In this document: in pieces, positions 1 to 63,719 of the stretch
Layout of the letters: every line of letters begins with the position of its first letter
Position numbering within the stretch: the stretch's first letter is position 1
Assembly: GCA_018821925.1 (NCBI GenBank)
Contig: JAHJLF010000039.1
Location: 1-63,719 of the forward strand
Source of the DNA: Candidatus Edwardsbacteria bacterium
GTDB lineage: Bacteria > Edwardsbacteria > AC1 > EtOH8
Direction of reading: 5' to 3'
DNA length: 63,719 nucleotides
The notes under the pieces: model-generated
The model's database searches: none
Told to the model about the DNA's origin: nothing
Seen by the model: only the letters and a program-made list of their open reading frames with translations
Position numbers and translations under genes: made by a program

Positions 1-622
1 AACCAGAAGTGCTGAGCATTGTATTTACTTTTCGCTTATTATATAAACGGTCATGATAATAATCGCCTCTCAAACGGCATAATCTTTGTGTCCATGATAG
101 GATATACGGCAGATTGAAACAAAAAAATATTCCTCCTTGTTTAAGGATCCTGTTTATCTCCATTAGCGAGTTTGTGTCGTAAGGAACATGCTCCAAGACA
201 CCAAAACCCAGCACAATATCCATGGATGCGTTATCGAACGGCAGAAGATATTCATGTTTTAAGGGTTCGACCCTTAACCCCTGATCTATTATTATCGGCA
301 CATCCTGCCCGAAACTGGAATCACCCCTGTCGCATTTCAGGTCACAGCTGATTGGACGGGCCCCCAGCTTACGCAGCAGGTATGTAACATGCCCTTTGCC
401 GCAGCCCCAGTCGAGAATAGAAAGTTGGCCGATGTCCCGGGAAAAATAACTTTCCGTAAAATCTCTGACATACTTTGTCAGATACAGGAAAACGTTTTGA
501 CCGGCAGGATTCTGAAGAAACCCATGGGTAGGATGATCTTTGATGATGCTCATCAGATACTGGTCGAGTGGCAATGACTCGCCAAAGGCCCTTCGTCTTA
601 ATGCTATATATCTATTTTGCAC
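1..622 (-). CDS. SAM-dependent methyltransferase, 3' part outside window
   Basis: The frame runs off the left edge, so only the N-terminal ~207 residues are visible. The SAM-binding motif I reads LDWGCGKGHVTYLL, followed by the acidic end of strand 2 (ISCDLK) and a motif typical of class I methyltransferases (VLGFGVLEHVP), then EINRILKQGG. These place it in the Methyltransf_11/25 group. The GTG start at 622 has an AAGGG four bases upstream and is preceded by an in-frame stop. It lies downstream of polysaccharide genes on the same strand, so a role in modifying a sugar or lipid carrier is plausible but unproven. Confidence 0.8.
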   Translation of the reverse strand, partial: MQNRYIALRRRAFGESLPLDQYLMSIIKDHPTHGFLQNPAGQNVFLYLTKYVRDFTESYFSRDIGQLSILDWGCGKGHVTYLLRKLGARPISCDLKCDRGDSSFGQDVPIIIDQGLRVEPLKHEYLLPFDNASMDIVLGFGVLEHVPYDTNSLMEINRILKQGGIFFCFNLPYILSWTQRLCRLRGDYYHDRLYNKRKVNTMLSTSG

Positions 623-805
623 AATGCCCTTTCATTGTATTCAGGTGTTTTTTTCAGAGATAACCGTAATGCTGTTTATCATAATTTAGCGTTTTTCGTC
701 ATTTCGTCATCATTCCCTTTGCCACTACGGCAACAACTGGGGCAAAGCAGTGGCAAATATGAATTCATCCTTTTCACTATGCAACTGAATCTAGGAAAAT
801 AAAAT

Positions 806-1723
806 TTAATTGGCCACTGTCCAGACGATATAGAACATGGTGATCAGCTGGCCGGACACCGAAAGATAATCCCGCCAGCCCTTGATCTGCATCTCACCCA
901 CGATGACCACATCTCCGGGTTCGATGGGGGTATCCTCCCTGGCTTTCAGGCTTTTACCGCCCCAGCGGTTTATCTTGATATTGCCGGTGCTGGCCCGCTC
1001 CCCGTAGCCGCCGGCCATCCCAAGGTAGTAACTTAAGACCGTGCCCGGCTCAAAAACAAAGGTCCCGCCCTTCTGGACCGCTCCCACCACAGTCACCGAG
1101 GTGGGTGCGGTGGGCACCGTCACGATATCGCCCTCTTTCAAGAGAACGTTCAGAGACTGGTCGCCGTCGATAAAAAGCCCCCGATAGCTGATGCTCTGGA
1201 CCACCTCCGGCGTGGCCACATTCTCGATCTTGATCTCCTCCTTGGTGGCCACCGGGGTGATGCCCCCGGCCATCTCGATGATATCCATCAATCTTTCGCC
1301 CGGCTTGACCTCGAATATCCCGGGACGGAATACCTGTCCCACCACCTTGATGTTGTTGTCGTTAACCGGAACGAAGATAATATCCCCGTCCTCCAGCATC
1401 GGGTTCTCGGACTGCTGGTTCTTGTATAAGTAATAATACATGTCCAGTGTGTCTATCATCCGGCCCTGCCGGACAAGCTGGATGCTGCGGGGAGAGCCCT
1501 GTTCGTTGGTGCCGCCGGCGGCGGCCATGGCGGACGAGACCCGGTCCATCACCGGCAGGGAATATATGCCCGGTGTGCGGACCTGGCCCAGCACCTGGAC
1601 CTTCATCATGGGCTGGTTCCGCATCTGGTAGGGATCCCGGCCATCAGACCGCTGTTGGGAGCAGGCCACGCCGGCCAGCGCGGCCAGAAATACCGCCGAA
1701 ATAAGGTTGATCTTAATTGACAT
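806..1723 (-). CDS. SLBB-domain polysaccharide export lipoprotein (Wza-like)
   Basis: A 305-residue lipoprotein with a signal peptide ending in the lipobox LAGVAC at about residue 21. Three SLBB/ligand-binding repeats follow: KVQVLGQVRTPGIYSL (~43), IKVVGQVFRPGIFEVKPG (~128) and VTVVGAVQKGGTFVFEPG (~210), each ending in an AGG motif. The C-terminus is a short amphipathic or membrane segment (QLITMFYIVWTVAN), as in Wza-type outer-membrane channels. The N-terminal poly-export domain of classical Wza is not evident, so it may be a partner of another channel. It sits just downstream of nucleotide-sugar genes, consistent with exporting their product. Confidence 0.82.
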   Translation of the reverse strand: MSIKINLISAVFLAALAGVACSQQRSDGRDPYQMRNQPMMKVQVLGQVRTPGIYSLPVMDRVSSAMAAAGGTNEQGSPRSIQLVRQGRMIDTLDMYYYLYKNQQSENPMLEDGDIIFVPVNDNNIKVVGQVFRPGIFEVKPGERLMDIIEMAGGITPVATKEEIKIENVATPEVVQSISYRGLFIDGDQSLNVLLKEGDIVTVPTAPTSVTVVGAVQKGGTFVFEPGTVLSYYLGMAGGYGERASTGNIKINRWGGKSLKAREDTPIEPGDVVIVGEMQIKGWRDYLSVSGQLITMFYIVWTVAN

Positions 1724-2034
1724 GCTGCCTCCGCTTATATTAAGGACATAAAAAAATGGCCGGAACGCTTCTACCGGCGCCCGGCCAAATTATAAATTTA
1801 ATTTGGGAATTTATTGGGCGCCATATTAAAATTTGGAGCAAAAAGGCAATCAACTAAAACAACAAAAAAGCATGACTATAATTGATTGACCGGGCCACAA
1901 ACTTTAATACAGCAACTTGTTTTCCCTCATAATGTTAAACTTTACAAGATTTTATCCCAAAAACAGCTTTTTGTCAAGCAAATTATTCAATAAAAAAGAC
2001 ACCCTTGATGTTCGGGTGTCTTTGCCCAAAGCGA
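1724..2034. other. Intergenic gap with little structure besides a terminator
   Basis: About 310 bases separate the SLBB gene from the sugar dehydrogenase. Apart from the terminator at its right end I see only AT-rich sequence and a weak GGCCGG/CCGGCC inverted repeat near 1756-1786. No open frame with a credible ribosome-binding site is present. A promoter for the SLBB gene is expected here, but I could not identify a convincing one. Confidence 0.5.
1988..2023 (-). terminator. Intrinsic terminator after the sugar dehydrogenase gene
   Basis: Read on the minus strand, a 10-bp stem AAAGACACCC/GGGTGTCTTT (arms 2014-2023 and 1995-2004) with a 9-base loop is followed by a T-rich run. It begins 12 bases after the stop of the dehydrogenase gene, so it should end the nucleotide-sugar operon before the SLBB gene. 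Confidence 0.75.
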
Positions 2035-3342
2035 TTATTTGCGGCCGATCTTGACCACCTTGCCGCTTTTTATCTTCTTGGTGGCATTCCGGGTGTCAAC
2101 CACCAGCTTGGCATTCTTGACAATCATGTTAAAATCATAACTTGTATGATCAGTGGTGATCAGAATGCAATCAACCGATTTAATCAGTTGTTGAGTCAGC
2201 TTGGTTGATTTCATTTTTTTCCATCCGGTCTCCAGCTCCGGCACGAACGGGTCGTTGTAGATAAGAGATTTCACCTTGGGGGCCAGAAGTTCGATAACCT
2301 TGATGGCCGGAGAACTGCGGACATCGTCGATATCCCGCTTAAAAGCCACCCCCAGCACCAGCACCTTGGATTTGGAGGCTGCCATTCCATTATCGCTCAA
2401 AGCTTCAATCACCTTGTTGACCACATGATAAGGCATATTCTCGTTGGTCTCGGCCGCCAGCTCGATAAAATCGGTATGGAAATCGTACTCCTTGGCCTTC
2501 CAGGACAGGTAGTAGGGATCGATGGGAATGCAGTGTCCGCCCAGCCCAGGCCCGGGGTAGAATGGCATAAAGCCGTAGGGCTTGGTGGCGGCGGCATCCA
2601 CCACCTCCCACATGTCCACCCGGTCCATTCTTTCGCACAGACAAGCCAGCTCGTTGACCAGAGCAATGTTGACGCTGCGAAAGATGTTCTCCAGCAATTT
2701 GGTCATCTCAGCGGTGGACGGCGAGGAGACCATCACTATCTTCTCGATGATCTGTCCGTACATCAGCTTGGCCATCTGACCGCAGGCCGGAGTATATCCA
2801 CCCACCACGGTGGGGGTGGTGGCGGTGGTGAATTTCTGGTTGCCGGGATCTATCCGCTCCGGAGAGAAGGCCAGGTAAAAATCCTTGCCGGCCTTAAGGC
2901 CGGTCTTCTCCAGTATCGGCTTGACCACCTTGGTGGTGGTCTCCGGATAGGTGGTGCTTTTAAGGATGACCAGCATCCCCTGGTGAAGATGTTTGGCGAT
3001 CCCCTCGGCTGATCTGATTATGTAGCTGATGTCGGGGTCCTTGGTGGCGGTGAACGGCGTGGGAACGCAGATATGAACGGCATCACATTTCTTAAGAACG
3101 CTGTAGTCGGTGGTGGCCTTAAGCTTGCCTTGGGAAATCACCTGCTTCAGCTGTTGGTCATCGACATCGATGATGTAATTCTTCCCCCGATTGATGCTGG
3201 CAACCTTCCTGGGGTCCAGATCAATGCCGATCACCTCAAACCCAGCTTTGGCAAACTCCACCGCCAGAGGCAAACCAACATAACCCAGGCCTATTACTGC
3301 TATTCTGGCGCGGCGGGTCTCAATTTTTTGTTTAAGATCCAT
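2035..3342 (-). CDS. UDP-sugar 6-dehydrogenase (UDP-GlcNAc/ManNAc type)
   Basis: A 435-residue member of the UDP-glucose/GDP-mannose dehydrogenase family, which oxidises the C6 hydroxyl of a nucleotide sugar to a carboxylate with two NAD+. The Rossmann motif GLGYVGLPLAVEFAKAGF lies near residue 20, the central helix LENIFRSVNIALVNELA near 215, and the catalytic cysteine in GLGGHCIPIDPYYL at about residue 270. The C-terminal domain has the GVAFKRDIDDVRSSPA motif. Length and motifs favour the WecC/WbpA subgroup (N-acetylhexosamine substrates) over UDP-glucose dehydrogenase, but the substrate cannot be fixed from sequence. It is co-directional with rmlB 37 bases upstream. Confidence 0.88.
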   Translation of the reverse strand: MDLKQKIETRRARIAVIGLGYVGLPLAVEFAKAGFEVIGIDLDPRKVASINRGKNYIIDVDDQQLKQVISQGKLKATTDYSVLKKCDAVHICVPTPFTATKDPDISYIIRSAEGIAKHLHQGMLVILKSTTYPETTTKVVKPILEKTGLKAGKDFYLAFSPERIDPGNQKFTTATTPTVVGGYTPACGQMAKLMYGQIIEKIVMVSSPSTAEMTKLLENIFRSVNIALVNELACLCERMDRVDMWEVVDAAATKPYGFMPFYPGPGLGGHCIPIDPYYLSWKAKEYDFHTDFIELAAETNENMPYHVVNKVIEALSDNGMAASKSKVLVLGVAFKRDIDDVRSSPAIKVIELLAPKVKSLIYNDPFVPELETGWKKMKSTKLTQQLIKSVDCILITTDHTSYDFNMIVKNAKLVVDTRNATKKIKSGKVVKIGRK

Positions 3343-3379
3343 GGGGGTACACCTTAATAATATATTTTAAAGTTTATTG

Positions 3380-4390
3380 TCATCTTTCCTTGTACCAGCG
3401 GTCCTTAAAATCATTGAACTCCCGTTTGCCCTCTTTGATGTTGCGCCACCACGTTTCGTTCTCCCTATACCATTTTATGGTCTCTTTGATTGCCGTAGAG
3501 AAAGTATATTTCGGTTTCCAGCCCAGCTTCATTATCTTGGTGATATCCAGCGAATAGCGCCTATCGTGTCCCGGCCGGTCCTTGACGTATTTTTTAAGGC
3601 TGGCCGGCTTGTTCAACTCCTTCAGGATGATATCGGTAATCTGGATATTTTCCATCTCCTGGCCGCCACCGATATTGTAGACATCCCCGGCCTGCCCGTG
3701 GTGCAGGATGAAATCTATGGCCTGGCAGTGATCCTCCACATACAGCCAGTCCCGGACGTTCCGGCCGTCGCCGTAGATGGGAAGCTCCTTGTCCTCCAGG
3801 GCGTTGGTAACAAAGAAGGGGATCAGCTTCTCCGGGAATTGGAAGGGCCCGTAATTGTTGGTGCAGCGGGTGACCCGGACATCCATTCCGAAGGTGGTGT
3901 GATAGGAAAGGGCCAGCAGATCCCCGGCCGCCTTGGACGACGAGTAGGGGCTGCGGGGATCAAGGATATCGGTCTCAACGGAAGAACCTGTCTCCACGCT
4001 GCCGTAGACCTCATCGGTCCCGATCTGGATGAACCGCTTAACCTGATGGCGGCGGGCATATTCCAGCAGGGTGTGGGTGCCGATGACGTTGGTCTGGGTG
4101 AAGACGAAAGGATCGTCCACCGAGCGATCCACATGTGTCTCGGCGGCGAAGTTGACCACCCATTCCACCCCCGGCATCAGGCCCTCGACCAACTGGGCAT
4201 CGCAGATATCGCCATGGACGAACCGGTAATTCTTGTGGGATTGGATATCCTTAAGGTTCTCCAGGTTTCCGGCATAGGTCAGCTTGTCCAGATTGATGAT
4301 ATTATAATCGGGGTATTTACAGAGCATCAAGCGGACGAAATTGCTGCCGATGAACCCCGCTCCGCCGGTCACTAAAATTGTTTTGGCCAT
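3380..4390 (-). CDS. rfbB: dTDP-glucose 4,6-dehydratase
   Basis: 336 residues of the extended short-chain dehydrogenase family. It converts dTDP-glucose to dTDP-4-keto-6-deoxyglucose, the branch point to rhamnose and other deoxysugars. Visible are the NAD-binding GGAGFIGSNFV, the dehydratase acid pair in GTDEVYGS, the catalytic YSSSK, and the RCTNNYGPFQFPEKLIP signature typical of RmlB. The downstream gene is a UDP-sugar dehydrogenase and the upstream gene an RmlC-like epimerase. rmlA and rmlD are not in the window. Confidence 0.93.
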   Translation of the reverse strand: MAKTILVTGGAGFIGSNFVRLMLCKYPDYNIINLDKLTYAGNLENLKDIQSHKNYRFVHGDICDAQLVEGLMPGVEWVVNFAAETHVDRSVDDPFVFTQTNVIGTHTLLEYARRHQVKRFIQIGTDEVYGSVETGSSVETDILDPRSPYSSSKAAGDLLALSYHTTFGMDVRVTRCTNNYGPFQFPEKLIPFFVTNALEDKELPIYGDGRNVRDWLYVEDHCQAIDFILHHGQAGDVYNIGGGQEMENIQITDIILKELNKPASLKKYVKDRPGHDRRYSLDITKIMKLGWKPKYTFSTAIKETIKWYRENETWWRNIKEGKREFNDFKDRWYKER

Positions 4391-4465
4391 GATTGATACA
4401 GTAGATGTTTACAGTTTAGCGTTTTCCGTTCCTAATAATCTGTTCCCTGTAATCAGATCCCGGAG

Positions 4466-4927
4466 CTACCCGTCCTTGCGCTCCCACTTATAGGGGATAT
4501 CGTTCTTATGAGGATCGACCCGGTACTCGTCGGGTTGGGAATAATTATAGGCCTCGGAGGGACAGTTTATCACCATAGCCTCCTCGTTGGAAACGCATTT
4601 CCATCCGTGGTAGACGCCCTTGGGAACCTGCACCAGCATGGGATTATGCTCGCCGATAAAAAACTCGTTGACCTCGCCGTTGGTGGCCGAGCCTTCCCGG
4701 TTGTCGAACAGCACCAGCTTCAGCATGCCTTTTACGCAGACGATGTTGTCAGTCTGGACCTTATGATAATGCCAACCCTTGACCACTCCGGGATAGGTGG
4801 TGCTCAGGTAGACCTGTCCGAACTTTTCAAAGACCTCCTCGTCGCAGCGTAATATCTCCATCAGCCGCCCGCGCTCATCGGGAATGACCTTCAGTTTTTT
4901 TGTCTTGACGCCTTCGATCATAATCAT
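4466..4927 (-). CDS. RmlC-family dTDP-4-keto-6-deoxyhexose 3,5-epimerase-like cupin
   Basis: A 153-residue cupin resembling dTDP-4-dehydrorhamnose 3,5-epimerase. The family features seen are IPDERGRLMEI, the active-site histidine segment GVVKGWHYHK, the barrel motif VPKGVYHGWKC and a tail YRVDPHKNDIPY that matches the WDDP-like end of RmlC. It is shorter than classical RmlC (about 180 residues), so it could act on a related substrate or as a 3-epimerase. Its position directly upstream of rmlB supports a dTDP-sugar role. The ATG at 4921 gives an alternative start two codons downstream. Confidence 0.78.
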   Translation of the reverse strand: MIMIEGVKTKKLKVIPDERGRLMEILRCDEEVFEKFGQVYLSTTYPGVVKGWHYHKVQTDNIVCVKGMLKLVLFDNREGSATNGEVNEFFIGEHNPMLVQVPKGVYHGWKCVSNEEAMVINCPSEAYNYSQPDEYRVDPHKNDIPYKWERKDG

Positions 4928-4945
4928 CTCATTTATTTTAAATAG

Positions 4946-5635
4946 TTACTTAATTAGATATGACTTTAATTTTATCTCCATAGTTTTACCATCCGAGAAA
5001 TTTACCATTGTTCCTTTCACTATACCAATATGAGGGGCTACCCAACCAGTGAATAATTTAGTTTCACCCCACAGAGAAGTCCATAAATATTTGCTATATC
5101 GTTTCATTTCAATTTTATAACAGTTATTATAAGTAGTTGTTGCATTAATTATGGTTTCTATACCCACTATAGTTAAAGTATCTATAAGATAGGAAAATGT
5201 ATGGCCGGAAAAAACAGAATCACTGTTAATTTGCCATTTTTTTCCGACAACCAAATCACGAACTTGATCTGTTGAAAGATAATACAAATATTGGTCTATA
5301 TTATATTGTTCATATTTTGCCAGGAAATTTAAATTTGCCTTTTTTATGGATATTGAGGTGGGATTATCGGCATTGGTATAACTAACAGATAGATTAACTG
5401 TTGTATCTGTGCCTGAAATAATGTTTTCACTTACTGTAACCAATAAAGAGTCTGTACCACCAAAGTTAAGAGTATCCGGAAATTCATATTTCCACCATGT
5501 TCCTGGTGTAAGAGGGAGTAATGCAGATGTGGGCGTTGCCGTTTCATCCGTAGCAGAAGTTGGAGTGCTTTTACCACATGAACCAACAAAATATAAAGTT
5601 TCAACGATAAGAATTATTGCTATTAACTTTTTCAT
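4946..5635 (-). CDS. AT-rich predicted lipoprotein of unknown function
   Basis: A 229-residue protein with a lipoprotein signal peptide (MKKLIAIILIVETLYFVGSC) and cysteine at residue 20, then a Thr/Ser-rich linker and a beta-rich domain (PLTPGTWWKYEFPDTLNF, later SYLIDTLTIVGIET). The WWKYE opening resembles other secreted FCB proteins of unknown function, but I cannot name a family. Base composition is clearly more AT-rich than the flanking sugar genes, which it separates (RmlC-like and Rmd). That suggests a later insertion into the operon or a slow-to-ameliorate import. Confidence 0.75.
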   Translation of the reverse strand: MKKLIAIILIVETLYFVGSCGKSTPTSATDETATPTSALLPLTPGTWWKYEFPDTLNFGGTDSLLVTVSENIISGTDTTVNLSVSYTNADNPTSISIKKANLNFLAKYEQYNIDQYLYYLSTDQVRDLVVGKKWQINSDSVFSGHTFSYLIDTLTIVGIETIINATTTYNNCYKIEMKRYSKYLWTSLWGETKLFTGWVAPHIGIVKGTMVNFSDGKTMEIKLKSYLIK

Positions 5636-5712
5636 AATTACCCCTATTAATTATTTTGGGAGAAGTAATTTTAAGATTTCCTACCGCCAGAGTTTCAATC
5701 GACAATTATCGA

Positions 5713-7616
<1,904 letters not shown>

Positions 7617-7833
7617 TTACCTGTATTTATATTTATTGATTTTTAGACCTATTGTTAGTGATATTCATCCCTAAAAGATTTAACTCCGGCCTGCCGGTCG
7701 AAGCCAAATAACATTAAACCCTCATTGGCGCATTTTGCCGACTATGTTCTAACCTTGCCACTTGCGCTACCGCTTAGTCTATTCTGGTTTACCAAACGTA
7801 ATCTGCTTAATATTTATGCCTCCTCAGACTAAA

Positions 7834-7855
7834 TCTGGCGGAGAGACTGGGATTT
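7834..7855 (-). pseudogene. Broken 3' copy of tRNA-Ser
   Basis: These 22 bases are identical to the 3' end of the intact tRNA-Ser at 7949-8036 (bases 7947-7968): the 3' T-stem strand, acceptor strand, discriminator base and CCA. The copy lies 113 bases downstream of the intact gene on the same strand. The sequence on its 5' side is an unrelated hairpin-forming element that begins directly after a GGTTC, the T-loop start. Confidence 0.7.
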
Positions 7856-7909
7856 TACGCCCGAGGCGCATCCGCCGCCGCTTTGCAGATATGCCTTACA
7901 ACAGGCGGA
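7856..7909 (-). repeat. Hairpin element interrupting the T loop of a tRNA-Ser fragment
   Basis: About 54 bases lying, on the minus strand, between GGTTC (7910-7914) and the tRNA-Ser 3' remnant. It opens with TCCGCC and contains AAAGCGGCGGCGGAT, so its first ~39 bases can fold with TCCGCC pairing to GGCGGA. The first ~40 bases align with the element at 43983-44059, which occupies the same T-loop position in a tRNA-Gln fragment. Confidence 0.55.
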
Positions 7910-7948
7910 GAACCCTCCCGCTCCGCTTTCCTGGTTCAAACTATATTC

Positions 7949-8036
7949 TGGCGGAGAGACTGGGATTTGAACCCAGGATACCTTGCGGTATACACGCTTT
8001 CCAGACGTGCTCCTTCGGCCACTCGGACATCTCTCC
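7949..8036 (-). tRNA. tRNA-Ser (anticodon GGA)
   Basis: An 88-base gene with a perfect 7-bp acceptor stem (GGAGAGA/TCTCTCC), discriminator G and encoded CCA. The anticodon loop is TCTGGAAA between CACG and CGTG, giving anticodon GGA. The long variable arm TATACCGCAAGGTATC is typical of serine tRNAs, and the T arm is CTGGGTTCAAATCCCAG. Confidence 0.95.
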
Positions 8037-8102
8037 GTTTTTGATAATCGTATACAGATATTAAATTACTGGTCTCCTCTATTTTTTGTCCTGCATTCAA
8101 GA

Positions 8103-9464
8103 TCAGAATTCTGTGGTCCCGCTGAAATTGAAACTCTCCAGCTTTAAGGCCGGGACCCGTATCCCGTTGGCAAAGCGATTGCCATAAGCATTGTCCTCGG
8201 TTACCAGGCTGGTCTTCTTGGAGATGGCGGATACCTTCGACAGGGTTTTCAAAACGCTCTCGGTGAACCGAAGGTTCTTGACCGGCTTGGTTATCCTTCC
8301 GTTTTCTATCAGGAAGGTCCCGTCCCTGGTCATCCCGGTCAGGGAGACCTGCATGGGGTCGATCAGGTTGCAGTAATGGAACCGGGTCACATAGATGCCC
8401 CGCTCGGTGGTCCTGATCATTTCTTCGATTGATGACTGGCCGCCCTTCATCTCCAGGTTCAGAGCCATGGGAAAGTAGGCCGGGGCCGGCAGGGCGTGCC
8501 CGGTGGATTTTTTATTTTCCTTATACGCTGTGTAGGAATCGTAGACCACGCCGCAAGCAATGCCCTTGTCTATAAGGGTCACCTTCTGCTTGGGCACCCC
8601 CTCGAAATCGAAGGGAAAGGCAAAGCCCTTTTTATTGTAAGGATCGTCTACAATCGTGATCTTGGTATCGACCACAGGTTTGCCCATATTCAGGCCGATG
8701 AAGCTGCGTCCCTCCTGTACCGCCATGGCCGAGAATCCGGTGTAGTTCATAAACTCCACCAGGGTGTATACCGCCATGTCCTCTAATATGACCTGATAGC
8801 GCCCGGGCTTGATGTCAACCGGGTTCCGGCTGTCCACCGCTTTTTTGACCGCGCTGTCGGCAATGGCGTTGATGTTTATCTTTCCTACATCACGGGAGGC
8901 CCCCTGGCCGTAGCCCGAACCGGTATCGCTCATCACCACGGTGTTGAGGTTGGCATCGGTGGAACAATTGTACTGCATGACGCCCAGAGAATTGGCGATG
9001 CCAATCTCCACCGTTCCGGTGCTGAAGGCCCCGAAAGCCCTGGCCTTATGCTTCTCCGCTTTGCGGCAAATTCTGCCCACAGCTTCGGCCCTTTGGGCCG
9101 GGGTGATCTTGGCCGTTTCCTCGACATAAAGATCGGTCGCCATGCGGCCGGCCTTCTCCGGGCCTGGCAGGGATACGAAATCGGGATTATCGTGCTGTAA
9201 CTTGGCGATGCGGCAGGCCTGCGACACCGTATCCCTGATGCTTTGCTCGGTAAGTATGTTGCTGGAGGCCATCCCTATCTTCTTGCCGAAAATAGCCCGC
9301 ACCGAGATGGTCCCATTGCGCTGGGCCACATTCTGATGGATATAGGAATTGGCGAACCGGGTCAGGGCCGAGTCCTCGGCGGTTATGAAGACCTCGGTCT
9401 GATCGGCCCGTGAAGCGGACAGTGCCAGCTGGAGCATTTTTTTTATCTTAGACTGGCCGTACAT
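8103..9464 (-). CDS. TldD/PmbA family metalloprotease subunit, TldE-like
   Basis: A 453-residue protein of the TldD/PmbA family, whose TldD-TldE heterodimers process peptides and modified-peptide precursors. Typical segments are DQTEVFITAEDSALTRFANS at the N-terminus, ILEDMAVYTLVEFMNYTGFS in the middle and a C-terminal ENGRITKPVKNLRFTESVL. The HExxxH zinc motif of TldD is not visible, so this is the TldE/PmbA-type partner. No TldD gene is adjacent; the catalytic partner must be encoded elsewhere. Both neighbours are transcribed in the same direction but unrelated. Confidence 0.85.
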   Translation of the reverse strand: MYGQSKIKKMLQLALSASRADQTEVFITAEDSALTRFANSYIHQNVAQRNGTISVRAIFGKKIGMASSNILTEQSIRDTVSQACRIAKLQHDNPDFVSLPGPEKAGRMATDLYVEETAKITPAQRAEAVGRICRKAEKHKARAFGAFSTGTVEIGIANSLGVMQYNCSTDANLNTVVMSDTGSGYGQGASRDVGKININAIADSAVKKAVDSRNPVDIKPGRYQVILEDMAVYTLVEFMNYTGFSAMAVQEGRSFIGLNMGKPVVDTKITIVDDPYNKKGFAFPFDFEGVPKQKVTLIDKGIACGVVYDSYTAYKENKKSTGHALPAPAYFPMALNLEMKGGQSSIEEMIRTTERGIYVTRFHYCNLIDPMQVSLTGMTRDGTFLIENGRITKPVKNLRFTESVLKTLSKVSAISKKTSLVTEDNAYGNRFANGIRVPALKLESFNFSGTTEF

Positions 9465-9577
9465 TAAAATATCTCCCGGATGTAACGAAGAAGTGTGATT
9501 ATATCAATAATTGAATTTAAGGTCAAGTAGAATAAACGATTTACGGGGAGGTCCTTCTGAAATCAGAGCCAAAAGAC

Positions 9578-10933
9578 TCACCACTTGCTGCGGTAGGTAT
9601 AATTCACCACCGTCTCGCCGTCCCTGGCCACCGGGATGACGAACTCTACGGTGTGGGCGTCCTTCTTCTGGTATTTATGGGAGTTTTGGGTGATCTTCCA
9701 GTCGCCGGACAGGTGCTCCACCACCACAATCTCAGCCGCTTCATCCTTGTGGTTCCGCAGCTTCACTTCGATGGTCTGCTCCTGGGTGCGGTCGTTTATC
9801 CGCTTGTAATCCTTCTGGCTCCTCTCTCCCACCAGATCGAAGGCATTGCCCAGAAAGACCCGCAGCTTCTCATCCTTGGGGGAGTGGCCGATCATGTCCT
9901 CGCCGATGAACTGCTGGGTCCCGTCGCTGTCCCGCTTGTAGGTGCGCACTTTCCCGGCCGGCAAGGCCATCCCCAGGCCCGAGGCCTTATCGTTGCGGAA
10001 CTCCAGGTTGACCCTGATGTTCTTGGCGTTATAAGCCCCGTCGTAGATGTAGACCTTTTTTATTTTGACGTCGGTGTTGTGAAACAGCGCCACCTGTTTG
10101 ATCTCGTTGTTGGCCACCGTGGCCCGGCGCTGCAAAGTATACAGGTGATATTCGAAGAAAGCCTTCTCCTCGAACTGCGGAGCGGCCTCGGCCAGTGAGC
10201 TCTTGGCCATGCGGTCGTAGCTTCGCTGAGGCCGGGCCTCCACCCGGTTGACATCGCCGGCTATCAGCTTAAGTTTGGCGTTTTCGTAGGAGGCCCCGGA
10301 GCGGTTATCCAGCGACACCCAGGCCCCCAGGTTGAGGTTTTTCTCATCCTTATCCAGCACCGCCACGTACTCGGCGTGCCATCTGATTCCGCCGGTCATG
10401 TAGGATATCTGGCATTGCTGATCCTTGGGACCCCGGTTGTCGGCCAGCCATACCAGGGTGGGCTTGGTGATCAGCCCCCGGGGCAGGCTGGGAAATTCGA
10501 TATTCTGCAGGTTGTCGGTCAGCCGCAAGGTGATGATGTTCCCCCCGGTGTTGAGCACGATATTGGAGCCGTCGTGGGACATCAGGATTCCCTCGTAGGT
10601 CTTGCCCAGGGAGGAGATCACCTTTATCTTCTGGTCTATATACCGCTCCATCAATTTGGCCGGGCTGACCAGGTCGAACTGATAGTTCTGTTCCAGGATC
10701 GCCACCTTGTCCGGTGCGGTCAGCGATTTGAAGTGCACCGAGGTGGGGTCGATCTGCGAGGGTACGTCGCTTAGCCGGACCTCCGATTTGCCGCTGCCGA
10801 TCTTTAGGTTCCTGACCTCGGTGACCAGCCCCAGGTCGCTGTTATATACGGTCAGGCTGATGTCCTTCCTCTCCTGGCCGGCTGCCGGCAGGCAGGCCAG
10901 AATTGTCAGACAGGCGATCAATAGCTTCTTCAT
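9578..10933 (-). CDS. Secreted DUF4139 domain protein
   Basis: 451 residues with a cleavable signal peptide (MKKLLIACLTILACLPAAGQ). The N-terminal part (SLTVYNSDLGLVTEVRNL, LSDVPSQIDPTSVHF) and the C-terminal half (ISYMTGGIRWHAEYVAVLD, WVSLDNRSGASYENAKLKLIAGDV) are the hallmarks of DUF4139 proteins. Function is unknown; it is probably periplasmic or surface exposed. It has its own well-formed promoter at 10966-10994, and a GGGAGGGG lies close upstream of the ATG. Confidence 0.85.
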   Translation of the reverse strand: MKKLLIACLTILACLPAAGQERKDISLTVYNSDLGLVTEVRNLKIGSGKSEVRLSDVPSQIDPTSVHFKSLTAPDKVAILEQNYQFDLVSPAKLMERYIDQKIKVISSLGKTYEGILMSHDGSNIVLNTGGNIITLRLTDNLQNIEFPSLPRGLITKPTLVWLADNRGPKDQQCQISYMTGGIRWHAEYVAVLDKDEKNLNLGAWVSLDNRSGASYENAKLKLIAGDVNRVEARPQRSYDRMAKSSLAEAAPQFEEKAFFEYHLYTLQRRATVANNEIKQVALFHNTDVKIKKVYIYDGAYNAKNIRVNLEFRNDKASGLGMALPAGKVRTYKRDSDGTQQFIGEDMIGHSPKDEKLRVFLGNAFDLVGERSQKDYKRINDRTQEQTIEVKLRNHKDEAAEIVVVEHLSGDWKITQNSHKYQKKDAHTVEFVIPVARDGETVVNYTYRSKW

Positions 10934-10965
10934 TTACCCCTCCCTAATTTGATTATTGGATTTTA

Positions 10966-10994
10966 AGTATAGATTATAAATTTTCATTAGTCAA
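10966..10994 (-). promoter_or_regulatory. Sigma70-type promoter for the DUF4139 gene
   Basis: On the minus strand TTGACT (10989-10994) is separated by exactly 17 bases from TATACT (10966-10971). The predicted start lies about 25 bases upstream of the ATG at 10933. It is divergent from the promoter at 11051-11079. Confidence 0.7.
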
Positions 10995-11050
10995 GGAATA
11001 TCATTGGCCGACTACTTTGCCTAAGCTGCCGTTAGGGCATTCGTTTTGCC

Positions 11051-11079
11051 TTGACTTTAAATTATAAAAAACATATACT
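11051..11079 (+). promoter_or_regulatory. Sigma70-type promoter for the Rnf-like operon
   Basis: TTGACT (11051-11056), a 17-base spacer and TATACT (11074-11079) precede the first gene of the operon by 39 bases. The same hexamer pair drives the divergent DUF4139 gene. Confidence 0.7.
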
Positions 11080-11118
11080 TAGATGTAAATTTATATCTAA
11101 CCACCTATCGGATGTCTA

Positions 11119-11724
11119 ATGCGGCTACCGTCAGAGACCAAACAACAGCTTTTCATCAAGAACCTGTTCTCCGAGAACGGCCTATTGTTCTCGGGCACCG
11201 GGATTTTCCTGGCAGTGGCCGGAACCCAGACCACGGACCAGGCCTTCTTTCTGGGCAGCATCTGCCTGGCTCTTATACTTGTCAACAGCATCGTCTCCTC
11301 CATTGCCGGCGATATATTCCGTTACCGGATACCCCTGTGGGCAATGGCCCTGGCCTCGGCGGTGATGCTGGCAATCATCGGCTCCGCTTTTGCCGTCAGA
11401 CTGTCCCATCTTCCCGAACACACGGTGATCATCATGTATCTTCTGGCCGCCGGTCCAGTGGTGTTCTCTCGGGCCCAGGCCTTCTCACACACCACCTCTT
11501 TGGGCCGGGCGGTGTTCGACGCCGCCGGCCAGGGAGCCGGCATCCTGCTGGTGATGATGGCTGTGGCCTTCGTGCGGGAGCTGATCGGCAAAGGCTACCT
11601 GGCAGGGGGGCCGCTTTTCAGCCGCCCCCCCTGGCCCATGCTGGGATTGGCTTTCGGCGGGATGCTGCTGACCGCTCTGGCCATAGTAATCTACCGGATG
11701 TCAGCCCCGGGAGGCCGAAAATGA
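11119..11724 (+). CDS. RnfE/NqrD-like membrane protein lacking the cluster cysteines
   Basis: A 201-residue polytopic membrane protein that aligns along its length with RnfE/RsxE/NqrD, the membrane subunit of ion-pumping ferredoxin:NAD oxidoreductases. Conserved landmarks are the N-terminal NGLLFSGTGIFLAVAG (RsxE: LVQLLGLCPLLAV), SRAQAFS (RsxE: GRAEAFA) and VRELIGKGYL (RsxE: LREIIGNGTL). The cysteine of GLCP is glycine here and that of the TNC segment is replaced as well, so the inter-subunit iron-sulfur cluster cannot be held in the usual way. The stop overlaps the next start by ATGA. There is no strong ribosome-binding site at the ATG. Confidence 0.75.
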   Translation: MRLPSETKQQLFIKNLFSENGLLFSGTGIFLAVAGTQTTDQAFFLGSICLALILVNSIVSSIAGDIFRYRIPLWAMALASAVMLAIIGSAFAVRLSHLPEHTVIIMYLLAAGPVVFSRAQAFSHTTSLGRAVFDAAGQGAGILLVMMAVAFVRELIGKGYLAGGPLFSRPPWPMLGLAFGGMLLTALAIVIYRMSAPGGRK

Positions 11725-12287
11725 CAGCTCATATCGCCATTGCCTTCCTGTCCGGCCTGTTCCTGTATCAGCCGCTGATAAATTTCGGATTGATCCCCTC
11801 CTCGGCCGAGGGCATGTCGCGCCAGCCCTCTCAGGCCCTGGGATACAGCCTGGCCGGCGGGATATTGATCGCCGTCTTCGGCTTCTCAGCATGGATCCTG
11901 CATTACTTGGTGCTGGGTCCGCTGAAAGCCCTGTCCCTGGAGCTGCCCCTGCTGATGCTGTTGATGTGGGGCTGGCACTATCTGATGAAGCGGTCCTTCG
12001 GCAAGCAATCATTGATCGGCCGTCACCTGCCGTTCTATTTTTTAAACATCGCCGTGCTGGGATCCGGCCTGCTGCTGATACACTATACGCCGGACGGCAT
12101 TCTGACCGCCCTGAGCCGTGCTATCGGCATCTCCCTGGGTTTCATGATATCCAATCTGCTGATATCGTTCTTCCGGGAAAAGTCCGAGCGGGGATCGTTC
12201 AGCCGGACCCTTCAAGGGTGGCCGGTATACCTGCTGATCTGCTCGGTATTCTGGCTTTCCTATCATGGAATATCTCTTTTATTTTAG
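11721..12287 (+). CDS. RnfA/NqrE-like membrane protein lacking the cluster cysteines
   Basis: 188 residues, about six membrane segments, aligning with RnfA/RsxA. LINFGLIPSSAEGMSR corresponds to the RsxA segment containing FLGLCPFMGVSK, and LPFYFLNIAVLGSGLLL to LPLITTNCAVLGVALLN. Both cysteines are isoleucine. The C-terminal ISLGFMISNLLISFFREKSE matches the GFSLVLILFASMRE region. The start is coupled to the upstream RnfE-like gene. A longer upstream extension in this frame is possible but would overlap that gene entirely and is not supported. Confidence 0.75.
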   Translation: MTAHIAIAFLSGLFLYQPLINFGLIPSSAEGMSRQPSQALGYSLAGGILIAVFGFSAWILHYLVLGPLKALSLELPLLMLLMWGWHYLMKRSFGKQSLIGRHLPFYFLNIAVLGSGLLLIHYTPDGILTALSRAIGISLGFMISNLLISFFREKSERGSFSRTLQGWPVYLLICSVFWLSYHGISLLF

Positions 12288-12302
12288 GGACTCGACTCTG
12301 CC

Positions 12303-13220
12303 ATGTCTACAAAATTCACTGATAGTTTCTTGAAACTTCTGCCCGGCCTGGACTGCGGGCTTTGCCGGCTGGAGGACGGCTGTCTGGGGTATGCCCAAAG
12401 GCTGGCCCAGGGCGAGCCCGATATCAGCCGGTGCCTGCCCGGCGGCGAGAACCTCAAGGCCAAACTGGCCGAAATGCAGGCTGAGACAGTCATGCCCAGG
12501 TCCAGCGTGGCCTCGTTTGTGGATTGTCAGGGTTCGACCGAGAACGCCCGGAACCGTTTCAATTATTTCGGCGTGGACAGCTGCCGGGGGGCCATGCTGT
12601 TATATGGAGGGAACCGGGAATGCCTCTACGGCTGTCTGCGGCTGGGCGATTGTATCACGGCCTGCCCCTACGGGGCCATCGGCCTGACACCCCAGGGCCT
12701 GCCCAAGATTGACTACTCCAAATGCACCGGCTGCGGACGCTGCACCAACGCCTGCCCCAAGGGGATCCTGAAGCTGGCCCCCAAGACCCAGCAGATATAC
12801 CTGGCCTGCATCTGCCAGGCCAAATCGGAAGGTTTACCCGGGCAGTGCCGGCAGGGTTGTTCCACCTGCGGAAGCTGCTTGAAAGAATGTCCCTACGGAG
12901 CCATTATCTGGGACGGCTCCCTGCCAAAAATAGATTATGAGAAGTGCCGGTCCTGCTCCATCTGCGTTTATAAGTGCCCGCAAAAATCATATCTGGACCG
13001 CATTCCCAACCGCCCCACCGCTTTCATCGGCCTGCAGTGCAACGGCTGTCAGCAGTGCAAATCGGTCTGCCCCACCGACTGTATCATCGGCAAGAAGGGC
13101 GAGCACCACAAAGTGATGCGCGGCCAGTGCATCGGCTGCGGACTGTGCTTCGAGGTCTGCCCCATCAAGGCGGTAACCATGCTGGGAGCCTTGGGGCATG
13201 TGGACCTGAGTGGGTTTTAA
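12303..13220 (+). CDS. RnfB-like polyferredoxin, without membrane anchor
   Basis: A 305-residue iron-sulfur protein. The N-terminal Fe-S domain (LPGLDCGLCRLEDGC, a further Cys near residue 44) and CLYGCLRLGDCITACPYGAI are signatures of RnfB. Five further CxxCxxCxxxCP motifs follow (CTGCGRC, CSTCGSC, CRSCSIC, CNGCQQC, CIGCGLC), so up to six [4Fe-4S] clusters plus the N-terminal one may be present. The usual N-terminal membrane helix of RnfB is missing. It is the third gene after RnfE- and RnfA-like proteins, the normal E-A-B order. An AGGGA lies 14-18 bases upstream of the ATG. Confidence 0.85.
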   Translation: MSTKFTDSFLKLLPGLDCGLCRLEDGCLGYAQRLAQGEPDISRCLPGGENLKAKLAEMQAETVMPRSSVASFVDCQGSTENARNRFNYFGVDSCRGAMLLYGGNRECLYGCLRLGDCITACPYGAIGLTPQGLPKIDYSKCTGCGRCTNACPKGILKLAPKTQQIYLACICQAKSEGLPGQCRQGCSTCGSCLKECPYGAIIWDGSLPKIDYEKCRSCSICVYKCPQKSYLDRIPNRPTAFIGLQCNGCQQCKSVCPTDCIIGKKGEHHKVMRGQCIGCGLCFEVCPIKAVTMLGALGHVDLSGF

Positions 13221-13229
13221 ACATAAAAG

Positions 13230-13865
13230 ATGAAAAATAAAATATTAAAAATATCCCTGATCCTGTTTTTCGTGGTATCTTCCTCAGCTTTCTCCGGTTA
13301 CTGTCAGGCCGAAAGTCTTGACCAGAGATTGTTCGATCAAATCCATACTCGCTGGCAGCGCGACTGGCTGGATGGCCCCATGCAGTTCTGCACCGATGCC
13401 GGAGATACCAAAGTAGGCATAGCAATCTGTGCCGGGGTAGGGCTGTTCGGCGGGGAGAAAGCCCGGCAGAGCGCCAAGCTGGCGCTGACGGCCGACGGCG
13501 CCTCGGCCGTCATAACCTACAGTTTGAAGAACATCGTCAACCGGGACCGGCCGGAGGGCCCCACCGAACGATCCAATTCATCCTTTCCCTCCGGGCACGC
13601 CACCGGCGCCTTCGCCCTGGCCACCGTTTTCTCTCATCAATACCCGAAGCTTTCCATACCATTATATACGGCAGCTACTGGAGTCGCAGTATCACGAATA
13701 TACCTGGGCCGTCATTATCCGTCGGATGTTCTGGCGGGAGCCGTGGTGGGATTTGCCACCGCCAAGCTGACCCTGCATTTCAAGGAACAGATACTGGGAT
13801 TCGAGTTCGACACTTTTTTGCACAATGTATTCAGTAAGGACGAAAATCCGGATCCGTCCCCCTGA
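13230..13865 (+). CDS. PAP2-family phosphatase, secreted or membrane-linked
   Basis: 211 residues with an N-terminal signal peptide or anchor. The three-part phosphatase signature is complete: KNIVNRDRP (KX6RP), PSGHATGAFALA (PSGH) and SRIYLGRHYPSDVLAG (SRX5HX3D). Such enzymes dephosphorylate phosphatidic acid, undecaprenyl pyrophosphate or related lipids. It follows the RnfB-like gene by 9 bases and is probably co-transcribed, though a functional link is not obvious. Confidence 0.88.
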   Translation: MKNKILKISLILFFVVSSSAFSGYCQAESLDQRLFDQIHTRWQRDWLDGPMQFCTDAGDTKVGIAICAGVGLFGGEKARQSAKLALTADGASAVITYSLKNIVNRDRPEGPTERSNSSFPSGHATGAFALATVFSHQYPKLSIPLYTAATGVAVSRIYLGRHYPSDVLAGAVVGFATAKLTLHFKEQILGFEFDTFLHNVFSKDENPDPSP

Positions 13866-13925
13866 ATACAGCAAATATAGAACTAATGTTCCTATCATAT
13901 GGCGGTTTTCCCGCTTTCTCTTATA

Positions 13926-13977
13926 ACACCTCTCCCCTACCCCTCTCCTAAAGCATTAGGAGAGGGAAGGGTGAGGT
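13926..13977. repeat. REP-like palindrome
   Basis: A CT-rich strand followed by its AG-rich complement. The core is an 11-bp stem CCCTCTCCTAA/TTAGGAGAGGG (13941-13951 and 13956-13966) with loop AGCA, flanked by CTCTCCCC and AAGGGTGAGG. It belongs to the same loose family as the palindromes at 16367-16455, 16805-16851, 58905-58936 and 59599-59620. Confidence 0.6.
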
Positions 13978-13997
13978 CGGAAGTTTTAAGACCCGGC

Positions 13998-14219
13998 TTA
14001 ACCTGTAAATTCTTACAGGTTAAGTTAAGTGGACCAGGCGTCCAAATGGGGTCCGGGGGCACAGTGCGAATAGCTGCTGAAAACAATACCTAAAATATCA
14101 ATGCTTCGTAGCGTGTGCTCTTTTCTTCAAAACATTGTTGTTAATATAAGCGGTTTATTAACCGTTAAGCCCTGTGCCCCCGGCGGGTCTTTCGCCCTTT
14201 CTGCCCGGACAGAAAGGGC
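13998..14219. repeat. Intergenic hairpin-rich element (element E3)
   Basis: Three nested structures fill the gap before the MCE gene. A perfect 11-bp stem TTAACCTGTAA/TTACAGGTTAA lies at 13998-14023. A 12-bp inverted repeat CCGGGGGCACAG / CTGTGCCCCCGG (14053-14064 and 14172-14183) encloses ~107 bases. A 10-bp stem GCCCTTTCTG/CAGAAAGGGC has a 6-base loop (14194-14219). The last stem shares its CTTTCTG-N6-CAGAAAG core with the element at 29467-29815. No credible gene is present. Confidence 0.55.
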
Positions 14220-14274
14220 CGAGAAAAGACTTTTTAATATGAGCATTAAATTATATTTCATTTAGAGGTATTTC

Positions 14275-15114
14275 ATGTCCAAAAGATACAATGAGACCAT
14301 AGTGGGCGTGGTGGTGCTTTCGGCCATCGCCCTTTTGATAATCGGACTTTTATGGTTCAACCGGGTGGACATCGGGCGCAAGAGCTACCTGGTCAACGTG
14401 GCCTTCGAGGATGCCGGCGGCCTGCGGGGCGGCGACCCGGTGACGGTGTCCGGCTTCGACAAGGGCAAGGTGAAGTCCATCTCGCTGAATTCCGCCAAGC
14501 CCGGCGTGATCGCAGTACTGATGGTAGACCACGACGTGGCATTAAAGAAAGACGCTCAGTTCTGGCTGTCGGACGCCAGTTTGATGGGCGACAAGCGGAT
14601 CGCGGTCTACCCCGGCAGCTCCGCCCAGCCCTTCGACCCTTCGCAGACCGTTGACGGCGACCGCTCGCCGGGATTGATGGAGACCATGGTCAAGATGGGC
14701 TATCTGGCCAACGAGGCCGCCCAACTGATAGGCAAGATGAAGAACGACCTGGCCACCCCGGAGAACATCAAGAATATCTCGTCGGCCTTAAAGAACCTGG
14801 ACCAGGCCTCTCAGCAGTTGAGCCTGATGGCCTCCCAGAACCGGGCCGCTATCACCGAGACGGTCAAGGACATGAATAAGCTGATCTCGCCCAATAAGGA
14901 GAAACTGGACAGCACCATTCAATACCTGACTCGATCCAGCGCCAAGATGGATTCCATTGCCGATAAGATCAACTCCGGGCAGGGCACCGTCGGACAGCTA
15001 GTGAATAGTAAAGAACTTTACGAGCAGTTGAACAAGACCAACAAGGACCTGCAGGCGCTGATAGCCGACATAAAGGCCAACCCCAAGAAGTATTTGACGG
15101 TGGAGATATTTTAA
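14275..15114 (+). CDS. MCE/MlaD-family protein
   Basis: 279 residues: one N-terminal membrane helix (VVVLSAIALLIIGLLWF), an MCE domain at about 35-115 (YLVNVAFEDAGGLRGGDPVTVSGFDKGKVKSI) and a helical C-terminal region with coiled-coil character. MCE proteins are the periplasmic lipid-binding part of phospholipid transporters such as Mla. The permease and ATPase genes that normally accompany it are absent here, so it is either an orphan or works with a distant MlaEF set. Confidence 0.85.
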   Translation: MSKRYNETIVGVVVLSAIALLIIGLLWFNRVDIGRKSYLVNVAFEDAGGLRGGDPVTVSGFDKGKVKSISLNSAKPGVIAVLMVDHDVALKKDAQFWLSDASLMGDKRIAVYPGSSAQPFDPSQTVDGDRSPGLMETMVKMGYLANEAAQLIGKMKNDLATPENIKNISSALKNLDQASQQLSLMASQNRAAITETVKDMNKLISPNKEKLDSTIQYLTRSSAKMDSIADKINSGQGTVGQLVNSKELYEQLNKTNKDLQALIADIKANPKKYLTVEIF

Positions 15115-15132
15115 ATATAACGTTATTTAATT

Positions 15133-16326
15133 ATGAAAAAAACAAAATCACTTTTAGTTAGGTTGATACCATATATCATTATAGGTATTGGTATTTTACT
15201 AGACTTTATAACTGGTCTAAGATTATTACTAAGCATAAAATTTAACGTTTTAATTTCTATAATATTATTTATTTTCATATATTTTGAGTTTACAGCAAAG
15301 GGCAAATTATTTGAAAAAGGGATTACTTCTTTTTCCAAGAACAAAATGCATCTCAAACCAATAATTGAAGCCTTGGGTAGAACAAAATTTCAGGGGTTTA
15401 TTGTTCTTTTAGCATTTTTATTGATGTTATCATCATCTATTAGCGGCATAAGATATTATTTATCTTGGAAAATTACTGACAACATTAAAATTACTACACC
15501 CACAGAAAAACAATTAGACGCAACCTATTTTGTCAAAGGTTCTAGCAAAATAGCAATATATAACACCCTCTCCCCCACTATTAAATTAGAAATACAAAAT
15601 CTATCAAACTTTGGTGACGCTTTTATTGACTTATATGATGAAAATAATGCATCTAAATATCGCTACAAATTAAATAAAACAAAAGATGGATTTTTTACTT
15701 GGGCACCCAATAAAGACTTGGATATTAATATATATAAAGCTGACATTATAACAAAGGATTACAATTTAAAAAAACCACAAACAGCATCTTTTTTATTTAC
15801 ACCTTCGTTATACGATCAATTTAATAATATATTGAACTGGGTTACCTTATATAAGGGCAGACATGAGATAACAGATGAGGGGCTTTTATTATCTGCAATG
15901 AATTATTCTGTAAAACCTTACATTTTAAAGTATCGATACCCAATTCCAAAATCGGTTAGTATTGAAATATATTGCATTTTTAAATATTCTTCAAACTTAA
16001 AATTAGGTGGCGTTGGCTTTCATTTGCCTGGTGGATATGCCGTAATATTTAGAGATGGTGGCCACAACAAACTAACATTAAGGAAAGGCATTGAATCAAA
16101 AGAAATCCCCTTAAAATTAAACACATGCAAACCGCATTTTGAAACAGATAAATATTATAAATTGAGAGTCGATTTAAATAATTTTGTTATTAAATTGTTT
16201 GTAGATGATATTTGCGTAGCTGAAACAACCACCGATAATATACCAGATGATGATAATTATATTGGTTTTGGTGTATGGAATTGTGACGCTATTTTTAAAT
16301 ATATACGTATTACTTCACCTTTTTAA
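15133..16326 (+). CDS. AT-rich orphan membrane protein with lectin-like C-terminal domain
   Basis: 397 residues, very AT-rich compared with MCE and radA on either side. Three hydrophobic segments occupy the first ~115 residues (RLIPYIIIGIGILLDF, VLISIILFIFIYF, FIVLLAFLLMLSSS). A middle beta-rich domain follows, then a C-terminal domain (GVGFHLPGGYAVIFRDG, YYKLRVDLNNFVIKLFVDD, YIGFGVWNCDAIFKYIRI) that resembles concanavalin-type/LamG or DUF1080 folds. I do not recognise a named family. Its stop lies three bases before a 23-base duplicate of radA sequence, so it may have arrived with that rearrangement. Confidence 0.7.
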   Translation: MKKTKSLLVRLIPYIIIGIGILLDFITGLRLLLSIKFNVLISIILFIFIYFEFTAKGKLFEKGITSFSKNKMHLKPIIEALGRTKFQGFIVLLAFLLMLSSSISGIRYYLSWKITDNIKITTPTEKQLDATYFVKGSSKIAIYNTLSPTIKLEIQNLSNFGDAFIDLYDENNASKYRYKLNKTKDGFFTWAPNKDLDINIYKADIITKDYNLKKPQTASFLFTPSLYDQFNNILNWVTLYKGRHEITDEGLLLSAMNYSVKPYILKYRYPIPKSVSIEIYCIFKYSSNLKLGGVGFHLPGGYAVIFRDGGHNKLTLRKGIESKEIPLKLNTCKPHFETDKYYKLRVDLNNFVIKLFVDDICVAETTTDNIPDDDNYIGFGVWNCDAIFKYIRITSPF

Positions 16327-16329
16327 AAT

Positions 16330-16352
16330 AACTTCGTCTGCCAGTCCTGCGG
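16330..16352 (+). repeat. 23-base duplicate of the radA zinc-finger coding sequence
   Basis: These 23 bases are identical to radA positions 16879-16901, which encode the start of the CxxC zinc finger (NFVCQSCG). The copy is out of context here, 3 bases after an orphan gene. With the radA original it brackets the DUF559 nuclease gene and its palindromes, a 549-base offset. Confidence 0.85.
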
Positions 16353-16366
16353 GGTTTGACCGCCCC

Positions 16367-16455
16367 GACCCCACCCCACCCCACCCTCCCCTCGAGAGCC
16401 TGCCCTGAGACTTGCACCCTGATCAGATTCGAAGGGGGAGGGATCAAGGGAGGGG
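16367..16455. repeat. Composite palindrome upstream of the DUF559 gene
   Basis: The outer arms (16367-16396 and 16436-16455) are the same as the simple palindrome at 16805-16851: a CCCCACC-rich arm ending CCCTCCCCTCGAG and a GGGAGGGATCAAGGGAGGGGT arm split across the element. About 39 bases (16397-16435) are inserted in what would be the loop. They carry the CCTGCCCTGAGA...TCGAAGGG motif seen in other intergenic repeats at 18257 and 59621. The right arm supplies a GGGAGGGG ribosome-binding site for the nuclease gene. Confidence 0.65.
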
Positions 16456-16462
16456 TAAAAAT

Positions 16463-16855
16463 ATGATACGCAATCAAAAAAGCACCAAAATAAAACTAAC
16501 CATGGCCAAAGCCTTTCGCAAAGAAATGACCTTGGCCGAAAAATGCTTCTGGAATGCCTGCCGAAAACATCAAATTGCCAACCTACACTTCAGGAGACAG
16601 CAGATAATTCACGGCTTTATTGCCGACTTTTATTGCAACCAATTAAACCTGGTAGTCGAAATAGACGGCGGCATTCATGAAGAGCAAAAGGATTACGACA
16701 CACTCAGGGACCAGATCATAAACCGACACGGTATAAGGGTTCTAAGGTTTTCCAATGAAGAAGTTATGAATAATATGGATATGGTAATAAAACAAATTCT
16801 TTCTGACCCCACCCCACCCTCCCCTCGAGGGGAGGGATTAAGGGAGGGGTCATGA
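16463..16855 (+). CDS. DUF559 family endonuclease (Vsr-like fold)
   Basis: 130 residues. The DUF559 core is clear: LTMAKAFRKEMTLAEKCFWN, HFRRQQIIHGFIADFYC, the acidic VVEIDGGIHEEQKDYDTLRD and GIRVLRFSNEEVMNN. DUF559 proteins have a PD-(D/E)XK/Vsr-type nuclease fold; no partner is known to me. The last ~17 residues (PTPPSPRGEGLREG) are encoded by a palindromic repeat rather than by a conserved domain. The stop overlaps the radA start by ATGA. I chose the ATG at 16463 because it follows GGGAGGGG at a workable distance; a frame extending upstream only reads through the repeat. Confidence 0.85.
   Translation: MIRNQKSTKIKLTMAKAFRKEMTLAEKCFWNACRKHQIANLHFRRQQIIHGFIADFYCNQLNLVVEIDGGIHEEQKDYDTLRDQIINRHGIRVLRFSNEEVMNNMDMVIKQILSDPTPPSPRGEGLREGS
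16805..16851. repeat. Simple palindrome at the 3' end of the DUF559 gene
   Basis: A GACCCC-started CT-rich arm, a CTCGAG centre and an AG-rich arm ending GGGAGGGGTC. It codes for the nuclease C-terminus and provides the Shine-Dalgarno sequence of radA, whose ATG follows directly. It is the uninterrupted version of the repeat at 16367-16455. Confidence 0.7.
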
Positions 16856-18228
16856 AAAACAAACTCATACCAAAAACCAACTTCGTCTGCCAGTCCTGCG
16901 GCTTTGAGAACTCCAAATGGCTGGGCAAATGCCCGTCCTGCGGGGGCTGGAACACCTTTGTGGAGGAGATCAAGCGGGCCGACCTCCGGCCGGGCAAGAA
17001 CAAGGCTACACGGCAATCCGCCCCCACCCTGCCGCAGACGCTGAAGGAGATCGAGATCCGGGATGACCAGCGATTAATGTCCGGCATCTCCGAGTTCGAC
17101 CGGGTCACCGGCGGCGGCTTAGTATCGGGATCATTGACCTTGATCGGCGGCGACCCCGGCATTGGAAAGTCCACCCTCACCCTGCAGTTGGTGGATCGGC
17201 TGGCCTCATCCGGCCAAAAGGTTTTATATGTTTCCGGAGAGGAATCCCCGGCCCAGATCAAGCTCCGGGCCCAGCGGCTGAAAGTCAACTCGGATAATTT
17301 ATTATTGCTGTCCGAGACCATATTAGAGAATGTCCTGGAGACGGTGCACAAATTAAAGCCCGATATCCTGGTGATGGACTCCATCCAGACAATATACCGG
17401 ACCGATCTGGAATCAGCCCCCGGCTCGGTGGGCCAGGTACGGGAATGCGGGGCCGAGCTGATGCGCCTGGCCAAGACCGAAAACCTGGCCACCATCCTGA
17501 TAGGCCACGTCACCAAGGAGGGCGTCATCGCCGGGCCCCGCACCCTGGAGCACATGGTGGATACCGTGCTGTATCTGGAGGGCGAACGGCACCACGTCTA
17601 TAGGATTTTGAGATCTGTCAAGAACCGTTTCGGCTCCACCAACGAGATCGGCGTCTTCGAGATGCAGGAGGCCGGCATGGTTGAGGTGGCCAATCCCTCC
17701 CAGGTATTTCTTTCGGAACGAACCCGGGAGATCCCGGGCTCCACCGTGGTCTGCTCGCTGGAGGGCACCCGTCCCCTGCTGGTGGAGATCCAGGCCCTGG
17801 TGTCCCCGGCCTCCTACGGCAACCCCCAGCGGGTGCCCACCGGATTCAATCATCGCAGACTGTCTATGTTGCTGGCTGTTTTGGAACGCCGGGCCGGACT
17901 GAATCTGGGGATGCACGACGTTTTCGTCAACATCGCCGGCGGGCTCAAGCTGGATGAGCCGGCCATAGACCTGGGCATCGCTGCGGCGGTGGCCTCGGCC
18001 TTCAAAAATAAGAACGCCGACCCGGACACCGCAGTGGTGGGCGAGATCGGACTGGGGGGCGAGATCCGCAGCGTCGGACAATTGGACAAGAGGATCAACG
18101 AGGCACAGAAGCTGGGTTTCAAACGGATGATCATCCCGGCCCACAATACCAAGGACAAGTATTCAGCCAAGATCAAGCTGGTGGAGGTCCGCTACCTGTC
18201 CGATGCCCTCCAGGCTTTGATAGTATAA
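16852..18228 (+). CDS. radA: DNA repair protein RadA
   Basis: 458 residues, full length. The N-terminal C4 zinc finger is CQSCG...CPSCGGW (residues ~14-32), the RecA-like ATPase has Walker A GGDPGIGKST near residue 100, the KNRFGSTNEIGVFEM motif is diagnostic of RadA/Sms, and a Lon-type C-terminal domain follows. RadA promotes branch migration during recombinational repair. Its start codon is embedded in the ATGA overlap with the DUF559 gene and its ribosome-binding site lies in a repeat, so radA translation now depends on the inserted cassette. Confidence 0.95.
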   Translation: MKNKLIPKTNFVCQSCGFENSKWLGKCPSCGGWNTFVEEIKRADLRPGKNKATRQSAPTLPQTLKEIEIRDDQRLMSGISEFDRVTGGGLVSGSLTLIGGDPGIGKSTLTLQLVDRLASSGQKVLYVSGEESPAQIKLRAQRLKVNSDNLLLLSETILENVLETVHKLKPDILVMDSIQTIYRTDLESAPGSVGQVRECGAELMRLAKTENLATILIGHVTKEGVIAGPRTLEHMVDTVLYLEGERHHVYRILRSVKNRFGSTNEIGVFEMQEAGMVEVANPSQVFLSERTREIPGSTVVCSLEGTRPLLVEIQALVSPASYGNPQRVPTGFNHRRLSMLLAVLERRAGLNLGMHDVFVNIAGGLKLDEPAIDLGIAAAVASAFKNKNADPDTAVVGEIGLGGEIRSVGQLDKRINEAQKLGFKRMIIPAHNTKDKYSAKIKLVEVRYLSDALQALIV

Positions 18229-18255
18229 GCAACAAATCTTTTTTACAGTAAAGCA

Positions 18256-18345
18256 TGCCCTGAGCCGAGCCGAAGGGACGCGAAGCGCTAAAAGTCGTAT
18301 TTTTAGATTCCTCAGTATCCTCTGCGTCTCCGCGGTTCAAGAAAG
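18256..18345. repeat. Dispersed intergenic repeats between radA and the GNAT gene
   Basis: Two widespread repeat motifs occupy the gap: CCCTGAGCCGAGCCGAAGGG at 18258-18277, and CCTCTGCGTCTCCGCGGTTC near 18320-18340, a member of the CTCTGCGTCTCCGCGGT type also seen in reverse at 58810. No gene is visible. Confidence 0.55.
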
Positions 18346-18354
18346 GAATTTATT

Positions 18355-18783
18355 ATGAAGATTCGAAAACTCACCATTGCCGACTATCCGGAACTGATAA
18401 AGCTCTGGACCAGATCCAAACTGCCGGTCAAGCCCAAAGGACGGGACAGCCGGGCCCACATCGCCAGGGAGATGAAACAGAACCCCGACTTTTTCATCGG
18501 GGCTTTTGACCAAAACCTGATGATCGGAACCGTCATCGCTTCCCATGACGGACGCAAGGGCTGGCTTAACCGGATAGCGGTGGGGCCCGATTACCGGGGG
18601 AAGGGCGTGGCCCAGGCACTGACAGTGGCCGGAGAAAAAGCCTTAAGGAAGCATGGCATCAGGATATTCGGACTTTTGGTCCACGAATACAACCAGGCCT
18701 CCCTCAAACTGGCCAAAAAGATGGGTTATGTGGTGCATACCGACATACTTTATCTGACCAAACGCGATGGAGATCATATTTAG
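18355..18783 (+). CDS. GNAT-family N-acetyltransferase
   Basis: 142 residues with the acetyl-CoA binding motif A (RIAVGPDYRGKGVAQALTVAGEKAL) and the typical C-terminal strand (SLKLAKKMGYVVHTDILYLTK). The substrate is unknown. The stop is immediately followed by the ispD start without a gap, so they are probably co-transcribed. A GAAAGGAA lies just before the ATG. Confidence 0.85.
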   Translation: MKIRKLTIADYPELIKLWTRSKLPVKPKGRDSRAHIAREMKQNPDFFIGAFDQNLMIGTVIASHDGRKGWLNRIAVGPDYRGKGVAQALTVAGEKALRKHGIRIFGLLVHEYNQASLKLAKKMGYVVHTDILYLTKRDGDHI

Positions 18784-19464
18784 ATGGCTTATATTTCCTG
18801 CATCATAGTAGCCGCCGGCAGCGGCCTCCGTTTAGGATACAGTATCCCCAAGGCCTTCGTCAGGATCAACAGCAGGCCGATGCTGGAATATTCCCTGCAG
18901 GCCTACCAGAACTGCCAAATGATCAACGAGATCGTTTTGGTGAAGCCTCCCTCCTATCAGTTTGATGGTCTTAAGTATTTCGCCGGATTCTCCAAACTGG
19001 CCGCCATTGTTTCCGGCGGCAAAGAACGGCTGGACTCGGTTCGGGCCGGGCTCAATTCCGTCTCCCCAAAAGCCGATATTGTGCTGATACACGATGCCGC
19101 CCGGCCCCTGATACGTCCGGAGCAGATAGCTTTGGTCATCTCGGCCGTTAAAAAGCACGGCGCGGCCATACTGGCTTCGCCGGTCACCGATACCATAAAA
19201 AGCTCCGATAGAGGGCGGATCAAAGGGACGGTTGATCGTTCCGGTCTGTGGAAGGCCCAGACTCCGCAGGGATTCAAGAAAGAGATTTTGGAGCGATCTC
19301 ACTTTAACCAGAGAGCCATATCCGTAACCGATGACAGCCAGCTGGTGGAGATGATCAAAGGAAAAATTTTCATCGTCCCCGGCGACGACACCAACATAAA
19401 GATAACCACCCCTATAGACTTGGAGATAGCGTCATGCCTGTTAAAAAAGAAAAGATCCGCATAG
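18784..19464 (+). CDS. ispD: 2-C-methyl-D-erythritol 4-phosphate cytidylyltransferase
   Basis: 226 residues, third step of the MEP isoprenoid pathway (CTP + MEP to CDP-ME). Signature motifs are VAAGSGLRLGYSIPKAF at the nucleotide-binding N-terminus, VLIHDAARPLIRPEQI, KAQTPQGF and VTDDSQLVE. The last 31 bases overlap the start of ispF in another frame, so the two enzymes are made from one transcript. ispE lies separately at 42312. Confidence 0.95.
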   Translation: MAYISCIIVAAGSGLRLGYSIPKAFVRINSRPMLEYSLQAYQNCQMINEIVLVKPPSYQFDGLKYFAGFSKLAAIVSGGKERLDSVRAGLNSVSPKADIVLIHDAARPLIRPEQIALVISAVKKHGAAILASPVTDTIKSSDRGRIKGTVDRSGLWKAQTPQGFKKEILERSHFNQRAISVTDDSQLVEMIKGKIFIVPGDDTNIKITTPIDLEIASCLLKKKRSA

Positions 19465-19931
19465 GCTTCGGCTACGACATCCACCGTCTGGCAAAGGACC
19501 GCCGTCTGATCCTGGGTGGAGTACATATCCCCTTCAAGCTGGGTCTGCTGGGCCATTCCGATGCCGACGTACTCTGCCACGCCATTGCCGACAGCCTGCT
19601 GGGGGCAGTGGCCGCCGGGGACATCGGTCGGCATTTCCCCAATACTGACCCCAAGTTCAAAGACATCTCCAGCCTGCTGCTACTGAAGAAAACGGCCCTG
19701 GTCATCAAAAAAGCCGGCTACCGGGTGGCTAATATCGACGGCATGCTGATCGCCGAGGCCCCAAAGCTGACGCCGTACATCGATGACATGAGAATAAATA
19801 TCGCCCTGGCCCTGGGGATCGATAGAACGAAAGTGTCGGTTAAGGCCACCACCAACGAAGGGCTGGGGGATATCGGAAAAGGAAAAGGCATCTGCGCTTT
19901 TGCCAATGCGCTGGTAGAGAGGATCAAATGA
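19434..19931 (+). CDS. ispF: 2-C-methyl-D-erythritol 2,4-cyclodiphosphate synthase
   Basis: 165 residues, MEP pathway, cyclising CDP-ME 2-phosphate. The zinc-ligand segment GYDIHRL, the LGLLGHSDADVLCHAIADSLLG block, GDIGRHFPNTDP and the C-terminal KATTNEGLGDIGKGKGICAFA are all present. It overlaps ispD at its 5' end and the DedA gene by four bases at its 3' end. Confidence 0.95.
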   Translation: MPVKKEKIRIGFGYDIHRLAKDRRLILGGVHIPFKLGLLGHSDADVLCHAIADSLLGAVAAGDIGRHFPNTDPKFKDISSLLLLKKTALVIKKAGYRVANIDGMLIAEAPKLTPYIDDMRINIALALGIDRTKVSVKATTNEGLGDIGKGKGICAFANALVERIK

Positions 19932-20524
19932 ATCTGGACCTGGAAGGGATCACCAAGTCCTTCGCCGCCCAGGGCGGGCTGTGGGCCTATCTGACGGTTT
20001 TCGTCACCACCTTTGTCGAGGGCATCTTCCCAATCATCCCCAGCGATGTGGTAGTGCTGTTCTGCGCCCTGCTGGTGGCCCAAGGCAGCCTGCATTGGTT
20101 TCCGTTGTTCGTCTCCGCCTTTGTGGGCGGGGCTTTGGGGGCCCTGTTGATCTATTGGATCGGGGCCAGCAAGGGCCGGGAGTTCTTTCTGGCCAAACCC
20201 CGGTTTTTCCTCTCCCCCAAAAGATTGCTGGAGATGGAGGGTCATTTTAAAAAATACGGCAACATCATCCTGGCCCTCAACCGGGCGGTGATCGGCGGCC
20301 GATCATTCGGATTCCTGATCGCCGGGCTGACCGATTACAAGTTCAGGAAAGTGATCATCTACGGCATCCCCGGCATCGTACTTTGGTATGTACTGGTGAT
20401 CGCCTTGGGAGTTTACTTCGGGGAACGGGCCAAGCAGATGGTCAGCGGGATCATCATGGTGGTGATGATCATAATGGCCCTGTCTGTGCTATCCCTGATA
20501 ATCACTAAAAAGCTTTTTAAGTGA
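19928..20524 (+). CDS. DedA/VTT-family membrane protein
   Basis: 198 residues with several membrane segments and the DedA signature: a conserved glutamate (FVTTFVEGIFPIIPSDVVV), then GASKGREFF and the FKKYGNIILALNRAVIGGRSFGFLIAGLTDYKF segment that contains the re-entrant helix. DedA proteins include lipid-carrier flippases and factors needed for membrane homeostasis. It is translationally coupled to ispF; undecaprenyl-phosphate recycling would be a sensible link but is inference. Confidence 0.87.
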   Translation: MNLDLEGITKSFAAQGGLWAYLTVFVTTFVEGIFPIIPSDVVVLFCALLVAQGSLHWFPLFVSAFVGGALGALLIYWIGASKGREFFLAKPRFFLSPKRLLEMEGHFKKYGNIILALNRAVIGGRSFGFLIAGLTDYKFRKVIIYGIPGIVLWYVLVIALGVYFGERAKQMVSGIIMVVMIIMALSVLSLIITKKLFK

Positions 20525-20550
20525 CCGGGGGGGGGTGGGGCAAAATAAAA

Positions 20551-20587
20551 AGGGTCTTGTATCATATGATACAAGACCCTAACTTTT
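20551..20587. terminator. Bidirectional intrinsic terminator
   Basis: A perfect 30-base palindrome (AGGGTCTTGTATCAT/ATGATACAAGACCCT, 20551-20580) with AAAATAAAAA on its left and CTTTTT on its right. It can stop both the dedA operon (plus) and the HU gene (minus), which converge here. Confidence 0.88.
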
Positions 20588-20598
20588 TCCAACGATAA

Positions 20599-20868
20599 TT
20601 ACCTTACGGTTTCTTTTAGCTCTTTACCAGGCTTGAAGGCGGGGACCTTCTTGGCAGCAATCTTGATTTCCTTGCCAGTCTGCGGATTCCTTCCGATTCT
20701 GGCTTTTCTCTTCTTGACGCTGAAGGTACCGAAACCAACTAAGGTAACGGAGTCGCCCTTCTTCAAAGCTTTGGCAATGTTGTCGATCACGGCGTTAACC
20801 GCATTGCCAGCCTCTGCCTTGGTGCAGGTAACTTTGGCCACTGCTTCGATCAATTCGGCTTTGTTCAC
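20599..20868 (-). CDS. hup: HU-family DNA-binding protein
   Basis: 89 residues. The HU/IHF fold is plain: NKAELIEAVAKVTCTKAEA, the VTLVGFGTFSVKKRKARIGRNP beta arm with the RNPQTG tip, and KVPAFKPGKELKE. It is a nucleoid protein. The start is GTG, preceded by AAAGGAGGG, and a strong promoter lies at 20927-20955. Confidence 0.95.
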   Translation of the reverse strand: MNKAELIEAVAKVTCTKAEAGNAVNAVIDNIAKALKKGDSVTLVGFGTFSVKKRKARIGRNPQTGKEIKIAAKKVPAFKPGKELKETVR

Positions 20869-20926
20869 TACTTTATCCCTCCTTTCGTTTAATGAAATAT
20901 AAGAATGTTATTTCAAACTTAACGAT

Positions 20927-20955
20927 AGTATAGCATTTACGGGCATTAGCGTCAA
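20927..20955 (-). promoter_or_regulatory. Sigma70-type promoter of the HU gene
   Basis: TTGACG (20950-20955), 17 bases, TATACT (20927-20932) on the minus strand. The leader is about 50 bases and contains AAAGGAGGG before the GTG start. Confidence 0.75.
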
Positions 20956-20977
20956 GTATTTTTTTTAAATATTTTCT

Positions 20978-23347
20978 TTACAGCATGTTCACCGGGTCGA
21001 CGTCGACCGATAATCTTATTTTTTCGTTCCGGCCCGGGGCGATTCCATCCAAAGCTTTTTTAATCTCCGAAGGCGAACTTGCCTTTAACATCAGTTGCCA
21101 GCGGAATCTTCCCTTGATCTTGGCCAGCGGAGCCGGTGTGGGGCCCAGTACCTCCGCCCGGCTGGCACCGGATTTTATTTTTTCGGCGGCACTTTCGGTG
21201 AAGTCCTCCAGGCCAGCCTGGCTGCTACCGGTAAAAGTCAGCAGGGCCAGGTACCGATGCGGCGGATAGCCGCACTCCTCACGGGCCGCCAGTTCACACT
21301 CGGCAAAAGAATAATAATCGTTCCCCCGGCACCATTTGATCACCGGGTTATCGGGCATCCTGGTCTGGATGACCACCTTCCCCGGATGCTGCCCCCTCCC
21401 GGCCCGGCCCGCCATCTGCACCATCAACTGGAAGGCCCGTTCGGCCGCCCGGAAATCGGGCAGGCCCAGAATATCGTCCAGGTTTATTATCCCCACCAGC
21501 GAGACGTTGGGAAAGTGGTGTCCTTTGGATATCATCTGGGTGCCCAGCAGTATCTGCGAGCCGCCCGACAGAAAATCCTGCAGTATCCGGTGATGCTCCC
21601 CCTTGCGCCCGGTGGTGTCGGCGTCCATCCGGCTGATCCTTCCCTCCGGGAAAATGTTCTTCAACTCCGCCTCCAGCTGCTGGATGGCATAGCCCCGGTG
21701 CTGCAACATCAGGCTGCCGCAAGTAGGGCAGGTTTCCGGCAGCCTGGCCTGGTACCCGCAATAATGACACAACACCGATTCCCCGCTGCGGTGATAGGTT
21801 AGGCTGACGCTGCAATTGGGGCAGGTTATCAGGGTGCCGCATTTCCCGCACTGAAGGTAAGGCGCAAACCCCCGGCGGTTCAGGAGGATCATCGCCTGGC
21901 GCCCGGCCTGCAGACAGGTTCCGATCTCCTGGCCCAGCAGCGGCGAGATCAGGCGGTCCTCCCTAGGAAGTTTTTTTAGATCCACCACCTCCACCATCGG
22001 CAGATCGGCTGACCCGACCCGTTTTTCCAGCCGGAATAATTTGAACTTTCCCGTTTTTGCTTTGTAGTAGCTTTCCACCGAAGGGGTGGCCGATCCCATC
22101 AGCACCACGGCGTCATTTTTTCGGGCCCGGATGATGGCCAGATCCCTGGCATGGTACAAGGGAGCCATGTCGGACTGCTTGTACGAGGCGTCATGCTCCT
22201 CGTCGATCACTATCAACCCCAGATCATCAAAGGGGGTAAACACCGCCGACCTAGTGCCCACCACCACCCGGAAGTTTCCGCGTTTTACTGCCCTCCAGAC
22301 ATCATAGCGTTCCCCGCTTCCCATTTCGCTGTGCCAGACGGCCACCTGGCCCAGCCGGGATCTTACCCGGTGCAGCATCTGCGAGGTCATCCCGATCTCC
22401 GGAACCAGTATCAGCACCTGGCGGCCCTTGGCCAGGGCCTGTTCCGCGGCCTTCAGGTAGATCTCTGTCTTGCCGCTGGAGGTGACCCCGGATATCAGGT
22501 TCACCGAGAACACTTTGGAATTGATATCCGCTGATACTGAATCCAACACTTGCTGTTGTTCAGCATTCAAAGTGACCTCAGTATCCTCCTCGGCCCACCC
22601 AGGCTCCTGCTGTCCCCTGAATTTCTCCCGCCATTCCCAACCGGCTAGCCCCAGGGCCACCAGCTTCAGGGCCGCAGGCCTTTTGCTTTTGATCGCTGAC
22701 GGTGGCACCGCCCCGTTCTGCTTAATGATGCTCAACAGTTCGGCCTGTCCTTTGGAAAGCTTCAAACTTGTTTTATCGGCCGGGCCGCGGAATACCAGCC
22801 ATCTTTCCTTTCTGACCGCGATCTTGGCCTTCTGCCACACCGGCTCGGAAAAAAGCAGCCCCATTCGGCAGTATTCTTCAATGCCCTTTTCGGCGGAGGG
22901 AGCGAATTTCTTCAAAAGATACTGGTGCGACACCGAGCCCTTCTCAATTACATGATCCAGCAGCGGGTCGGCCGGGATCTCCCCGGAAAAATTGCCGTTG
23001 AGCCAGACCATCCTCAGTTGTTTGGCGTCCATTCCCGGCGGCAGCGCTGCCCGGATGGCCTCACCCCAGCCGCAGCGGTAATAGTTGGAGACCCACTCGG
23101 TCAGCTCCAGCATCTCGCGGCTTATGACCGGCTTATTATCTATCACCTCCAGAATGGGCTTGGCCGGGAAATCACATGATTCCCTCAGATGCACCACATA
23201 TCCGATGGCCTCCCTTTGGCCCAGGGGCACCCGCACCCTGATCCCCACAATTTCCACCGACAGGTGATCGGGAATCAGATAAGTAAAACAGCGGCTCTGG
23301 GGAATGGACAGCGCCACATCAGCGTATTTCAAACTTTTGCTTGACAA
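20978..23347 (-). CDS. priA: Primosomal protein N' (replication restart helicase)
   Basis: 789 residues, close to the usual PriA length. The N-terminal DNA-binding part begins LKYADVALSIPQSRCFTYLIP. Walker A is GVTSSGKTE near residue 295, the DEEH box is VIDEEHDASYKQ, and the two zinc sites lie in CGKCGTLITCPNC...CHYCG...CPTCG. The C-terminal helicase part has MISKGHHFPNVSLVGI and AGRAGRG. No ATG is available at the start; TTG at 23347 or TTG five codons in are the options. Its start region overlaps the promoter of the divergent NHL gene. Confidence 0.94.
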   Translation of the reverse strand: MSSKSLKYADVALSIPQSRCFTYLIPDHLSVEIVGIRVRVPLGQREAIGYVVHLRESCDFPAKPILEVIDNKPVISREMLELTEWVSNYYRCGWGEAIRAALPPGMDAKQLRMVWLNGNFSGEIPADPLLDHVIEKGSVSHQYLLKKFAPSAEKGIEEYCRMGLLFSEPVWQKAKIAVRKERWLVFRGPADKTSLKLSKGQAELLSIIKQNGAVPPSAIKSKRPAALKLVALGLAGWEWREKFRGQQEPGWAEEDTEVTLNAEQQQVLDSVSADINSKVFSVNLISGVTSSGKTEIYLKAAEQALAKGRQVLILVPEIGMTSQMLHRVRSRLGQVAVWHSEMGSGERYDVWRAVKRGNFRVVVGTRSAVFTPFDDLGLIVIDEEHDASYKQSDMAPLYHARDLAIIRARKNDAVVLMGSATPSVESYYKAKTGKFKLFRLEKRVGSADLPMVEVVDLKKLPREDRLISPLLGQEIGTCLQAGRQAMILLNRRGFAPYLQCGKCGTLITCPNCSVSLTYHRSGESVLCHYCGYQARLPETCPTCGSLMLQHRGYAIQQLEAELKNIFPEGRISRMDADTTGRKGEHHRILQDFLSGGSQILLGTQMISKGHHFPNVSLVGIINLDDILGLPDFRAAERAFQLMVQMAGRAGRGQHPGKVVIQTRMPDNPVIKWCRGNDYYSFAECELAAREECGYPPHRYLALLTFTGSSQAGLEDFTESAAEKIKSGASRAEVLGPTPAPLAKIKGRFRWQLMLKASSPSEIKKALDGIAPGRNEKIRLSVDVDPVNML

Positions 23348-23369
23348 ATTTGTTTTTTTAAATTAACCT
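23341..23369 (+). promoter_or_regulatory. Candidate promoter of the NHL-repeat gene
   Basis: TTGACA (23341-23346), 17 bases, TAACCT (23364-23369), 24 bases before the ATG. The -35 box is perfect and the -10 weak. It overlaps the first codon of the divergent priA gene. Confidence 0.45.
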
Positions 23370-23393
23370 TATGCCTTGAACAAGGATTTATAG

Positions 23394-24275
23394 ATGGATA
23401 AAACTACAGTGAAATATTTCCTGCTGGCAGCCATATTGACATTCGCGGCCGGTGGAACAGTCTGGGCCGACTTCGGCGACGGGCCCGGCGAATTCATCTT
23501 CCCCAGCGGTATAGCCCTTGACCAAGAAGGAAACATCTATGTCAGTGAGATCGGCAATGACCGCATCCAAAAGCTGGACCCCGACCAACAGTGGATAAAC
23601 AGCTGGGGCCGCTTCGGGCGGGACAGCGCCGGCTTTGACGACCCCACAGCGCTGGCCTTCGGTCCCGAAGGCAACCTGTATATCGTGGACAGCGGCAACC
23701 GGCGGGTGGTGGTCTGCGACACCGCGGGAAATATGTTGAAATACATCCCTCTGCCGGATTCCTCAAAACCATGGGGCATTGCTTTCGTCGCCGATTATTT
23801 TTATGTTTCAGACCGGCAGAACAACCAGATCTATCTTTTTAATCAAAACCGGAACCTGATCTCAGCGCTGGGGCAGAGCGGATCCCTGAACGGACAGTTC
23901 CTTCACCCCAAGGGCCTGGCGGTGGATGGGAATAAACGCCTGTATGTGGTGGATGCCGGAAACAATCGGATTCAGGTTTTCTCGGAGGAGGGCATTTTTA
24001 TCCGCAGTTGGGGCGGTTACGGCGAGGGCGACGGGGAGTTCGATAGCCCGGGGGGTATTTTCAGCGGGCCCTCGGGCCAGGTGATGATTACCGACTCCGG
24101 CAACGATCGTTTCCAGGAATTCACTGGTGAAGGACTTTTTACCAGCTACGGTGGCGGGGCCGGCACCGAACCCGGCCAGTTTTTAAATCCCAACGGCATC
24201 GCAATAGACAGCCGGGGCAACCTCTATATTGTGGACACCGATAACCACCGGGTCCAGGTATTCAGCTCCCAGTAA
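23394..24275 (+). CDS. Secreted NHL-repeat beta-propeller protein
   Basis: 293 residues with a signal peptide ending AAGGTVWA. At least five NHL-type repeats follow, each with the pattern F-xxPxGIAxDxxGNxYVxDxGNxRIQ: GEFIFPSGIALDQEGNIYV, AGFDDPTALAFGPEGNLYIV, GQFLHPKGLAVDGNKRLYVV, GEFDSPGGIFSGPSGQVMIT and GQFLNPNGIAIDSRGNLYIV. It probably forms a six-bladed propeller for binding in the periplasm or outside. No enzyme motif is seen. It stands alone between divergent priA and convergent lptE. Confidence 0.85.
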   Translation: MDKTTVKYFLLAAILTFAAGGTVWADFGDGPGEFIFPSGIALDQEGNIYVSEIGNDRIQKLDPDQQWINSWGRFGRDSAGFDDPTALAFGPEGNLYIVDSGNRRVVVCDTAGNMLKYIPLPDSSKPWGIAFVADYFYVSDRQNNQIYLFNQNRNLISALGQSGSLNGQFLHPKGLAVDGNKRLYVVDAGNNRIQVFSEEGIFIRSWGGYGEGDGEFDSPGGIFSGPSGQVMITDSGNDRFQEFTGEGLFTSYGGGAGTEPGQFLNPNGIAIDSRGNLYIVDTDNHRVQVFSSQ

Positions 24276-24289
24276 TAGCATGGAAACAC

Positions 24290-24778
24290 CTACCATGATT
24301 CAAAGGATTGCCTTATGATCTCGGCCGCCAGATTTTCGGCGGCTTTTTTCATTCCGGATTCCTCGTCAGATTCGCTGACCTGATAGGCACTCCACCCGGA
24401 AAGGCCGGCCGACTCCCATAAAACCTTCCCGGCCGCCGATCTCAGCTTAGCCTTGGCGGTGACGGTGATCTTGTACTGGTTGACCTGTTCCTGGCTGGTG
24501 TATTCAAAAGGAACCCGGGCGTAGCCGGTCACCACCAGCTCCAATACGGTCTCCGCCTTTTCCGGGTCGCTGACCTTGACCCGGCCGTCGTTGTTCACCG
24601 CCGTTATCATGGTGTTGGTCATGATCTCCGACAGACGGTATTCGGCGGTGGTGTTCTCGACTACTGGGATCCCCACCGTCTTGAAATCCAGCCGGCCTCC
24701 GCTGAAAGAATAACAACCGGACATTATCAAGAGCAGAACGCCGGCAGTTATAAATAAATTTATGATGCGATTCTTCAT
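24290..24778 (-). CDS. lptE: LptE-like LPS-assembly lipoprotein
   Basis: 162 residues. The lipoprotein signal ends at LIMSGC (Cys ~22). The mature part matches the LptE family of non-proteobacterial Gram-negatives: YSFSGGRLDFKTVGIPVVEN, YRLSEIMTNTMITAVNNDGRVKV and a C-terminal AENLAAEIIRQSFESW. LptE plugs the LptD barrel for LPS delivery. It is the last gene of the tsaE-tsaB-rimI-methyltransferase series on the minus strand, four bases after the methyltransferase. Confidence 0.78.
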   Translation of the reverse strand: MKNRIINLFITAGVLLLIMSGCYSFSGGRLDFKTVGIPVVENTTAEYRLSEIMTNTMITAVNNDGRVKVSDPEKAETVLELVVTGYARVPFEYTSQEQVNQYKITVTAKAKLRSAAGKVLWESAGLSGWSAYQVSESDEESGMKKAAENLAAEIIRQSFESW

Positions 24779-24782
24779 TTTC

Positions 24783-26114
24783 TCACCTGGTTAAAATTGC
24801 CAGATTCTCTATGTGATAGGTCTGGGGAAACATATCCGCCAGAAAAAGTTTCTGCAGTTTATATCCGTTATTGATCAGCAACGCCGCATCCCTGGCCAGG
24901 GTCGAGGGATTGCATGACAAATAGGCGATCCGGGAGGGGTTCAGCCTGGCGATGGCTTCGATGACCCCGGGGGCGGCTCCCTGCCGCGGCGGATCCAGCA
25001 CCAGTGCATCGGCTGATTTTATTTTAATCAGTTGGTCCTCCACCCGGCCGCCAAGGAATTCGCAATTGCCGATATTATTAAGGGCGGCATTGGCTCTGGC
25101 ATCATCCACCGCCGGGGCGAACTCCTCAATGGCCGCCACTTTTTTAGCCTGCCCCGCCAGCTGCAGAGCGATGGACCCCATTCCGGAATACAGGTCGGCC
25201 ACCTCATCACCGGGCGCCAGCGACAGGCTTTCCTTTATTTTTTGATAAGCGATCTCGGTGGTCTGAAGGTTTGACTGCAGAAAAGAGCCGGGCGCTAACC
25301 GGTAGGTTATTTCGCCGATCCGTTCGGACAGGTATTCCACGCCGCCCAGGTGGTTCCATTTTTTTCCCAGGATGACGTTGCCCCGGGTGGGATTCACATT
25401 CTGCCAGACTGATTTTATATTGGGGACTTCCGTCAAAATTCTTTGGGCTATCTTATGAAGGTCCGGTTCAAATCTGGTGACCAAAACCAGCAACAGGGCG
25501 TCTTCGATCCTGCTATAGCGAAAGATCAGGTGGCGCAAATTTCCGCTGTGCCCGGCCGGGATGCAGCCCTTAAGTCCGCTTTTATTGATGATCTCCTTAA
25601 CTTTCAGGAAGGCCTTATTTATCGAATCCTCCAACAAGGGACATTCTTCGATGTCAACTAGGTCGTGGCTTTTTAGCCGGTAATACCCTATCTTGTTGCC
25701 ATTTTTTGAAGCCTGGACAGGGTGCTGGGCTTTATTGCGATAATGCCACTCGCCGGCCGGCGGCAAAACAGCGATCTCATCGATTTCGATTTTACCCAAC
25801 CGTTTGAAGATCTCCCGGGTTATAATTATCTTCTGCTCCAGCTGATATTGATAGTCCATCATCTGCCACTGACAGCTGCCGCAGATCCCGAAATGCCTGC
25901 AGTCCGGCTTTATCCGGTGGTCGGACGGTTTTATTATCTCATAGATCTCCCCCCGGCAGTAGGTCTTGTGGGGCTCGGTTATTTTGACCTTGAGTTCGTC
26001 GCCCGGAACGCCGTAGGGCACAAAGACCGCCTGGCCCTGATGATGCCCCACCGCATCGCCGCCGTAGGCCAGGTTATCCAAAGAGATATTCAGGACCTGT
26101 CCGGCCCTCAGCAT
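24783..26114 (-). CDS. TrmA/RumA-family 23S rRNA (uracil-5-)-methyltransferase
   Basis: 443 residues. An N-terminal TRAM domain (ISLDNLAYGGDAVGHHQGQAVFVPYGVPGDEL) is followed by the [4Fe-4S] cysteines CRHFGICGSCQWQ, and a SAM-binding domain with LYSGMGSIALQLAG. LVLDPPRQGAAPGVIEA and the catalytic-cysteine region YLSCNPSTLARD match RlmC/RlmD enzymes. The exact uridine (747 or 1939) cannot be decided. The start overlaps rimI by seven bases. Confidence 0.9.
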   Translation of the reverse strand: MLRAGQVLNISLDNLAYGGDAVGHHQGQAVFVPYGVPGDELKVKITEPHKTYCRGEIYEIIKPSDHRIKPDCRHFGICGSCQWQMMDYQYQLEQKIIITREIFKRLGKIEIDEIAVLPPAGEWHYRNKAQHPVQASKNGNKIGYYRLKSHDLVDIEECPLLEDSINKAFLKVKEIINKSGLKGCIPAGHSGNLRHLIFRYSRIEDALLLVLVTRFEPDLHKIAQRILTEVPNIKSVWQNVNPTRGNVILGKKWNHLGGVEYLSERIGEITYRLAPGSFLQSNLQTTEIAYQKIKESLSLAPGDEVADLYSGMGSIALQLAGQAKKVAAIEEFAPAVDDARANAALNNIGNCEFLGGRVEDQLIKIKSADALVLDPPRQGAAPGVIEAIARLNPSRIAYLSCNPSTLARDAALLINNGYKLQKLFLADMFPQTYHIENLAILTR

Positions 26115-26563
26115 GAATTCACCGGAACAATATCGGACATCATAACCAATGCATCCTCGTTTTGATAATATTTTTTTCGGATGGCGATCGGCCTGAATCC
26201 GAAAGTTTTATATAATTCGATGGCCGATTCGTTGGAGCTTCTGACCTCCAGGCTGGCCATCCGGCAGCCCAGTTGGTATACCTGTTGCAGGATCTCCTGA
26301 AGCAGGCGCCGGCCGTATCCCGACCTTCTTTTTTCGGCAACCACTGCGATGTTCCCCAGATGGAACTCGTCCAGCACCACCCAGCCGAGCGCATAGCCGG
26401 CGACCTTCCCGTCGCTTTCCAACACCAAAAATATCCGGCGGCCGTCTTCTTTCATCTCCTCCCGGAACATATTCTCCGACCAGGGGTCGGGGAAAGAGCT
26501 CCTTTCGATATTCAATATCTCCGGCAGATGCTCCGGCCGCATTTTAACGGTTCTTTCGCTCAT
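26108..26563 (-). CDS. rimI: Ribosomal protein S18 alanine N-acetyltransferase
   Basis: 151 residues, GNAT fold, with LPEILNIERSSFPDPWS, the NIAVVAEKRRSGYGRRLLQEIL acetyl-CoA motif and the RimI-typical LEVRSSNESAIELYKTFGFRPI. It acetylates the N-terminus of S18, encoded at 47986. It sits between tsaB (overlapping by four bases) and the rRNA methyltransferase, the common tsaE-tsaB-rimI arrangement. Confidence 0.9.
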   Translation of the reverse strand: MSERTVKMRPEHLPEILNIERSSFPDPWSENMFREEMKEDGRRIFLVLESDGKVAGYALGWVVLDEFHLGNIAVVAEKRRSGYGRRLLQEILQQVYQLGCRMASLEVRSSNESAIELYKTFGFRPIAIRKKYYQNEDALVMMSDIVPVNSC

Positions 26564-27237
26564 TTTTTTATTATTGCATCGGCCGGACGCACATAGAAGG
26601 CATCCAGTTGATGGGGGTCTACTGCCTGACCCTCCTGGTACAACCGGTGAGCCAATCCCGCCAGGCCGGGAAGTATCCTGCCCGAGGTGAGGAAATTCTC
26701 ATCCTGCCGGATTTTTTTAACAGAGGTCTTGAACAGCTCCCTATAGTTTGCTTCACCGCTGCCGAACAGCAGAGCATCCTCCGGCAGCATTGCCAGCCAT
26801 TTATCCGGCGAGATGGCCAGATAATCGCTTTCCCTTTCGGGCCGACCGTCCTTCATTTTATATAAGGCGGTGTATATCTCTTTTTTCTTGGCATCGATCA
26901 TGGGCGACAAATACCCGTCTTTTGATTCCTGCGAGCAGGCCATCACATCCAGGGTGTTCAGGGAAATGGTCGGCAGTTTAAGCCCGGCGGCCAGGCCCTT
27001 TATAAAAGCAATACCCACCCGCAACCCGGTAAAAGATCCGGGCCCGGTGGCTGCCGCCAGCAGTCCAATATCCGATAACTTCATATCATGGCTCTTAAGA
27101 AGCGCTCCCAGCTCATCCGCCAGAATTTCGGAATGCCCTGCGCCGACCTCCTTGGAAAGGCCCGCCAGCACTTTCCCTTTGCGGCAGGCGGCGATATTAA
27201 GATAGATCCCGCTGGTATCCAGGCACAAATACATCAT
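26560..27237 (-). CDS. tsaB: tRNA t6A biosynthesis protein TsaB
   Basis: 225 residues of the inactive Kae1/YgjD-like ASKHA family. MYLCLDTSGIYLNIAAC, GAGHSEILADEL, AAATGPGSFTGLRVGIAFIKGLA and YLSPMIDAKKKEIYTALY are characteristic. TsaB binds TsaD to make threonylcarbamoyladenosine on tRNA. I chose the ATG at 27237, which overlaps the tsaE stop as ATGA; a second ATG follows one codon later. A longer upstream frame exists but lies wholly within tsaE. tsaD is outside the window. Confidence 0.9.
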   Translation of the reverse strand: MMYLCLDTSGIYLNIAACRKGKVLAGLSKEVGAGHSEILADELGALLKSHDMKLSDIGLLAAATGPGSFTGLRVGIAFIKGLAAGLKLPTISLNTLDVMACSQESKDGYLSPMIDAKKKEIYTALYKMKDGRPERESDYLAISPDKWLAMLPEDALLFGSGEANYRELFKTSVKKIRQDENFLTSGRILPGLAGLAHRLYQEGQAVDPHQLDAFYVRPADAIIKK

Positions 27238-27698
27238 AAAATATCCCAATCCATCGGGAACCCGCCAACCGGGATCATTTTGAATTCCCTTTCCTCCGGT
27301 GATCTGATGGTGATGAAAATATCCAATCTGTCTTGGGGAAGCTGGCTTCCGGCGTTCTCCGGCCATTCTATCAGCACCAGACCGTCCCCGTAAAGATATT
27401 CTTCATACCCGATGTTCAGCAATTCATCGGGCGATTTCAATCGGTACAGATCGAAATGATAGATGGGATGCCTGGCGGTATACTCATTGAGCAGGGTAAA
27501 ACTGGGACTGACCACCGGCTCCTGCACGCCCCAACCCCGGCAGATGCCCTGGGCCAGGCAGGTCTTGCCCGAACCCAGATTGCCGAAAAGGCAGACCACC
27601 TGTCCGGGCTTTAACTGGGCCGAAAGCTTCTGCCCGAAGGCTTTGGTATCTTCGGGAGAAGAAGTTGTTATATGTGAAGGATTGCTTATATCTGCCAT
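27234..27698 (-). CDS. tsaE: tRNA t6A biosynthesis ATPase TsaE
   Basis: 154 residues. The P-loop is FGNLGSGKTCLAQGICRGWG, followed by SPSFTLLNEY, YHFDLYRLKSPDELLNIGYEEYL and LIEWPEN, all typical of TsaE. It energises the TsaBD complex. It is the first gene of the minus-strand tsaE-tsaB-rimI run. No clear Shine-Dalgarno precedes its ATG. Confidence 0.92.
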   Translation of the reverse strand: MADISNPSHITTSSPEDTKAFGQKLSAQLKPGQVVCLFGNLGSGKTCLAQGICRGWGVQEPVVSPSFTLLNEYTARHPIYHFDLYRLKSPDELLNIGYEEYLYGDGLVLIEWPENAGSQLPQDRLDIFITIRSPEEREFKMIPVGGFPMDWDIL

Positions 27699-27799
27699 AT
27701 TTTACAAATCAGATTGTACTATCCTGGATTCCCGATCCCCATTTTCATGAGGACAAGTTTCTCGGGAATGTCATATGGTTTTATAGGTTTAGTTAATCT

Positions 27800-29359
27800 T
27801 TATTTCGGCTTCATTACCGCCACCGGCAGGATCATCTCTTCCATGGAGATCCCGCCGTGCTGGAAGGTTCCCTCGTACCGCTTGCGGTATTCCTCGTATT
27901 TGGTCGGGTACACTAAGTAGAAATCCTCCTTGGCGATCAGGTACTGCATCCCCTTGTATTCCTCCGGCAGAAGATAATCCGCCGGGTTCTTTATCCACAA
28001 CACCTGGCGGGGATCCCCGGAGATGTTGTTGCCGGACTTGTAACGCAGGTTGGAGGTGGTGTTCTGCCCGGCCTTGATCTCGCTCCCCCGCCGCCCCTGG
28101 ATGGAGCCGTGGTCGGTGGTTATGATCACCTCCCGCTTCTGGTGGGCGGCCATCTGCAGGATATGGAAGATGTCGGAATTGGCGAACCAGGTCAGGGTCA
28201 GAGAACGGAAGGCCTTCTCGTCCGGGGTTATCTCCTGCAATACCTGGGAGTCGGCCCGGGAATGCACCAGAATGTCCATGAAGTTCACCACCAGGCTGAT
28301 CAACGGAACGTTCTGGTAGGAGCCAAAGTTCTTGCGCACCTCCCGGCTCTCATCAATGTTGAATATCTTGATATAGCGGGGATCGGGCGAGGTTTTGCAC
28401 TTGAGCCGGGCCAGATTGATATCCATCAGCTGATGTTCGTAACGGTTGCGGCTGGCCTCGTTGGCCGTATCGCTTTTCTCCCAGTACTGGGGGTAACTCC
28501 TGGCTATCTGCGACGGGAAAAGTCCGCTGAATATGGCGTTGCGGGAATAAGGCGTGGCGGTGGGCAGCACCGAATAATAATAATCGGTGTGGATGTCGAA
28601 ATAATTCTTGATCACCGGCTCGATGGTCATCCACTGGTCCAGCCTCATGCAGTCCAAAATAAGAAACAGACATTTTTTGCCGGCTTTGGCCGGAGGTACC
28701 ACGTAGCGCTCCACGATGTCTGTGGACAGCAGGGGCCGCGACTGGCCATGCAGCCAGCCGGGGTAGTTGTCCTCCACAAAACGGGAGAACTCCAGATCGG
28801 CCTCCCGAAGAGTGCCCTCATGGCTGGCATGAAGGCCGTCGTCCCGCAGCTGGGAGAGTCGCATGTCCCATTCTATCAGATTGCGGTAATGGCGGCACCA
28901 TTCCTGCCAGTCCAATGTGCGGTAGTCGAAGTTGCGCAGATCCTGTGAGGCCTGGACGTACTCCCGGACTGTCTGCTCCTCCACCAGCTTGCGGCCGTCC
29001 AGCACCCGGCGACAGGAGGCCAGCACCTGGGCCGGATTCAGGGGCTTCAGCAAAAAGTCGTCTATTCTCTGACCCAGGGCCTGCTCCACCAGTTCCTCCC
29101 GCTCGCTCTTGGTGGCCATGATCACCGGCAGGTCGGGATTTATCTGTTTAAGACGCGACAGGGTCTCCAGCCCGTCCATGCCGGGCATCATCTCATCCAG
29201 CAGCACCAGGTCAAAGGAGGAAGTCCCGATCTTTTTTACCGCCTCCTCCCCGGAGGCGGCCGGGGTCACCTTGTAATTTTTTCCCTCCAAAAAAATGATC
29301 TGCGATTTAAGCAGATCAATCTCGTCATCGACCCACAGTATCCTGTAGCCCTCATCCAT
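27800..29359 (-). CDS. Response regulator with PglZ alkaline-phosphatase-like domain (PorX-like)
   Basis: 519 residues. A receiver domain occupies 1-125 with acidic VDDE (11-13), phospho-acceptor Asp55 in LVLLDEMMPGMDG and Lys in LLKPLNP. After a helical linker, the PglZ domain (about 200-519) shows CLFLILDCMRLDQW, ATPYSRNAIFSGLFPSQIA and the metal-site-like IITTDHGSIQGRRGSE. The same layout is found in PorX, the regulator of type IX secretion in Bacteroidetes, and in many FCB genomes lacking that system. No T9SS gene is visible here. A sensor kinase gene lies 520 bases upstream on the same strand. Confidence 0.88.
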   Translation of the reverse strand: MDEGYRILWVDDEIDLLKSQIIFLEGKNYKVTPAASGEEAVKKIGTSSFDLVLLDEMMPGMDGLETLSRLKQINPDLPVIMATKSEREELVEQALGQRIDDFLLKPLNPAQVLASCRRVLDGRKLVEEQTVREYVQASQDLRNFDYRTLDWQEWCRHYRNLIEWDMRLSQLRDDGLHASHEGTLREADLEFSRFVEDNYPGWLHGQSRPLLSTDIVERYVVPPAKAGKKCLFLILDCMRLDQWMTIEPVIKNYFDIHTDYYYSVLPTATPYSRNAIFSGLFPSQIARSYPQYWEKSDTANEASRNRYEHQLMDINLARLKCKTSPDPRYIKIFNIDESREVRKNFGSYQNVPLISLVVNFMDILVHSRADSQVLQEITPDEKAFRSLTLTWFANSDIFHILQMAAHQKREVIITTDHGSIQGRRGSEIKAGQNTTSNLRYKSGNNISGDPRQVLWIKNPADYLLPEEYKGMQYLIAKEDFYLVYPTKYEEYRKRYEGTFQHGGISMEEMILPVAVMKPK

Positions 29360-29466
29360 AAAACACCTCTTCTTTAGATAACTTTGTAGTATGTAACACT
29401 TGCGGATAGTTACATAGCAAGGGAAGAAACCTATTTCTTAGAGTCTACGCATATTCTTTTTTCTCC

Positions 29467-29815
29467 GCTTTCTCTTTGAAGAGAAAGCTACAAAGAGAAC
29501 TTTCGCGCAGCGCTGCTCTGAAGACCTTGTTGCCAGCTGCCTGAATGTCTTGACCACGAAACAGAGCTGCAGCAGGCAAAACATTCTTAACGGCAGCTTT
29601 TGTCAAGCAGCATCGCTGAAGCGAACCGCGGTTACAAAACCCCCGTAAAGTGGCCGTTTCAGCGGACGGGGAAGACTACAGTGGCCGTGAAGAATTTTTT
29701 GCAGAGTGTATGCTTTATTTATCCCATCAAGAAATTTAGGCCACGGATATAGTTACCCATCCGGTAGCTGCTAGGCCGAGCTCTTTGGCTACTTTCTGGC
29801 GGTACAGAAAGTAGC
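29467..29815. repeat. Intergenic hairpin-ended element (element E1)
   Basis: The ~520-base gap between the sensor kinase and PglZ genes has no credible gene. It is bounded by a hairpin GCTTTCTC-N6-GAGAAAGC (29467-29488) and an 11-bp hairpin GCTACTTTCTG-N6-CAGAAAGTAGC (29788-29815). Its interior contains ATTCTTAACGGC (29583-29594) followed by an AGCAGC-containing stretch, which matches the interior of the element at 41759-42151. Confidence 0.55.
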
Positions 29816-29879
29816 ATTAAAAGAGAAGCAGATAACTGTGCAGGTGAAACTTAATATCAGTTCGATATTGCCCTAAAAA

Positions 29880-31142
29880 TCACTGGCCGTGCCTTTTGAG
29901 GGGCAGGGTTATCATAAAGGTTGATCCCTGTCCCGGACGGCTGTTGAGCAATTTGATCTTTCCCTGATGATAATCCTCTATGATCCGCCGGACCAGCGAA
30001 AGCCCCAGCCCCCAGCCCAGGGCCTTGGTGGTGAAGCCGGGGGAGAATATCTTTTTCTGGTGCCCCGGTTGTATCCCCCGCCCGTTGTCGCTGATGGTGA
30101 TCTCTATCTTTTTGGCGGAAACAGTGGTGCCTATGGATATCACCCCGTCGGGATCGTCAATGGCATCGATAGCGTTCTTGATCAGGTTCTCCACCGCCCA
30201 GGTGAACAGGTCCTGGTTCAGCAGGACCGCGGGATCATGGTCGTAGTTTTCCTCAAACCGGATATTCTTGCCCATATTAGCCACCCGATGGGTGAAATAC
30301 TCCACCGCCTGATGCAATAGCTGGTTAATATCGGCCTCGGCCAGTTTGGGAATGGAGCCCACCTGGTTGAAACGGTTGAGCACCTTCTCCAGATGGGCCA
30401 GGTCGTTCTCCATCTCGGGAATTATCTCCGGCGCGGCCTTGGTGCCGTCCTTGAGCAAGGTCAGCCAGCCCATCAGGGAGGAGATGGGGGTGCCCAGCTG
30501 GTGAGCCGCCTCGCGGGCCAGCCCCACCCACACCGCCCGCTCCTCGCCGGCCTTGATGGCCCGGAACCCTATGAATCCTATCCAGACGAACAGGGCGATC
30601 ATGCCGATCTGGATGAAGGGGATGTAGCCCAGCTCCTTCAATATCTGGGGATCCCCGTAATGGACGTAACCCACCACCGTGGAGTCGGAGTTAATCATCA
30701 TAGGAATGGGTTCGTTCTCATCATCCAATTTATGAATGGCGGTTTTTACCCCCAGCAGTGGATCGTCGGGCTTAAGAGAATCCCATTGTTGTATCTGCTC
30801 GGGGGTCATGGGGTAGGGCTCGATGCCTATGTTCTTCCAGGCCAGGGGGACGCCGTTCTTATCAGTCACCACCACCGGGAAGTTAATCTTCTGGATGATC
30901 TCCTCGAAGATGATGCCGGTCTCCGGCACGTCCCCCACCACCTCCGGCACCGCCGCCGTCATGCAAAAGCGGGCGAACACCCGGGACATGATCCGGGGCT
31001 CCTCCTCCAGCTTGCGGATCAGCAGGGTGGTGTAGATCAGAGAGACCAGCACCAGGCTGGCGGCCCCCACGAACAAGTAGGAACGCCAGATCCCGGTCCA
31101 TCTGGAATGCGGTTTTACAAAAGAGACCATAAATGATTTCAA
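29880..31142 (-). CDS. Membrane sensor histidine kinase
   Basis: 420 residues. Membrane helix 1 is at ~20-42 (YLFVGAASLVLVSLIYTTLL), a ~130-residue periplasmic sensor region follows (FPVVVTDKNGVPLAWKNI, PAS/Cache-like), and helix 2 (IPFIQIGMIALFVWIGFIGF) lies near 175-195. The phospho-acceptor His214 is in AREAAHQLGTPISSLMG, and the ATPase boxes are ENLIKNAIDAI (N), DNGRGI (G1) and GWGLGLSL (G2). Its nearest candidate partner is the PglZ response regulator, on the same strand but across a repeat element. Confidence 0.9.
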   Translation of the reverse strand: MKSFMVSFVKPHSRWTGIWRSYLFVGAASLVLVSLIYTTLLIRKLEEEPRIMSRVFARFCMTAAVPEVVGDVPETGIIFEEIIQKINFPVVVTDKNGVPLAWKNIGIEPYPMTPEQIQQWDSLKPDDPLLGVKTAIHKLDDENEPIPMMINSDSTVVGYVHYGDPQILKELGYIPFIQIGMIALFVWIGFIGFRAIKAGEERAVWVGLAREAAHQLGTPISSLMGWLTLLKDGTKAAPEIIPEMENDLAHLEKVLNRFNQVGSIPKLAEADINQLLHQAVEYFTHRVANMGKNIRFEENYDHDPAVLLNQDLFTWAVENLIKNAIDAIDDPDGVISIGTTVSAKKIEITISDNGRGIQPGHQKKIFSPGFTTKALGWGLGLSLVRRIIEDYHQGKIKLLNSRPGQGSTFMITLPLKRHGQ

Positions 31143-31208
31143 TTAATGAAATTTAATCCTAGGCACTAAATTCTAAACCCTAACAACTATCTATTTCAAA
31201 AGATCTTA

Positions 31209-34200
31209 TTAAATCCTGACCTGGTTCCGCCCTCCGGCCTTGGCCCGGTAAAGGGCCTTGTCCACCTTGTCTATTATCTCGTCCTTCTCGGAGCCGTCAT
31301 CCGGAAAACCGGAGACACCCAGGCTGATGGTCACCCGGCCGATGTTTTTCGCCCCCTCGGCCTCGAACCGGTTCTTCTCCACCGCCATCCGGATTCGCTC
31401 GGCCAGCAGCTGGGCCTCGGACTTTTTGGTCTCGGGCAGCACCAGCATGAATTCCTCGCCGCCGTAACGGGCCACCAGATCCACGTCGCGGGCCTGCTCC
31501 CTGAGCAGCCTGGCCACCTCTATCAGGACCTTGTCCCCCACCGGATGCCCCAAGGTATCGTTGATCTTCTTGAAATGGTCGATGTCCATCATTATCAGGG
31601 ACAAAGGATGATTGTACCTCCGGGCCCGATGGAGTTCCCGCTCAAAGAAGGACTGGAAGAAGCGGTGGTTGTTCAGGCCGGTCAGGCCGTCGGTGACCGC
31701 CAACTGCTCGGTCTCCTCGTACAGCCGGGCATTCTCCAGGGCCACCGCCACCTGGCTGGCCAGGGTGGTCAGCAATCGCAGGTCCACCTGGTCGAAGGCG
31801 TTGACGTTGTCGCTCTCCACGTTGAGCACCCCCACCACCTGCTGCTTGATCTTAAGCGGCACCGCCAGCTCCGAGCGGGTCTTGCCGTCGATGCTGACGT
31901 AATGCTGGCTCTGGGTGACGTCCTTGACCATGATCGGCTCGCCGGTGGCCGCCACCATTCCGGTGATACCCTCCCGGCCGATCTTCAGCCGCCGCCCCAT
32001 TTCCTTCAGGATATCACCATACCCCAGGCTGGCCTTGAAAACCAGTTCGTTGGCATTGCGGTCCACGATCATTATGGCGATCTTGTTGTAATGAAAGGTG
32101 TCACTCAGGATGCGGCAGACCTGGTCCAGCAGGACATCCAGCTTCAAGGTGGAGCTGACCGTGGTGCCCACGTCATGCAGCGCCGACAGCTCGATGATCC
32201 GGCGTTTGGCCTCTTCGTACAGCCTGACGTTATCCAGGGCTATCGCCACCTGGCTGGCCAGGGTGGTCAGCAGCCGCAGGTCGGACTCGGTAAAGGCGTC
32301 GGTCTTGTCATCCTCAATATTGAGCACCCCGATGGTCCTGCCCTCCCGCTTGATGGGCACCGCAATCTCCGAAAGCACCCGGGGATCGATGGCGCTGTAG
32401 CGCGGATCGTTGCGGACGTCGTTCACTACCTGGGGCTCCCCGTGCTCGGCCACCCAGCCCACCACGCTGTTGCCGCCCACGGTGAAGTAAAGCATATTAA
32501 GCTCCTCGCCGTAGCCGCACTGGGCCCCGATGAAGATGCTCTTGCTCTGCGGTTCCACCGTAAAGATGGCCACCTTCAGGTAATGCAGGGTATCCCGGAT
32601 GACCTCCACCACCTTTTCCAGCAGCTTTTCCCTCTCGATGGCCGAGGATATCACTATGCCGATGTCGTGCAGGGTGGAAAGTTCGCTGATACGGGCCTGG
32701 GCATCGTTGTACAGTGTGGCGTTGGCAATGGCCAGGGCCGCAGTGTTGGCAAAGGCCTCCAGCGAACGCACCTTCCGTTTGTCGGGGATCTTGCCGTCGG
32801 CAGGCTTGTCTATCTGGATGATGGCCAGTAGTTTCTTCTCCTTGGAATACAGGGGCACTATCAGCAGGTTGCCGGGCTGCCAATCCTCACCCTTGCCTTC
32901 TTTATCGGGCCGAGGGCTGTCCCCGTTGCCATCATCTTTGCCAAAAGGCAGAAAGTAGGAATTGCCTATCCTATATTCAGGTTTCATCAGGTTCAGGTAT
33001 TGCTCCAGGCTGGAATGCACCTGCCGGATGCTTTCAAATTCCTCAGGGCTGAAACCGGAGGCCGCCTTATGGGTAAGCAATTGGCCGCCGCCCTCAACCA
33101 GACTGATCAGAACCGCCTCGAAGCCCAGGCTACTGCGAATGCCCTCCACGATCACCGACAGGATCTCCTCCAGTTTGAGCGAAGAAAGGATGGTGCTGGA
33201 CAGATACTGCAGAGTGGACAGCTCGGTGTTGACCTCTATCTGCCGTTTTAAGGCCAGGTTCAGCCGGCTGTTGGTGTCGGCCAGCTTGTTTTCGCTGTTC
33301 TTTATCTCGGAGAACAGGGCCGCATTCTTCCAGGCCACTGCGGCCTGGTTGGTGAACAGCGAAGCCAGTTCAAATTCCCGGTCGGTAAAGCCCCGGAATA
33401 TTTCCCGCCCTATGACCAATACCGCCTCGGCCCGTTCCTGAACCATCAACGGAAGCACCAGCAACGACTCGGCCTCCGCGGTGGTGCCAGGCACCACCGC
33501 GGTCCTCTGGTCCTTATCGGTGTCTTTGATCATCTCGGACGCCCCGCTCCTGGCGATGGCCCCGGTCAGACCGGTGTCCACAGAGAAGGGCAGATCGGCC
33601 ATGATCTCCTCGGTGTTGGGGCCCCTGGCCAGAATGGGATAAAGCTGCCTTTTTTCCCAGTCAGCCCGGTAGATGGCCAGCCGTTCAAACGGGATCAGCT
33701 GTTCGATCTGGCCGGCGATCTGATCCAGCATCTGGTTGACATCCAGAGTCCCCAGCAGCAGGGAGCTGGTGTCCAGCAGGGCTTTTTGGGCCGTGATCCT
33801 GCCGTCCAGGGCGGCCACTAATTCGGCCCTTTCCATGGCCATGGCTACGGAATTGCCCAGGGTCAAAGCCAGCTCCATATCCTTGCGGACGAAACGGCGA
33901 TGGTTGCCGGAATAATTGTTGATGTTCAGCACCCCGATCACCCGGTTCTTGGCCATCAGGGGAACGGAGATCGTGGAGGCCAGTTTTTCCTCCTGCCCGG
34001 TCAATTTGAAACGCTTGTCCTGGCCCAGATCGTCGGTAAGCACCGGCTGCTGCTGCTCCGCCACCCAGCCGGCCAGCCCCTGCCCTATGGAGAAGGCCGT
34101 CTTGGCTATGGTTGCCGGGGACAATCCTTTGGAAGCCTTTATCCTCAGCTTTTGGTCATGCTGGTCCACCAGCATTATCGAGAGAGTGTCGGCGGTTATC

Positions 34201-35948
34201 ACCTGGGAGATGGTATCCATCCCCAATTTTAAGATCTCATTGGCATCGGTGAATGAGGTGATGGCCTGGCTGAACTGATACAAAATGGACAGCTGTTTCA
34301 GGCCCTCCACCATATCGTTGTATAATCCGACGTTGTCCAACACCAGGGCCGCCTGGAAGGCCAGGCCCTCGGCGGATTTGACGTCCCGATCGGTAAAATC
34401 GCCGCCGTCGATCTTATCGGCGGCATAGACCAGGCCGATGATCCGGTTTCTGGTCGACAGCGGAATGACGATCAGCTTGGTTATCTCGAAGATCTCGACA
34501 AATTTCTCCAGCACGTAAGGGTCTTGGGCTACCTCATTGCTGTAATACGGGCGGCCTTTCTCGAAAACAGAGGCGGCAATGCCCCCCTGGCTCAGTTTGA
34601 AGTGGAACTGCCCGGCCAGGGTCTCGATATTCCGATATTTTTCCCGCTGGGTCTTGGACAGCGGCTCGGAATAATGGATCGGCAGTTGGACCTCTATCTC
34701 GTCGCTCTCCTGGTTGTAAAGACTTATCAGGCATTTTTTCACCGACAGAGAGGAGGCCATCTTCTCCACTATCTTGCCGGTGACTGCCCCCAGATCGCTG
34801 CTGACCGTAAGGCTTTGCGAAATGCTGTTGATATCGGAAAGCTCCTGGATCCTCCTTTCGGCCAGCTCCTCCAACCGGATCTTGTTGATGGTCAGGGCGG
34901 CCTGCCCGGCAAAGTTCTCAAGCAGCTTGAGGTCATTTTCTCCGAAAGCGTTGACGGTGGGGCTTTCGATATCCAGCACCCCGATCACTTCATCCTTGTG
35001 CCATAATGGTATGGCCACCTCCGAACGACACTCTGGGACTCCCTCCAGATATCTCTTATCCTTTAAAACATCTGGTACATACAGGGTCTTCCCATGAAAC
35101 GCCACCCAGCCGCATATACCCTGTTGTCTTATCTTGATCTTCATCCCTATCTGTTTTTCAGGATACCCCACGGCCGCCTTGATGAAAAGATCTTGTCCTG
35201 TCTGGTCCTTCAACAGGATGGCGCAATTGGGATATCCCAATGAATTGCTGATGATCTCCAGAATGGTGTTCAAAACCTGTCCCAGGTTCTGCTGGCTTAC
35301 CGCGGCGCTGGTCACTTGGAAAAGGGTGGACAGCTCTTTGATGCTCTGCCTGGAGTCTCCAAGCATTTTAGCGTTGTATATGGCCCCGGCCGCCTGGTTA
35401 GCCAGGATTTCGGACAGCTTCAAAGTATCGCCGGTCAGGATATCGTGATGCTGGTCGTCCCAGATCATCAGTATGCCCAGGCAGACATTCCCGGCCAGCA
35501 GCGGCACTCCCAGCCAGGCCTTGGTGGCCGGAGCGGTGGTCTTTAGCCTTCTTTTCCGGCATTCTTCTCTATAGTCGTTGCTGAGTATCGGCTCCCTTTT
35601 TTCCCAGACATAGGTCGCCAACCCCTGCCCCAGAGGGAAGCTCACCGGTTTCGCTTTCCGGCCGTTCCGGTATTCAAAGATCACGGTGAATATTTTTTTC
35701 TCCGGCTCCGCCAGCGCCAGCAGCATGTTCCGGGGCCTGATGAACCTGATGATCCGACTGTATATCTCCTCAAAGACGCTGTCGGAATCGGCGTAGGTAG
35801 CGGCGGCCCGGCTGACCTCGACGATGGTGTCCAGCAGGATATCATCCCGGCCTATTCCGGAATTGCCCCTGTCGGCGGCGGCCTTGGGTACTTTACGCTG
35901 GGGGGTCTGTTTCCGCAAAGGTCGATTGCCGCTTTTTTTCGAGATCAT
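31209..35948 (-). CDS. Multi-GAF diguanylate cyclase (about eight GAF domains plus GGDEF)
   Basis: 1579 residues with no membrane segment. Roughly eight GAF domains run from residue ~35 to ~1400, each beginning with a helix like ELSTLFQVTSAAVS or ELSALHDVGTTVS and ending with an ALDNVRLYEE-type helix. The seventh and eighth share the exact string DLRLLTTLASQVA, indicating recent internal duplication. The C-terminal GGDEF domain has an intact active site (ARYGGEEF near 1490) and an RxxD product-inhibition site (RDVD) just before it. It should make c-di-GMP under control of small ligands. The gene starts two bases after the stop of the HD-GYP gene, so both are likely co-expressed. Confidence 0.9.
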   Translation of the reverse strand: MISKKSGNRPLRKQTPQRKVPKAAADRGNSGIGRDDILLDTIVEVSRAAATYADSDSVFEEIYSRIIRFIRPRNMLLALAEPEKKIFTVIFEYRNGRKAKPVSFPLGQGLATYVWEKREPILSNDYREECRKRRLKTTAPATKAWLGVPLLAGNVCLGILMIWDDQHHDILTGDTLKLSEILANQAAGAIYNAKMLGDSRQSIKELSTLFQVTSAAVSQQNLGQVLNTILEIISNSLGYPNCAILLKDQTGQDLFIKAAVGYPEKQIGMKIKIRQQGICGWVAFHGKTLYVPDVLKDKRYLEGVPECRSEVAIPLWHKDEVIGVLDIESPTVNAFGENDLKLLENFAGQAALTINKIRLEELAERRIQELSDINSISQSLTVSSDLGAVTGKIVEKMASSLSVKKCLISLYNQESDEIEVQLPIHYSEPLSKTQREKYRNIETLAGQFHFKLSQGGIAASVFEKGRPYYSNEVAQDPYVLEKFVEIFEITKLIVIPLSTRNRIIGLVYAADKIDGGDFTDRDVKSAEGLAFQAALVLDNVGLYNDMVEGLKQLSILYQFSQAITSFTDANEILKLGMDTISQVITADTLSIMLVDQHDQKLRIKASKGLSPATIAKTAFSIGQGLAGWVAEQQQPVLTDDLGQDKRFKLTGQEEKLASTISVPLMAKNRVIGVLNINNYSGNHRRFVRKDMELALTLGNSVAMAMERAELVAALDGRITAQKALLDTSSLLLGTLDVNQMLDQIAGQIEQLIPFERLAIYRADWEKRQLYPILARGPNTEEIMADLPFSVDTGLTGAIARSGASEMIKDTDKDQRTAVVPGTTAEAESLLVLPLMVQERAEAVLVIGREIFRGFTDREFELASLFTNQAAVAWKNAALFSEIKNSENKLADTNSRLNLALKRQIEVNTELSTLQYLSSTILSSLKLEEILSVIVEGIRSSLGFEAVLISLVEGGGQLLTHKAASGFSPEEFESIRQVHSSLEQYLNLMKPEYRIGNSYFLPFGKDDGNGDSPRPDKEGKGEDWQPGNLLIVPLYSKEKKLLAIIQIDKPADGKIPDKRKVRSLEAFANTAALAIANATLYNDAQARISELSTLHDIGIVISSAIEREKLLEKVVEVIRDTLHYLKVAIFTVEPQSKSIFIGAQCGYGEELNMLYFTVGGNSVVGWVAEHGEPQVVNDVRNDPRYSAIDPRVLSEIAVPIKREGRTIGVLNIEDDKTDAFTESDLRLLTTLASQVAIALDNVRLYEEAKRRIIELSALHDVGTTVSSTLKLDVLLDQVCRILSDTFHYNKIAIMIVDRNANELVFKASLGYGDILKEMGRRLKIGREGITGMVAATGEPIMVKDVTQSQHYVSIDGKTRSELAVPLKIKQQVVGVLNVESDNVNAFDQVDLRLLTTLASQVAVALENARLYEETEQLAVTDGLTGLNNHRFFQSFFERELHRARRYNHPLSLIMMDIDHFKKINDTLGHPVGDKVLIEVARLLREQARDVDLVARYGGEEFMLVLPETKKSEAQLLAERIRMAVEKNRFEAEGAKNIGRVTISLGVSGFPDDGSEKDEIIDKVDKALYRAKAGGRNQVRI

Positions 35949-35949
35949 T

Positions 35950-38900
35950 TTATTGGCCCTCCCCGATGCCCGATTCCCGGCGGAACAATTCGGTAAAGGC
36001 GTTTACTATCTTATGGTCGAACTGGGTGCCCGCGGCATCCTGCAGCCGCTGCAGAGCAACCTGGAAGCTGAAGGCCTTACGGTACGGCCGATCGGAGGTC
36101 ATGGCCTCAAAAGCGTCGGCCACGGCTATGATCCTGGCTTCCAGTGGGATATCATCGCCTTTTATGCCCCGGGGGTACCCCGAACCGTCGTAATACTCGT
36201 GATGGCAGTAGATGACGTCCCCGGTCTGGCTCAGGGCGTCAATCTCCAGCACCAGCCGGCTGCCGATGACCGGATGCAGTTTGACCTCCTGGAACTCGGC
36301 AGTGGACAGCACATCCGGCTTGGCTAAAATGTCCTCCCTGATCCCCAGCTTCCCTATATCGTGAAGCAGCGAACTGTAATCGATCAGCCTGAGCCGGTCC
36401 TCCGGCAACCCGATATGCCTGGCAATCTTCAGGGCATAATGCCGGACGTTCTCCGAATGCCCCTTGGTATAGGGGTCCTTGGCATCCATGGCAGCCACAA
36501 AAGCCTTCAGGGTGTCGTAATAGCTTCGTTCCAGGTCGTTATACAGCCGGATATTCTCGATGGCGATGGCCGCCTGATTGGCAAAAAGCTCCAACAGGTG
36601 GACCGTCTCGATGGCGGGGATATTGCCGTCCCAAGGCTCGTCCACCGACAGGTATCCCACGTTGGTCCCCTTGATGGCCAGGGGAACGATCAGAACGTCC
36701 TCCCGGTGCCAGGTCCCGTTTGATTTATAGTCCTGGCTTACGAACCGGGCGGCGAAATATTTATGGATCTCGGCATCAGCGTGGGGAATAAAATAGGAAT
36801 TGCTTCTGCGGTATTTATCAAGGAATATCTTAGACTTGTGTTGGTCGTCGTTGACCGGGGATTTTTCGATATTTTCCACCTCTTCGGGTTGCAGGCCGTA
36901 TTGGGCGATGTGGCTGCGGTACCCGTTGTCCTCCAGCACGATCACCGCCTTACGGAACAACCGGCAGTCGGCTATGCCCTTCATGGTCAGATCCAGCTTT
37001 TCCTGCAGGGTTTGGGCCCGGGCCACCGACAGGCCGACTTTGAACAGATGCTCCAGTTTATCCTTCTCGCTCTTCAAAGACAGCTCGGCCCTCTTCCGGA
37101 CGGTAACATCCTCCAGGGTCCCCTCGTAATAAAGAGCCTTGCCGCTTTCGTCCTTGACCAGCCTGGCGTTCTCGCTCACCGCCAGAACCGTGCCGTCTTT
37201 ACTCACCAGCTCGGATTCAAACCCGGTTACTTCGCCGGTCTGCTCGATCTGCTTGATAAATCTCTCCCTGGTTTTCTTGTCAAGATAGACGCTGTGGTTA
37301 ATATCCAGCCCCTGGACATCCTCCGGGTTTTCGTATCCCAGCATCCGGATGAGGGAGGGGTTGGCAAAAAGAAGCTTGCCATCGGGGGTGCTGCGGTAGA
37401 TGCCCTCGGAGATGCCCTCGAATATCTGGCGGTACTTTTCCTCCGATTCCTTGAGGGCGCTTTCCATGCCCTGCCTCTCGGACAGGTCGTGAAATATCCC
37501 CTGCAGCAGTTTTCGGCCCCGGATCTCCACCAGGTTGGCGCTGATCTCCACCGGGATCAGCCGCCCGTCCTTGTGAACCACAAAAAGGTCATGCTCGATA
37601 GCCTTTCCGTCCTTGATATGTTGCCGGAAGATATCCCGGTATCTTTCTTTCTGGTCGGCGGGATGCAGCGCGGACTGATCCATTTTCAAAATCTCATCCA
37701 GGGTGCGCCCTATCAACTGCTGGGCTTTCAGGTTGGCGTCCACCAATCTGCCCGTCTCGGGATCCCCGACGAAGATGGCGTCGTTGGCCTGGTCCATCAG
37801 CATCCGATATTTCATCTCCGAGGAAAGGATCTCCTCTTCGGCTCTTATCTGCTCGGTGATATCCTCCACCGTGCCCTCGTAGTACAGGGTCTTACCGGAG
37901 GGATCCTTGACGGCATGGGCGTTCTCTTTTAAGGTTAGCTCCGACCCGTCCTGGCGGCGCCACTGGCTGACCAGATCCTTGACATATCCGTTCTTTTCGA
38001 TCAGATCAATGAACTGTCGTCTCGTCTTGGCGTCTAAATATCCCTCCCGCTGGATGTCGCGTTTCAAGGCCTCTTCGACCGAGGAATGGCCCAGCATCCG
38101 GGCCAGGGCCGGGTTGACCAGCAGCACTTTTCCCTCCGGGGTGCTGCGGTAGATCCCCTCGGCCACCCCGTCGAAGATCTGCCGGTAGTTGGCCTCCGAT
38201 TCTTTCAGCTTCGCCTCAGCCAGCTTACGCGCGGTAATATCACGGACCACGGTGGTCACCCGAATCACTTTATCATTCTCAAAAACGGGGATCTTCCTGG
38301 TTTCTGTCACCACCTGGCTATTGTTGATGCTGTTCTCCTCAACGGTGGCCAGCACTTTGCCGGTTTGGAATACTGCTTGGTATTCTTTACTGACGGCATC
38401 CTTCGGCAGATAGGGGTATATATCGAAGATATTTCTGCCCACCGCTTCGCTGGCCAGCCCCATCTTTTTATTCCACTCCTTGAACACCCGGTTGGTCAGC
38501 ATGATTGACAGCTTGGCATCCACCACATGGATGCTGTCCGCCAGAGAGTCAATGGTAGAGCGGTACTGGTATTCCGAAGTATGCAGGGCATCCTCGGCCC
38601 TCTTGCGTTCACTGATGTCAGTAATGAATCCCTCCAGAGCCTGCAGGATTCCCTTTTCATCAAAAACCCCCAGTCCCTGTTCCCAGACCCATTTTTCGGT
38701 GCCGTCCCGGGCAATGATCCGGTAGATAAGCTGATAGGCTTTCTTTTTCTGCACCGCGATCTGGATATCGCTCCACACCATCTCCCGGTCGGCGGGGTGT
38801 ATTAGCTGGGCAAAAGAAACGGTTTTATTGGCGATGATATCGGCGGGGTCGTATCCGGTCAGATCACGGCAAGCATCGTTGGTAATCTCCATGGTCCAGT

Positions 38901-40365
38901 CCCGATCGTTCCGGCAGCGATAGACCATCCCCGGCAGGTTGCCCATCAGGGTCTCCAGCTTGCGCTGGCTCTCCTTTAAAACCGCCCCGGATTGTTTAAG
39001 CGCCAGCTCGTTTTTCTTTCTCTGGGTGATGTTGCGCGAGCTTATGACCAGGCCGTTTACCGAAGGATTGTCCAAAAGATTGATGCTGGTGGCATCCAGT
39101 GTTTGCCAGGTCCCGTCTTTATGCTTAAACCTCAGTTCCAGCCTGACTTTTTTCCCGGTATTGAGCAATTCCTGATTGAACTTCGCTATCAATCCGGGGA
39201 CATCTTCGGGATGAATGAAGTCGAAAACATTTCTGCCTATAAGCTGCTCGGGCTGGTAGCCCAGCTCGTGGGCGGCCGATAGGCTCTTGAATTTGATGAT
39301 ACCGTCCGAATCGAGTATGGTGATGATCTCTGAGGTGTTGTCGATGATGGCTTTGAAATAGTCCTGGCTGTATTTGATCTCCTTTTCGGCCTTGACCCGG
39401 CTGAGGGCCATGGCCGCCTGGTTGATGAAATTCTCTATCAGATCCTGATTCAGCCCGGCCCTTTTGTCCAGTTGGCAGATGATGATGGTCCCCAGGATGT
39501 TCTGGCCGCAGTAAAGGCCCATCCCGTAGACCTGCTGGATCCCCAAACCCGAGGACAGGGCATTTATCATTCTGGACGGTAGGTTGTCCAAAAAGACCTC
39601 GGTCAGACCTCCCGCCAAGGTTATCAGCCGGCCCATCCGGAATTTTTTGATCACCCGGGGCGGTATATTCTGGAGTTTTAACGGGCCGGTATTTTTGCCC
39701 AGCACCTCGCTTATCTTTTTCAAACTGGCCGGTGAGCCGGCGATCTCCCTGAGGGTAAGGGTTGAATCCGAGCTGTCGAACGAGCTGACTGTGGCAACTG
39801 CATTCCCGGCCAGTTTATGGATCCCCTGGCTGATCAGCTTGAATATCTGTTCTTCATCCGAGGTTTTGGCCAGTTGCAGGGCGGTCTCCGATATGGCTCC
39901 CTTGTCCAGCAACCGCTTGGTCTCCTGCTCCAGAGCCCTTTTGCTTTCGGTGATATCCCGACTGACCTCCACCACCGATACCACTTTGCCCTTACCATCC
40001 TTTACGGGATGGCTGCTTACCTGCCATATCCGGCCGTCCTTTGAGGCCATCTCCTTTGTCTGGATGACGCCGGATTTGCGAGCCAGCACCGTGGGGCAAT
40101 CTTGGCAGTCGGAGGAGGCTCTTCCCCAGAGCTTGTAGCATAGCTTGCCAACGATATCCTTTGGCTCCCTGCCCAACGTAACAGCCGCTGCCTTGTTCGT
40201 CCAGATCACCCTGTTCTGCAGATCAAGCTGGATGATGCTGTCCGAGATGTTATCCAGCACTATCTCGGGGCAACGCAGGATTTCATCCGCCTTGGCCGTT
40301 TTTGACACAGCCCTGGAGGTGCTGGCCGGTTTGACCTTTTTCACCTTGCTGTTTTTTCTGATCAT
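35950..40365 (-). CDS. Multi-PAS/GAF HD-GYP cyclic-di-GMP phosphodiesterase
   Basis: 1471 residues, no membrane segment. Order: PAS1 (~35-140) with a cysteine cluster CYKLWGRASSDCQDC, GAF1 (~150-320), PAS2 (~340), PAS3 (~470), PAS4 (~605), PAS5 (~730), PAS6 (~855), PAS7 (~980), GAF2 (~1110-1275), then HD-GYP (~1290-1460). PAS5 and PAS7 are near copies (YRQIFDGVAEGIYRSTPEGK against YRQIFEGISEGIYRSTPDGK). The phosphodiesterase has HDIGK (~1335) and HHEYYDGSGYPRG (~1390), so it should be active. Its start overlaps the purD stop by four bases (ATGA). Confidence 0.9.
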   Translation of the reverse strand: MIRKNSKVKKVKPASTSRAVSKTAKADEILRCPEIVLDNISDSIIQLDLQNRVIWTNKAAAVTLGREPKDIVGKLCYKLWGRASSDCQDCPTVLARKSGVIQTKEMASKDGRIWQVSSHPVKDGKGKVVSVVEVSRDITESKRALEQETKRLLDKGAISETALQLAKTSDEEQIFKLISQGIHKLAGNAVATVSSFDSSDSTLTLREIAGSPASLKKISEVLGKNTGPLKLQNIPPRVIKKFRMGRLITLAGGLTEVFLDNLPSRMINALSSGLGIQQVYGMGLYCGQNILGTIIICQLDKRAGLNQDLIENFINQAAMALSRVKAEKEIKYSQDYFKAIIDNTSEIITILDSDGIIKFKSLSAAHELGYQPEQLIGRNVFDFIHPEDVPGLIAKFNQELLNTGKKVRLELRFKHKDGTWQTLDATSINLLDNPSVNGLVISSRNITQRKKNELALKQSGAVLKESQRKLETLMGNLPGMVYRCRNDRDWTMEITNDACRDLTGYDPADIIANKTVSFAQLIHPADREMVWSDIQIAVQKKKAYQLIYRIIARDGTEKWVWEQGLGVFDEKGILQALEGFITDISERKRAEDALHTSEYQYRSTIDSLADSIHVVDAKLSIMLTNRVFKEWNKKMGLASEAVGRNIFDIYPYLPKDAVSKEYQAVFQTGKVLATVEENSINNSQVVTETRKIPVFENDKVIRVTTVVRDITARKLAEAKLKESEANYRQIFDGVAEGIYRSTPEGKVLLVNPALARMLGHSSVEEALKRDIQREGYLDAKTRRQFIDLIEKNGYVKDLVSQWRRQDGSELTLKENAHAVKDPSGKTLYYEGTVEDITEQIRAEEEILSSEMKYRMLMDQANDAIFVGDPETGRLVDANLKAQQLIGRTLDEILKMDQSALHPADQKERYRDIFRQHIKDGKAIEHDLFVVHKDGRLIPVEISANLVEIRGRKLLQGIFHDLSERQGMESALKESEEKYRQIFEGISEGIYRSTPDGKLLFANPSLIRMLGYENPEDVQGLDINHSVYLDKKTRERFIKQIEQTGEVTGFESELVSKDGTVLAVSENARLVKDESGKALYYEGTLEDVTVRKRAELSLKSEKDKLEHLFKVGLSVARAQTLQEKLDLTMKGIADCRLFRKAVIVLEDNGYRSHIAQYGLQPEEVENIEKSPVNDDQHKSKIFLDKYRRSNSYFIPHADAEIHKYFAARFVSQDYKSNGTWHREDVLIVPLAIKGTNVGYLSVDEPWDGNIPAIETVHLLELFANQAAIAIENIRLYNDLERSYYDTLKAFVAAMDAKDPYTKGHSENVRHYALKIARHIGLPEDRLRLIDYSSLLHDIGKLGIREDILAKPDVLSTAEFQEVKLHPVIGSRLVLEIDALSQTGDVIYCHHEYYDGSGYPRGIKGDDIPLEARIIAVADAFEAMTSDRPYRKAFSFQVALQRLQDAAGTQFDHKIVNAFTELFRRESGIGEGQ

Positions 40366-41630
40366 TGCAGGCCCTTTCGACCGATATCTTTACGAAAATG
40401 CATACCGTTAAAATTTATCTTTGCCAATGCATCATATCCTTTTTCAAGCGATTCTTTCAGATCCTTGCCGATGGCCGTCACGCCCAGCACCCTGCCGCCG
40501 GAGGTCACGATATCCCCGTTATCCTTTTTGGTGCCGGCCTGAAAGACCACTATGCCGGATTTCTCCTGTGCCTTATCTATGCCGTTCACGGCAAAGCCTT
40601 TTTGGCAACTGCCGGGATATCCTCCCGAGGCGGCCACGATACAGCAGGCGGAACCATCGCTCCATCTGATATCCAATTCGGACAGTCTCCCGCCAATGCA
40701 GGCTTCGATTATCTCCAGCAGATCCGTCTCCAGCAACCGCATGTAGCTTTGGGTCTCGGGATCGCCGAACCGGGCGTTGAACTCCAAAACCTTGAAACCG
40801 TCTTTGGTGTATATCAAGCCGGGATACAAACAGCCGCTGAAAGGGTTGCCGTCTTCGGCCAGGGCTTTGAGGATGGGATTCACAATCTGCCGCTCTATCC
40901 CATCGATCATTTCATCATTCACCCACGACACCGGGGCATAGGTCCCCATCCCGCCGGTATTCGGCCCCTGGTCGCCATCGTAAGCGGCCTTGTGGTCCTG
41001 AGCGGATGGGAACAACTTGGCCGTGCCCCCATCGCAGAAGGCATGAATGGAGATCTCCTGTCCCTCCAGGAATTCTTCTATGATGACCTTGCTGCCGGCT
41101 TGCCCTAAATTGCCGTCCACCATCATGGATTTGATCGCCTGTACGGCCTCATCAGGGGAATGGCAGATAAACACCCCCTTGCCCAGGGCCAGCCCGTCGG
41201 CCTTTATCACTAAAGGATATTTTTGTGAAATCAGATATTCCAGGGCCTTTTGATGATCGTCGAACTCGGCGTGTTGCGCGGTAGGAATGCCGGCCTTGGC
41301 CATCAGTTTTTTGGCATAGCTTTTGGAGGATTCGATCCTGGCCGCTTTTTGGGAGGGCCCGAAGACCTTAAGCCCTGCCTGCTGAAAAACATCCACTATA
41401 CCGGCGGCCAGGCAATCGTCCGGGCCGATCATGGTGATATCCACCTGCTGATTCAGGGCAAAATCCCTTAAAGATTCCAGCTTGTCGGCGGAAATATCCA
41501 CGCATTCGGCGATCTCGGCCATGCCGGGATTGCCCGGGGCACAGTATAATTTGTCTATTTTGGGGCTTTGTGCCAGCTTCCACGTTAAAGCATGCTCCCG
41601 CCCACCGGAGCCTATGATTAAAATTTTCAT
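40362..41630 (-). CDS. purD: Phosphoribosylamine-glycine ligase
   Basis: 422 residues, second step of purine synthesis. Clear motifs are the N-terminal MKILIIGSGGREHALTWKLA, the ATP-grasp segments VIKADGLALGKGVFI and EEFLEGQEISIHAF, GPNTGGMGTYAPV and LEFNARFGDPETQ. The promoter predicted at 41639-41668 would start the transcript at or within two bases of the ATG, and no Shine-Dalgarno is present, so the mRNA may be leaderless. The gene is coupled to the HD-GYP gene downstream. Confidence 0.95.
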   Translation of the reverse strand: MKILIIGSGGREHALTWKLAQSPKIDKLYCAPGNPGMAEIAECVDISADKLESLRDFALNQQVDITMIGPDDCLAAGIVDVFQQAGLKVFGPSQKAARIESSKSYAKKLMAKAGIPTAQHAEFDDHQKALEYLISQKYPLVIKADGLALGKGVFICHSPDEAVQAIKSMMVDGNLGQAGSKVIIEEFLEGQEISIHAFCDGGTAKLFPSAQDHKAAYDGDQGPNTGGMGTYAPVSWVNDEMIDGIERQIVNPILKALAEDGNPFSGCLYPGLIYTKDGFKVLEFNARFGDPETQSYMRLLETDLLEIIEACIGGRLSELDIRWSDGSACCIVAASGGYPGSCQKGFAVNGIDKAQEKSGIVVFQAGTKKDNGDIVTSGGRVLGVTAIGKDLKESLEKGYDALAKINFNGMHFRKDIGRKGLQ

Positions 41631-41638
41631 AACATTTT

Positions 41639-41668
41639 ATGATATCACGAATTAAATAACAATGTCAA
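41639..41668 (-). promoter_or_regulatory. Promoter of purD, predicted leaderless start
   Basis: On the minus strand TTGACA (41663-41668), 18 bases, TATCAT (41639-41644). Only eight bases separate the -10 box from the purD ATG, so transcription should begin at about the start codon. Confidence 0.65.
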
Positions 41669-41693
41669 ACAAAAAGTCATCAAAAAACCAATG

Positions 41694-41719
41694 AAAAAGG
41701 CGCAGGTTCTCCTGCGCCT
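41694..41719 (-). terminator. Intrinsic terminator upstream of purD
   Basis: A 9-bp stem AGGCGCAGG/CCTGCGCCT with loop TTCT on the plus strand. On the minus strand it is followed by TTTTTC. It lies upstream of the purD promoter, so it would end a minus-strand transcript originating inside the element at 41759-42151 rather than any known gene. Confidence 0.6.
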
Positions 41720-41758
41720 AGATATGCTTGCCCGAAGGTGGCTTTTGAATTACAGAAG

Positions 41759-42151
41759 GTTCTGGTTACTCTATATTTCTTTTTCTTTTTTGTCCCGTCA
41801 AAAAGAAAAAGAACCAGAAAGAAAAAAGCTCGTCGCTAAACCTCTGCCCGGCAGGTCCAAAGTCGTCGGTCTAAATTTGACAAACTCGCTTCGCTCGAAC
41901 AATGCCAAATTCTTAACGGCCTCCTCTTTTCAGCAGCAGAGCTAATGCGACTTTTTGCCGACGAAAATGGGCCGGGTTTTCGGTTCCCAGCCATCAGTGG
42001 AGCGGCATTGCTACAGCTCCGAAAAAGCATTCAGTGTGTTATTGGCCTATAGCCGGTTCTGGTTCAGTGAATGCCGGAGCATAGGCTTGGCTTACCGCGT
42101 AACTGGGCGGTAAAGACTTCTTTGTTACTTTCTTGGTCACAAGAAAGTAAC
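41759..42151. repeat. Intergenic hairpin-ended element (element E2)
   Basis: A ~390-base element between divergent purD and ispE. The left end is a long imperfect hairpin: outer arms TTCTGGTT/AACCAGAA (41760-41767 and 41812-41819) enclosing TCTTTTTCTTTTT and its complement. The right end is a 12-bp hairpin GTTACTTTCTTG-GTCA-CAAGAAAGTAAC (42124-42151). The interior contains CAAACTCGCTTCGCTCGAAC and ATTCTTAACGGC (41909-41920), the latter shared with E1. An open frame across the left half looks accidental. Confidence 0.6.
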
Positions 42152-42275
42152 TGGCTGGTGTTGTCCGGCAGGCGCATTGCGCCCGGTTGGTCTCTATTCT
42201 GGCCGAAACCCGTGTTTGGCAATTTTAATTTTGGCCCCAATATTGTCAAGAAAATTCATGCATTTAATATTTCCA

Positions 42276-42305
42276 TTGAGTTTCCCCGGCCTGTTATGCT
42301 ACAAT
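42276..42305 (+). promoter_or_regulatory. Promoter of ispE, predicted leaderless start
   Basis: TTGAGT (42276-42281), 18 bases, TACAAT (42300-42305). The ATG at 42312 lies six bases after the -10 box, so the transcript would begin at or next to the start codon. No ribosome-binding site is seen. Confidence 0.55.
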
Positions 42306-42311
42306 CAAGCC

Positions 42312-43211
42312 ATGGACAAACTGAAAATCAAAGCCTACGCCAAACTCAACCTGACCCTGAAGATCCTTGGCCAACGCCCCGACGGATACCATGATATTGA
42401 TTCTGTCTTCCATTGCATATCACTGCATGATGAATTAACCTTGTCCTCCCGTCGGGATGGCCGGATAGTACTCAAATGCAATGACCCCAAACTGCCGACG
42501 GACGACTCCAATCTGGCATACCGGGCAGCCCTGACACTTAGGAACCTGGCGCTGAAAAGACACCCCGCCAAAAAGACATTCGGCGCAACGATAACCCTGA
42601 AGAAGAACATCCCCATCGGGGCCGGTCTGGGTGGCGGGTCGTCGGATGCCGCCGCGGTTCTGCTGGGGCTGAAAAAACTGTGGCACCTGGAAGAGATGTC
42701 CCCGGCCGACCTGAAGAAAGCCGCCGCATCCCTGGGATCGGACGTCCCCTTCTTTTTAAAGGGAGGCACCGCCCATGTCACCGGAAGGGGCGAAAAGGTA
42801 AGGGCCCGAAGATGCCCCAGGGAATACCATTTCGTTTTAGTATATCCGGGATTTCCGGTATCCACCGCCTGGGCTTATAAAAATCATAAAAAAACAAAAA
42901 ACAGGTTGACAAAAGGGCATAAATTTAGTAAAATACTTTTGAAATCCTGTGGGCTGGGCAAAGCCGCTGTTGATATATCCAGGCATTTGATCAACGATCT
43001 TGAACCGGCGGTCATCCCCCGTCATCCGCGGATTTCCAGGGTTAAAGCCGATCTGCTGAAAGCCGGAGCTTTGGGCAGCATGATGTCTGGCAGCGGCTCT
43101 TCTGTTTTTGGCCTGTTCCCCGATGCCGCTTCGGCCGAAAAAGGTTATAGTAAAATTTCAAAAATCTGGCCCGGCAGTTTCCTGGCACACAGCGTATCCT
43201 CGGGAAAATAA
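42312..43211 (+). CDS. ispE: 4-diphosphocytidyl-2-C-methyl-D-erythritol kinase
   Basis: 299 residues, GHMP kinase of the MEP pathway. MDKLKIKAYAKLNLTLKI, RPDGYHDIDSVFHCISL, the ATP-binding PIGAGLGGGSSDAAAVL and a C-terminal MMSGSGSSVFGLF are diagnostic. I chose the ATG at 42312 because homologues begin with this K-x-K-AYAKLNL segment; the upstream extension in frame reads through the promoter. It supplies the substrate of IspF, encoded at 19434. Confidence 0.94.
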   Translation: MDKLKIKAYAKLNLTLKILGQRPDGYHDIDSVFHCISLHDELTLSSRRDGRIVLKCNDPKLPTDDSNLAYRAALTLRNLALKRHPAKKTFGATITLKKNIPIGAGLGGGSSDAAAVLLGLKKLWHLEEMSPADLKKAAASLGSDVPFFLKGGTAHVTGRGEKVRARRCPREYHFVLVYPGFPVSTAWAYKNHKKTKNRLTKGHKFSKILLKSCGLGKAAVDISRHLINDLEPAVIPRHPRISRVKADLLKAGALGSMMSGSGSSVFGLFPDAASAEKGYSKISKIWPGSFLAHSVSSGK

Positions 43212-43282
43212 TTCGATAGATTTATACCGAACCAATCCCAATAACTCAACTACTAACATCGGCTACGGAAGGTAAAACATCT

Positions 43283-43603
43283 ATGCAGATCACCGAGATC
43301 AGGGTATCGCTGCGCCAGGGCGGCAACGACAAGTTGTTGGCTTTCGCCAACGTGACTTTCGACAACGCCTTTGCAGTTAGGGGCATCAAGATCATCCAGG
43401 GGAACAACGGGCCCTTCATCGCCATGCCCAGCCGCAAGATGGCCGACGGAACCTACAAAGATGTGGCCCACCCCATCAACGCCGAGACCCGGCAGATGTT
43501 GGAAAAGGCCATCCTCGACGAATATCACAAGACCCTTAAGGAAGGTGGGGCTCCGCCTGTCATCAAGGAGGATGCTCCGGTAGACCAACCCACTAATCTT
43601 TAG
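43283..43603 (+). CDS. spoVG: Septation/regulatory protein SpoVG
   Basis: 106 residues, matching SpoVG from end to end: MQITEIRVSL, LLAFANVTFDNAFAVRGIKII, GPFIAMPSRKMADGTYKDVAHPIN. SpoVG binds nucleic acid and affects septation and gene expression; it is found outside spore formers too. Its position just downstream of ispE is common in several phyla. A GGAAGG precedes the ATG by about 10 bases. Confidence 0.92.
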   Translation: MQITEIRVSLRQGGNDKLLAFANVTFDNAFAVRGIKIIQGNNGPFIAMPSRKMADGTYKDVAHPINAETRQMLEKAILDEYHKTLKEGGAPPVIKEDAPVDQPTNL

Positions 43604-43685
43604 ATTGATATAAATTTCCGGACCGGGAAACCGACGGTTGACAGTAGGTCGTCGCGTTCCTTGCTGTTATGCAGGGAACATCTCC

Positions 43686-43826
43686 ATGCGGCTTACTTAT
43701 AGCTTGACTATTACAAGCAGCCTGTTGTCAGCTTTTTTATTGCCCGGGGCACTACTTGCTAAAGCAGGGCATCAAATAGCAGACACCATTAACCACGAAG
43801 ACACGAAGTTTATTAAAACCCCGTAA
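43686..43826 (+). pseudogene. Possible 5' remnant of a secreted-protein gene
   Basis: A 46-codon frame with a signal-peptide-like start (MRLTYSLTITSSLLSAFLLP, then GALLAKAG) and an AGGGA 9 bases before the ATG. From residue ~35 it runs into a dispersed ACCACGAAGACACGAAG repeat, giving the tail NHEDTKFIKTP. It could be a gene cut by that repeat, or chance. No homologue is recognised. Confidence 0.25.
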
Positions 43827-43915
43827 TCAATGTTGCTTGGATTAGTAACCACGAAAACGCTACTACTATTTCCCGTTTTTTGATTTCCTATTTTAGCCCT
43901 GTATCGTTGTTGTAT

Positions 43916-43982
43916 ATAAAAATATTCGGGGGTCGTCCAATTGGCAGGACACCAGCCTTTGGAGCTGATACACCTTGGGTTC
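43916..43982 (+). pseudogene. Broken 5' copy of tRNA-Gln
   Basis: Fifty-three bases (43916-43968) are identical to 44312-44364: the 5' flank ATAAAAATATTC plus the first 43 bases of tRNA-Gln through the anticodon arm. The sequence then diverges slightly (TACACCTT) and reaches GGGTTC, the T-arm start (43977-43982), where a 77-base element breaks it. GAGTCCCT, the other half of the T arm, resumes at 44060. Confidence 0.8.
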
Positions 43983-44059
43983 TCCGCCGGTTGGAATGAT
44001 ACAAGTAAAGCGGCGGCGGATCTGCCGTCGCTCTGCTACAAAGCTTGTCTGCCGGCAGA
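43983..44059 (+). repeat. Hairpin element interrupting the T loop of the tRNA-Gln copy
   Basis: Seventy-seven bases between GGGTTC and GAGTCCCT. It starts TCCGCCGG and ends CCGGCAGA, imperfect terminal inverted repeats. The first ~40 bases, including AAAGCGGCGGCGGAT, align with the element at 7856-7909 that sits at the same place in a tRNA-Ser fragment. Confidence 0.55.
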
Positions 44060-44072
44060 GAGTCCCTAAAAA

Positions 44073-44315
44073 ATGCCATATTTTGTTTATATTTTAAAAA
44101 GTGTCTCTTTAGGCACCAGATACATCGGTTCTACAGCCAATATTGAACAACGGATAAAAGAGCATAACAGCGGTAAATGCACCTATACCAGAAACCGAAG
44201 GCCTTGGGTCCTGATTTACAAAGAAGAATTCCCCAATCTTTCGGAGGCCCGAAAACGCGAAAGATATTTCAAGACCGGCCAAGGCCGGGAGTTCATAGAT
44301 AAAGTAATAGGATAA
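44073..44315 (+). CDS. Small single-domain GIY-YIG nuclease
   Basis: 80 residues, the whole protein being one GIY-YIG domain of the UPF0213/YhbQ type: YFVYILKS (GIY part), TRYIGSTANIEQRIKEHN (YIG plus catalytic Arg) and NLSEARKRERYFKTGQGREFI (acidic helix with the Glu). It lies between a broken and an intact tRNA-Gln. Its ATG is five bases after the T-arm remnant and its stop is inside the 53-base repeat. Such proteins are structure-selective or homing-type endonucleases; a role in having produced the tRNA duplication is inferred. Confidence 0.85.
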   Translation: MPYFVYILKSVSLGTRYIGSTANIEQRIKEHNSGKCTYTRNRRPWVLIYKEEFPNLSEARKRERYFKTGQGREFIDKVIG

Positions 44316-44321
44316 AAATAT

Positions 44322-44396
44322 TCGGGGGTCGTCCAATTGGCAGGACACCAGCCTTTGGAGCTGAGAACCAGGGTTCGAGTCCCTGCCCCTGAGCCA
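44322..44396 (+). tRNA. tRNA-Gln (anticodon TTG)
   Basis: A 75-base gene. The acceptor stem is TCGGGGG/CCCCTGA (one G-T pair), the D arm GTCCAATTGGCAGGAC, the anticodon loop CTTTGGA with anticodon TTG, and the T arm CAGGGTTCGAGTCCCTG; CCA is encoded. prs begins 30 bases downstream. Confidence 0.95.
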
Positions 44397-44426
44397 TAAT
44401 TAAAGATATTTGGTAAGGATCTAACA

Positions 44427-45365
44427 ATGAACGGTGAGTTGAAGGTATTCTCCGGAACCGCCAATCCCGATCTGTCGATAGATATCGGCCGGGAGCTGGG
44501 CCAGGCCTTGGGCGAATGCACCATCGGAAGGTTCTCCGACGGTGAGATCCGGGTCCAGATCAACGAGAACGTTCGGGGCACCGATGTGTTCATCCTCCAG
44601 CCCACTTTCATGCCGTCCGACAACCTGATGGAACTGCTGATCCTGATGGACGCCGCCCGCCGGGCCTCGGCCAAGCGGATCACGGCAGTCATCCCCTATT
44701 TTGGTTATGCCCGGCAGGAACGCAAGGACATGCCCCGGGTGCCGATCTCGGCCAAACTGGTGGCCAACCTGATAACCGTAGCCGGCGCCCACCGAATACT
44801 GACCATGGACCTGCACACCGAGGCCATTCAGGGGTTCTTCGATATCCCGGTGGACCACCTCTATGCCTCGCCGGTGCTGATCAAGCATTTCCAGCAGTTG
44901 GGGGTCCAGGATTTTGTGGTGGTGTCCCCCGATACCGGCGGCGTCAACCGGGCCAGGGCCTTTGCCAAGCGGTTGGGTGACCTTCCCCTGGCCTTCATTG
45001 ACAAACGACGGCCCGGGCCCAACAAGATCGAGGTGCTGAATATCATCGGAGAGGTGGCCGACAAGAACTGCCTGATCGTCGACGATGTCATGGACACCGC
45101 CCGCACCATCTGCGAAGTGGCCGGCATATTGAAGCAGAATGGAGCAAAATCCATCTACGCCACCGCCACCCACGGGGTGTTGTCCGGCCAAGCCATAGAA
45201 TCCATCGCCGAGGCCCCACTCACCGAGGTGGTTCTGACCAACACTATCCCCCTGCCGCCGGAGAAACGGATACCCAAGATCAAGGTGCTTTCCATATCCA
45301 AGCTCCTGGCCGATGCCATCAAGCGGATCCACAACGAAGAGTCCGTCAGCAGCCTTTTTAACTGA
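44427..45365 (+). CDS. prs: Ribose-phosphate pyrophosphokinase
   Basis: 312 residues, making PRPP from ribose 5-phosphate and ATP. Motifs: FSGTANPDLSIDIGRELG, FSDGEIRVQINENVRG, MDLHTEAIQGFFDIPVDHLYA, VVVSPDTGGVNRA and the PRPP loop DDVMDTARTI. It opens the translation-related run rplY-pth-rpsF, a widely conserved order. AAGGA precedes the ATG. Confidence 0.96.
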   Translation: MNGELKVFSGTANPDLSIDIGRELGQALGECTIGRFSDGEIRVQINENVRGTDVFILQPTFMPSDNLMELLILMDAARRASAKRITAVIPYFGYARQERKDMPRVPISAKLVANLITVAGAHRILTMDLHTEAIQGFFDIPVDHLYASPVLIKHFQQLGVQDFVVVSPDTGGVNRARAFAKRLGDLPLAFIDKRRPGPNKIEVLNIIGEVADKNCLIVDDVMDTARTICEVAGILKQNGAKSIYATATHGVLSGQAIESIAEAPLTEVVLTNTIPLPPEKRIPKIKVLSISKLLADAIKRIHNEESVSSLFN

Positions 45366-45424
45366 TCTAAGAAAAACGACCTTAATAAACTGCCAAATCA
45401 TTAATATTAGGAAGAAAACCAACC

Positions 45425-46084
45425 ATGCATGAAGTCACATTAATTGCTCACCGCAGAGAGGAGCAGGGAAAACAGAAAGCCAAGGCCTTAAGAAAGAACG
45501 GCAAGATACCGGCCGTGGTCTACGGCCATGGCAAGCCTGCCATTCCGTTGATGTTCGATGCCAAGGACCTTCTGCCGCTGTTCAAGTATGCCTCCAGCGA
45601 GAATGTCATCATCAATCTCCAGCTGGCCGACGAAAAAAGAGAACTCAAGGCCATCATCAAGGAGGCCCAAACCGAGCCCATCCACAACGTACTGCTGCAT
45701 TTGGACCTGCAGGAGATCCAGCTCAAGGAGAAGATCAAGGTAAAGATACCCATCGCCCTGACCGGAATCCCCGATGGTGTCAAAAACGGCGGAGGAATAC
45801 TGGATCATATTCTGGACATGGTGGAGATCTTCTGCCTCCCCACCGATATCCCCGATCAGATAACCCTCGACGTCCAGCACCTCAAGGTCGGGCAGTCCCT
45901 TCATGTCAGCGACATCAAGCTGGAGAAGGGCGAGGTGGTCTCCGATCCATCCAAGGTCATCACCACAATCCTTCCCCCGATAGTGGAAACCGCCGTGGCC
46001 GAGACTCCAGCCATTGCCGAGGCGGTCAAAGAGCCCGAGGTGATCGTCAAGGGCAAGAAGGACGAGGAAGCAGCGGCAGAATAG
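45425..46084 (+). CDS. rplY: 50S ribosomal protein L25 (long, Ctc type)
   Basis: 219 residues. The N-terminal 5S-rRNA-binding domain is EVTLIAHRREEQGKQKAKAL with IPAVVYGHGK, followed by the C-terminal beta domain (IPIALTGIPDGVKNGGGILD, LPTDIPDQITLDVQHLKVGQ) that marks the two-domain Ctc form. The Ala/Glu/Lys-rich tail is variable. It is followed by pth after 16 bases. Confidence 0.94.
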   Translation: MHEVTLIAHRREEQGKQKAKALRKNGKIPAVVYGHGKPAIPLMFDAKDLLPLFKYASSENVIINLQLADEKRELKAIIKEAQTEPIHNVLLHLDLQEIQLKEKIKVKIPIALTGIPDGVKNGGGILDHILDMVEIFCLPTDIPDQITLDVQHLKVGQSLHVSDIKLEKGEVVSDPSKVITTILPPIVETAVAETPAIAEAVKEPEVIVKGKKDEEAAAE

Positions 46085-46100
46085 CCTGCTGGCCTCATAA

Positions 46101-46688
46101 ATGCCTAACAGATATCCGGACAGCAACACCTGGTGCGTAGCCGGCCTGGGAAACCCGGGCCGGGAATACGGCAGTACCCGGCACAACCTGGGATTTTCGG
46201 TGCTTAATCATCTGGCCCGCCAGAACGGCATCACCTGGCGTTATAAAAACAAATTCAGCTATGGCATCGGCCGGACCCCCCCGTTCTTTTTAGTGCGCCC
46301 CCTGACCTATATGAACTTAAGCGGGCAGGCGCTCAAACAGGTTATGAAGGAGCGTAATTTCGGCACCGATCGGCTGGTGGTGGTCTGCGATGACATCAAT
46401 CTGCCTTTGGGGCAGCTGCGTTTAAGGTTAGCGGGGTCACACGGGGGACAGAAGGGCCTTAAATCCATCATCGACTCCCTGAAGACTGAAAATTTCGCCA
46501 GGCTGCGATTGGGAGTGGGTCCCCTGCCCTCTTCCTGCGATGCCAGCAACTTCGTGCTGGGCAAATTTACCGCTCCGGAATACCCTATGGCCAAAGAGAT
46601 GACCGCCAGAGCGGCCGACTCGATAATAAAAATAATTAACCTAGGCCTGGAAACGGCCATGAACTCTATAAATCAGAAAACTATTTAG
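46101..46688 (+). CDS. pth: Peptidyl-tRNA hydrolase
   Basis: 195 residues. VAGLGNPGREYGSTRHNLGF contains the catalytic His and substrate-binding Asn, LVRPLTYMNLSGQAL the second conserved segment, and VVCDDINLPLGQLRLRLAGSHGGQKGLKSI the catalytic Asp and glycine-rich loop. It recycles peptidyl-tRNAs dropped by the ribosome. The order rplY-pth is common. Confidence 0.95.
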   Translation: MPNRYPDSNTWCVAGLGNPGREYGSTRHNLGFSVLNHLARQNGITWRYKNKFSYGIGRTPPFFLVRPLTYMNLSGQALKQVMKERNFGTDRLVVVCDDINLPLGQLRLRLAGSHGGQKGLKSIIDSLKTENFARLRLGVGPLPSSCDASNFVLGKFTAPEYPMAKEMTARAADSIIKIINLGLETAMNSINQKTI

Positions 46689-46699
46689 GGAGCAATACC

Positions 46700-47056
46700 T
46701 TGAACGCATACGAAACAGTGATCATACTAAATCCGGCCACCGATGATGCCGGACTGGAGACCGAGATCCAGAAGGTCTCCGAACTCATCAAGGAACAGGG
46801 CGGAGAGACCGTCAACGTGGAGCGATGGGGCCGCCGCAAGATGGCCTATCTCCTAAATAAGCACCGCGATGGCAATTACTTATGCATCCAGTTCAACGCC
46901 CCGGCCGGAGCCCCCAAGGCTCTGGACCGGATATGCCGTCTGAATGAGAATGTTGTACGACATCTGATAATCAAGGGGCATATTGCCACCAGCACCCCGG
47001 CGCCCGTCGAAGCCGCCCCGGTTGAAACCAAAGCCCCTGCCAAAGACAGCGAATAA
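46700..47056 (+). CDS. rpsF: 30S ribosomal protein S6
   Basis: 118 residues: NAYETVIILNPATDDAGLE at the start, ERWGRRKMAYLLNKHRDGNYLCIQF in the middle, then an Ala/Pro-rich tail (STPAPVEAAPVETKAPA). The start is TTG with AGGGAG 10-15 bases upstream. S6 pairs with S18 (47986). Only 11 bases separate it from pth, so there is no room for the long S6:S18-binding leader found in other bacteria. Confidence 0.94.
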   Translation: MNAYETVIILNPATDDAGLETEIQKVSELIKEQGGETVNVERWGRRKMAYLLNKHRDGNYLCIQFNAPAGAPKALDRICRLNENVVRHLIIKGHIATSTPAPVEAAPVETKAPAKDSE

Positions 47057-47068
47057 TTAGGAGGTAAA

Positions 47069-47524
47069 ATGCCTGATCTCAAACTTGCCGAATTGAACAG
47101 GGTTTTTCTTATCGGAAGGCTGACCAAGGATCCGGAGGTCCGCCAAACCTCCAACGGGACCCCGGTCACTAATTTCAGCATAGCCATCAACCGTAAATAC
47201 AAAAGCGCCTCCGGAGAACTTAAGGAAGACACCACCTTTGTGGGCATAGTAGCCTGGCAGAAACTGGCCGAACTATGCCAGCAGTTTTTGGCCAAGGGCC
47301 GGGCGGTGCTGGTCGAGGGCAAGATGCAGAACCGGTCATGGGAGACTGAGGACGGCCAAAAGCGCAGCACTTTGGAGATCAGGGCCGATCGGATAGAATT
47401 CCTGGATCGCGAGCCCCGGGCCGCCGGAACCTCCGGCCCTTCCCCGGACAGCGGCAGTCCCGAGGGACAGCCCAGCGGACCTGAGGTCTCTCCGGACAAA
47501 AGCGACGACGATCTTCCCTTTTGA
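47069..47524 (+). CDS. ssb: Single-stranded DNA-binding protein with acidic tip
   Basis: 151 residues. The OB fold is evident (LNRVFLIGRLTKDPEVRQTSNG, VTNFSIAINRKYKS, EDTTFVGIVAWQKLAELCQQFL, GRAVLVEGKMQNRSWE), then a Pro/Gly/Ser-rich linker and the partner-binding tip SDDDLPF. It is preceded by AGGAGG. A second ssb follows 17 bases downstream. Because it retains the acidic tip, this copy is the likelier essential SSB. Confidence 0.95.
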   Translation: MPDLKLAELNRVFLIGRLTKDPEVRQTSNGTPVTNFSIAINRKYKSASGELKEDTTFVGIVAWQKLAELCQQFLAKGRAVLVEGKMQNRSWETEDGQKRSTLEIRADRIEFLDREPRAAGTSGPSPDSGSPEGQPSGPEVSPDKSDDDLPF

Positions 47525-47541
47525 TTTAAAAGGATAAGAAT

Positions 47542-47922
47542 ATGAGTGAATTACGCGTTCCCACCCTTAACCGGGTACTGCTGTCAGGCCGGCTGACCCG
47601 TGATCCGGAGTTGAGATATACTCCCAACGGCAGTGCGGTCTGCAATTTCTCGCTGGCGGTCAACCGGAGGCATAAGGACCAGTCCGGGCGCTGGCAGGAT
47701 GACACCACCTTCATCAACGTGGTGGCCTGGCAGGCCATAGCCGAAAACGTGAATAAGTATCTGCATAAAGGCAGCCCGGTGATGGTGGAGGGCCGGCTGG
47801 AAAGCCGTTCCTGGGAGACCGAAACCGGCCAGAAGAGAACCGTCATCGAGATCAGGGCCGACAGCGTCCGCTTTTTGGAAAAAAGCGAAACCAGCCAGGA
47901 CTCCGCGCCCGAAGCCGATTGA
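47542..47922 (+). CDS. Second single-stranded DNA-binding protein, no acidic tip
   Basis: 126 residues with the same OB fold (LNRVLLSGRLTRDPELRYTPNG, VCNFSLAVNRRHKDQSGRW, DDTTFINVVAWQAIAENV, GSPVMVEGRLESRSWET), clearly a tandem paralog of the first. The C-terminus ends SQDSAPEAD, without the DDDLPF-type tip that recruits repair and replication proteins. It may form mixed tetramers with the first SSB, act in transformation or be ribosomal-operon specific; the role is unknown. Confidence 0.9.
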   Translation: MSELRVPTLNRVLLSGRLTRDPELRYTPNGSAVCNFSLAVNRRHKDQSGRWQDDTTFINVVAWQAIAENVNKYLHKGSPVMVEGRLESRSWETETGQKRTVIEIRADSVRFLEKSETSQDSAPEAD

Positions 47923-47985
47923 CAGCGTCCGGCCGACCTTAAGAAAAACTCAATCTAACATATATTTAAGGAAGACATTCAAATC

Positions 47986-48252
47986 ATGTTGAAAAGAGAA
48001 ACCAAAGACAACCCCCGCAATCCCAAAGAACGCAGGGTATTTCACCGCAAGGACTGCAAGTTCTGTTTGGATAAGGCCGCCCATGTCAACTATAAGGACG
48101 ACAAAAAGCTCCGCCACTTCATGACCGAACGGGGCAAGATAGTCCCCCGCCGGGTCTCCGGCACCTGCGCCAAGCATCAGCGGATGCTGACCACAGCCAT
48201 CAAAAGAGCCCGCCACCTGGCGCTGCTCCCGTTCATTTCCGATCACCGTTAA
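47986..48252 (+). CDS. rpsR: 30S ribosomal protein S18
   Basis: 88 residues. [39 protein letters not shown] and [20 protein letters not shown] are diagnostic. CKFC plus the later Cys and His form the zinc-binding (C+) version. It follows two ssb genes, giving rpsF-ssb-ssb-rpsR-rplI instead of the usual single ssb. Confidence 0.95.
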
Positions 48253-48276
48253 TCAAGCATTTTTAGGAGTAATAAT

Positions 48277-48720
48277 ATGAAGGTCATACTGACCCAGGAT
48301 ATTCCCTCCCTGGGCAAAAAAACCGAAGCCGTGGAGGTCAAACCGGGCTATGCCAGGAATTACCTGATCCCCCAAGGCAAGGCCCTTCCGGCCAACGAGA
48401 ACAGCATGAAGCAGCTGCAGATCAAGATCAAGAAAGAGGAATTGCACCTCAGCAAGAAGAAGCAGGAGGCCGAAGAACTGGCCAAGAAGCTCAACGAGGT
48501 ATCCTGCACCGCCACCGTTCAGGCCGCCGAGGACGACAAACTCTACGGATCAGTCAGCATCCCCGATATCGCGAAGCTTTTGGGCGACCAGGGGGTGGAT
48601 ATCGATAAAAACAATATTATACTGGAGGAGCCGATCAAGGCCCTGGGGGTTTACAACATACCGATCAAGCTCCATCCTGAAGTGGAGGCCACGATAAAAT
48701 TATGGGTAGTGCGTCAGTAA
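48277..48720 (+). CDS. rplI: 50S ribosomal protein L9
   Basis: 147 residues: MKVILTQDIPSLGKKTEAVE, VKPGYARNYLIPQGKAL, a long connecting helix rich in Lys/Glu and the C-terminal domain (KLYGSVSIPDIAKLLGDQGV, LGVYNIPIKLHPEVEATIKLWV). The last 19 bases overlap the EIIA gene. Confidence 0.95.
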   Translation: MKVILTQDIPSLGKKTEAVEVKPGYARNYLIPQGKALPANENSMKQLQIKIKKEELHLSKKKQEAEELAKKLNEVSCTATVQAAEDDKLYGSVSIPDIAKLLGDQGVDIDKNNIILEEPIKALGVYNIPIKLHPEVEATIKLWVVRQ

Positions 48721-49175
48721 AAATATCATCATTGCTTAAGGCGGAACGGGTTCACCTGAACCTCAAGGCCGCCGGGCGGGATTCCGTCCTCAAAGAGCTG
48801 GTGGGCCGGACCGGGCTGGAGGAGAAAGAGCAGAAGATCCTGCTGGTCAGCCTCAAGCAACGCGAGGAGCTGGGCTCCACCGGGATCGGAAAATCCGTGG
48901 CCATCCCCCACTGCCGCTCCCTGCTGCTTAATTCCCTGACCCTGATCGTCGGCCGGTCAAAAGCCGGGGTGGATTTCGACGCCATCGATAAAAAGCCAAC
49001 CAAGCTTTTTTTCCTGATCATAGCTCCGCCCCACGACCCCCAGAACCAGTACCTGATCACCCTGGGCAGGATCGCCCAGCTGGCCAAGGAGCTGTTACCC
49101 GGCGATGCCCTGTTCACGGCGGACCAGCCGGCGGAATTCATCTCCCGGATAACAGAATTAGAAAAGAATATTTAA
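48702..49175 (+). CDS. PTS EIIA (PtsN/fructose-type) domain protein
   Basis: 157 residues, a single EIIA type-2 domain. The phosphorylatable histidine is in GSTGIGKSVAIPHCRS, following the SLKQREELGSTG lead; LIVGRSKAGVDFDAIDKKPTKLFFLIIAP and HLALGRIAQL-like (LITLGRIAQLAKEL) segments complete the fold. No EI, HPr or permease is nearby, so a regulatory (nitrogen-PTS-like) role is more likely than sugar transport. The start overlaps rplI. Confidence 0.85.
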   Translation: MGSASVKISSLLKAERVHLNLKAAGRDSVLKELVGRTGLEEKEQKILLVSLKQREELGSTGIGKSVAIPHCRSLLLNSLTLIVGRSKAGVDFDAIDKKPTKLFFLIIAPPHDPQNQYLITLGRIAQLAKELLPGDALFTADQPAEFISRITELEKNI

Positions 49176-49188
49176 CGACGAGGTCATC

Positions 49189-49536
49189 ATGCATCCCCAA
49201 ATGGAATTGTTGGTTACGCTGCACGACCTGGAACTAATGATCAAGGAGACCACCGAGGATTCCGCCCAGGAGAAAGCCATGGGCTTCAAGATAGACAGCC
49301 TGGAGCATCTGACCAAAGCCCAGTCCGACGTGGCCAAACAGGTGGACAAGGATATTTTCTCCCGTTACCAGAAGCTCAAGATCAGATACGGCCGCCCGGT
49401 GGTACCGGTGATCAACGGGGTGTGCTGCGGCTGTTATATCAGAATGCCGACCGCTCAGGCCACCAAGGTGGGGAAAAACCAGTCGCTGACCACCTGTGGC
49501 AATTGCGGCCGCTTTCTCTACTGGCTTTCCGAATAA
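49189..49536 (+). CDS. Coiled-coil/C4 zinc-ribbon protein
   Basis: 115 residues: an N-terminal helical part and a C4 zinc ribbon (GVCCGCYIRMP...TTCGNCGRFLYW). It resembles the C-terminal part of the zf-RING_7/CdsZ family, which in other bacteria has a longer coiled coil. It may bind RNA, DNA or a ribosome factor. It lies between EIIA and rpmB in a ribosomal-protein operon. Confidence 0.75.
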   Translation: MHPQMELLVTLHDLELMIKETTEDSAQEKAMGFKIDSLEHLTKAQSDVAKQVDKDIFSRYQKLKIRYGRPVVPVINGVCCGCYIRMPTAQATKVGKNQSLTTCGNCGRFLYWLSE

Positions 49537-49559
49537 AATAATCACGAAAGGAGCATAAA

Positions 49560-49751
49560 TTGTCTCAAATATGCAATATCTGCGGCAAAGGGGTGGCCTT
49601 CGGCCATACCATCAGTCACGCCCATAATGTAGGACCCCGCCGCTGGAACCCCAATCTTCAAAAGGTCCGGGTCCTGACCGACGGCAAGGTAAAGCGCATT
49701 TCCGTCTGCACCCGCTGCATTCGTTCTGGCAAGGTTCAAAAGGCCAAATAG
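49560..49751 (+). CDS. rpmB: 50S ribosomal protein L28
   Basis: 63 residues: SQICNICGKGVAFGHTISHA, RRWNPNLQKVRVLTDGKVKR and CTRCIRSGKVQK. Two CxxC pairs give the zinc-binding form. The start codon is TTG with GAAAGGAG 7-14 bases upstream. Confidence 0.93.
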   Translation: MSQICNICGKGVAFGHTISHAHNVGPRRWNPNLQKVRVLTDGKVKRISVCTRCIRSGKVQKAK

Positions 49752-49824
49752 CGCCACCACCCTGGGGCTGCAAGCGTTATAACTTGCAGCCCTTTCACAT
49801 CTTTTAAGAACGACATACCCATTT

Positions 49825-50322
49825 ATGAAATATAAATTCTGTCCCCTCTGCAAATCGCCTCTTAAGCATAAAAAGATCGACGCCCATAAACGGCAGGTCT
49901 GTCTGGACTGCGGTTTCATCTATTATCAGAACCCCACCCCGGCGGCAGCCGCCATCATTATGATCGATGGAAAACTGGTTCTGGTCAAACGGAAATACGA
50001 GCCTTTTGCCGGATTATGGTCCCTGCCCTCCGGGTTCATGGAATACGGCGAGAGCGCCCAGGAATGCGCCGCCCGGGAGGCCAAGGAGGAGACCAACCTG
50101 AAGATAAAGACCGGCCCCTTGGTGGGCGTATATAGCGGGGTCGATGATCCCCGGTGCCACGTCATCCTGGTGGTCTATCAGGGCCAGGCCGTGACCCGCA
50201 ATATGGTGGCCGGAGACGATGCCAGCCAGATCGAGCTGTTCAATCCCAAAAGCCTCCCCCGGGATATCGCTTTCAAGGCTCACCGCTATGCCATCCGCGA
50301 TTTTTTAGCCCGCCAGAAATGA
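49825..50322 (+). CDS. NUDIX hydrolase with N-terminal zinc ribbon
   Basis: 165 residues. The N-terminal zinc ribbon is CPLCKSPLKHKK...CLDCGFIYYQNP, followed by a complete Nudix box (GFMEYGESAQECAAREAKEE, then TNL). It hydrolyses a nucleoside-diphosphate derivative; the architecture is shared with ADP-ribose and NADH pyrophosphatase-like enzymes but the substrate is not fixed. Its stop overlaps the ruvX start by ATGA. Confidence 0.88.
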   Translation: MKYKFCPLCKSPLKHKKIDAHKRQVCLDCGFIYYQNPTPAAAAIIMIDGKLVLVKRKYEPFAGLWSLPSGFMEYGESAQECAAREAKEETNLKIKTGPLVGVYSGVDDPRCHVILVVYQGQAVTRNMVAGDDASQIELFNPKSLPRDIAFKAHRYAIRDFLARQK

Positions 50323-50756
50323 GTTTTAAGGGACGGATACTGAGTTTGGACCTGGGACGGCGCCGGGTGGGTCTGGCCCTTACCGACGAACTGCTGATCA
50401 GCGCCCAGCCCCTCCCTCCCCTGGAGATCAGGGGAATCCCCGATCTGATGAAGCAGCTGTTTCCCATAATAACTCAGAACAATGTTACAGCTCTGGTAGT
50501 AGGAAGACCGGCCAGGCTTGATGGCAGCGACACCCATCTGACCTGTTTCGTGGATAAAGTAAAATCCCGGCTGGAGGGTGAATTCAAACTGCCGGTGTAC
50601 CTGTACGACGAACGTTTCACCAGTAAAATTGCCCAGCAATCGATCCATCTGGCCGGGCAAAAATTAAAAGACAATAAAAAAGCGCTGGATAGCATATCCG
50701 CTTCTATAATATTAAGTGATTTTCTAAAACTTCATGTTAAAAAAGATAGCGATTAA
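50319..50756 (+). CDS. ruvX: Holliday-junction-resolvase-like protein RuvX/YqgF
   Basis: 145 residues with an RNase-H-like fold: ILSLDLGRRRVGLALTDELL, ALVVGRPARLDGSDTHL, VYLYDERFTSKIAQQSI and DSISASIILSDFL. YqgF takes part in pre-16S rRNA 5' maturation. I chose the ATG at 50319, coupled to the NUDIX stop; the upstream extension lies inside that gene. It overlaps mltG by 23 bases. Confidence 0.92.
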   Translation: MSFKGRILSLDLGRRRVGLALTDELLISAQPLPPLEIRGIPDLMKQLFPIITQNNVTALVVGRPARLDGSDTHLTCFVDKVKSRLEGEFKLPVYLYDERFTSKIAQQSIHLAGQKLKDNKKALDSISASIILSDFLKLHVKKDSD

Positions 50757-51741
50757 AATAGCCCTGGCGGCCTTGCTGGGCCTTTTTATTTATCTGCTGG
50801 TCATAATCTTCGGCACCAGGTCCATCGACCGGGAATGGCAGCCCAGGATAATCACCGTCCGGCGCGGGGCTTCGGCCGGGCAGATCGCCAATATGCTGCA
50901 CCGGGACGGCGTCATCGAGCATCCGGCCATGTTCAAATATCTGGCCCTGGCCGGCGGGTTGAACCGCAGGCTGAAGGCCGGACGCTACCGCTTCGACTAC
51001 CCCCTTTCGGCCTGGGAGGCATTGGACAAGATCCACAGCGGGGCGGTGGTTTATCATAAGGTCACCATACCCGAAGGACTGACCCTGGCCCGGATCGCCG
51101 GCATTCTGGCCAATGAGGCCGGAGCCGACAGCCAGGCTTTGATCAAGGCTTTCCGGGACACGGCCCTGATGAATTTCCACGGAATAAAAGCCGCTTCGCT
51201 GGAGGGCTACCTTTTCCCGGAGACCTATGATTTCGAGTGGGGGTCATCTGCCGATCTGATCGCCCGGAGGCTGGTGGAGAGTTTTTTTGCCAACATCAAG
51301 CCGGAATGGATGGATGAGCTCAAGAGGCAGAAGCGGGACCTGCGACAGATGGTGATCATGGCCTCATTGGTGGAGCGGGAGGCCCAGGTGGATGCCGAGA
51401 GGCCGGTGGTGGCCTCGGTCTTCTACAACCGCCTTAAGGCCAGGCGTCCCCTGGAATCCTGCGCCACCGTTGAATATGCCCTGCCCCGGCACAAGAATCG
51501 CAGGCTGACCTACGACGACCTGGAGATCGACTCCCCCTACAACACCTACCGCCGCCAGGGGCTGCCGCCCGGCCCCATCTGCAACCCGGGCCGAAGATCC
51601 CTGGAGGCCGCGGCCTACCCGGCCCAGACCAATTTTCTTTACTTCGTCTCCAAGGGGGACGGCAGCCATATCTTCACCAGGACCCTGGAGGAGCATAACC
51701 GGGCCAAACGCCTGGTCCAGGAACTGAAAGACCGCCGCTGA
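50734..51741 (+). CDS. mltG: Endolytic murein transglycosylase MltG
   Basis: 335 residues. One N-terminal membrane helix (LAALLGLFIYLLVIIFG), a LysM-like region (VRRGASAGQIANMLHRDGVI) and the YceG catalytic domain: GYLFPETYDF, the catalytic Glu in IMASLVEREAQ, SVFYNRLKARRPLESCATVEYAL, NTYRRQGLPPGPICNPG. It ends glycan strand extension during cell growth. A terminator overlaps its stop codon. Confidence 0.93.
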   Translation: MLKKIAIKIALAALLGLFIYLLVIIFGTRSIDREWQPRIITVRRGASAGQIANMLHRDGVIEHPAMFKYLALAGGLNRRLKAGRYRFDYPLSAWEALDKIHSGAVVYHKVTIPEGLTLARIAGILANEAGADSQALIKAFRDTALMNFHGIKAASLEGYLFPETYDFEWGSSADLIARRLVESFFANIKPEWMDELKRQKRDLRQMVIMASLVEREAQVDAERPVVASVFYNRLKARRPLESCATVEYALPRHKNRRLTYDDLEIDSPYNTYRRQGLPPGPICNPGRRSLEAAAYPAQTNFLYFVSKGDGSHIFTRTLEEHNRAKRLVQELKDRR

Positions 51742-51760
51742 TTCAGCGGCGGTCTTTTTC
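51728..51760 (+). terminator. Intrinsic terminator after mltG
   Basis: Stem AAGACCGCCGCTG / CAGCGGCGGTCTT with a short ATT loop followed by TTTTC. It overlaps the mltG stop (51739-51741). The convergent era gene stops at 51764; on the minus strand the AAAG side is a weaker terminator. Confidence 0.85.
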
Positions 51761-51763
51761 TTA

Positions 51764-52639
51764 TCACAGCCCCAGGTCCCTAAGGTCGCTCTCCCGCGAC
51801 CTCCACTTTTTCTTGACCTTGACAAACAGCTCCAGAAACACCGGCCGGTCCAAAAACTTCTCTATGTCCCGCCGGGCGGACGAGCCGATGGCCTTCATCT
51901 TGTGGCCGCCCTGGCCTATCAATATCGGCTTCTGCGATTCCTTCTCCACCCAGATGGTGGCCGAGATCACATCCTTGCGGCCGGGCTGCTCCTTGAACTG
52001 GTCGATGACCACCGCCGTAGCATAGGGCACCTCGGCCCCGCACAGCTCGAATATCTTCTCCCGTATTATCTCCGATACGAAGAATTTCTCCGGCTGGTCG
52101 GTCAGGGAATCCTGGTCGTAGAGGGCCGGGCCCTCCGGCAGTTTGTCCAAAACGCCCCGGCGCAGTTCATCGATGCCGAACCCCTTCAGGGCAGCTATGG
52201 GATATATGTCTTCAATGGCCGTCAGGCGGTGGAACTGCGCTATGGCTTTCAGCACCCCTTCCTTTTCCATCAGGTCGATCTTGTTCAGAACTCCGATCAC
52301 CTTGCCCTTCTTGTTTTTTTCAAGGAAGGCCGCATCCTCAGCCAATATCCCTATCTTGGCATCGATCATGAACAACAGCAGGTCCGCCTCCTCGATGGAT
52401 CGGTGGGCGATCCGAAGCAGCTTCACCTGCAGGGCATAGCTGGGATCCAGCAGCCCCGGGGTGTCCAGGAAGATTATCTGATACTCCGGACCGTTGTCTA
52501 TCCCCAGCACCCGCTGGCGGGTGGTCTGGGGCCGGCGGCTGACGGCCGAGAGCTTTACCCCCATGAATTTATTGAGCAGAGTGGATTTGCCCACATTGGG
52601 CCTTCCGGCAATGGCCACATAGCCTGTCTTCATGGGCAT
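51764..52639 (-). CDS. era: GTPase Era
   Basis: 291 residues. G1 is AGRPNVGKSTLLN, G2 RRPQTTRQRVLG, G3 DTPGLLDPSYAL and G4 NKIDLM; a C-terminal KH domain follows (ISATIWVEKESQKPILIGQG, HKMKAIGSSARRDIEKFLD). Era assists 30S assembly. It faces mltG convergently and is probably monocistronic. Confidence 0.95.
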   Translation of the reverse strand: MPMKTGYVAIAGRPNVGKSTLLNKFMGVKLSAVSRRPQTTRQRVLGIDNGPEYQIIFLDTPGLLDPSYALQVKLLRIAHRSIEEADLLLFMIDAKIGILAEDAAFLEKNKKGKVIGVLNKIDLMEKEGVLKAIAQFHRLTAIEDIYPIAALKGFGIDELRRGVLDKLPEGPALYDQDSLTDQPEKFFVSEIIREKIFELCGAEVPYATAVVIDQFKEQPGRKDVISATIWVEKESQKPILIGQGGHKMKAIGSSARRDIEKFLDRPVFLELFVKVKKKWRSRESDLRDLGL

Positions 52640-52712
52640 CTCCGATAATCTCTGTGGGCTCGTATCAAGAATGGATTTATTTTCACGACAGTCAAATTCA
52701 TATCAAAATTAT

Positions 52713-53222
52713 TCATTTTTTATTCGGCAGGAACATTTCGAATATCTCTTTACCGCTATCCACATCATAACCGGACAGCCTAATGGAATCAGGCTTGGAA
52801 TCCCCCTTGGCATAGATGAACATCTTCTCGAAATAGGCCGGCCGGTAGTTGATGGTCATCTCGGCCTTGGCCACATTATCCTTGAGATAAACTCTTATCA
52901 GTCGCTCCTTAAAGGGCTTAAGCGTCATTTTGAATATCTTCCCGGTGCTGTCGGCCTTGATGTTATATCCGTAAACCTTGACCCGCTCGATGAAATTCAT
53001 GCCCTCGGTGGTCTTCCCGGTGGAATCCTTGGCCCACATGATCCAATAGACCTTGATGGGATCTTCGGCGTCTATTTTTCCGTCGGCCCCTATCCGGGCT
53101 TCGTAATAAAGTTTATTGGCGTTCTTGGTCCGCTCGATATGGAACAGCGGCTGGGTGCTCTGGGCCAGAGCCAGGCCTCCCAGGAAGGACAGCGCCAGGG
53201 CTGTGATTATTGTTTTCTTCAT
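52713..53222 (-). CDS. Secreted DUF4833 domain protein
   Basis: 169 residues with a signal peptide (MKKTIITALALSFLGGLALA). The mature part, PLFHIERTKNANKLYYEARI, IKVYWIMWAKDSTG and YFEKMFIYAKGDS, fits DUF4833, a family from FCB bacteria of unknown function. AGGAGG-like sequence lies just before the ATG. It stands alone between era and a repeat-containing gap. Confidence 0.8.
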   Translation of the reverse strand: MKKTIITALALSFLGGLALAQSTQPLFHIERTKNANKLYYEARIGADGKIDAEDPIKVYWIMWAKDSTGKTTEGMNFIERVKVYGYNIKADSTGKIFKMTLKPFKERLIRVYLKDNVAKAEMTINYRPAYFEKMFIYAKGDSKPDSIRLSGYDVDSGKEIFEMFLPNKK

Positions 53223-53541
53223 AGGCCTCCTAGTTTTTTATTTACAGGCTGTTTTGGATTCTTATTTCTTCGACTATAGGCGCCCAACCGGGAGACGGTG
53301 ACTGCCGCATACGGCAGAAAATTATTAATCCGAGCGATTAATTGTAGTCATTGGAAATTCAATCACCGCTAAGACGCTAAGGTCGCGAAGGGTCTTTTGT
53401 CAGGGAAATTCAGCACAAAACTAAATGATATCAAGGACACATGGTACAATTTTCTTAGCGGTCTTTGCGCCTTTGTGGTAAAAAAAGACCACTATTAACT
53501 GCTCTCCTTAATAACTCGCGAAATATCAGGTTTAAATTCGG
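53223..53541. repeat. Intergenic gap with a paired dispersed repeat
   Basis: No gene is visible. The gap holds ACCGCTAAGACGCTAAGGTCGCGAAG (from 53365, quoted in two parts: ACCGCTAAGACGCTAAGG and TCGCGAAG) and its inverted partner CTTAGCGGTCTTTGCGCC-TTTGTGGT near 53455-53480, so it can fold into a long stem. Smaller hairpins CTGCCG-CATA-CGGCAG (~53303) and ATTAATC-N5-GATTAAT (~53327) are also present. Confidence 0.5.
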
Positions 53542-54243
53542 TTATTGAGTAAATGCTTTGGCGGCGCCGATCAGGCTGGTCAACAGCGCCTGATAACCGG
53601 CCAGATCGGTCAGGACCTTGTTCTGCCGGTAGGTCAGGCCCTGATCGTCGATCCGTGTGCCGGGGTATTTGTTGTATAGCGACAGCAATATCTGCTGTAA
53701 TTCGGAGCGTTTCACCAGATACTTGATCTTCATCTCGTCCTGACCGGAGATGTAGACCTTGCCGTCGAGATCAAGGTTGCCGGTGCTGATCGGTTTCTTG
53801 CCCAATATGTTCTTGCCGATCTTGGAAAGAAAATTGCCCTCTGCGATGTTCAAACCCATACCCAGGGACTGGTTGAACAGCAACTGAACCACGGTGAAAC
53901 TTTGCTTATCCTTCTTCTCGATCCGGATGATGACCTGATAGCCGTGATATTTCCCGGTCACCCGCCAGGGCGAGAATACCGCCGCTATTTTTTTTACGAA
54001 ACCCTGGATATCGAACCCGGCATCGCTGGGCCGGCGGTAGGCGGGACGGGACCGTTTATCCCGGGACAGGAACGAGAAGGGGTCTGTTTCGCTGAACTCA
54101 AGCCCCAGTTTCAGTGCCACCTCCCTCATCAACTTTTTCTGTTTCTTGAGGCTGTAGTAGCTGGCAATCAGGGCCACTGCAAATATAACAGTGAAGACCC
54201 CCACCGGGAAAAGGTCTTGTATCAATCTGGCATCGATTTGCAT
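53542..54243 (-). CDS. Unknown single-pass membrane protein
   Basis: 233 residues. One membrane helix near residues 12-28 (VGVFTVIFAVALIASYY) is followed by KKQKKLMREVALKLGLEF and a soluble domain (SPWRVTGKYHGYQVIIRIEK, LDLDGKVYISGQDEMKIKYL). I do not recognise a family. It is three bases downstream of rmuC and likely co-transcribed. Confidence 0.7.
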   Translation of the reverse strand: MQIDARLIQDLFPVGVFTVIFAVALIASYYSLKKQKKLMREVALKLGLEFSETDPFSFLSRDKRSRPAYRRPSDAGFDIQGFVKKIAAVFSPWRVTGKYHGYQVIIRIEKKDKQSFTVVQLLFNQSLGMGLNIAEGNFLSKIGKNILGKKPISTGNLDLDGKVYISGQDEMKIKYLVKRSELQQILLSLYNKYPGTRIDDQGLTYRQNKVLTDLAGYQALLTSLIGAAKAFTQ

Positions 54244-54246
54244 AGT

Positions 54247-55368
54247 TTACTCCGTTATCTCCTTGGTTTGCTCCAGATGTTTACCCTCCACGCTCTCCAG
54301 CCGGTCCTCGAAGCGGACCAGCCGTTTTTCGGCCTCCTCGTATTTCTTCCAGGCGTTTCCGATATGGGTGCCCACCACGTCGAACTCCCCCCGGAATTTG
54401 CTAAGGTCCCCGGCCAGGCGGGATAATGATTCTATTATCTCCTGGGCCCTCTCCTCCACCTTCATGCCTCGTAGGCCCAGAATGATGGCCTGCAGGTAGG
54501 CGTAGAGCGAGTTGGGCGAGACCGGGATAACTTTTTGTTCTATGGCGTAGGTGGAGATGGACTTTTCCTCGCCGAAATTCTCGTCCTTGATGATGGTCTC
54601 GTAGTAGACGTTCTCGGCCGGGATATACATAAGGGCAAAGTCGAAGGTACCCTCATCCGGCAGGATATACTTGGAGGCTATGGCATCGGCGTGCTTCTTG
54701 ACGTCGGAGACGAATTTCCGGCGCCAGGTCTTGCGGTCATCGTCGCTTTGGGCCGCCAGCATTTTCTGAAAATTCTCCAGCGGGAACTTGGCGTCCACCG
54801 GCACCAGCTTGTCGGACAGCTTTACCACGGCGTCCACCTTCTCGCCGGAGCGGAAGGTATATTGCAATTCGAAATGGTGCGGCGGCAGGATCTGGGCCAG
54901 CAGATCGCCCAGGAAATATTCGCCCATCCCGCCCCGCAGCTTGGGCGACCGGAGGATATCCTGCAATGAAGAGATATCCTTTCCCATCTCCTGCATGGCG
55001 TCGGTGGCTTTGGAGAGTATTCCCAGCTGTTTCTGGACCTCGCCGATCACCCGGGCGGCGCTGTCCAAGCGGTCGCCCACCGTTTTGGTGTTGCCCTCCA
55101 GCCGCTGGCTGACCGATTCCATGGAGTTGCCGATCTTGCGGTCCACCTCGGCCAGCCGGGAATCCAGGGTCTGCCTGGTCTCCTGCATGCGGCCGTCCAG
55201 GGAGGATTTGGTGTCCTGCAGCCACTGGCTCATCAGATTGAGGGACTGGTCGTTCCTGGCGGAATCCTTGAGCTCCCGCAGGGCCCGGTCGGTCCTTCTC
55301 TGCATCAGGAGCATCCCCAGCCCGAATATCACTATCACAGCCGTCAACAGAACATACAGCACGGTCAT
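54247..55368 (-). CDS. rmuC: DNA recombination protein RmuC
   Basis: 373 residues. An N-terminal membrane helix (LYVLLTAVIVIFGLGMLLM), a long coiled coil with repeated heptads (SLDGRMQETRQTLDSRLAEV) and the RmuC nuclease-like domain: RSPKLRGGMGEYFLGDLLAQ, HFELQYTFRSGEKVDAVV, VPVDAKFPLENFQKML and YIPAENVYYETI. RmuC limits recombination at inverted repeats in E. coli, which is relevant in such a palindrome-rich genome. Confidence 0.92.
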   Translation of the reverse strand: MTVLYVLLTAVIVIFGLGMLLMQRRTDRALRELKDSARNDQSLNLMSQWLQDTKSSLDGRMQETRQTLDSRLAEVDRKIGNSMESVSQRLEGNTKTVGDRLDSAARVIGEVQKQLGILSKATDAMQEMGKDISSLQDILRSPKLRGGMGEYFLGDLLAQILPPHHFELQYTFRSGEKVDAVVKLSDKLVPVDAKFPLENFQKMLAAQSDDDRKTWRRKFVSDVKKHADAIASKYILPDEGTFDFALMYIPAENVYYETIIKDENFGEEKSISTYAIEQKVIPVSPNSLYAYLQAIILGLRGMKVEERAQEIIESLSRLAGDLSKFRGEFDVVGTHIGNAWKKYEEAEKRLVRFEDRLESVEGKHLEQTKEITE

Positions 55369-55376
55369 CTTACGCC

Positions 55377-56195
55377 CTATCCCAAATTGATTTTTTTGTT
55401 ATCGCAGCACCCTTTCAGCTTGTCGATGTTCTGCCGGGCGGCTTCGTAGCCCACGTCGATCAGCTGGACGGCGGTTTTAAGGTCCCAGCTGGATATCTCG
55501 CCGGTCTGGCATTTTATCAGCACATCCAGCTCCTGCTCGTAGACCTCCAGGATCTTGTCGTTGGCCAGCATCATGGAGCGGACCCCGATCTCGAAAAGAT
55601 TGGTGGGCTCGTACTTCCCGGTAACAAAGGCCACCCCGATCATCAACTGGGGATGGTATTTTTTCAGCGGCTTGACCGGCAGGGGGTCCTTGATCCCGCC
55701 GTCCGACAGCAGCCATTTGCCTATCTTCACCGGGGCGAACACCACCGGCACCGAGCAGGAGGCCCGTACCGCCGGAGCTATAAGATCGTCGGGGCTGTTG
55801 GGGAACATTATCTCGTCCCCCGAGATCAGGTCCACGGTGGCCACCGAGAGGGGAAGCTTCAGCTCGCTGAAGCGACGGTTCTTGCCGATCAGCTCCTCCA
55901 CTAAATTCTCTATCGGCTCCGAGGAGACCAGCCCCTTGTTGCGGAATATCATGGTGGGGCTCATCAGCTGGCTCCAAGAGATGGTTTTGGCGATCTCCTC
56001 CAGCCGGTCGGCGCCTATCCCCGAGGCATACAGGGCCCCGATCAGGGCTCCGCCCGAGGTCCCGGACAACACGTCGACTTTGACGTTCTCCTCCTCCAGG
56101 GCCTTCAGCACGCCGATATGGGCCAGGCAGTAGCCCACCCCTCCGGCCAAAGCCAGGCCGATCTTCGGTTTGTCATTCATATAATTATCAGACAT
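55377..56195 (-). CDS. Patatin-like phospholipase, paralog A
   Basis: 272 residues. The nucleophile serine is in DVLSGTSGGALIGALYASG (GxSxG) and the catalytic Asp in LLSDGGIKDPLPV. The oxyanion region reads LALAGGVGYCLAHIGVLKAL, where most patatins have GGGxR/KG. The C-terminus QLIDVGYEAARQNI is typical of RssA-like proteins. It overlaps paralog B by eight bases and is followed by rmuC after nine, giving one transcript. Confidence 0.88.
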   Translation of the reverse strand: MSDNYMNDKPKIGLALAGGVGYCLAHIGVLKALEEENVKVDVLSGTSGGALIGALYASGIGADRLEEIAKTISWSQLMSPTMIFRNKGLVSSEPIENLVEELIGKNRRFSELKLPLSVATVDLISGDEIMFPNSPDDLIAPAVRASCSVPVVFAPVKIGKWLLSDGGIKDPLPVKPLKKYHPQLMIGVAFVTGKYEPTNLFEIGVRSMMLANDKILEVYEQELDVLIKCQTGEISSWDLKTAVQLIDVGYEAARQNIDKLKGCCDNKKINLG

Positions 56196-56979
56196 CCTTG
56201 ATGGTTTTGATCTTTTCGCCGTTCTTGGCCAGCATATCCTCTGTTTCCATCCGCCCCACCTTGATCAGGTCCACCGCAGCAGCCAGGTCCCACCGGCTTC
56301 CCCCGCCGATATGGCTTTCCACCATGATGTCGGCGGCCCTGGCCGAGGCCTCGACCCTTTCCTGGTTGGCGATCCGCAGGGTGCGCAGGGCCACGTCGAA
56401 CATATTCTTGGGCTCGTCGCGGGCCACTTTGAAATCGGCCGCGATCACAAACCCGGCGCCATGCTCCTTAAGCTCCCGCACCGGCAGGGGCACCAGCATC
56501 CCGCCGTCAACCAGCAGCCGTTCTCCATCCCTGACCGGGGAAAATACCAGCGGCAGGCTGCAGGAGGCCCGGACCGGCATGGAGATGGTCTGGGATTCGT
56601 TCTCGGGGAAGATGATCTTCTGCTCGCTGATCAGGTCCACCGCCGAGACCAGCAGCTTGATGTTGAGGTCGGCGAAGCGACGGCCCCTGCCCAGCAGGTC
56701 ATCCATCAGGTCTTCGATCGGTTTGGATGAGCCCAGACCCTGGAAAAGGAAATGCGGCCCCATCAGCTTGTTCCACTTGATGGATTTGGCGATCTCCTCT
56801 ATCCGGTCCAGCCGGATGCCCGAGGCGTACAGGGCGCCGATCAGGGCCCCGCCCGAGGTCCCGGCGATGATATCCGGCCGGATGCCGGCGTTCTCCAGAG
56901 CCTGCAATACACCTATGTGGGTCATGCAGTAGCCCACTCCGCCGGAGAGGGCCAGGCCGATCTTTGGTTTTTCAGACAT
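56188..56979 (-). CDS. Patatin-like phospholipase, paralog B
   Basis: 263 residues, a tandem duplicate of the downstream gene. Nucleophile motif DIIAGTSGGALIGALYASG, catalytic LLVDGGMLVPLPV, oxyanion region LALSGGVGYCMTHIGVLQAL with the same departure from GGGxR/KG. The two differ most in the middle and C-terminus, suggesting different lipid or regulatory specificity. It is the first gene of the patatin-rmuC group. Confidence 0.88.
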   Translation of the reverse strand: MSEKPKIGLALSGGVGYCMTHIGVLQALENAGIRPDIIAGTSGGALIGALYASGIRLDRIEEIAKSIKWNKLMGPHFLFQGLGSSKPIEDLMDDLLGRGRRFADLNIKLLVSAVDLISEQKIIFPENESQTISMPVRASCSLPLVFSPVRDGERLLVDGGMLVPLPVRELKEHGAGFVIAADFKVARDEPKNMFDVALRTLRIANQERVEASARAADIMVESHIGGGSRWDLAAAVDLIKVGRMETEDMLAKNGEKIKTIKDV

Positions 56980-57144
56980 TTAATTTACCTTAGTATTTAT
57001 AATAACTTACTCTGGCCTTGATGGCCAGCGTATTGCACCATTGCGAATAAACGGCTGCCCTGCTGGCAAGTCCTTTTGTAATTTGTAATCTTTCGCTTTG
57101 TGTATTGATGGTTATGAATAAATCAGTTTATTTTTAACAAATAT

Positions 57145-57705
57145 TTATTTCAAAATATGATTTCCAATATCAATCCCTAAAAGACGCAATAACTGAATTG
57201 CTGTCAAAATAAAAGTCATAAGACCCATTGTAAACTTATAAAGTTTGCCGATCAATGATACTTCAGCCCTTACAGAATCAAATCCGGCAAATGATAGAAT
57301 TCGGAATGGAAACCTTATAACTTCACCAATCCAATAAAAAGGATTGATCAATCTCCTATAAACATTTCTTCTTAGAACATAATAGCAACCGATAGAACGA
57401 TCAAGCAAATCAATAACACCTGAACTTGGTATATTTAAACGATCAAGATTGAATATATTGGTAAAGATATCGATTGAATTCGAATCACTGTGGAAGCGAA
57501 TACCTACACCACTTTGCAATACAAGTCTTGCTATTTCTGTGAGCGATATGTTTAGTTTTTCTCGTAGTTTTTTTAATTCCAGAACTTCTTCATTGGATAA
57601 CCTATTTTTCTTTGCCAATACCCTATATTCCAGGAAATCTTTTTTAAACCTTAAGATTTTCTCAATAGATGTTCTATACGGTTTTGGGAATACAACTTTC
57701 ATCAT
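57145..57705 (-). CDS. AT-rich orphan protein of unknown function
   Basis: 186 residues, strongly AT-rich against patatin and ruvB neighbours. The N-terminal half is charged and helical (RFKKDFLEYRVLAKKNRLSN), and the C-terminus has a hydrophobic stretch (FTMGLMTFILTAIQLLRLLG) that could be a membrane segment. No family is recognised. Its composition and isolation suggest recent acquisition. Confidence 0.6.
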   Translation of the reverse strand: MMKVVFPKPYRTSIEKILRFKKDFLEYRVLAKKNRLSNEEVLELKKLREKLNISLTEIARLVLQSGVGIRFHSDSNSIDIFTNIFNLDRLNIPSSGVIDLLDRSIGCYYVLRRNVYRRLINPFYWIGEVIRFPFRILSFAGFDSVRAEVSLIGKLYKFTMGLMTFILTAIQLLRLLGIDIGNHILK

Positions 57706-57765
57706 CTATCCATTACTGTTGTTTAGGACTTAATGTTTTTGAAGAAGAATTAAAGGCCAGCCAAA

Positions 57766-58782
57766 CTAAAGCATCTCCGTCTGCTTCTTCCCCGAACTTA
57801 GTCCCAAATGTTTGTACGCCCTCTCGGTGGCCTCCCGGCCCCGCGGGGTTCTCATCAAAAATCCTTCCTGTATCAGATACGGTTCGTAGACCTCCTCCAC
57901 CGTGTCGGACTCCTCGCCCACCGCCACCGCCAGGGTGTTCAGGCCCACCGGCCCGCCGTTGAATTTCTTGATGATGGCCTCCAGTATCCTCTTGTCCATG
58001 TCGTCCAGCCCCACCTCGTCCACTTCCAAGCGTAATAATGATCTCTGGGCGATGGCCGCAGTAACGTTGCCGTCGCACTCCACCTGGGCGAAATCGCGCA
58101 CCCGGCGCAGCAGGCGGTTGGCCACCCGGGGAGTTCCCCGGGAGCGCTGGGCTATCTCCCTGGCCCCGCCGGAATCTATGCTGACATTGAATATCTTGGC
58201 CGAGCGAAGGATGATCTGCTCCAGATCGTCATGGGTGTAATAATCCAGCCGGTTGATCATGCCGAAACGGGCCCGCATGGGCGCGGTTAAAAGGCCGGCC
58301 CGGGTGGTGGCCCCGATCAGTGTGAATTTCGGCAGGTTCAGCCGCACCGAGCGGGCGCTGGGGCCCTTGTCTATCATGATGTCTATGCAGTAATCCTCCA
58401 TGGCCGGGTAGATATATTCCTCTACCATCCGGTTGATGCGGTGGATCTCGTCGATGAACAGCACGTCGTGTTCGCCCAGGTTGGTCAGGATCCCGGCCAG
58501 GTCGGCCGGGCGCTCCAGCACCGGGCCGGTGGTGGCCTTGATCTGCACCCCCATTTCCTTGGCGATGATATGGGCCAGGGTGGTCTTGCCCAGCCCCGGC
58601 GGCCCGCAGAACAGCATGTGGTCTATGGCCTCGCCCCGGCCCTGGGCGGCCTGGATAAATATCTTGAGGTTGTCCTTGATCTTGTTCTGCCCCACGAACT
58701 CGTCGAAGCTTACCGGCCGGACCGAGGAATCGAACTCAAGATCGCCCTCCAGGACATCGGGTATGGTTATTTTATCTGTCAT
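57766..58782 (-). CDS. ruvB: Holliday junction branch-migration helicase RuvB
   Basis: 338 residues. [20 protein letters not shown], Walker [17 protein letters not shown], Walker [21 protein letters not shown], sensor [21 protein letters not shown] and the C-terminal winged helix ([20 protein letters not shown]). It drives branch migration with RuvA and RuvC, encoded just upstream on the same strand with repeats in the gaps. Confidence 0.97.
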
Positions 58783-58807
58783 ATCATTTATTAATATTTG
58801 ATTTTTT

Positions 58808-58951
58808 TACCGCTGAGACGCAGAGTTTATTATATATATTGGATTGCTTCGCATGTAAAGTATGCTTGTATTCTCGCAATGACTGAATACCTTATCAGTT
58901 TCCCTCTCCCTTTGGGGGAGGGCAGGGAGGGGTAAGTGCCTTTGTGGTTAA
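58808..58951. repeat. Repeats between ruvA and ruvB
   Basis: ACCGCTGAGACGCAGAG at ~58810 and GCCTTTGTGGTTA at ~58939 are the outer dispersed repeats. Between them lie a REP-like palindrome (CCCTCTCCCTTTGGGGGAGGG, ~58905, written here as CCCTCTCCC and GGGGGAGGG arms) and GGGAGGGGTAAG. No gene is visible. Confidence 0.55.
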
Positions 58952-58978
58952 TGTCCCAATCTTTCCAGCAATACTTGT

Positions 58979-59569
58979 TCATTTTCCCTTAAGCGCTTCC
59001 CGTATCAACTGCTCCACCGGAGCCTTGTCACCCAGTTTGGCCTTGGCCTTCTCCACCGCATTCTTGGCCTCGGCGTAATTCAATCCCAAAGTCATCAAGG
59101 CCTCGATCACCGGGTCACTGGTACCTGCCCCCTGTCCCCTGATAGTCGGCAATCCCTCCACCACCGCTTCGGCGATCTTGCCCTTCAACTCCACCAGTAG
59201 TCTCTCGGCGGTCTTCTTGCCTACCCCGGAGATAGCGGTCAGCATGGTCATATCCTGGTTGGCCACCGCCTGTTCCAGGTCCTCCGGGGCCATGTGCGAC
59301 AGCACCGTCAGCGCCAGCTTGGGCCCGATGCCGGAGACCCCGATCAGAATTTTGAAGACCTTGCGCTCCTTCTCGCTGGCAAAGCCGAACAACTGCATGA
59401 TGTCCTCCTTGACATGCAGGTAGGTCAGCAGTTTGGCCTGGTTGCCGGTCTCGGGCAGTTTATCAAAGGTATTCAGCGAGATGCTTATCTGATACCCCAC
59501 CCCCCCGGCGTCTATCACCGCCTCGGCCGGGTATTTATGGACCAATGTTCCTTTGATGTGATGATACAT
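58979..59569 (-). CDS. ruvA: Holliday junction recognition protein RuvA
   Basis: 196 residues. N-terminal OB fold (MYHHIKGTLVHKYPAEAVID), the two HhH motifs (KILIGVSGIGPKLALTVLS and LTAISGVGKKTAERLLVELK) and the C-terminal RuvB-binding domain (PVIEALMTLGLNYAEAKNAV). Full length. Confidence 0.96.
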   Translation of the reverse strand: MYHHIKGTLVHKYPAEAVIDAGGVGYQISISLNTFDKLPETGNQAKLLTYLHVKEDIMQLFGFASEKERKVFKILIGVSGIGPKLALTVLSHMAPEDLEQAVANQDMTMLTAISGVGKKTAERLLVELKGKIAEAVVEGLPTIRGQGAGTSDPVIEALMTLGLNYAEAKNAVEKAKAKLGDKAPVEQLIREALKGK

Positions 59570-59596
59570 ATCTTTTAAAAATTATTTTCTCATTTT

Positions 59597-59730
59597 CCCT
59601 CTCCAAATTTATTTGGAGAGAGCCTGCACTGAGAAGAATTTTATTTTGCCATACGAAGTGGGCCGGGGGTGAGGTCCAAATGTCACCCGTTCAACTTGCC
59701 AAATAAAAAGATTTCTCAGGGTGACATTTT
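59597..59730. repeat. Palindromes between ruvC and ruvA
   Basis: A 10-bp stem CTCTCCAAAT/ATTTGGAGAG (59599-59620) is followed by AGCCTGCACTGAGA, a motif shared with the insert at 16397. Further on, an 11-bp inverted repeat AAATGTCACCC/GGGTGACATTT lies at 59678-59688 and 59719-59729, ending in TTTTCTC. No gene is visible. Confidence 0.55.
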
Positions 59731-59765
59731 TCTCTTGCCGCATCGGGGAGCGATCAAGGGTGAGG

Positions 59766-60257
59766 TCAAACCTTCTTGATCATTTGTGCCAATTGCCTTC
59801 TCTGCAGATGGCATATCGCCACCGCCAAAGCGTCGGCCGCATCCTCCGGCGGAGTGGCCCGCAAGCCCAACATGGCCCGGATCATGAAGCCCACCTGATC
59901 CTTGCTGGCCCGGCCCTGGCCCACCACGGACTTCTTCACCTCCAGCGGGGAATATTCGAATAATTTGCATCCGGCCTGCTGCACCGCCAGCAGGCAGACA
60001 CCCCTGGCATGGCCCATCACCAGGGCGCTGTGGACATTCTTGCCGTAAAAGGTGGCCTCCACCGCCACCTCATCTGGTTTATACTGCTCCAGGACCCCCT
60101 GAAGCCCGGCGTAGATCACCCCCAGCCGGACGGAAAGAGAAACCCCCGGCCGTGCCTTGAGGCATCCGAGGGCTACTACTTTGCGATTTCGGCCGTCGCT
60201 TTCCAATACTCCATATCCGGTGGTCTGGCTTCCGGGATCTATTCCTAATATTATCAT
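59766..60257 (-). CDS. ruvC: Holliday junction resolvase RuvC
   Basis: 163 residues. The catalytic acids are in ILGIDPGSQTTGYG (Asp), VAVEATFYGKNVHSAL (Glu) and PPEDAADALAVAICH (Asp pair). I chose the ATG at 60257; a longer frame starting nine codons upstream runs into a repeat and lacks conservation. It cleaves junctions moved by RuvAB. Confidence 0.95.
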   Translation of the reverse strand: MIILGIDPGSQTTGYGVLESDGRNRKVVALGCLKARPGVSLSVRLGVIYAGLQGVLEQYKPDEVAVEATFYGKNVHSALVMGHARGVCLLAVQQAGCKLFEYSPLEVKKSVVGQGRASKDQVGFMIRAMLGLRATPPEDAADALAVAICHLQRRQLAQMIKKV

Positions 60258-60337
60258 TTCATCACCACCAAGACACCAAGGCACAAAGAGGATTAATGTT
60301 TAACGAAATTGGTGTCTTCGTGCCTTTGTGGTTCAGC
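60258..60337. repeat. Inverted dispersed repeat between yebC and ruvC
   Basis: ACCACCAAGACACCAAGGCA (from ~60263) and its complement GGTGTCTTCGTGCCTTTGTG (from ~60312) face each other and can form a long imperfect stem of about 25 bp. The motif recurs at 43791, 53365, 53455 and 58810. Confidence 0.6.
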
Positions 60338-60339
60338 TG

Positions 60340-61089
60340 TTACTTGTCCAGTTTGGCCATGATCTCGGGAGAGATGTCAAAGTTGGCATAGACCTTCTGG
60401 CTGTCGTCGAAGTCCTCCACCATGTCCATCAGCTTCAGCATGCTCTCGGCGCCCCTCTCGTCAAGCTGGACGGTATTCTGGGGGATCTTGTTCATCTCGG
60501 CCGAGCTTACCGGGATACCCTTGGCCTCGATGGCCAACTTCACCGCTTCCAGACTGGACGGCGCGGTAAACACCTCGAATACGCCCTCCTCGGCCTTGAC
60601 GTCATCGGCCCCGGCCTCCAGCGCCACGTCCATCAGAGTATCCTCGTCGGTCTTGGATGAGTCTACGGTGATGACCCCCTTGGCCTCGAACATCCAGGCC
60701 ACGCAGCCCTGGGCCCCCATGTTTCCGCCGTATTTGGAGAACAGGTGCCGCAGTTCGGAGGCGGTGCGGTTCTTGTTGTCGGTCACGCAGTCTATCAGCA
60801 GGGCCACTCCGCCCGGTCCGTAGGCTTCGTAGGTGATCTCCTCGTAGGTCACGCCCTCCAGCTCGCCGGTGCCCTTTTTGATGGCCCGCTCGATATTATC
60901 GGCCGGCATATTGCTGGCCTTGGCAATGCCAATGGCCGTCCTTAAGCGGGGATTGCCGTCGGGGTCGCCTCCGCCCTGTCTGGCGGCTATGGAGATCTCC
61001 TTTATCACCCGGGTAAAGACACGGCCCCTGGCGGCATCGATCCCGGCCTTTTTCCTTTTAATGGTAGCCCATTTTGAATGACCTGACAT
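60340..61089 (-). CDS. yebC: YebC/PmpR/TACO1-family protein
   Basis: 249 residues: [60 protein letters not shown] and [18 protein letters not shown]. Members relieve ribosome stalling at proline stretches or act as regulators. The ATG at 61089 follows AAGGAGG by seven bases; an in-frame start six codons upstream overlaps that site and is not used. It leads the yebC-ruvC-ruvA-ruvB group. Confidence 0.95.
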
Positions 61090-61179
61090 GCAAAACCTCC
61101 TTGGCAAACGGCCATGTCCTATTGAAACATGACGTATAATTGGGTTGATAAATTATCAGTTAAAACCTTAATGTATATG

Positions 61180-61209
61180 ATTTTACCGTAAAAGGCCCGG
61201 GCTTGTCAA
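61180..61209 (-). promoter_or_regulatory. Promoter of the yebC-ruv group
   Basis: On the minus strand TTGACA (61204-61209), 18 bases, TAAAAT (61180-61185), about 90 bases before the yebC ATG. Confidence 0.55.
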
Positions 61210-61228
61210 GGAATAAGAAATTTTAGGT

Positions 61229-62416
61229 CTATGACCAGTGATCTTCTATCAAACCGGATATCGATTCTCTTAAAAGGTCGGTCGTTCTTATTGCCGGCGG
61301 CTGTCCACCCTCCTTGAATTTGGCCGACAGCAGGCCGAAGGAGACCCTCTCGATCCCGGCCGCCTTCAATCCCGCCCGGTAGATCTGATAGGTCCGGTGA
61401 AAGGTAATATGATCCTTGGGGCCGGATTTTTGATAGGCCTCCTGAAGTGCATATTCGGCCGCTTCTCTCTCATCGGTATGCCTGATGATGAAATTCAGGA
61501 ATTCTTTTTCCGGCAAATATTTTTCCAGCCACAGCATGATGTCCTTATCCTCGTTATAGCCCAGGTGCAGGGTGGTCTGGCATATCCCGCCGTATTCCAG
61601 GTGATCCCGGACACCGGAGAGAATATCCTCCACCAGTTCCCGCCCGCTGATGCCGCCCTCCCGGTTCCAAGCCTTTACCAGGCCCGGGGCCGATGGCGGA
61701 TTGGAGACTATCCGGTCGAATTTACTATTGCCGACCGGTTGGTACAGATCGCCGCAGATGAATTTAACGTTGGTGATGCCGTTCAGCAGAGCATTGAACC
61801 CGGCCAGGTTTATGGCTCGGGGGTTTATGTCCACCCCGGTCACTTTTACGGCCTGCCGGGACAACAACAGCGATTGCAGACCGGAGCCGCAGCCCAGGTC
61901 CAGCGCCGTTTTGCATGGCTTACGCAACATTCCCGCCGCCATGATGTACGAGGTCTTGTCCAATCTCCAGACCAAGTTGTCGGAGGAAAGATATTCATCC
62001 TTGGCATATTCATCGACATTCAAAAAGACCTTGTCGGTAGCTATCAACAGGTCCTCGAACGGAAGTATTGTGAAATTGGCATGTATGTCTCCCCGGTCAA
62101 CCGAGCAGAGACTTAGATTGCATAGCAATTCCAGATTGGCAGCTCCCAAAGCCTGTTCAATATCATCTTTTTTGCCCGGTAATCCCAAAACCAGCAGACT
62201 GATAACATGGTTCACCGGGGATTCTTCCTCCGAAAGCCTTTCCACAAACAGCGGAAGATACCTGTATTCCAGAGGATAAAGATCAGACAGGCATTCCAGT
62301 CCCAGTACTTTTTGAACTTTCTTTGCCGTCAATCCCAGGTTTTTTAATTTTTGCCCCAGCTGTCCGATCCGATATGGAGCGACATTTTCGTATGATAGAG
62401 GATTTTCAAGGTTCAT
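61229..62416 (-). CDS. Class I methyltransferase of the MTS (rRNA/protein N-methyltransferase) type
   Basis: 395 residues. A ~165-residue N-terminal domain without clear family match precedes the SAM domain: ALDLGCGSGLQSLLLSRQ, GVDINPRAINLAGFNALLNG, FICGDLYQP and FDRIVSNPPSAPG. The NPPS motif is that of methyltransferases acting on amino groups of rRNA bases, tRNA or glutamine. The long N-terminal domain is like that of RlmG/RsmC-type or HemK-like proteins; the target is undecided. Confidence 0.82.
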   Translation of the reverse strand: MNLENPLSYENVAPYRIGQLGQKLKNLGLTAKKVQKVLGLECLSDLYPLEYRYLPLFVERLSEEESPVNHVISLLVLGLPGKKDDIEQALGAANLELLCNLSLCSVDRGDIHANFTILPFEDLLIATDKVFLNVDEYAKDEYLSSDNLVWRLDKTSYIMAAGMLRKPCKTALDLGCGSGLQSLLLSRQAVKVTGVDINPRAINLAGFNALLNGITNVKFICGDLYQPVGNSKFDRIVSNPPSAPGLVKAWNREGGISGRELVEDILSGVRDHLEYGGICQTTLHLGYNEDKDIMLWLEKYLPEKEFLNFIIRHTDEREAAEYALQEAYQKSGPKDHITFHRTYQIYRAGLKAAGIERVSFGLLSAKFKEGGQPPAIRTTDLLRESISGLIEDHWS

Positions 62417-62441
62417 GGCGCTTATTTTCTATTTTATTTGT

Positions 62442-62509
62442 TTGACTTTTGGTTTTAATTTTATTATAATGACCTATACATTAGGTCATATAACCTATTA
62501 AAGAGGTCA
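62442..62509 (+). promoter_or_regulatory. Strong promoter with two operator palindromes
   Basis: TTGACT (62442-62447), 17 bases, TATAAT (62465-62470), a near-consensus promoter. Overlapping and following it are two palindromes with the same 7-base spacer: TGACCT-N7-AGGTCA (62470-62475 and 62483-62488) and AACCT-N7-AGGTC (62492-62496 and 62504-62508). Their centres are 21 bases apart, two helical turns. The second covers the AGAGG ribosome-binding site of the gene at 62515, so binding could block both transcription and translation. Confidence 0.75.
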
Positions 62510-62514
62510 TTATC

Positions 62515-62844
62515 ATGTTGGAAACATTATTGGGGTCAGGCAACCGGGAAAAAGTACTTGTGTTTCTTTATGCTAGACAGGATGGTTATGCCCGGGAGAT
62601 ATCCCGATTCTTCAACACCGACCTTAACCAAATTCAGAAACAGTTGGAAAGGCTTGAGATCGGCGGGATACTAGCCAGCCGGATGGTTGGCAGAACCAGG
62701 CTTTATAGTTTTAACCCCAGATATCCATTCACTACCGATATTAAAAGTCTTATGGGGAATGCCTTTAAGTTTTATCCCCAAGAGTTGCAGGATAGTTTGG
62801 TTATTACCCGCCGCAGGCCCCGCAGAAAGGGAAAGCCGTTATGA
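62515..62844 (+). CDS. Winged-helix regulator, likely autorepressor
   Basis: 109 residues with a winged helix: GNREKVLVFLYARQDGYARE, ISRFFNTDLNQIQKQLERLE, GGILASRMVGRTRLYSFNP. It resembles ArsR/MarR-like small DNA-binding proteins paired with nucleotidyltransferases. Its C-terminus is basic (TRRRPRRKGKP). It overlaps the next gene by four bases. The paired operators in its own promoter are its obvious target. Confidence 0.8.
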   Translation: MLETLLGSGNREKVLVFLYARQDGYAREISRFFNTDLNQIQKQLERLEIGGILASRMVGRTRLYSFNPRYPFTTDIKSLMGNAFKFYPQELQDSLVITRRRPRRKGKPL

Positions 62845-63383
62845 AAGCCGTAAAAAATATGAACCTGTCGGAATTTGCCGTACTGGTTTACAATCAACTC
62901 AAGAAAAAAGGTATTCGCTGCGTTCTTACCGGAGGGGCCTGTGTTTCCATTTATACCGACAACCAGTATCAGTCCTACGATCTTGATTTTATAGATGAAA
63001 CGGAATCAAGCCGCAAGAAGGTCAACCAAGCCCTGTCCGAGATCGGCTTCTTCGAAGAGAATAGATATTTCCGCCACCCAGACTCAAAGTTTTTCGTTGA
63101 ATTTCCTTCAGGTCCTTTATCGGTCGGCTCGGAACCCGTTAAAAATATTGTTACCTTAAAGTTCCCCTCCGGGCAATTAAAACTTCTATCCCCCACCGAT
63201 TGCGCCAAAGACAGGCTATCGGCCTATTATCACTGGAATGACAGGCAAAGTCTGGAGCAAGCCCTGTTGGTTGCCAAAAATCAAAAAATCGATCTGAAAG
63301 AAATACGACGCTGGTCAAAACACGAAAACAAGCTACGGGAATTTAATTTAATACAGAAATTATTCAATAATAATATTCCGTAA
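62841..63383 (+). CDS. Nucleotidyltransferase-like protein
   Basis: 180 residues. The NTase signature is VLTGGACVSIYTDNQYQSYD followed by LDFI, i.e. GG...D-L-D; a helical C-terminal part (CAKDRLSAYYHWNDRQSLEQ) follows, as in AbiEii/minimal nucleotidyltransferases. It is translationally coupled to the winged-helix gene, which suggests a toxin-antitoxin or autoregulated module. Toxicity is not shown by sequence. Confidence 0.75.
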   Translation: MKAVKNMNLSEFAVLVYNQLKKKGIRCVLTGGACVSIYTDNQYQSYDLDFIDETESSRKKVNQALSEIGFFEENRYFRHPDSKFFVEFPSGPLSVGSEPVKNIVTLKFPSGQLKLLSPTDCAKDRLSAYYHWNDRQSLEQALLVAKNQKIDLKEIRRWSKHENKLREFNLIQKLFNNNIP

Positions 63384-63391
63384 GGCAACTG

Positions 63392-63719
63392 CTAAACTTC
63401 ATCCTGACAGTTTTTCAATGTTTTTACCGATGCAATATGCCAGGTTACACCGGCCGCGATCAGGAATAAAACGATTCTGACCATAAGAAGCTTAATAACA
63501 AACAAGGCCGAAAAGGTTATGGTAATCCATAACGTGGAAATAGCCAGCATCTTTATTTTCAGGGGAATTCCCTTTCGTTCCCGGTAATTTCTTATGTAGT
63601 TTCCAAACCACCGATTGGTCATCAGCCAATTGTAAAACCTCCGGGAGCTCCTGGCATAGCAGACTGCCGCCAATAGAAGGAACGGCGTGGTGGGTAATAA
63701 TGGCAGGAATATGCCTAGA
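63392..63719 (-). CDS. YbaN-family (DUF454) inner-membrane protein, 5' end outside window
   Basis: About 108 residues are visible, running off the right edge. GIFLPLLPTTPFLLLAAVCY, ARSSRRFYNWLMTNRWFGNY and YRERKGIPLKIKMLAIST are the core of DUF454, followed by two membrane helices (LWITITFSALFVI, IVLFLIAAGVTWHIA). Function is unknown. An internal TTG could mimic a start, but the frame clearly continues upstream with conserved sequence. Confidence 0.88.
   Translation of the reverse strand, partial: LGIFLPLLPTTPFLLLAAVCYARSSRRFYNWLMTNRWFGNYIRNYRERKGIPLKIKMLAISTLWITITFSALFVIKLLMVRIVLFLIAAGVTWHIASVKTLKNCQDEV

Follow-up and report, generated by a model that had tools for sequence, protein, structure and literature searches.

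In the window, that is, the whole 63,719-nt stretch of Candidatus Edwardsbacteria DNA that was analysed here, a gene for a small nuclease lies between two copies of tRNA-Gln, only one of which is complete. How could a protein-coding gene come to lie inside a tRNA gene without destroying it, and what has brought it there? Our answer, which we hold to be probable, is that the locus belongs to a widespread family of minimal mobile elements, in which a free-standing homing-type GIY-YIG gene resides inside genes for structured RNAs, above all tRNA, and restores its target.

Organization of the interrupted tRNA-Gln locus

We observed a direct repeat of 53 nt (43916-43968 and 44312-44364) that is 100% identical, with a spacing of 396. 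A perfect repeat of this length made of tRNA sequence is far beyond chance. The neighbours of the locus in the window, on both sides, are the core genes ispE, spoVG, prs, rplY and pth, and its features are as follows.

43926..43982 (+), pseudo-tRNA: original 5' part of tRNA-Gln, from the acceptor 5' strand to GGGTTC of the T-arm, with the native 5' flank attached
43983..44059 (+), hairpin module of 77 nt in the T-loop (RNA fold -33.4 kcal/mol, z -2.8)
44060..44067 (+), GAGTCCCT: what is left of the T-arm 3' side, following the hairpin, from the sequence and its alignment to the tRNA
44073..44315 (+), ORF of 80 aa for a stand-alone GIY-YIG nuclease (PF01541, E 2.7e-17)
44312..44321 (+), ATAAAAATAT: 10-bp copy of the native 5' leader before the restored tRNA, overlapping the ORF stop
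44322..44396 (+), restored intact tRNA-Gln(UUG) (ARAGORN; RF00005, 56.2 bits)
43983..44376 (+), net insert of 394 bp, by comparison with the empty alleles L024, L025 and L026

The upstream copy matches the intact one over nt 1-43 (100%), and its 5' flank, TATATAAAAATATT, is common to the window and the sister genome G002. Past the end of the repeat (nt 43) there are 8 diverged bases, after which the copy resumes with GGGTTC (43977-43982), the hairpin and GAGTCCCT; therefore, we placed the break in the T-loop of tRNA-Gln, at GGGTTC/GAGTCC. This split copy has no 3' acceptor strand and scores below threshold as a tRNA (18.5 bits vs the Rfam gathering value of 29). The hairpin module is built of two halves, 43983-44020 (TCCGCC..GGCGGA) and 44021-44059 (TCTGCC..GGCAGA), and is predicted to fold as a single long extension of the T-arm.

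In the restored tRNA-Gln, nt 1-55 are supplied by the element, and nt 56-75 are native and continue into the native 3' flank, which is homologous to the empty sites. The insert consists of the hairpin module, the T-arm remnant, the ORF, the leader and tRNA nt 1-55. One junction of the insert carries the hairpin module, which is GC-rich, whereas the downstream junction is seamless, since the tRNA half that would be missing is supplied by the insert and a complete tRNA results. The split copy has the native 5' flank and the restored copy the native 3' flank, and therefore the arrangement fits an insertion into the tRNA gene.

The repeat, the 80-residue protein with its stop inside the second repeat and the intact tRNA-Gln downstream had all been recognized in the preliminary description, and they were confirmed. 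The same description took the repeat for the 5' flank and 5' half of the tRNA, which holds for the repeat, whereas the broken copy runs past nt 43 to the T-loop. Its proposal of a cassette of ~396 bases that restores the tRNA was borne out by the empty alleles as far as an insertion with a replacement 5' part is concerned, but the size is 394 and the break lies in the T-loop. The view that the unit holds the nuclease and the repaired target end alone had to be given up, as a structured hairpin module is also carried.

The GIY-YIG gene is the only ORF; we found no tyrosine or serine recombinase in the 394-bp insert, and no HUH/Y1 transposase at the locus. An integrase-borne island was ruled out by the insert without recombinase and by the core genes on either side. 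An Rfam scan of 43700-44450 gave no intron match, group I core included, and we accordingly rejected both a group I intron and a known RNA family as explanations of the locus; the ORF sits between two tRNA copies, outside any intron or intein.

Filled and empty alleles in related genomes

The orthologous locus was found through the downstream prs gene in ten genomes of the family. Three of them (G003, G004 and G005) have one uninterrupted tRNA-Gln at this site, and these are the empty sites with a single tRNA-Gln that the preliminary description had sought in sister genomes. The site is filled by the ORF at the identical T-loop point in G000 and G001, of the same genus, and in G009, of another genus. 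The upstream copy of G009 equals the restored copy over nt 1-55, and upstream in G001 there is additionally the 3' remnant of another unit. In G002, which is without the ORF, a hairpin occupies the T-loop and the 3' end of the tRNA is present twice. At two further loci (L028 and L029, in G007 and G008), we noted repeated tRNA-Gln 3' ends together with the downstream flank, placed 3' of tRNA-Gln and broken by a different GC-rich hairpin.

Empty and filled alleles were also found for tRNA-Ala(GGC) of Leeuwenhoekiella (Flavobacteriaceae). In L. polynyae (G010), an insertion of 306 bp at nt 22, in the D-loop, carries the hairpin CCCGCCCGAACGTACCTTTTCGGTACGGGCGGG, and the stop codon of its ORF lies within the restored tRNA. 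The tRNA-Ala of G016 is uninterrupted, with flanks 93-96% identical to those of G010; two other genomes (G017 and G020) are filled, and most other Leeuwenhoekiella examined are uninterrupted. Presence/absence polymorphism with uninterrupted target alleles, as in homing genes, is thus observed directly, and from the distribution of the alleles we infer that the polarity is one of insertion and not of precise loss.

Association with tRNA genes

Seven stand-alone GIY-YIG genes are present in the genome of the window, and the four nearest relatives within it lie at most 55 bp from tRNA-Gln(TTG), tRNA-Gln(CTG), tRNA-Asn and tRNA-Phe (p ~2e-7). In a collection of bacterial and archaeal genomes, we took the best 80 of 304 loci, a sample that leans to Gln-type relatives. 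The phyla among these best 80 of 304 include Patescibacteria lineages, Bacteroidota, Ignavibacteriota, Elusimicrobia, Omnitrophota and others. A tRNA gene lies within 50 bp in 61 of these 80 loci and within 200 bp on the same strand in 71, and among the tRNA-adjacent loci of this best-80 set the nearest tRNA is always on the same strand.

A partial copy of the same tRNA was found across the ORF in 49 of the 69 testable loci, where it outscored every control tRNA of another isotype. With few exceptions, this copy holds the 5' end of the tRNA when the intact tRNA lies 3' of the ORF, and the 3' end when the intact tRNA lies 5' of it. The expectation that other nuclease copies would stand beside tRNAs with a 5' duplication was therefore upheld with regard to the partial copies of the same tRNA, but the mirror-image form duplicates the 3' half instead.

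When 198 Bacteroidota genomes were drawn evenly, 128 of them had matches to the family, and a single genome contained as many as 22 copies. Among further Bacteroidota loci, 13 of 22 lie within 200 bp of a tRNA on the same strand, and when five genomes were searched whole, this was true within 100 bp for 13 of 27 copies. Hardly any credence can be given to an assembly artefact, or to the coincidence of an ordinary housekeeping GIY-YIG gene standing beside a tRNA that chanced to duplicate. GIY-YIG genes are indeed common and some copies sit away from tRNAs, but in dozens of independent genomes, among them named isolates (Leeuwenhoekiella, Muriicola), the association reappears on the same strand and with junctions of the same logic. 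Chance or artefact was ruled out by this recurrence.

Phage and plasmid records gave only UPF0213-like matches, and close relatives are nearly absent from them; in IMG/VR, one of seven loci (L066) has a pseudo-tRNA bearing a hairpin. On these grounds, phage or plasmid cargo was ruled out.

Sequence, structure and evolution of the nuclease

The protein belongs to the GIY-YIG superfamily by its PF01541 match and by the main catalytic positions, Y6, Y17, G19, R27 and E63, which are all kept. Among 50 relatives, Y6, Y17 and G19 are invariant, and R27 and E63 are at least 90% conserved. The AlphaFold model (pLDDT 94.9) is a bare GIY-YIG catalytic domain, and neither the domain match nor the predicted structure of the 80-aa protein showed a separate DNA-binding module of the I-TevI/Seg type. 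Its structural neighbours are UPF0213 BH0048 and SLX1 first and I-TevI next; 1zg2, 1ywl and SLX1 are the best structure matches, and 1zg2, which is the top Foldseek match and has a profile E of 1.8e-15, places the protein with UPF0213 in fold and sequence.

The dN/dS of the ORF is 0.08-0.24 between close genomes (0.20 for the window copy vs G001), and therefore the protein is under purifying selection. Between G000 and G001, the synonymous divergence of the GIY-YIG gene at the window tRNA-Gln is 0.99 vs ~0.15-0.31 in four flanking genes (Fisher 1.5e-6). A similar value was obtained for the gene at tRNA-Gln(CTG) (0.71, p 2.5e-4), and the gene at tRNA-Phe was not significant. Such an excess over the neighbours would be expected of a mobile gene and not of joint vertical descent, and relaxation of codon bias could contribute to it.

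In a tree of 93 loci, the tRNA isotype requires 44 changes vs 70.4 after shuffling, and 0 of 200 shuffles were as low, in a test that takes no account of shared vertical descent at the same tRNA. Same-isotype protein groups span phyla for Cys, Leu, Val and Ser.

Isotype-specific association and altered tRNA copies with extended arms would also suit a protein that acts on RNA, i.e. a tRNA-cleaving toxin or regulator tied to its target tRNA, for which the altered copies serve as decoys or guides; tRNA-targeting systems such as Septu have been published. We consider this very unlikely, as GIY-YIG enzymes are established as DNA nucleases, the locus has no partner immunity gene, empty alleles are tolerated and PADLOC matches are marginal. 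The marginal PADLOC matches also led us to reject a defence system.

Hairpin modules and ORF-less derivatives

The position of each insert was obtained by aligning each intact tRNA to its broken copy. We observed that 44 of 64 inserts are in the D-, anticodon- or T-loop (p 5e-9 vs an expectation of one-third) and that their predicted folding is more stable than that of their own shuffles (median z ~ -3). A recurrent design is a pair of adjacent 15-nt hairpins, each with a 6-bp stem and a 3-nt loop, whose stem sequences vary. When perfect pairing was required, 15 such twin hairpins were found in 229 kb vs 0.0 in shuffles, and all 15 are near GIY-YIG ORFs, in or beside tRNA copies.

In the genome of the window, 15 of 19 TCCGCC..GGCGGA hairpins (36-41 nt) have a tRNA no more than 400 bp away, although such tRNA-proximal sequence makes up just 1.4% of the genome. 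When its 45 tRNAs were all surveyed, 16 had a nearby partial self-copy, and about nine of these are tRNA 3'-end copies of 19-20 nt, starting from the T-loop, with no ORF. One such solo derivative lies in the window, downstream of tRNA-Ser(GGA).

7949..8036 (-), tRNA-Ser(GGA) with the ORF-less (solo) derivative downstream, from the tRNA call and the self-copy survey
7871..7909 (-), solo hairpin TCCGCC..GGCGGCGGA after GGGTTC, of the same family as 43983-44020
7836..7855 (-), exact second copy of the 20-nt tRNA-Ser 3' end (T-loop to CCA), from the sequence

Inverted copies of tRNA segments were also seen at some solo loci.

It could be argued from these data that the hairpins, as palindromic repeats, are the primary mobile units, which enter the loops of RNA genes by an unrelated route, and that the GIY-YIG protein is a passenger or an SLX1-like resolver of hairpin DNA. 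The hairpins that lack an ORF and accompany exact 3'-end copies of 19-20 nt at about nine tRNAs in this genome, the proximity to tRNAs of 15 of the 19 hairpins of 36-41 nt and the structural closeness of the protein to SLX1 and UPF0213 agree with this, as does the RNase P RNA gene described below, where a perfect inverted repeat flanks the ORF inside a hairpin. We nevertheless regard it as quite unlikely, since the protein clades follow the tRNA isotype and are under purifying selection, unlike a passenger.

Two ordinary KRGGTLYIGVTSDL-like GIY-YIG genes of the same genome (L006 and L007) are not at tRNAs but lie between dispersed palindromic repeats, TCATTCCTGCGAAGGCAGGAATCC and TCATTGCGAG..GAAGCAATC. 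This suggests that small GIY-YIG genes are linked to palindromes more widely.

Tandem arrays and loci at other RNA genes

Arrays of 2-8 head-to-tail units, each an ORF with a hairpin-bearing tRNA fragment, were found in Bacteroidota (L274-L291) with a period of ~315-475 bp. G079 has one array of eight units and another of three before tRNA-Arg, G196 has five units after tRNA-Met, and G158 has three before tRNA-Ser. Every unit has its own hairpin-bearing tRNA part, and where a complete tRNA was found, it was at one end of the array.

The uniform periods of these arrays bear on a further explanation, namely that a tRNA-adjacent nuclease cuts and thereby provokes local tandem duplication, so that the partial tRNAs are debris, the hairpins are products of fold-back synthesis and the unit itself does not transpose. 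In favour of such repair scars and amplification, the units carry along a duplicated 5' leader or 3' terminator, inverted tRNA-segment copies occur at some solo loci, and amplification of a tRNA segment driven by the phage enzyme SegB has been published. However, the first entry of the ORF into an empty tRNA gene is left unexplained, and so are the precise loop junctions with a conserved hairpin design across phyla and the divergence of the ORF in excess of its same-site neighbours. We judge this explanation unlikely, though it would not greatly surprise us, and prefer the insertion of a mobile element that carries its own nuclease.

At three loci of Bacteroidota (L293, L294 and L300), the ORF lies inside the RNase P RNA gene (rnpB). 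Both flanks complete P1 and P2, an inverted repeat forms a P3 stem whose loop the ORF occupies, and there is no duplication. In L300, another helix of that RNA contains a shorter palindrome whose core, GCACATAAC..GTTATGTGC or near, is the same. Of two further GIY-YIG copies, L284 and L093, one adjoins a tmRNA and one adjoins a group I intron.

Relation to known systems and a possible mechanism

SegB is a free-standing GIY-YIG homing endonuclease of phages that cuts inside tRNA genes at RAWTSGAAC and drives the tandem amplification of a tRNA segment (Chihara 2026, PMC13096335). T-even phages have other free-standing GIY-YIG homing endonucleases besides SegB (Brok-Volchanskaya 2008, cited in PMC2988022). 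The reverse complement of its motif, GTTCSAWTY, reads like a T-loop and is close to the junction in the window. Both SegB and the present family are free-standing GIY-YIG genes among tRNA genes; in phages, the distance from SegB to tRNAs is often less than 1 kb, and several homing genes of T4 are preceded by hairpin structures. SegB, a phage protein encoded between tRNAs, is larger, whereas the family described here has 80-100 aa, is chromosomal and nearly absent from phage and plasmid records, and sits inside the tRNA gene, with loop hairpins and a restored copy of that gene. Phage SegB is the closest known relative and functional precedent. The homing-type reading is preferred because this precedent cuts inside tRNA genes at a T-loop-like motif.

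Some observations count against homing: the restored tRNA retains the presumed target sequence beside an active gene; the protein is a catalytic domain with no I-TevI-type DNA-binding module; hairpin modules occur without the ORF; and the nearest solved relatives, UPF0213 and SLX1, are not homing enzymes. UPF0213/YhbQ-type proteins and SLX1 have the same minimal catalytic domain, but UPF0213 has no described tRNA-nested context with a duplicated target, and SLX1, unlike the present family, is a eukaryotic structure-specific nuclease with a partner.

A complete restored tRNA with a partial copy at the other end, as found here, is also what tyrosine-recombinase integrative elements at tRNA att sites leave. 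In contrast to those elements, the units have no integrase, total ~300-400 bp, carry a hairpin module at the junction and may duplicate either the 5' or the 3' tRNA half. REP elements with RAYT (Y1) transposases and the Rickettsia palindromic elements are small GC-rich hairpins with autonomous and ORF-less copies that are tolerated in RNA loops; the present family differs from these in having a GIY-YIG nuclease and no HUH/Y1 transposase, and in being strongly targeted to the loops of tRNAs. With group I introns in tRNA anticodon loops, too, tRNA genes are the targets of GIY-YIG-linked mobility, but the window locus has no group I intron, and the interrupted copy is replaced by a second intact tRNA instead of being spliced.

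A homing-type element of this kind might operate as follows. The nuclease would cut a loop sequence of uninterrupted tRNA genes, and the break would be repaired by recombination, in the course of which the element and one half of the tRNA are copied in. With its hairpin, the split copy would then no longer be a target, and the restored tRNA would keep the host alive and permit repeated insertion, giving tandem arrays. Hairpin-only copies could be either non-autonomous derivatives or scars left by repair. The ORF is probably expressed from the tRNA promoter; the hairpin may label the site of cutting and render the old copy immune, may serve as a binding site for the nuclease, or may keep ORF expression low.

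We group the family with free-standing homing endonuclease elements, and there is a substantial chance that it deserves a class of its own. Tentatively, and with somewhat less than an even chance of being right, the ORF and the loop hairpins could be taken as a new class of transposable element for structured-RNA genes (tRNA, RNase P RNA and possibly tmRNA), with ORF-bearing autonomous and hairpin-only non-autonomous forms. Its nuclease would recognize the hairpin loops of RNA genes, as folded DNA or as loop sequence, and every insertion would rebuild its gene, making an essential gene a safe and renewable landing site.

No description of chromosomal tRNA-nested GIY-YIG cassettes was found in the literature searched, which lay mostly outside subscription papers, and the family of tRNA-nested minimal mobile elements is apparently undescribed. 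If our reading is true, a very large share of bacteria carries mobile elements, just 300-400 bp long, whose invasion of essential tRNA genes the host survives, a scale based on the Bacteroidota genomes sampled and on the tRNA context in many candidate phyla. It would also account for the palindromic hairpins and broken tRNA copies seen close to tRNAs, carry the link between phage SegB and tRNA over to chromosomes, and provide small isotype-matched nucleases whose target choice is directly testable.

An RNA-like segment upstream of the locus

Between spoVG and the tRNA-Gln locus, we noted an RNA-like segment of ~109 nt (43637-43745, +) with a T-run at its end. It is conserved in nine genomes of the family and has no credible match in Rfam. 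In an alignment of seven sequences, 9 of 32 predicted pairs are changed on both sides with pairing kept, and the segment is a candidate for an undescribed structured RNA or attenuator.
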